NCBI GenBank assembly: GCA_021163525.1
Contig: JAGGTX010000095.1
Coordinates: 1 to 16,721 of the forward strand
From: Caldifarciminota bacterium
Lineage (GTDB): Bacteria > Hydrothermota > UBA3072 > B12-G15
Length of the DNA: 16,721 bases
Reading direction: 5' to 3'
Part shown: positions 1 through 16,721 of the stretch, piece after piece
How the letters are laid out: every line of letters starts with the position of its first letter
Numbering within the stretch: the stretch's first letter is position 1
Made by a program: the position numbers and the translations under genes
Notes under the pieces: generated by a model
Told to the model about the DNA's origin: nothing
The model's database searches: none
Seen by the model: only the letters and a program-made list of their open reading frames with translations

Positions 1-616
1 AAATCACATGCCATCCAAAGGCACGCCACTTATCCTCAAGCGGATATGGATCCATAATTCTGTCAACACTTCCATCAATCTGGAGGTTGTTGTTGTCAAG
101 GATTGCAGTGAGGTTATCAAGACCAAATCTGTGTGCGGACATGGAAGCCTCCCATATCTCCCCTTCCTCAATCTCACCATCACCGAGCAGGACATAAACA
201 TGGTAGTCCTTCTTATCAATCTTCCCTGCAAGTGCAATTCCATTGGCAATGGATAAACCCTGACCCAGGGAGCCTGTTGATGCCTCCACACCTGGTGTTT
301 CAAGATATGAGGGATGTCCCTGTAAGATTGAGCCTGTCTTTCTGAATGTGAGGAGAATATCTCTGGAGAAAAACCCCCTTCTGGCGAGAACAGAATAAAA
401 AACAGGGGTTGCATGCCCCTTTGACAGCACAAACCTATCCCTATCAGGCCAGTCAGGGTTCTCAGGGTCAATCCTCATCCTCTTAAAATACAGATACACA
501 AGGATTTCAACAGCAGATAGACTCCCCCCGGGATGGCCTGACTTTGCCTCTGCCACCATTTTAATTATATCCCTGCGAACCTCAAGGGAGATCTCTTCCA
601 GTTCTTTCCAATCCAT
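1..616 (-). CDS. Transketolase, N-terminal (TPP-binding) region, partial
   Basis: Thiamine-diphosphate enzyme of the non-oxidative pentose phosphate pathway, transferring two-carbon ketol units between sugar phosphates in the cytoplasm. Only the first 205 residues are visible; the gene runs off the left edge, so its stop is not seen. I translated it by hand from ATG at 616 (begins MDWKELEEISLEVRRDIIKM) and the frame is open to the edge. Family motifs appear in order: KSGHPGGSLS near residues 26-35, LSKGHA near 64-69, GSLGQGLSIANG near 115-126, and the TPP/Mg motif GDGEIEEGE closing at DNNN about 25 residues later. The N-terminus resembles the split archaeal/thermophile type (separate N and C subunits of roughly 270 and 310 aa), but a full-length enzyme cannot be excluded. 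It is divergent from the TPR lipoprotein gene. The family call is very secure; the split form is inference. Confidence 0.93.
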   Translation of the reverse strand, partial: MDWKELEEISLEVRRDIIKMVAEAKSGHPGGSLSAVEILVYLYFKRMRIDPENPDWPDRDRFVLSKGHATPVFYSVLARRGFFSRDILLTFRKTGSILQGHPSYLETPGVEASTGSLGQGLSIANGIALAGKIDKKDYHVYVLLGDGEIEEGEIWEASMSAHRFGLDNLTAILDNNNLQIDGSVDRIMDPYPLEDKWRAFGWHVI

Positions 617-624
617 GTTGCCAT

Positions 625-652
625 AGATTATCAAACATGAGAAACTTGTCAA
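625..652 (-). promoter_or_regulatory. Possible sigma-70 promoter for the transketolase gene
   Basis: On the minus strand a perfect TTGACA (647-652) is followed after 16 nt by TAATCT (625-630), a weak -10 match. The predicted start of transcription would fall around 618, almost at the ATG (616), and no Shine-Dalgarno sequence is visible there. The message would then be leaderless or nearly so. A better placed promoter further upstream is equally possible. Confidence 0.35.
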
Positions 653-672
653 GAGAAATCCACCTTTCTTTC

Positions 673-737
673 TCCGGGGACGGAGTTTGAAAATTTGACA
701 TTTTGATAAATTTATAAATTTATCCTCCGTCCCTGGA
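673..737. repeat. Hairpin element with 13-bp terminal inverted repeats
   Basis: The arms 673-685 (TCCGGGGACGGAG) and 725-737 (CTCCGTCCCTGGA) pair over 13 positions with a single G-T wobble. The 39-nt interior ends in a perfect 20-bp palindrome at 705-724 (gataaatttataaatttatc). Bases 709-737 recur exactly, in inverted orientation, at 16485-16513. The element sits in the divergent intergenic region between transketolase and the TPR gene. The layout (short GC-rich arms, AT-rich interior, intergenic, more than one copy) is that of a REP/MITE-like non-autonomous element. Linking it to a Y1 REP-type transposase is inference; no transposase is in the window. Confidence 0.75.
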
Positions 738-762
738 TGGCGAGAAATTTTAAAGCGAAACC

Positions 763-790
763 TTGACAAAATTGCATAAATACATAAACT
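763..790 (+). promoter_or_regulatory. Probable sigma-70 promoter of the TPR lipoprotein gene
   Basis: A perfect -35 TTGACA (763-768) is followed after 16 nt by TAAACT (785-790), which matches TATAAT at four positions. The ribosome binding site AGGAGG (801-806) and ATG at 811 lie just downstream, giving a leader of about 14 nt. It is placed immediately to the right of the hairpin element. Confidence 0.5.
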
Positions 791-810
791 GGTGAAAAAA
801 AGGAGGCACT

Positions 811-1851
811 ATGAAAAAGGTGTTCATTGCATTGGGAATTTTTTTGTTGCTTGCTGGGTGTCAGTCCCAATTTATGACTGGTGGAAAGGTTTATTACCAA
901 TCTGGCCAGTATGATAAGGCAATTGAACAGTTCAAAAAGGCCATTGAGGCTGAGCCGAACAACTATGCTGCATACTTATGGCTTGGTAAGGCATATTCAC
1001 AGAAAAAGGAATGGGAAGAGGCAGCAAAAATGTATGCAAAGGCAATGGAGATTGACGAAGAAAAGGCGCTTAAAGAGATGAAGAACGACCCCATGAAACC
1101 AAATCCATACTGGTACACCTACGACCAGGCAGCAAGGCATTATATGAAGAAGGAGGAATTTCAGAAGGCATTTGATTACAATGAGAAGGCCCTTTCACTC
1201 GCCAATGACAAAGAGACAAAGTTCAATAGTTTAATAATGAAGGGTGCTATACTTACAAATATGGGTAAACCAGATGAGGCTGAAAAATTTTATGATGAAG
1301 CCATAAAAATGGACCCTGATAATCCAGAACCATACAGACTGCTCGGGCACCAGTATTACACAAGTGGTGATTATGAAAATGCGGCAAAGTACTTTGAAAT
1401 CGCAGCAGAAAAATCCAATAACAATACCAATATCCTGATGCTCCTTGCAGCCTCTTACCTGAATGGAAAGAAGTTTGATAAGGCGATAGAGACATACAAT
1501 AAGATACTTTCATCAGGTGTTGAGGATGGGCTTGTCTATCTCAACCTTGGGAATGCATATAGGGAGGCCGGAAAAGAAAGGGAGGCAATTGAGCCATACT
1601 TGAAGGCACTCGAACTTTTGAAAAAGAAAAATGATAAAAACGTTGAGGTTGTCTATACAAATCTTGGTTACATCTATTATGACCTGAAGATGTATGATAA
1701 GTGTATTGAACTTCTCAAAAAGGCCGTTCAGGTGAACCCCAAAAATTGTAACTTTTATCTCCTTATATATAACTCCTATGTGGCCAAAAAAGATACAAAA
1801 AACGCAAAGATTTATATGAAGAAATACGAAAACTGTTCAGGAGAAAAGTAA
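811..1851 (+). CDS. TPR-repeat lipoprotein
   Basis: A 346-aa protein with a bacterial lipoprotein signal: basic MKK, a hydrophobic stretch, then a lipobox LLAGC with the lipidated cysteine at residue 17. It should therefore be an envelope-anchored periplasmic protein. The rest is a run of about eight to nine tetratricopeptide repeats from roughly residue 22 to the end, with typical W/Y-LG-x-A-Y and A-I-x-x-Y/F-x-K-A-I signatures (for example YDKAIEQFKKAIEAEPN and FDKAIETYNKILSSG). TPR arrays are protein-binding scaffolds; no enzymatic domain is seen, so the partner is unknown. The start is well supported by AGGAGG four bases before the ATG. An intrinsic terminator follows directly. The neighbouring transketolase and DUF1614 genes give no clear functional clue. 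Confidence 0.93.
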   Translation: MKKVFIALGIFLLLAGCQSQFMTGGKVYYQSGQYDKAIEQFKKAIEAEPNNYAAYLWLGKAYSQKKEWEEAAKMYAKAMEIDEEKALKEMKNDPMKPNPYWYTYDQAARHYMKKEEFQKAFDYNEKALSLANDKETKFNSLIMKGAILTNMGKPDEAEKFYDEAIKMDPDNPEPYRLLGHQYYTSGDYENAAKYFEIAAEKSNNNTNILMLLAASYLNGKKFDKAIETYNKILSSGVEDGLVYLNLGNAYREAGKEREAIEPYLKALELLKKKNDKNVEVVYTNLGYIYYDLKMYDKCIELLKKAVQVNPKNCNFYLLIYNSYVAKKDTKNAKIYMKKYENCSGEK

Positions 1852-1854
1852 AAT

Positions 1855-1878
1855 CGGGGGGCATCACCCCCCTTTTTT
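1855..1878 (+). terminator. Intrinsic terminator after the TPR gene
   Basis: A perfect 6-bp G:C stem (gggggg 1856-1861 / cccccc 1867-1872) with loop catca is followed by six T (1873-1878), starting four bases after the TPR stop codon. The T tract ends just before the Shine-Dalgarno sequence of the next gene, so only read-through, or an unseen start inside the upstream coding region, can transcribe that gene from this side. Confidence 0.9.
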
Positions 1879-1892
1879 CAAGGGGTTGAAAT

Positions 1893-2549
1893 ATGTTTTT
1901 TTTACCCGTTTCAATAATCCTCATAATACTCTTCATTCTGCTGCTGCCCTTTCTTTTATTTCTCCTCCAACTGGGAATAATCAGTATCAGTTTTTCAAAC
2001 CTCGGGCTCTCCACTGGGACAGGCATTCTCTTTTATGTTCTTTGTCTTATAGGGAGTGGTATAAATATTCCGATTTATAGAAGGTATATTGAAGAGGACA
2101 CCGGTGCATTACCACCTTATGTAGAAAGGATGCCCGGATTCCCTGCTGAAATTTCTGAACAGGTTATTGCAATAAATGTAGGGGGAGCCATACTTCCTGT
2201 TCTCCTGAGCCTTTACCTTTTGAGATTTGTTCCAATCAATGTGTTCCTCCTTTCAACATTGATAGTGACCGCTGTAACCTATGTAATTGCAAGACCCGTA
2301 AAGGGTATTGGTATCATCATGCCTGCATTCATCCCTCCAGTGGTGAGTGCCCTTGTGGCATTTCTCCTCTTCAGGGAAAATCCCGCACCACTTGCATACT
2401 CCTCTGGCGTTATTGGAACATTGATTGGTGCTGACATCCTTCACCTTCATCACCTGCAGAGGATGGGAAGAGGGGTAATGAGCATTGGTGGTGCAGGGGT
2501 GTTTGATGGAATATTCCTCGTGGGAATAATCTCGGCACTTCTCACTTAA
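1893..2549 (+). CDS. DUF1614 family integral membrane protein
   Basis: A 218-aa, very hydrophobic protein with several predicted membrane segments (residues about 1-30, 38-56, 90-112, 115-132, 137-160 and 190-217). Family hallmarks are the GSGINIPIY motif near residue 50, EQVIAINVGGAILP near 89-102, GIGIIMPAFIPPVVSALVAF near 138-157, GVIGTLIGADILHLHHL near 172-188 and SIGGAGVFDGIFLVGI near 198-213. The polar conserved residues in membrane segments and the His cluster (LHLHH) suggest metal or substrate handling, but the biochemical role of DUF1614 is not known to me. AAGGGG (1880-1885) is the ribosome binding site for ATG 1893. The gene is co-directional with the TPR gene but separated from it by a strong terminator, and converges on lptG. 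Confidence 0.85.
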   Translation: MFFLPVSIILIILFILLLPFLLFLLQLGIISISFSNLGLSTGTGILFYVLCLIGSGINIPIYRRYIEEDTGALPPYVERMPGFPAEISEQVIAINVGGAILPVLLSLYLLRFVPINVFLLSTLIVTAVTYVIARPVKGIGIIMPAFIPPVVSALVAFLLFRENPAPLAYSSGVIGTLIGADILHLHHLQRMGRGVMSIGGAGVFDGIFLVGIISALLT

Positions 2550-2596
2550 GTTTGTTCTGTTGAGGCAATCCTGCGGAAAATTTATATAAATGTAGA

Positions 2597-3670
2597 TTAC
2601 ATCTTTCTCACCCACATCAGGATAATCCCACCTGTGAGGAAGGCAAGGTTGGGGAGGGCAGCGGCAAAGAATGGATAAACTGCACCCTTCTCTCCCAGAA
2701 CTCTGAATAGCTGGACAATACCCCAGAAAAAGAATGCAAGAAAAAGGCCCCATCCAAGCCCGAAGGCAAGCCCCTTCCTCTTCACCTCAAGGGCAAGTGG
2801 ACATCCATAAAGAACAAGGATAAAGCACAGGGCAGGGTAGGAGAAACGCATGTAGAATTCAAGTTTCTCCCTCTGAACAGGCTGCCCCCTTCTGTTCAAC
2901 TCCCTTATGTGGTTCAGAAGCCTTAAAATCCCCATCTCCTCAGGTCTCTGTCTCTTCTTCAGAATATCTTCTGGTGACTCTGATATGAATTCTGCTTTTA
3001 GTTCCTTCTTCTTTTCAAACCTCTCCCCTTCACCGAAACTCCTAATATAAACATCCTTCAAAACCCATTCCCCATCCTGGAATATTCCCCTTTTTGCATA
3101 TATTCTTCTCTTTATCTTGCCATCCTTCATATAAATAAGGTCTATACCAATGAGGGTTCTGTTCAAAAGCCTTTCAGCATAGAGATACCATCCACTTTTC
3201 AGTATCATGCCCACCTTCCTCTCAAAGAATGCCTGACCTGAACCTATCTTCAAAATTTTCTCCCTCCACCATATCCTCTTGTTATGCAGTGCCCAAGGAA
3301 CAACATTCGTATTTATATAAGTAAATCCAAGTGAAATGAGTAATGCCCATAGAAAAATAGGTCTATAAATGAAGAATGGGGATATGCCCAGTCCTCTCAT
3401 GGCCAGAACCTCATTGTTCTTTGTCAACCTTCCAAGGGAGAAATAAACACCAAGAAGAAAGGCAAGGGGTGCAATGAGGATAAGAACATAAAAGGAATGG
3501 AAGAAATAATAACCCGCAAGAATTCTTGTAGGCACTTTTCTATCAATATAAAAACCAATTCTCTCAAAAAAATCTGTTATGAGATAGATAATAACAATGG
3601 CAATGATTGCCAGCAAAAAAGCCCTGAAAAAGTCCCTTAAAATATACCTCTCAATGATTTTACCTCCCAT
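2597..3670 (-). CDS. lptG: LPS export ABC transporter permease LptG
   Basis: A 357-aa YjgP/YjgQ-family permease. With LptF it forms the inner-membrane core of the LptB2FG transporter, which extracts lipopolysaccharide from the inner membrane and passes it to the LptC/A bridge. The sequence shows the family start (KIIERYILRDFFRAFLLAI), three N-terminal membrane segments (about residues 14-32, 58-77, 100-118), a periplasmic beta-jellyroll region (about 130-260) and three C-terminal segments (about 270-357). The stretch ALEVKRKGLAFGLGWGLFLAFFFW-like region near 295-318 matches the family. Its start overlaps the lptF stop by 11 nt, indicating translational coupling. It is the last gene of the long minus-strand operon; no convincing terminator is visible between it and the convergent DUF1614 gene. 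LptF and LptG are paralogues, so the assignment rests on length and order. Confidence 0.92.
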   Translation of the reverse strand: MGGKIIERYILRDFFRAFLLAIIAIVIIYLITDFFERIGFYIDRKVPTRILAGYYFFHSFYVLILIAPLAFLLGVYFSLGRLTKNNEVLAMRGLGISPFFIYRPIFLWALLISLGFTYINTNVVPWALHNKRIWWREKILKIGSGQAFFERKVGMILKSGWYLYAERLLNRTLIGIDLIYMKDGKIKRRIYAKRGIFQDGEWVLKDVYIRSFGEGERFEKKKELKAEFISESPEDILKKRQRPEEMGILRLLNHIRELNRRGQPVQREKLEFYMRFSYPALCFILVLYGCPLALEVKRKGLAFGLGWGLFLAFFFWGIVQLFRVLGEKGAVYPFFAAALPNLAFLTGGIILMWVRKM

Positions 3671-4784
3671 ATATCCCCTTCCTTATGGCAACTGCACCGA
3701 TGATAATGAGAAATAAATTGGGAAGCCAGGCAGATATATAAGGTGATACCATACCCCTCTCTGAAAGTTCTTCACCACCAATCATGATGATGTAATAAAA
3801 CAGGAATATAAAGAATGACACGGTAACACCTGTTCCTATACCACCCCTTCTCATTCCTATTCCTATGGGTGCACCAACAAGCACAAACAAAACACCCGCA
3901 AGTGGTATGCTGAACTTCTTCTGTATCTCAAGGAGATACCTCCAGACCATCTTTTTCTTCTTCTGCTTTTTTACTCTCTTGAAGAGTTCCACAAGGTTCA
4001 TCTCCCTACTGCTCCTTGAAATCTTTCCACCTTTTCTTTCTGATGGAAAGGGTATCTTTGTTATGTATTCTGAAAAGGAAAGAACCCTATATCTTGAAGG
4101 GTCACGCCTGTCTATCTCATGCACCTCTCCATCATAAAAATGGAGAACCAGGGTATCACCAGCCATAAACATGGATGCCTGATGTGCCTCAATAATCCTG
4201 TCTGGCTCATCCCTCAAACTCTCCTTCAGTTGCACACCTGTTAATAGCCCCTTAGAGTGGTCAATCCTTTCCGCCCAGAGTGTATAACCATCGTGTATGG
4301 TGTTGAACACCCTTTCCTGAAGGTTGAGGGACGGCCTCTTCCTTGCAATTTTCACAAGTGCTGTTTTCAACCTGTAATTTGACTCTGGCACAACAAACCC
4401 GTTAAATAGAGAAAGACCTGCAAAAAGAAGCAAACTCAAAATGAGGGGGTATTTGAGCAGGGTCAATGGATTTATTCCAAATGACCTTATGGCAATAATC
4501 TCTGAATCACCACTCAATCTTCCAAATGCAGAAATCATTGAGACAAGCACAGCCATGGGTATGGTGAGGGAGAAGATAAAGGGTAAGGTGTAAACAAACA
4601 CCTGCCACACAAGATAACCACCCACCTTCTTTCCTATCATGTAATCTATCAACTGGAAAAGGTTATCCATAAGCAGAACAAAGGTGAATATGAAAAGACC
4701 GCAAAAGAATGGAAGAAGTGTTTCTTTCAGGATGTATCTATCAAAGATTCTACATACGTGTGAACGGATAGAATAATCTGGCAT
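3660..4784 (-). CDS. lptF: LPS export ABC transporter permease LptF
   Basis: The second YjgP/YjgQ-family permease (374 aa from the chosen start), partner of LptG in the lipopolysaccharide exporter. It has RIFDRYILKETLLPFFCGLF near the N-terminus, three N-terminal membrane helices, the cytoplasmic coupling helix region GRLSGDSEIIAIRSFGI near residues 88-104, a periplasmic domain, and three C-terminal helices containing SIPLAGVLFVLVGAPIGIGM and YYIIMIGGEELSERG. I place the start at the ATG at 4784 because AGGA lies five bases upstream; an in-frame ATG at 4799 would add five residues but has no proper ribosome binding site. Either start lies inside the 3' end of the dGTPase gene (35-50 nt overlap), and the conserved core begins at about residue 11. 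Confidence 0.92.
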   Translation of the reverse strand: MPDYSIRSHVCRIFDRYILKETLLPFFCGLFIFTFVLLMDNLFQLIDYMIGKKVGGYLVWQVFVYTLPFIFSLTIPMAVLVSMISAFGRLSGDSEIIAIRSFGINPLTLLKYPLILSLLLFAGLSLFNGFVVPESNYRLKTALVKIARKRPSLNLQERVFNTIHDGYTLWAERIDHSKGLLTGVQLKESLRDEPDRIIEAHQASMFMAGDTLVLHFYDGEVHEIDRRDPSRYRVLSFSEYITKIPFPSERKGGKISRSSREMNLVELFKRVKKQKKKKMVWRYLLEIQKKFSIPLAGVLFVLVGAPIGIGMRRGGIGTGVTVSFFIFLFYYIIMIGGEELSERGMVSPYISAWLPNLFLIIIGAVAIRKGIYGR

Positions 4785-5901
4785 ACTCGTCCTGGGCATA
4801 CCTGTCTGTCATACCAGCAATGTAATCACATACCACCCTCTCTGGTGGAAATTCTTCAAGCATGGCATAAAACTGGGGAGGAAGTTGTTTAAGGTTCTCC
4901 ATATAGACATTGAAGAGTGCCTCAATGTATCTCTTTGCCTTTTCCTGCATCTTAATCACCTTGTAGTGGGTGTAGAGATTTTCGTAGAGAAACTTCTTCA
5001 AAATGCCATTCTTCTCCCTCATCTCAGGGCTGAAGTCAATCAAAACATCACACTCCCTCACATCATCCACACTCTCAACACCTGCCTTTTTAATCATCTC
5101 AAGGGAGTTTTCAATCACATCGTGTATCTGCATACCAATAAATTCCCTGATTGCCTCATATACCCTCTTTTCCCTGTCCTTAATGTGGAATGCCTTTTCA
5201 TACAATTCCCTGAAAAGGGGAACGCTTTCAAGTATCTGTTCAAGCGTTATATTCCCTGATTTCAAGCCATCATCAATGTCATGGGCATTGTATGCAATCT
5301 CATCTGCAAGATTCACTATCTGAGCCTCAAGTGTAGGGCTTTTATCAGGAAGGAATTCATCCGGCAATCTATCCGGGTTATCATAACTTGTTTTATGTTT
5401 TGCAATGCCCTCCCGTGTTTCAAAGGTAAGGTTCAGCCCTCTGAATTTTTCGTACTTGTTTTCAAGATAATCAACAACCCTCAACCCCTGCATGTTGTGT
5501 TCAAATCCACCCTTGCCTTCCATTATTTCATGGAGCTTTGCCTCGCCTGCATGGCCAAAAGGTGTATGACCTATGTCGTGTGCAAGGCTGATTGCCTCTG
5601 CAAGGTCCTCATTCAGTCTCAGTGCCCTTGCAATGGTTCTTGCCACCTGTTGCACCTCTATTGTATGAGTGAGCCTTGTCCTGTAATAGTCACCTTCGTG
5701 GTTAACAAACACCTGTGTTTTGTATTCCAGCCTCCTGAATGCAGTTGAATGAATTATTCTATCCCTGTCCCTCTGAAACTCTGTCCTGAAATGGGGAGGG
5801 TCTTCTGGATGCTTTCTCCCCCGAGTATCACTGCTCTTCATACCATAGGAAGCAAGTGTCTTCTTCTCTATGTCCTCAAGCATCCTTCTATAATCCATCA
5901 T
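4750..5901 (-). CDS. dgt: dGTPase-like HD-domain deoxynucleotide triphosphohydrolase
   Basis: A 383-aa cytoplasmic HD-superfamily enzyme that hydrolyses dNTPs (classically dGTP) to the deoxynucleoside plus triphosphate. Family motifs: RDRDRIIHSTAFRRLEYKTQVF (residues about 44-65), the metal ligands H79 in RTRLTHT, H108-D109 in LAHDIGHTPFGHAGE, and D200 in NLADEIAYNAHDIDD. The C-terminal region DYIAGMTDRYAQDEYARLF is typical of the bacterial deoxyguanosinetriphosphate triphosphohydrolase-like branch. The ATG at 5901 overlaps the pduL stop as ATGA; a second ATG follows at once. It is embedded between microcompartment and LPS-export genes in one apparent operon. The substrate may be broader than dGTP. 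Confidence 0.92.
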   Translation of the reverse strand: MMDYRRMLEDIEKKTLASYGMKSSDTRGRKHPEDPPHFRTEFQRDRDRIIHSTAFRRLEYKTQVFVNHEGDYYRTRLTHTIEVQQVARTIARALRLNEDLAEAISLAHDIGHTPFGHAGEAKLHEIMEGKGGFEHNMQGLRVVDYLENKYEKFRGLNLTFETREGIAKHKTSYDNPDRLPDEFLPDKSPTLEAQIVNLADEIAYNAHDIDDGLKSGNITLEQILESVPLFRELYEKAFHIKDREKRVYEAIREFIGMQIHDVIENSLEMIKKAGVESVDDVRECDVLIDFSPEMREKNGILKKFLYENLYTHYKVIKMQEKAKRYIEALFNVYMENLKQLPPQFYAMLEEFPPERVVCDYIAGMTDRYAQDEYARLFYPFTRM

Positions 5902-6716
5902 CTTCTATCAATAATAACACCCTTTGAAAGCCCCAATTCAAGGGCAAGGGGTGTGATAATTGTTCCCTTAACAAGTATTATCTTCAACCCCTTCTCCTCT
6001 GCCTCCCTCACATCAACCTCTGTCACAAGCCTCCTTACAACCTCCCTTTTTTCAGGCACCTTCACCTCACCTTTTTTCTTCAGGAGGTAGCAAAGGTCAC
6101 CTGTTTTTACACCTGCAGCATTTGCCTCATCAAAGTCAATGTGAAAATCAAGCCTGTAATTCTCGCTGACCCTTATAAGCACCTCATCAAAGATAAGTTT
6201 CCTCTCATCACCACAAACAACCCTCACAATCTCTCCATCAACAACATTATACTCCTTTGCATCCTCAGGGGTCATGTGTATATGCCTCTTGGCAATGATT
6301 ACCCCTTCAGGAATGGTGACAGATCCTGCAGGACCTACAATTGTTATACCTTGTGTTCCATCAAGGTCACCAGAATCCCTGATTGGTGGATTCAATCCAA
6401 GTCTTCTTGCATCCGTGAAGGAAATTTCAACCTGGGTTCTGCTCCTCACAGGCCCCAGTATCCTGACATTTTCAATAACGCCACGAGGACCAACCAGTGT
6501 AACCCTTTCCTTTGCTGCATACTGCCCTGGTTGTGTCAAGGGTTTATCCTCTGTTAACTGGTAATCCTTACCAAATATCACATCAAGGTCTTCTCTGGAG
6601 ATATGGAGATGCCTTCCAGAAACACCTATGGGAATGGGTCTTGATGAGGGCATAAGCCCGACAAGTTCCTGTTCAATAATCTTCTTTACAACCTCAACTA
6701 TCCTGCTGTCCTTCAA
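5898..6716 (-). CDS. pduL: PduL-type phosphate acyltransferase with C-terminal extension (microcompartment)
   Basis: A 272-aa enzyme that converts acyl-CoA plus phosphate to acyl-phosphate, recycling CoA inside a bacterial microcompartment. Residues 1-22 (RIVEVVKKIIEQELVGL) form an amphipathic helix, the usual encapsulation peptide, followed by a short linker. The two PduL beta-barrel domains carry the metal-binding histidines H36/H38 (GRHLHIS), H145/H147 (KRHIHM) and H192 (DFHID); RSRTQVEIS near 91-99 is also typical. Canonical PduL ends near residue 213; here about 60 extra residues follow, containing RRLVTEVDVREAEEKG and VKGTIITPLALELGLSKGV. That tail resembles short segments seen in EutQ/EutT-like microcompartment proteins; this comparison is from memory. 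It starts at a TTG overlapping the aldehyde dehydrogenase stop (TTGA). Confidence 0.93.
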   Translation of the reverse strand: MKDSRIVEVVKKIIEQELVGLMPSSRPIPIGVSGRHLHISREDLDVIFGKDYQLTEDKPLTQPGQYAAKERVTLVGPRGVIENVRILGPVRSRTQVEISFTDARRLGLNPPIRDSGDLDGTQGITIVGPAGSVTIPEGVIIAKRHIHMTPEDAKEYNVVDGEIVRVVCGDERKLIFDEVLIRVSENYRLDFHIDFDEANAAGVKTGDLCYLLKKKGEVKVPEKREVVRRLVTEVDVREAEEKGLKIILVKGTIITPLALELGLSKGVIIDRR

Positions 6717-8221
6717 CTGGAAAGTCCCCGTTCTTTCAAAAACCTTCTGACTATTTCCTCAATCTCTGCCTCTGTAAGGGTTTTCTCGGTCTCAATTGGT
6801 CTGGAGTGTTCAAGGTGTGCTATTTCCTCTGCAGGTCTTCCATCAGGGACTGCCCTCTTCTTGAACTCAAGTTCCATTGTTGGGTATGCAAGCCTCTTTA
6901 TGTTCATCAGATGCATGGGGCCAACATTATCGGAGGTGATTCCTCCACCCATTGCACCACATCCCAGGGTCATTGAGGGTTCAAGCCCTGTTGTAAGACC
7001 TATTGCACCATGTGTTCCACCCGTGTTCACAAGTATCCTGAATGCTGGCTTTTTCAGTGCAAACTCCCTTATTACATCCTCATTCTGTGAATGTATCACA
7101 AGGGTATGCCCAAGTCCTCCTGTTTTCAGCACCTTTATGCACAACTGACAACCTTCCTGCCAGTCCTCAACCTCAAAGTATGCGAGAACAGGGGAGAGTT
7201 TCTCCTTTGAAAGTGGAAAGTTTGGTCCAACTCCTCCGGGTTCTGCTATCAGGACAATTGTATCGGGTGGAACACTTATCCCTGCCTTGCTTGCAATGAA
7301 CTGGGCAGTCTGCCCCACTATATCTGGACTGGGAAGTCCCTTGGAGGAAAAGATAACCTTTTCAACCTTTGAAGCCTCTTCAGGGGAAAGGAAATATCCA
7401 CCCATTTCCCTGAATGCCTCACGCACCTGTGGTGAGATAACCCTGTCCACAATAACATTCTGTTCTGAGGCACAAACAGTGCCATTATCAAATGTCTTGC
7501 TTGCAAGGATTGCTGAAACAGCCTTCCTTATATCTGCGCTCCTCTCAATGTAAGCAGGCACATTACCAGGGCCAACCCCTATGGCGGGCTTTCCTGAAGA
7601 ATGGGCAGCCTTCACCATTGCAGAACCACCCGTTGCAAGGATAAGGTCAATGTTCGGGTCACGCATCAGGGCATTTGAACCCTCTTTTGTTATTATATCC
7701 ATGCAGAGGATTGAGCCTTCAGGTGCACCTGCCTTAACCGCTGCCTCATGCAGTATATCTGCTGCAGCCTTAGAACAGTTTACAGCCTTTGGGTGCGGTG
7801 CAAAGACAATTGTATCCCTTGCCTTTAGAGAAATCAGCGCTTTGTATATCACGGTTGATGTGGGGTTTGTTACAGGTGTAATCCCCATAATTGTTCCCAT
7901 GGGTTCTGCAATCTCGTATATCTTCCGTTCGGGAAACTCCCTAATAAATCCGACGGTCTTTATATCCTTAATCCACTGATAGACATTCTCCGTGGCAAAT
8001 CTGTTCTTTGTAACCTTATCCTCATATACACCCAGTTTCGTCTCCTCAATGGCCATCTTTGCAAGGGATTCGGCATTCTCAAGTGCAGCATCCCTCATTG
8101 CCTTAACAATGGCATCAATCTTCTCCTGGGTGAATTCAGCAAGCACCCTCTGTGCCTCCTTTGCCCTCTTTGCAAGGTCTCTTGCCTGCTGTATTGAGAG
8201 AAGGTCTTTATCAAGGTTCAA
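6713..8221 (-). CDS. CoA-acylating aldehyde dehydrogenase (PduP/EutE-like, microcompartment)
   Basis: A 502-aa NAD-dependent enzyme oxidising an aldehyde to its acyl-CoA. Motifs: TPVTNPTSTV (residues about 115-124) of the acylating class, IGVGPGN near 214-220, and the catalytic cysteine C250 in FDNGTVCASEQ. The last 22 residues (481-502, TLTEAEIEEIVRRFLKERG) are predicted to be an amphipathic helix after a linker beginning near IETEK, as expected of an encapsulation peptide. Together with pduL directly downstream this makes the aldehyde to acyl-CoA to acyl-phosphate core of a microcompartment. Start: TTG at 8221, preceded by AGGAG at a six-base spacing and overlapping the shell-gene stop (TTGA). 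The aldehyde chain length cannot be told from sequence. Confidence 0.93.
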   Translation of the reverse strand: MNLDKDLLSIQQARDLAKRAKEAQRVLAEFTQEKIDAIVKAMRDAALENAESLAKMAIEETKLGVYEDKVTKNRFATENVYQWIKDIKTVGFIREFPERKIYEIAEPMGTIMGITPVTNPTSTVIYKALISLKARDTIVFAPHPKAVNCSKAAADILHEAAVKAGAPEGSILCMDIITKEGSNALMRDPNIDLILATGGSAMVKAAHSSGKPAIGVGPGNVPAYIERSADIRKAVSAILASKTFDNGTVCASEQNVIVDRVISPQVREAFREMGGYFLSPEEASKVEKVIFSSKGLPSPDIVGQTAQFIASKAGISVPPDTIVLIAEPGGVGPNFPLSKEKLSPVLAYFEVEDWQEGCQLCIKVLKTGGLGHTLVIHSQNEDVIREFALKKPAFRILVNTGGTHGAIGLTTGLEPSMTLGCGAMGGGITSDNVGPMHLMNIKRLAYPTMELEFKKRAVPDGRPAEEIAHLEHSRPIETEKTLTEAEIEEIVRRFLKERGLSS

Positions 8222-8667
8222 TTTTTACTCCTATTTTCCATCTCCCTGAACAACTTCAGAAGTGTTTCCCTGTTTGCGTTTGAAATCTCTCTACCTGAAA
8301 GTGGAAATCCATCGGTTCTCCTTGCAATCTCCCTCAACTCCTTCACGGTCATCTCCTCAAGGGGTTTTGACCTTTCCATGCCAGGTCCACGGGAGATGGA
8401 TTTAATCACCTTCTCTGTTTCAACATCAGGGTTGGGTATCACATGGGCAGAGATAAGTTGTCCAACCCTGCTCGCCGCTGCTGCACCTGCATCCACAGCA
8501 GCCTGACATGCGGCAGTGGTTCCCCTCACTTTCACCATCACCATTCCACCCGTGGTGATTTCATAACCAACAAGGGTAACTTCTGCAGCCTTGAGCATGG
8601 CATCGGCTGCCTCAATCACCCCCACGAGTCCGAGGGTCTCCACCATTCCAAGTGCATTATCTTCCAA
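8218..8667 (-). CDS. BMC-H shell protein with C-terminal Rho_N/SAP-like extension
   Basis: 149 aa. Residues 5-85 are a BMC domain (hexameric shell subunit): LGMVETLGLVGVIEAADAML, the pore loop EITTGGMVMVKVRG, and AASRVGQLISAHVIPNP. A linker of about 20 residues is followed by residues 103-142, LEEMTVKELREIARRTDG, then SGREISNANRETLLKLFREM. This pattern fits the Rho N-terminal/SAP-type helix-extension-helix fold. In that family it binds nucleic acid or mediates protein contacts; its role on a shell protein is unknown to me. The pore loop differs from the first shell protein (TTGG versus IGGG), so the two hexamers probably pass different molecules. Start TTG at 8667 is supported by GGAGG six bases upstream, inside the last codons of the preceding shell gene. 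Confidence 0.9.
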   Translation of the reverse strand: MEDNALGMVETLGLVGVIEAADAMLKAAEVTLVGYEITTGGMVMVKVRGTTAACQAAVDAGAAAASRVGQLISAHVIPNPDVETEKVIKSISRGPGMERSKPLEEMTVKELREIARRTDGFPLSGREISNANRETLLKLFREMENRSKN

Positions 8668-8668
8668 G

Positions 8669-8971
8669 TTATGCCTCCCTCTTTATTCCACCACCAGGAA
8701 GAATGCTCTCAACCTCAATATGGGGTCTTGGTATCACATGCACGGATACAAGTTCCCCAACCCTGCTTGCTGCTGCTGCTCCTGCATCTGTTGCAGCCTT
8801 CACAGCTCCAACATCACCTCTAACAAACACGGTTACATAACCACCACCAATCTGCTCCTTACCAATAAGGTGAACCCTTGCAGCCTTAACCATTGCATCG
8901 GCTGCCTCAATCGCACCTACCAACCCTTTTGTTTCTACCATTCCAAGTGCAATTCCCATTTTATCTTCCAT
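8669..8971 (-). CDS. BMC-H microcompartment shell protein (PduA/EutM-like)
   Basis: 100 aa, a single BMC domain of canonical length, forming hexameric tiles of a bacterial microcompartment shell. Characteristic segments are [20 protein letters not shown] (residues about 7-26), the pore loop [20 protein letters not shown], and [15 protein letters not shown] (about 70-84), then a short GGGIKREA tail. The pore has three glycines where PduA has GSG. The start ATG at 8971 has a strong Shine-Dalgarno AGGAGG (8977-8982) at a five-base spacing. It is the first recognisable gene of the minus-strand microcompartment operon, followed after one base by the second shell gene. Confidence 0.96.
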
Positions 8972-8994
8972 CAGGACCTCCTATGTTAAATTGG

Positions 8995-9270
8995 TTATAA
9001 TTTTACTGTTGCATAAAAAGGTTTTTCTGTTAGAACCTGTGTGTATGCGTTGGGAAACAACCCTAAAGGAATCCGTCCTTCACTACCTAATAATCGGGAT
9101 TTAAAGCCATCGTTACCTGGGAGGATGGGAATGGAGTATCTTTTAACCCCTAAAAAAGAAGACCTCTTATGCATACCGTAAGTATTAACATATCCAAAGT
9201 TTCTTTCCATACGGCCTGCCTCAATCAAAACGGCTCTGTCATCTTCCTTATGGTAACCAACGCTGCTCAT
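8995..9270 (-). CDS. Unrecognised small reading frame in the leader of the microcompartment operon
   Basis: 91 codons from ATG 9270, or about 115 if the open frame is followed upstream to a TGA near 9341. I do not recognise the product; segments include GYHKEDDRAVLIEAG, NFGYVNTYGMHKRSS and GSEGRIPLGLFPN. Codon use differs from every neighbour: CGT, CGA, CGG, TTA and TTG appear where neighbours use AGG/AGA and CTT/CTC. Its ATG overlaps the stop of the 37-codon frame upstream (ATGA), and it ends 23 bases before the first shell gene. It may be a small transferred gene, one half of a frameshifted gene, or a non-coding structured leader that is open by chance. Confidence 0.35.
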   Translation of the reverse strand: MSSVGYHKEDDRAVLIEAGRMERNFGYVNTYGMHKRSSFLGVKRYSIPILPGNDGFKSRLLGSEGRIPLGLFPNAYTQVLTEKPFYATVKL

Positions 9271-9380
9271 AAGCGCATCAGGGTAATACTCGCTATGGTT
9301 AATAACAACCTCCTTTTCTTTCTTGGAGATAGCACCATGTATATACTCTCATATTCCTCTTTTAGCATAGTTGACCCCAT
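9267..9380 (-). CDS. Possible 37-codon leader reading frame
   Basis: ATG at 9380 (or ATG at 9368, with GGGG six bases upstream) opens a 37-codon frame, MGSTMLKEEYESIYMVLSPR and onward, ending in a basic and then hydrophobic tail. It starts about 11 nt after the predicted transcription start of the consensus promoter. Its stop overlaps the start of the next frame as ATGA. It also contains AAGGAGG near its middle, which could act as an internal ribosome site or stimulate a -1 shift into the next frame. No homology is recognised, so it could be non-coding. Confidence 0.25.
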   Translation of the reverse strand: MGSTMLKEEYESIYMVLSPRKKRRLLLTIASITLMRL

Positions 9381-9397
9381 TTTATGATGTTGTAGAG

Positions 9398-9426
9398 AGT
9401 ATAAAAGAAAATCAAACAAATGTCAA
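9398..9426 (-). promoter_or_regulatory. Strong sigma-70 promoter of the microcompartment operon
   Basis: On the minus strand a perfect -35 TTGACA (rc of 9421-9426) and TATACT (rc of 9398-9403) are separated by exactly 17 nt. This is one mismatch from full consensus and lies in a non-coding AT-rich stretch after the trehalose gene. Predicted transcription start is about 9391, giving a leader of roughly 420 nt before the first shell gene. Confidence 0.75.
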
Positions 9427-9461
9427 TGAAAAATAAAATATTCAAAAAAAGGTAATAAACT

Positions 9462-11642
9462 TTACACCTCCTTGATTTTCCTCAAAATTCCTCTTATATC
9501 CAGATAGGAATTCACCCTGAACCTCGCCTTTGAAAGTCCATGCCCAACCTTGATCGTGTATGCTGTTTCTGGCAGAACAGCAAATATATCCTCGTCTGTA
9601 TTATCATCACCTGCTGCAAGTATAAAATCCCATCCATCCTCCACCCATAGAAGGGAAGCCTTCCCCTTGTCAATCCCTGCACTCTTTATCTCTATAACCT
9701 TATTTCCTTCCAGAACCTCAAGTTCAAGATTTGATATAAGGGTTATAAGTTCATCCTTGAGTTCATTCGCCCTCACATCAGCAAGACCAGGTTCTGCACC
9801 TCTGTAGTGCCAGACAAGGGAGAATTCCTTCTCTTCAATGAATGAGCCAGGTGTTCTATCTGTGAAGATCTCAAGCACAGGCATTATCTTCTTTTTCCAA
9901 TCCTGGTTCAGGGGTATAAACTCCTTCCAGACATCCCCGGATTTTTTTACCCATACCCCGTGTTCGGCAATTATACCAATGTTGAACCTGCCAAACCATC
10001 TATCAAGGGTCTGCCTGTCCCTTCCACTTGAAATCACAAGGCTTACCCCATTGATTGAGGAAAGCTTCTCAATGATTGATAGGAGTTCTCTGTCAGGTCC
10101 AGCCCTCTCGGGCCTCACATTGAAGGGAACAAGTGTTCCATCATAATCAAGGAGAAGAAGTCTCTTTTCTCCTGAAGAGAAATCCTCAACAAGTTTCCTT
10201 TCAATATCCTTTGTTAATCTGCGCGAGCGGAGTTCTGTGTTTATGTTCCTTGCCTCTTCAAGCTTCTTTGTAAAGTCCTCTGCCCAGTGGATAATATTGT
10301 ATCTCTTCAGTCTCTCCTGCATCCTTGCCATTCTTTCAACCTGTTCATCCAGGGACATTTCAAGTGCCTGTTTTATTGCCGATACCATCTCCTCTCTGCT
10401 GTTGGGGTTAACGATTATGGCCTCTCCAAGTTCCATAGCAGCACCTGCCATCTCACTCAGGACGAGAACACCCCTTTTATCCCTCTTTGATGCAACAAAC
10501 TCTTTGGCAATCAGGTTCATGCCATCCCTCAATGGTGTAACAAGTGCAACATCTGCAATAAGATAGAGTGCAGCAATCGATTCAAACGGGATTGACCTGT
10601 GTATATACAATAAAGGCATCCACCCAACCTTTCCGTGCCTTCCATTGATGCTACCAACAAGTTCGTTCACCCTCTTCTCAAGATACTGGTAATGTTCAAG
10701 CCCTGACCTGGATGGTGCGGTTATCAAAATCATGGAGACCCTTTCCCTGTATTCCTTGAACCTCTTCAAAAATTCATCAAAGGCCTCAAGCCTCTCTATA
10801 ATCCCCTTTGTATAGTCCAGCCTATCAATTGAGATAATGATTTTTTCCGCCTTCAGATTCCTTTTTATCTTTTCAACCTCAGATTGAACCTCTTTATTCT
10901 CCCCGACTTTGTTGAATCTGTCAAAATCAATTCCCATGGGGAAAACATCAACAATAACCACCCTGTTTTTCAGGTTTATCCTTCCAAGGGTATTGTCGTA
11001 TCCCATAATCCTCAAAACACTGGATAGAAAGTGTCTCGCATATCCAAATGTATGGAATCCCACAAGGTCAGCACCAAGCAATCCCTCAAGTATCTCCCTT
11101 CTCCATGGAAGGAGTCTGAAAACCTCAAAGGATGGGAATGGGATATGGAGGAAAAAACCTATGGTTGCTGAGGGTATCTTCTTCCTGAGAAGTTCAGGGA
11201 GAAGCATCAACTGGTAATCGTGGATCCAGATTGTATCATCCGGTTTTGCAACCCCTGTGATAACATCGCAGAATTTTTCATTCACCAATCTGTATGCCTC
11301 AAAATACTCCTTCCTGAACTGGGCATACTGATAAAAATAATGGAACAATGGCCAGATGGTTCTGTTTGAGAACCCTGCATAGAACCTTTCCACCTCCTTG
11401 GATGTGAGAAAAACAGGCAGGCAATTATCCGTGAATAGCCGCTCTTCAATCTCAACCTTTTCTTCAACAGAAATCTTATCTGTTGAAACACCGGGCCATC
11501 CAATCCATAGTGCCTTCTTTTCCCTGTAGAAGGATGAAAGCCCTGTGGCAAGACCACCTATACTCGGATGGAAGTATAGCTTTCCCCTTTTCTTCTCAAC
11601 ACTGAGGGGAAGCCTGTTGGACACAATAAGAAGTTTACCCAT
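9462..11642 (-). CDS. Bifunctional trehalose-6-phosphate synthase/phosphatase
   Basis: A 726-aa fusion making trehalose from UDP- or other NDP-glucose and glucose-6-phosphate, with dephosphorylation in the same polypeptide. Residues 1 to about 480 are a GT20 synthase: KLLIVSNRLPLSV at the N-terminus, SIGGLATGL, IHDYQLMLLPELL, FFLHIPFPSFEVFR, DRLDYTKGI, and TPLRDGMNLIAKEFVA. From about 490 comes an HAD phosphatase with DYDGT at 499-503 (nucleophile D499, acid D501) and GDDNTDED from 678. I choose ATG 11642 because it puts the conserved LLIVSNRLP immediately after the start; a longer TTG start at 11678 adds 12 residues with no family match. Neither has a clear Shine-Dalgarno. Trehalose serves as compatible solute and stress protectant. 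Confidence 0.95.
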   Translation of the reverse strand: MGKLLIVSNRLPLSVEKKRGKLYFHPSIGGLATGLSSFYREKKALWIGWPGVSTDKISVEEKVEIEERLFTDNCLPVFLTSKEVERFYAGFSNRTIWPLFHYFYQYAQFRKEYFEAYRLVNEKFCDVITGVAKPDDTIWIHDYQLMLLPELLRKKIPSATIGFFLHIPFPSFEVFRLLPWRREILEGLLGADLVGFHTFGYARHFLSSVLRIMGYDNTLGRINLKNRVVIVDVFPMGIDFDRFNKVGENKEVQSEVEKIKRNLKAEKIIISIDRLDYTKGIIERLEAFDEFLKRFKEYRERVSMILITAPSRSGLEHYQYLEKRVNELVGSINGRHGKVGWMPLLYIHRSIPFESIAALYLIADVALVTPLRDGMNLIAKEFVASKRDKRGVLVLSEMAGAAMELGEAIIVNPNSREEMVSAIKQALEMSLDEQVERMARMQERLKRYNIIHWAEDFTKKLEEARNINTELRSRRLTKDIERKLVEDFSSGEKRLLLLDYDGTLVPFNVRPERAGPDRELLSIIEKLSSINGVSLVISSGRDRQTLDRWFGRFNIGIIAEHGVWVKKSGDVWKEFIPLNQDWKKKIMPVLEIFTDRTPGSFIEEKEFSLVWHYRGAEPGLADVRANELKDELITLISNLELEVLEGNKVIEIKSAGIDKGKASLLWVEDGWDFILAAGDDNTDEDIFAVLPETAYTIKVGHGLSKARFRVNSYLDIRGILRKIKEV

Positions 11643-11790
11643 ATCAATATAATTTATATTCAACCCAATAAAATGCAAGGAGAAATGCCAGTTTATGAAA
11701 GATGGAAGATTATCATACCTGTTTCCTGGAAGGCAAACCCCATATTATTGAGGTGTATAATGCCGATGCTGATACCCTTTTCTGACACGG

Positions 11791-13425
11791 TTATTCTATG
11801 TTCAGTTCTTTGAGTTTTCTCCAGAGTGTGGAGCGGGATATACCAAGTATCTTGCTTGCCCTGGTCCTGTTATTGTTTACACTTTTCAACACCCTGAGTA
11901 TGTGCTCCCTTTCAATATCCTCCAGACTGACTGCACCAGATTCACATTCTTCAAAAAGGTAATCAGGCAGGTTGTCAAACCTTATCAATTCTCCCCTGGC
12001 ATGGATCATGGCATGCTCAATCACATTCTCAAGTTCCCTCACATTCCCTGGCCATGAATAGTCAAGGAGAAAATCCATAACCCTCTGTTCAACACCTTTG
12101 ACCCTTTTGTTGAATTTTTTATTAAAAACCTCAATAAAGTGGTCAAGGAGAAGGGGTATATCCTCTGCCCTTTCCCTCAATGCAGGAAGCTTTATCCTTA
12201 CAACATTCAATCTGTAATAAAGGTCCATCCGGAATTTCCCTTGCTCCACAAGTTCTTTAAGGGGTCTGTTTGTGGCAGCAATCACCCTCACATCCACCTT
12301 TCTACTTTTCACTTCGCCAAGCCTTTCAAACTCTTTTTCTTCTATCACCCTCAATATTTTTGCCTGGAGTGAGAGTGGCATATCCCCTATCTCATCAAGG
12401 AAGATGGTTCCACCATCTGCAGCCTCAAACTTCCCCATTTTATCCATCACCGCACCTGTAAATGCGCCCTTCTTATAACCAAAGAGTTCACTCTCAAGGA
12501 GATTTTCAGGGATTGCCGCACAGTTTATTTTCACAAAGGGTTTATCCTTCCTCATTGAATTGTAGTGGATTGTTCTTGCGATCAAATCCTTACCAGTTCC
12601 TGTCTCCCCTTCAATAAGAACATTTGAGTCTGTTACAGAGATCACCTCAAGTTTGTCATAAATAATCTGCATACAATCAGACTTCCCTATAATGTTTCCG
12701 AATGAAAACCTGTGTCTTACCTCGTTCCTCAGCCTCACAATCTCGGACATATCCCTGAATGTCTCCACACCACCTATTATCTCACCCTTTTCATCATAGA
12801 GAATCGCAGTATTCACAGATACAGGGATTCTTTTCCCATTCTTTGTTATAATTTCCATTTCATAATTTGAAACATTTTCCCCTGTCTCAAGTGTTTTTCT
12901 CAGGGGACAGGGATCTGCATCTGGTGACCTCATCACCTCACTGCAGTTCTTACCCAGAACCTCTTCCTTTTTATACCCTGTGATGTGTTCTGCTGCCTTG
13001 TTAAAAGAAGTTATCCTGAACTGACTATCAACAGTAAACACACCATCAAGTATGGATTCAAGGATTGCCTCCTTGAAGTTTCTTTCCTGTATGAGTTGCT
13101 TCAGGAGAAAGAGGTACTCAAAAATATTCCTGATAACGAAAAGGTATTGATTTGTTTTTCCCTCTGGTGATTTAACAGGGTTCACAGAAACAAGAACCTT
13201 GATTGTCATTCCTTCCCTGGTCTTCATCCCTGTCTCAACAGCCGAGATTACACTATTATCAATTTTCTCAAAATAAGGTAGTATCTCCTTTATCTCTTTC
13301 CCCATCAGTTCATCAGGTGAAAAACCTGTTATTCTCAGAATTGCCTGATTAAAGTTAATGATTTTCAGGTTATCATCAGTGATTATAATGCCGTCAGCGA
13401 GAGCATTGACTGGATTCCATTCCAT
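11791..13425 (-). CDS. Sigma-54-dependent transcriptional activator (PAS-PAS-AAA-Fis HTH)
   Basis: A 544-aa bacterial enhancer-binding protein. Residues about 6-115 and 122-235 are two PAS sensor domains. The AAA+ domain follows from about 242, with Walker A GETGTGKD at 273-280, the sigma-54 contact loop GAFTGA at 320-325, Walker B GGTIFLDEIGDM and the arginine finger region RMDLYYRLNV. A Fis-type helix-turn-helix closes the protein (NNNRTRASKILGISRSTLWR). No receiver domain is present, so control is likely by ligand or redox sensing through PAS; PAS 2 carries cysteines in GKNCSEVMRSPDADPC. Its ATG lies within the 3' end of the upstream ATPase gene (43-nt overlap). As last gene of the NifX/MinD operon it is the obvious candidate regulator of the sigma-54-like promoter at 16359-16374. 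Confidence 0.95.
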   Translation of the reverse strand: MEWNPVNALADGIIITDDNLKIINFNQAILRITGFSPDELMGKEIKEILPYFEKIDNSVISAVETGMKTREGMTIKVLVSVNPVKSPEGKTNQYLFVIRNIFEYLFLLKQLIQERNFKEAILESILDGVFTVDSQFRITSFNKAAEHITGYKKEEVLGKNCSEVMRSPDADPCPLRKTLETGENVSNYEMEIITKNGKRIPVSVNTAILYDEKGEIIGGVETFRDMSEIVRLRNEVRHRFSFGNIIGKSDCMQIIYDKLEVISVTDSNVLIEGETGTGKDLIARTIHYNSMRKDKPFVKINCAAIPENLLESELFGYKKGAFTGAVMDKMGKFEAADGGTIFLDEIGDMPLSLQAKILRVIEEKEFERLGEVKSRKVDVRVIAATNRPLKELVEQGKFRMDLYYRLNVVRIKLPALRERAEDIPLLLDHFIEVFNKKFNKRVKGVEQRVMDFLLDYSWPGNVRELENVIEHAMIHARGELIRFDNLPDYLFEECESGAVSLEDIEREHILRVLKSVNNNRTRASKILGISRSTLWRKLKELNIE

Positions 13426-14273
13426 ATCCTTTTTAATTCCTCCTTAATTCCATGCTCAACATCACCCTCAATTATGGTTTTCCTCTGAAGAAGCGCCTCT
13501 ACAATCCTCCTTGAAAATGGTATCTCTCCAAGTATCTTTATGCCATTCTCACTGGCAAACTCCTTTATCCGTTGAACCATATCAGGGTTTATATTACTCT
13601 TGTTTATCACAATTGTAAAGGGAATATTAAAGAATGTTGATAGTTCATAAACCCTGATAATGTCATGTATTCCTGAAAGGGTGGGTTCCACAATACCCAC
13701 AGTGAGTGATACCCCTGTGATGGTTGAAATCACAGGACAACCAACACCAGGAGGTCCATCAAGTATTATAAGGTCTTTCTTTGCATCGTCAGCCACGGCC
13801 TTTGCCACAACCCGCAACCTGCTTACAAGTTTTCCAGAGTTCTCCCTTCCAGGGAAAAGTCTTGCATGGACGAATGGACCGAATCTTGAGCGCGATATAT
13901 AGAGCTCACCCGAAATATCCCTTCTCACCTCAATAGCGTCAAATGGACAGACTCTCCAGCATACACCACAGGCATCGCACTTAAATTCATTGAAAACCGG
14001 TTTCATATCCACTATTTTGATGGCATCAAACCTGCAATTTTGCTCACACAATCCACATCCTGAGCATTTATCAGGTATATAAACGGGGAATCTTGGTCCT
14101 TCAAAATCCTCTTTTTTAAGAAGTTCCGGTTCCATAACAATGTACATATCAGGGGCATCAACATCTGCATCAACGAAAACTGCTTTGTCTTTCAGTAGAG
14201 AAGCAAGTCCAAGCGTAATCGTTGACTTTCCTGTTCCCCCCTTTCCACTTACAATGGCAACTTCCTTTATCAT
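13383..14273 (-). CDS. MinD/Mrp-type ATPase with inserted 2x[4Fe-4S] ferredoxin domain (second copy)
   Basis: 296 aa from ATG 14273. The SIMIBI-class P-loop VSGKGGTGKST (residues about 8-18) carries the deviant Walker A lysine; VFVDADVDAPD follows near 32-42. A ferredoxin insertion has two clusters: C70, C73, C76, C80 (KCSGCGLCEQNC) and C99, C102, C105, C109 (KCDACGVCWRVCP). The Walker B region is LIILDGPPGVGCP. Proteins of this group handle Fe-S clusters or electrons and often sit beside NifX-like proteins; the exact role is not established. I prefer ATG 14273 over 14297 because it overlaps the upstream stop as ATGA and places the P-loop at the usual distance. It overlaps the sigma-54 activator downstream. 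Confidence 0.92.
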   Translation of the reverse strand: MIKEVAIVSGKGGTGKSTITLGLASLLKDKAVFVDADVDAPDMYIVMEPELLKKEDFEGPRFPVYIPDKCSGCGLCEQNCRFDAIKIVDMKPVFNEFKCDACGVCWRVCPFDAIEVRRDISGELYISRSRFGPFVHARLFPGRENSGKLVSRLRVVAKAVADDAKKDLIILDGPPGVGCPVISTITGVSLTVGIVEPTLSGIHDIIRVYELSTFFNIPFTIVINKSNINPDMVQRIKEFASENGIKILGEIPFSRRIVEALLQRKTIIEGDVEHGIKEELKRIWNGIQSMLSLTAL

Positions 14274-15103
14274 ACCATTTCCCTTATTCTCTCCCACAGT
14301 TTTTTTATCTTCTCCCTGTATTCTGGAAGCACATCAACAAGTGGAATGCCCTTTGAATATCCAACCGCAATCTCCCTACTGAATGGTATTTCAAGAAGCA
14401 CAGGAAGCCCCAGCCCACTTATCTTCTCCTTCACCTCTTTTGAACCAAGGTCTGCCCGGTTTATCACAATTCCTGCCTTTAATTTCATGTCCCTTACTAT
14501 CTCAACAGATATTTCAAGGTCTGAAAGACCAAAAGGTGTGGGTTCAGTGATCAGAATGACAAAATCAGTGTCGGAGATAGACTGAACAAATGGGCATGAG
14601 GTCCCTGGTGGTGCATCCATAATAATGTCACCGGATACCATTCCATACTCTTTTTTTATGTGCCTTATAAGTGGGGTTGAAAGGGCTTCAGTCAATTTAA
14701 GATAGCCCATTATATACTCAATCTTATCCCTTTTGCCTATGGATATTTCACCAATAACATACGGCCTTTCACTTATTGCATTTTCAGGGCATGCAAGTTT
14801 ACATGAAGCACACCCATGGCATAGTTTCTCAAAGACATTCACCGTGTTTGAACCCACAAATATCGCCCCAAACTCACATGCCTTTGCACATTCACCACAA
14901 TATGTACAGCGGTTGAAGTCTATTTCTGGAACAGGGATTGAGAATGGTATTCTCTCCCTGATGTCTGGTTTTATAAAAATATGAGCATTGGGCTCCTCTA
15001 CATCAAGGTCAAGGTATCTCACATATTCAAGTGTAAGGGCAAGGGAGGTTGAAAGGAGTGTCTTTCCCGTGCCTCCCTTTCCACTTCCAATGACTACCTT
15101 CAT
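14270..15103 (-). CDS. MinD/Mrp-type ATPase with inserted 2x[4Fe-4S] ferredoxin domain (first copy)
   Basis: 277 aa. P-loop GSGKGGTGKT at 6-15, then LDLDVEEPNAH near 31-41. The ferredoxin insertion has cysteines C66, C69, C72, C76 (RCTYCGECAKAC) and C95, C98, C101, C105 (CHGCASCKLACP). The Walker B segment is IIMDAPPGTSCPFV, followed by LITEPTPFGLSDL. It is a paralogue of the next gene, and both are read as a coupled pair: this one starts as ATGA over the stop of the NifX-like gene and ends as ATGA over the start of the second ATPase. The two probably form a hetero-pair or act in sequence on an Fe-S or metal-cluster substrate; that is inference from the arrangement. Confidence 0.92.
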   Translation of the reverse strand: MKVVIGSGKGGTGKTLLSTSLALTLEYVRYLDLDVEEPNAHIFIKPDIRERIPFSIPVPEIDFNRCTYCGECAKACEFGAIFVGSNTVNVFEKLCHGCASCKLACPENAISERPYVIGEISIGKRDKIEYIMGYLKLTEALSTPLIRHIKKEYGMVSGDIIMDAPPGTSCPFVQSISDTDFVILITEPTPFGLSDLEISVEIVRDMKLKAGIVINRADLGSKEVKEKISGLGLPVLLEIPFSREIAVGYSKGIPLVDVLPEYREKIKKLWERIREMV

Positions 15104-15414
15104 CCACCCGCCATCTTCACCGCATCAAGCACTTTCCCAGTCACCCCTGTTATTACCCTGATTCCTGCTGCTGAAAGGGAGGATGTTGCATTTGGACCAA
15201 GGTTACCTGTAACAACAACATCAACATTCTTACTTTTGAGGAACTCCACAGCCTTTATTGCTGCACCACCAACCGCCTCCTTTGCTGGATTGGGAAAGGA
15301 ATTCCACTCACCCGTATCTGAATCGTATATTGCGAAAAAAGAACACCTTCCAAATCTGGGGTCAACCCCTGCGACATTGTGATTTGCCTCTGTAGCACTC
15401 ACAGCTACTCTCAT
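15100..15414 (-). CDS. NifX/NifB-type dinitrogenase iron-molybdenum cofactor family protein
   Basis: 104 aa, one domain of the family that binds Fe-S/Mo clusters in NifX, NafY and the C-terminus of NifB. Markers are the N-terminal strand MRVAVSA, VDPRFGRCSFFAIYD near residues 18-32 with its conserved cysteine, NPAKEAVGGAAIKAVEFL, and VVVTGNLGPNATSSLSAAGI near 66-85. No nif structural genes are in view, and these small homologues are widespread in anaerobes that do not fix nitrogen. The start is the second of two adjacent ATGs (15414; the other is 15417), because GGAGG then has a six-base spacing. The gene is coupled by ATGA to the first MinD-type ATPase. Confidence 0.93.
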   Translation of the reverse strand: MRVAVSATEANHNVAGVDPRFGRCSFFAIYDSDTGEWNSFPNPAKEAVGGAAIKAVEFLKSKNVDVVVTGNLGPNATSSLSAAGIRVITGVTGKVLDAVKMAGG

Positions 15415-15445
15415 CATCCACCTCCTTTTTCATCATGATACATGT

Positions 15446-16042
15446 TCAGCCTGAATTTTCAAGTTCCCTTATCCTCCTTTCAATTGCATCAAGTTGTCTT
15501 TTAAGCATCTCCGCCTGGGTCTTCAATATCTGAAGTTCTTCAGCAGGGTCCATCTGGGGTGGTGTCCATGGACCGAACCCCGGTCCAAAACCACCATAAG
15601 CACCAAATCCTCCAGCCCTGCCAAAACCACCACCTCTTCCGTAACCCCTTCCGTATCCCCCACCAAATCCTGCTCCCATTCCAAACCCTCCCGGCATAAA
15701 ACCACCTCCCACAGTTAAAGGTTGTAATTTATTCTCTTTATACATTCTTACTGCCTCTTCAACACTTGTATTTGGGCTTACAAAGACCCTTATCCCTGTT
15801 GTTCCAAGAACACCAGATGCATTTGGACCAACAGCACCTGTGATAATCACAGAAGCACCTGTCTGGAGTGCCATCTGTGCAGCCTGGATACCTGCACCAC
15901 TGGGCATCTGTGCATAAGGATTACTTATGGCTTCATACTCCATTGTTTCAGGGTCAACAAGTATAAAGTAGGCACACCTTCCAAGCCTCATGTCCACAGG
16001 GGAATCAAGGGTGGGCCCTGTGGATGTAACAAGTATTTTCAT
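15446..16042 (-). CDS. NifX/NifB-type protein fused to a glycine-rich linker and C-terminal coiled coil
   Basis: 198 aa from ATG 16042. Residues 1 to about 110 form a dinitrogenase Fe-Mo cofactor family domain (MKILVTSTGPTLDSPVDMRL, GRCAYFILVD, VIITGAVGPNASGVLGTTGI). Residues about 112-165 are almost pure Gly with Phe, Tyr and Arg (GGGYGRGYGRGGGFGR-type repeats). Residues about 166-198 (DPAEELQILKTQAEMLKRQL and onward) form a predicted coiled coil like that ending many DUF5320 proteins, so the gene looks like a fusion of the two neighbouring families. A 25-residue N-terminal addition from 16117 is possible but overlaps the upstream gene; ATG 16042 has GAGGG at good spacing, seven bases after the upstream stop. 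Confidence 0.88.
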   Translation of the reverse strand: MKILVTSTGPTLDSPVDMRLGRCAYFILVDPETMEYEAISNPYAQMPSGAGIQAAQMALQTGASVIITGAVGPNASGVLGTTGIRVFVSPNTSVEEAVRMYKENKLQPLTVGGGFMPGGFGMGAGFGGGYGRGYGRGGGFGRAGGFGAYGGFGPGFGPWTPPQMDPAEELQILKTQAEMLKRQLDAIERRIRELENSG

Positions 16043-16049
16043 TTTTCCC

Positions 16050-16331
16050 TCACTTATTCCCTGAGGTTTCAGTTTTCTGTGGATTGTAGGGCTCTGGAGG
16101 ATAACCCCAGTACCCATATGGATTCACATATGGGTTTGCATAAAAATAGGGATTGTATGCACCCCAGTAGGGATAAAATCCACCATAGGCCCACCTCCAT
16201 CCCCGTGGAAGACCTGTCCAGGGACAATAACCAAGCCTTGCACCAAAACCCCATCCTCTTCCGAACCACCAACCTCTGCCCCAACCTCTACCCCATCCAA
16301 AACCAGGACCATACCATCCATATCCAAACAT
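16050..16331 (-). CDS. Small aromatic and glycine-rich DUF5320-like protein
   Basis: 93 aa, with an extreme composition: Trp/Tyr/Phe plus Gly make up most of residues 1-80. The N-terminal half has GWGRGWGRGWWFGRGWGFG, then a single cysteine in LGYCPWTGLPRGWRW, which resembles the core of DUF5320 proteins. The second half is Tyr/Pro/Asn-rich (FYPYWGAYNPYFYANPYVN). It lacks the usual C-terminal coiled coil, which is instead found on the next gene. DUF5320 genes commonly neighbour NifX-like and MinD-type Fe-S ATPase genes; the function is unknown. Start: ATG 16331 with AAGGAGG (16338-16344) six bases upstream. It is the first gene of the operon and lies directly behind the sigma-54-like promoter. 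Confidence 0.82.
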   Translation of the reverse strand: MFGYGWYGPGFGWGRGWGRGWWFGRGWGFGARLGYCPWTGLPRGWRWAYGGFYPYWGAYNPYFYANPYVNPYGYWGYPPEPYNPQKTETSGNK

Positions 16332-16358
16332 AACACACCTCCTTTTTGCAGATATTTA

Positions 16359-16374
16359 TACATATTCTGTGCCA
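16359..16374 (-). promoter_or_regulatory. Sigma-54-like -24/-12 promoter of the NifX/MinD operon
   Basis: On the minus strand TGGCAC (rc of 16369-16374) is followed after five bases by ATGTA (rc of 16359-16363). The -24 half is a perfect match and the spacing GG-N10-G is right, but the -12 half has T where consensus has the C of GC. Transcription would begin near 16347, just ahead of the ribosome binding site of the DUF5320-like gene. A sigma-54 activator is encoded as last gene of the same operon, which strengthens the call. Confidence 0.55.
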
Positions 16375-16419
16375 GTTATAAGACTTTCATAATCAAAGAG
16401 ATTTATTTTACGGGGTGAT

Positions 16420-16721
16420 TTAACTTGAAACACTATGTCTTATACTGAAACAATCAGGCGAAGTCTCCTTCTTTTTCTGTATTGTCCAGGGACGGAGGAT
16501 AAATTTATAAATTCTCGTGAGTAGATGATGGAAGTCGTCTCGGTTTCCATATTTTCTTTTATATGCTGTGATCAATTCGTCGTATTTTACAGGGTCTGTT
16601 ATAAAAGTAAAATCAATAACATGGAGGAGAATATAACGATTTGTCTCTGTTCTTAACTCATTATCTTTATCCGTGGTCACAAAAGCCACCTTTATTTTTG
16701 TCTTATCCTGTGTTTTTTCAA
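16420..16721 (-). CDS. 3' end of an unrecognised gene, cut by the window edge
   Basis: An open minus-strand frame runs from the right edge (about 100 codons) to a TAA at 16420. The visible part (VAFVTTDKDNELRTETNRYI, then HVIDFTFITDPVKYDELITA) reads as a plausible alpha/beta protein, but I cannot name a family. The last 30 or so residues are encoded through the 29-bp repeat at 16485-16513 and beyond it, so the natural C-terminus may have been replaced when the repeat arrived. The true start is outside the window; the GTG at 16689 is only an internal option. Confidence 0.45.
   Translation of the reverse strand, partial: EKTQDKTKIKVAFVTTDKDNELRTETNRYILLHVIDFTFITDPVKYDELITAYKRKYGNRDDFHHLLTRIYKFILRPWTIQKKKETSPDCFSIRHSVSS
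16485..16513 (-). repeat. Partial inverted copy of the 673-737 hairpin element
   Basis: 29 bases are the exact reverse complement of 709-737, beginning tccagggacggaggat and running into the AT-rich palindrome region. The opposite GC-rich arm is not found nearby, so this is a one-ended copy. It lies inside the open frame at the right edge. Confidence 0.8.

Follow-up and report, generated by a model that had tools for sequence, protein, structure and literature searches.

A 16,721-nucleotide stretch of bacterial DNA (the window) encodes two adjacent BMC-H shell proteins, the second of which carries a C-terminal tail. What is this tail, and could it serve to hold the compartment in place? The question bears on the placement and inheritance of metabolic compartments. 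EutK and PduK implicate shell-protein tails in placement, and we know of no defined common domain. A preliminary description of the window had proposed a domain of the Rho N-terminal (Rho_N)/SAP type, which might tether the compartment to nucleic acid or bind a cargo protein.

The gene cluster in the window

The module described at 8218-8359 was confirmed on the minus strand, where it corresponds approximately to residues 104-149 and the stop codon of the tailed BMC-H protein; both strings quoted for it are present (MTVKELREIARRTDG, residues 106-120; SGREISNANRETLLKLF, residues 124-140). The features of the cluster are shown in Table 1. One base separates the plain and tailed BMC-H genes, the dehydrogenase gene overlaps the stop of the latter, and the PduL gene overlaps the dehydrogenase gene. 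The tailed protein, whose relatives P0002 and P0003 are of equal length (149 aa), has a single, normal BMC domain (residues 5-80) that scores 94.2 bits against a Pfam cut-off of 24.5 for PF00936. By eye, the C-terminal helix of the dehydrogenase and the N-terminal helix of PduL resemble encapsulation peptides.

Table 1. Compartment genes of the window and parts of the tailed BMC-H protein
Feature	Position	Strand	Evidence
Tailed BMC-H, whole gene, 149 aa	8218-8667	minus	ORF, TTG start
BMC (PF00936) domain of tailed BMC-H	8428..8655	minus	PF00936 4.6e-27; genome search place G000:C49:8428-8655
Flexible linker of tailed BMC-H, residues 89-99	8371..8403	minus	pLDDT <50 at 93-97
Tail domain of tailed BMC-H, residues 100-149, probable helix-extension-helix, Rho_N/SAP-like	8221..8370	minus	
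Plain BMC-H paralogue, directly upstream of tailed BMC-H	8669..8971	minus	PF00936 6.5e-30
CoA-acylating acetaldehyde dehydrogenase	6713..8221	minus	TIGR02518 640 bits, cut-off 620
PduL-type phosphate acyltransferase	5898..6716	minus	PF06130 6.7e-80

The PduL protein has about 60 additional C-terminal residues with a weak TIGR02536 match (5.5e-6). Elsewhere in the window, positions 13383-16117 encode two Nitro_FeMo-Co proteins and two ATPases of the ParA/MinD superfamily that carry 4Fe-4S (ferredoxin) domains. Such ATPases beside Nitro_FeMo-Co genes occur in many anaerobes, and the genes in this region gave no sign of membership in the compartment.

Conservation, predicted fold and family resemblance of the tail

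A search with residues 88-149 as target found four proteins. With the whole protein as query, 3909 sequences matched at E<=1e-10, of which the best 120 were taken. The set then comprised 122 proteins (the query and 121 retrieved), whose ranking was made with the tail included in the query. On the basis of a motif and a profile built from the tails found, 77 of the 122 proteins (best 120 of 3909) end in the same C-terminal module; the tail is thus more than a chance feature. Conservation was read from a full-length alignment of 57 of the 77 tailed proteins, in which L111, R112, A115, R116 and G125 show no variation and conservation is at least 90% at V108, R126, I128, S129, A131 and L136.

The structure prediction called for in the preliminary description was carried out with AlphaFold2. 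The tail alone, as a 50-residue piece, was predicted to be folded (mean pLDDT 93.8, pTM 0.76), with helices at positions 9-18, 27-31 and 34-49 of the piece, and the sole stretch of the full-length model under pLDDT 50 was residues 93-97, within the linker. The two predictions together rule out a disordered tail, and the tail is probably a small, conserved and folded domain. The linker before it varies from 9 to 256 aa among 112 relatives.

The assignment to Rho_N/SAP, by comparison, stood only in part. The tail is conserved, predicted to fold and resembles these domains, but in the profile search that had been suggested both families matched below their curated cut-offs. Rho_N (PF07498) scored 13.8 bits on the whole protein and 16.2 bits on the tail alone (cut-off 24.9), the match on the window protein being partial (residues 103-116), and even the best tail score, in a relative, was 22.7 bits. 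SAP (PF02037) scored 13.1 bits on the tail alone (cut-off 23.9), and SAP matches in whole genomes were weak. These two are the commonest family matches of the tails. The tail is probably of the helix-extension-helix type known from the Rho N-terminal domain and SAP, and its profile alignment with Rho N-termini spans 40-42 columns; relative to Rho_N, there is an insertion of about five residues between its helices, and it differs from both families in its own invariant Arg residues, its fusion to a shell domain and its scores under the Pfam cut-offs.

Other comparisons gave little. A PDB sequence search returned weak matches only, none of 13 Foldseek hits reached E<=0.001, and PHROGs gave endonuclease VII at 0.0068 over residues 3-18 only. 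The C-terminal domain of EutK is a helix-turn-helix with its own family, EutK_C. This family was neither among the Pfam matches of the window protein nor among the 12 Pfam families matched at E<=0.1 by the 57 tailed proteins (profile matches, not folds). EutK_C and the peripheral-subunit-binding domain were considered as identities of the tail; neither appears in the Pfam listings.

Occurrence of the tail and type of compartment

We scanned a genome-contig collection with a DNA pattern of the conserved core, nearly equivalent to a protein motif that 67 of the 77 tails fit, and obtained at least 117 loci. BMC-H and tail lie in one frame in 109 of 117 loci among the matches listed. Six matches were judged to be due to chance, with no tail-profile match or one of 14 bits (L042, L043, L080, L081, L087 and L093), and a contig end truncates one locus (L037). 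Although searched for without reference to BMC, the domain is therefore part of a BMC-H protein at 109 of the 111 non-chance loci listed. These 111 represent 13 named phyla, with a further 11 records lacking a phylum; the largest groups are Ignavibacteriota (42), Bacillota (17), Bacteroidota (15), Zixiibacteriota (7) and Rhodothermota (5). Confinement of the module to the lineage of the window is ruled out by the 77 proteins and the at least 117 loci.

In 100 relatives of the window genome, the tail was found in four genomes and BMC in the same four. In 60 genomes from the phylum of G061, the tail was found in 20 and BMC in 21; all 20 tails had a BMC match on the same contig in a frame of equal length, and the exception, G187, had BMC and BMC-P without a tail match. 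Over both samples, the tail was present in 24 of 25 BMC genomes and in none of 135 genomes without BMC. The tail is far more widespread than one protein, and its occurrence on one BMC-H lineage is near-constant.

Several individual loci deserve mention. The one match in viral contigs (L003, IMG/VR; 142-218, minus) is an 89-residue frame with a tail score of 31 bits and no BMC domain. In L096, BMC and tail lie in two overlapping frames (1998-2349 and 2330-2657, minus-strand count), which may reflect sequencing error, decay or a frameshift. By eye, nine Bacillota loci (L012, L040, L069, L090, L091, L105, L109, L114 and L117) have an extra, probably helical segment before the tail. Several of the corresponding operons include genes from clusters for which the representative sequences matched EutQ and an actin-like EutJ-type protein. 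Finally, a YbbR-cluster gene occurs in 51 of the 111 loci among the matches listed, an unexplained association with the microcompartment. Wherever the ORF call includes both genes (48 loci; for example, L092:209-1123), it is no more than 300 bases from the tail gene; its identity is based on Pfam for one cluster representative (PF07949, 2e-7). The further neighbours at these loci vary, by eye including Tmk and CtpA, PdxJ and others.

Another BMC domain lies directly upstream, 19-155 bases away, in 73 of the 104 evaluable tail loci among the matches listed, and none does in the other 31. The recurrent unit is a plain BMC-H followed by the tailed BMC-H. In a quick tree of 196 BMC domains (87 columns, with many open forks), the label 'tail' needed 6 changes compared with 64.4 in shuffles (none of 500 as low); thus, tailed and plain BMC-H appear to be largely separate lineages, with no single clean clade.

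With regard to the type of compartment, passages of PMC8217296 (Sutter 2021) describe FRAG microcompartments, of unknown function, as having shell genes in up to six places and BMC-P triplets, with hosts among Ignavibacteriae, Gemmatimonadetes, Planctomycetes and candidate phyla. The window genome has the BMC-H pair on one contig (C49), three BMC-P genes in a row on another (C139) and a single BMC-P on a third (C45), where the adjoining gene has a Complex1_51K domain and is PduS/RnfC-like by eye. Of the FRAG features described there, it has the triplet; its shell genes lie on separate contigs of a draft (244 contigs, 75.6% complete) in which the distances between them are not readable. The compartment with the tailed BMC-H resembles FRAG; unlike FRAG, the tails in Bacillota reside in ordinary BMC operons.

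The search for BMC-P covered the genomes of 100 of the 111 non-chance loci listed, the other 11 being Bacillota loci in which a BMC operon is visible, and BMC-P was present in 92 (47 of 50 YbbR-linked and 45 of 50 other tail genomes). These proportions rule out, as a general case, a tailed protein without any shell link; such a reading is therefore possible only for the minority without BMC-P. The eight genomes in which BMC-P was not found (L008, L010, L037, L015, L041, L068, L082 and L106) are drafts of non-independent lineages, with completeness not given. In a post hoc comparison with one-sided tests, the BMC score of the tailed protein had a median of 87.8 bits where BMC-P was not found (n=7) versus 131.1 bits with BMC-P (n=90; Mann-Whitney p 1.4e-4), although low scores also occurred in genomes with BMC-P (L024, L054, L027 and L089), and truncation of frames at locus ends reduces a few further scores. 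The tail score was equal (68.95 versus 69.25; p 0.62). For the BMC scores, L037 was omitted because its locus has no BMC part, as were L066 and L016, in which the locus end truncates the frame; L020 and L021, likewise open at the 5' end, were retained. In the sample of 60, BMC-P was not found in 4 of the 20 tail genomes (G055, G167, G173 and G178); in the drafts G055 (L015), G167 and G178, the tailed BMC-H was the only BMC match. These observations suggest that the function of the tail can outlive the shell, a suggestion weakened by the drafts, shared ancestry and the post hoc comparison.

Possible function and comparison with known systems

By analogy with EutK, the tail may be an outward tether on a flexible linker to nucleic acid or the nucleoid, a reading that we favour while giving it somewhat less than an even chance. 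A helix-extension-helix domain of Rho_N/SAP type would hang by its linker from one of the two BMC-H tiles, six tails per hexamer would project into the cytosol, and conserved basic residues (R112, R116, R126 and K/R at 133) would hold nucleic acid or the nucleoid. The compartment would thereby be spread and inherited instead of staying at a pole, as in the proposal for EutK.

Several lines of evidence bear on this reading. Passages of PMC11157265 describe the concave face of BMC-H as external, and C-terminal extensions leave from that face according to the literature. The PduK extension is placed on the outer face, and PduK loss confines compartments to the poles, in passages of PMC9132943; those of PMC12487888 report that EutK loss leaves compartments mostly at the poles and propose that its positively charged tail binds nucleotides and places the compartment. 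The tails are net positive in 102 of 112 relatives (mean +3.2), with linkers and BMC domains acidic on average; however, the tail of the window carries no more than +2, and the mean for Rho N-termini is +0.7. Variation is close to nil at four basic positions, both in the 57 aligned tails and in the pattern-chosen loci, although in the latter conservation is inflated at pattern positions because the same pattern selected them. The range of linker lengths is as expected for a tether. Considering the outer face, EutK and PduK, the charge, the fixed basic positions and the linkers, we rank the nucleic-acid tether first and a protein partner second.

The latter is a close rival, which we consider a real though lesser possibility: the tail would be a protein-binding helix-extension-helix domain that fastens the compartment to a conserved partner protein, either cytosolic or membrane-bound, much as LEM domains bind BAF. 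The near-invariant GREISxAN motif in the 57 aligned tails, the near-confinement of the tail to BMC-H proteins and the modest charge of the tail in the window would fit such a partner, as would the YbbR-cluster gene as a candidate for it. However, YbbR was absent both from the window proteins scanned and from the gene strings compiled for the 17 loci in Bacillota and is therefore no general partner; besides BMC, no gene cluster exceeds its 51 of 111 loci among the matches listed, and the commonest family matches of the tails are Rho_N and SAP. A combined reading seems unlikely: hexamers of the tailed BMC-H would attach FRAG-like compartments to the nucleoid through nucleic acid, with no need for a ParA-type motor, and in lineages that have lost the shell the protein would persist alone as a ring-shaped nucleic-acid-binding protein. 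This reading draws on the eight genomes in which BMC-P was not found and in which the BMC score, but not the tail score, is lower.

We regard it as still less probable that the tail is an inward adaptor recruiting the aldehyde dehydrogenase or another enzyme. Both the window and several loci from Bacillota have the dehydrogenase gene directly after the tail gene, but it was found in only 19 of the 111 loci listed (stretches of 8 kb or less), and by eye the dehydrogenase and PduL have encapsulation-like helices of their own. The external concave face in the passages of PMC11157265 also argues against an inward tail, and the persistence of an unchanged tail where BMC has drifted and BMC-P was not found speaks against cargo loading. 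Lastly, cross-linking of shell tiles or neighbouring compartments through binding of BMC proteins, in assembly or clustering, would agree with the frequent pairing with plain BMC-H and the co-occurrence of tail and BMC, but is very improbable given linkers of such disparate length and tail scores that hold where BMC has drifted and BMC-P was not found.

The tail, conserved over about 45 residues, occurs in many phyla on a single tile of a large and enigmatic compartment class. Placement thereby becomes testable with one domain and a few arginines that do not vary, the tail-less paralogue providing a natural control, and the tail also provides a sequence marker for such systems. Among the matches listed in the open-licence literature on microcompartments and BMC-H, it is not described; passages of PMC8217296 mention BMC-H extensions of up to 200 residues and, within those passages, no such domain. 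We class the tailed BMC-H with the known shell proteins that bear putative positioning tails, as a variant carrying this domain.

The McdAB system of carboxysomes serves the same end as the proposed tether, spreading compartments over the nucleoid. A ParA-type Walker motif was absent from the frames of more than 150 residues in 114 loci (among the matches listed; window excluded), and the two ParA/MinD-superfamily ATPases of the window have ferredoxin domains and lie beside Nitro_FeMo-Co genes. PduK likewise has a C-terminal extension on a BMC-H, described in parts of PMC9132943 as flexible and of unknown function and in parts of PMC12487888 as disordered, whereas the tailed BMC-H has at its C-terminus a conserved domain for which a fold is predicted. 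EutK comes close in architecture, with one BMC domain and a positively charged C-terminal domain (passages of PMC12487888); unlike EutK, the tailed BMC-H is spread over many phyla.
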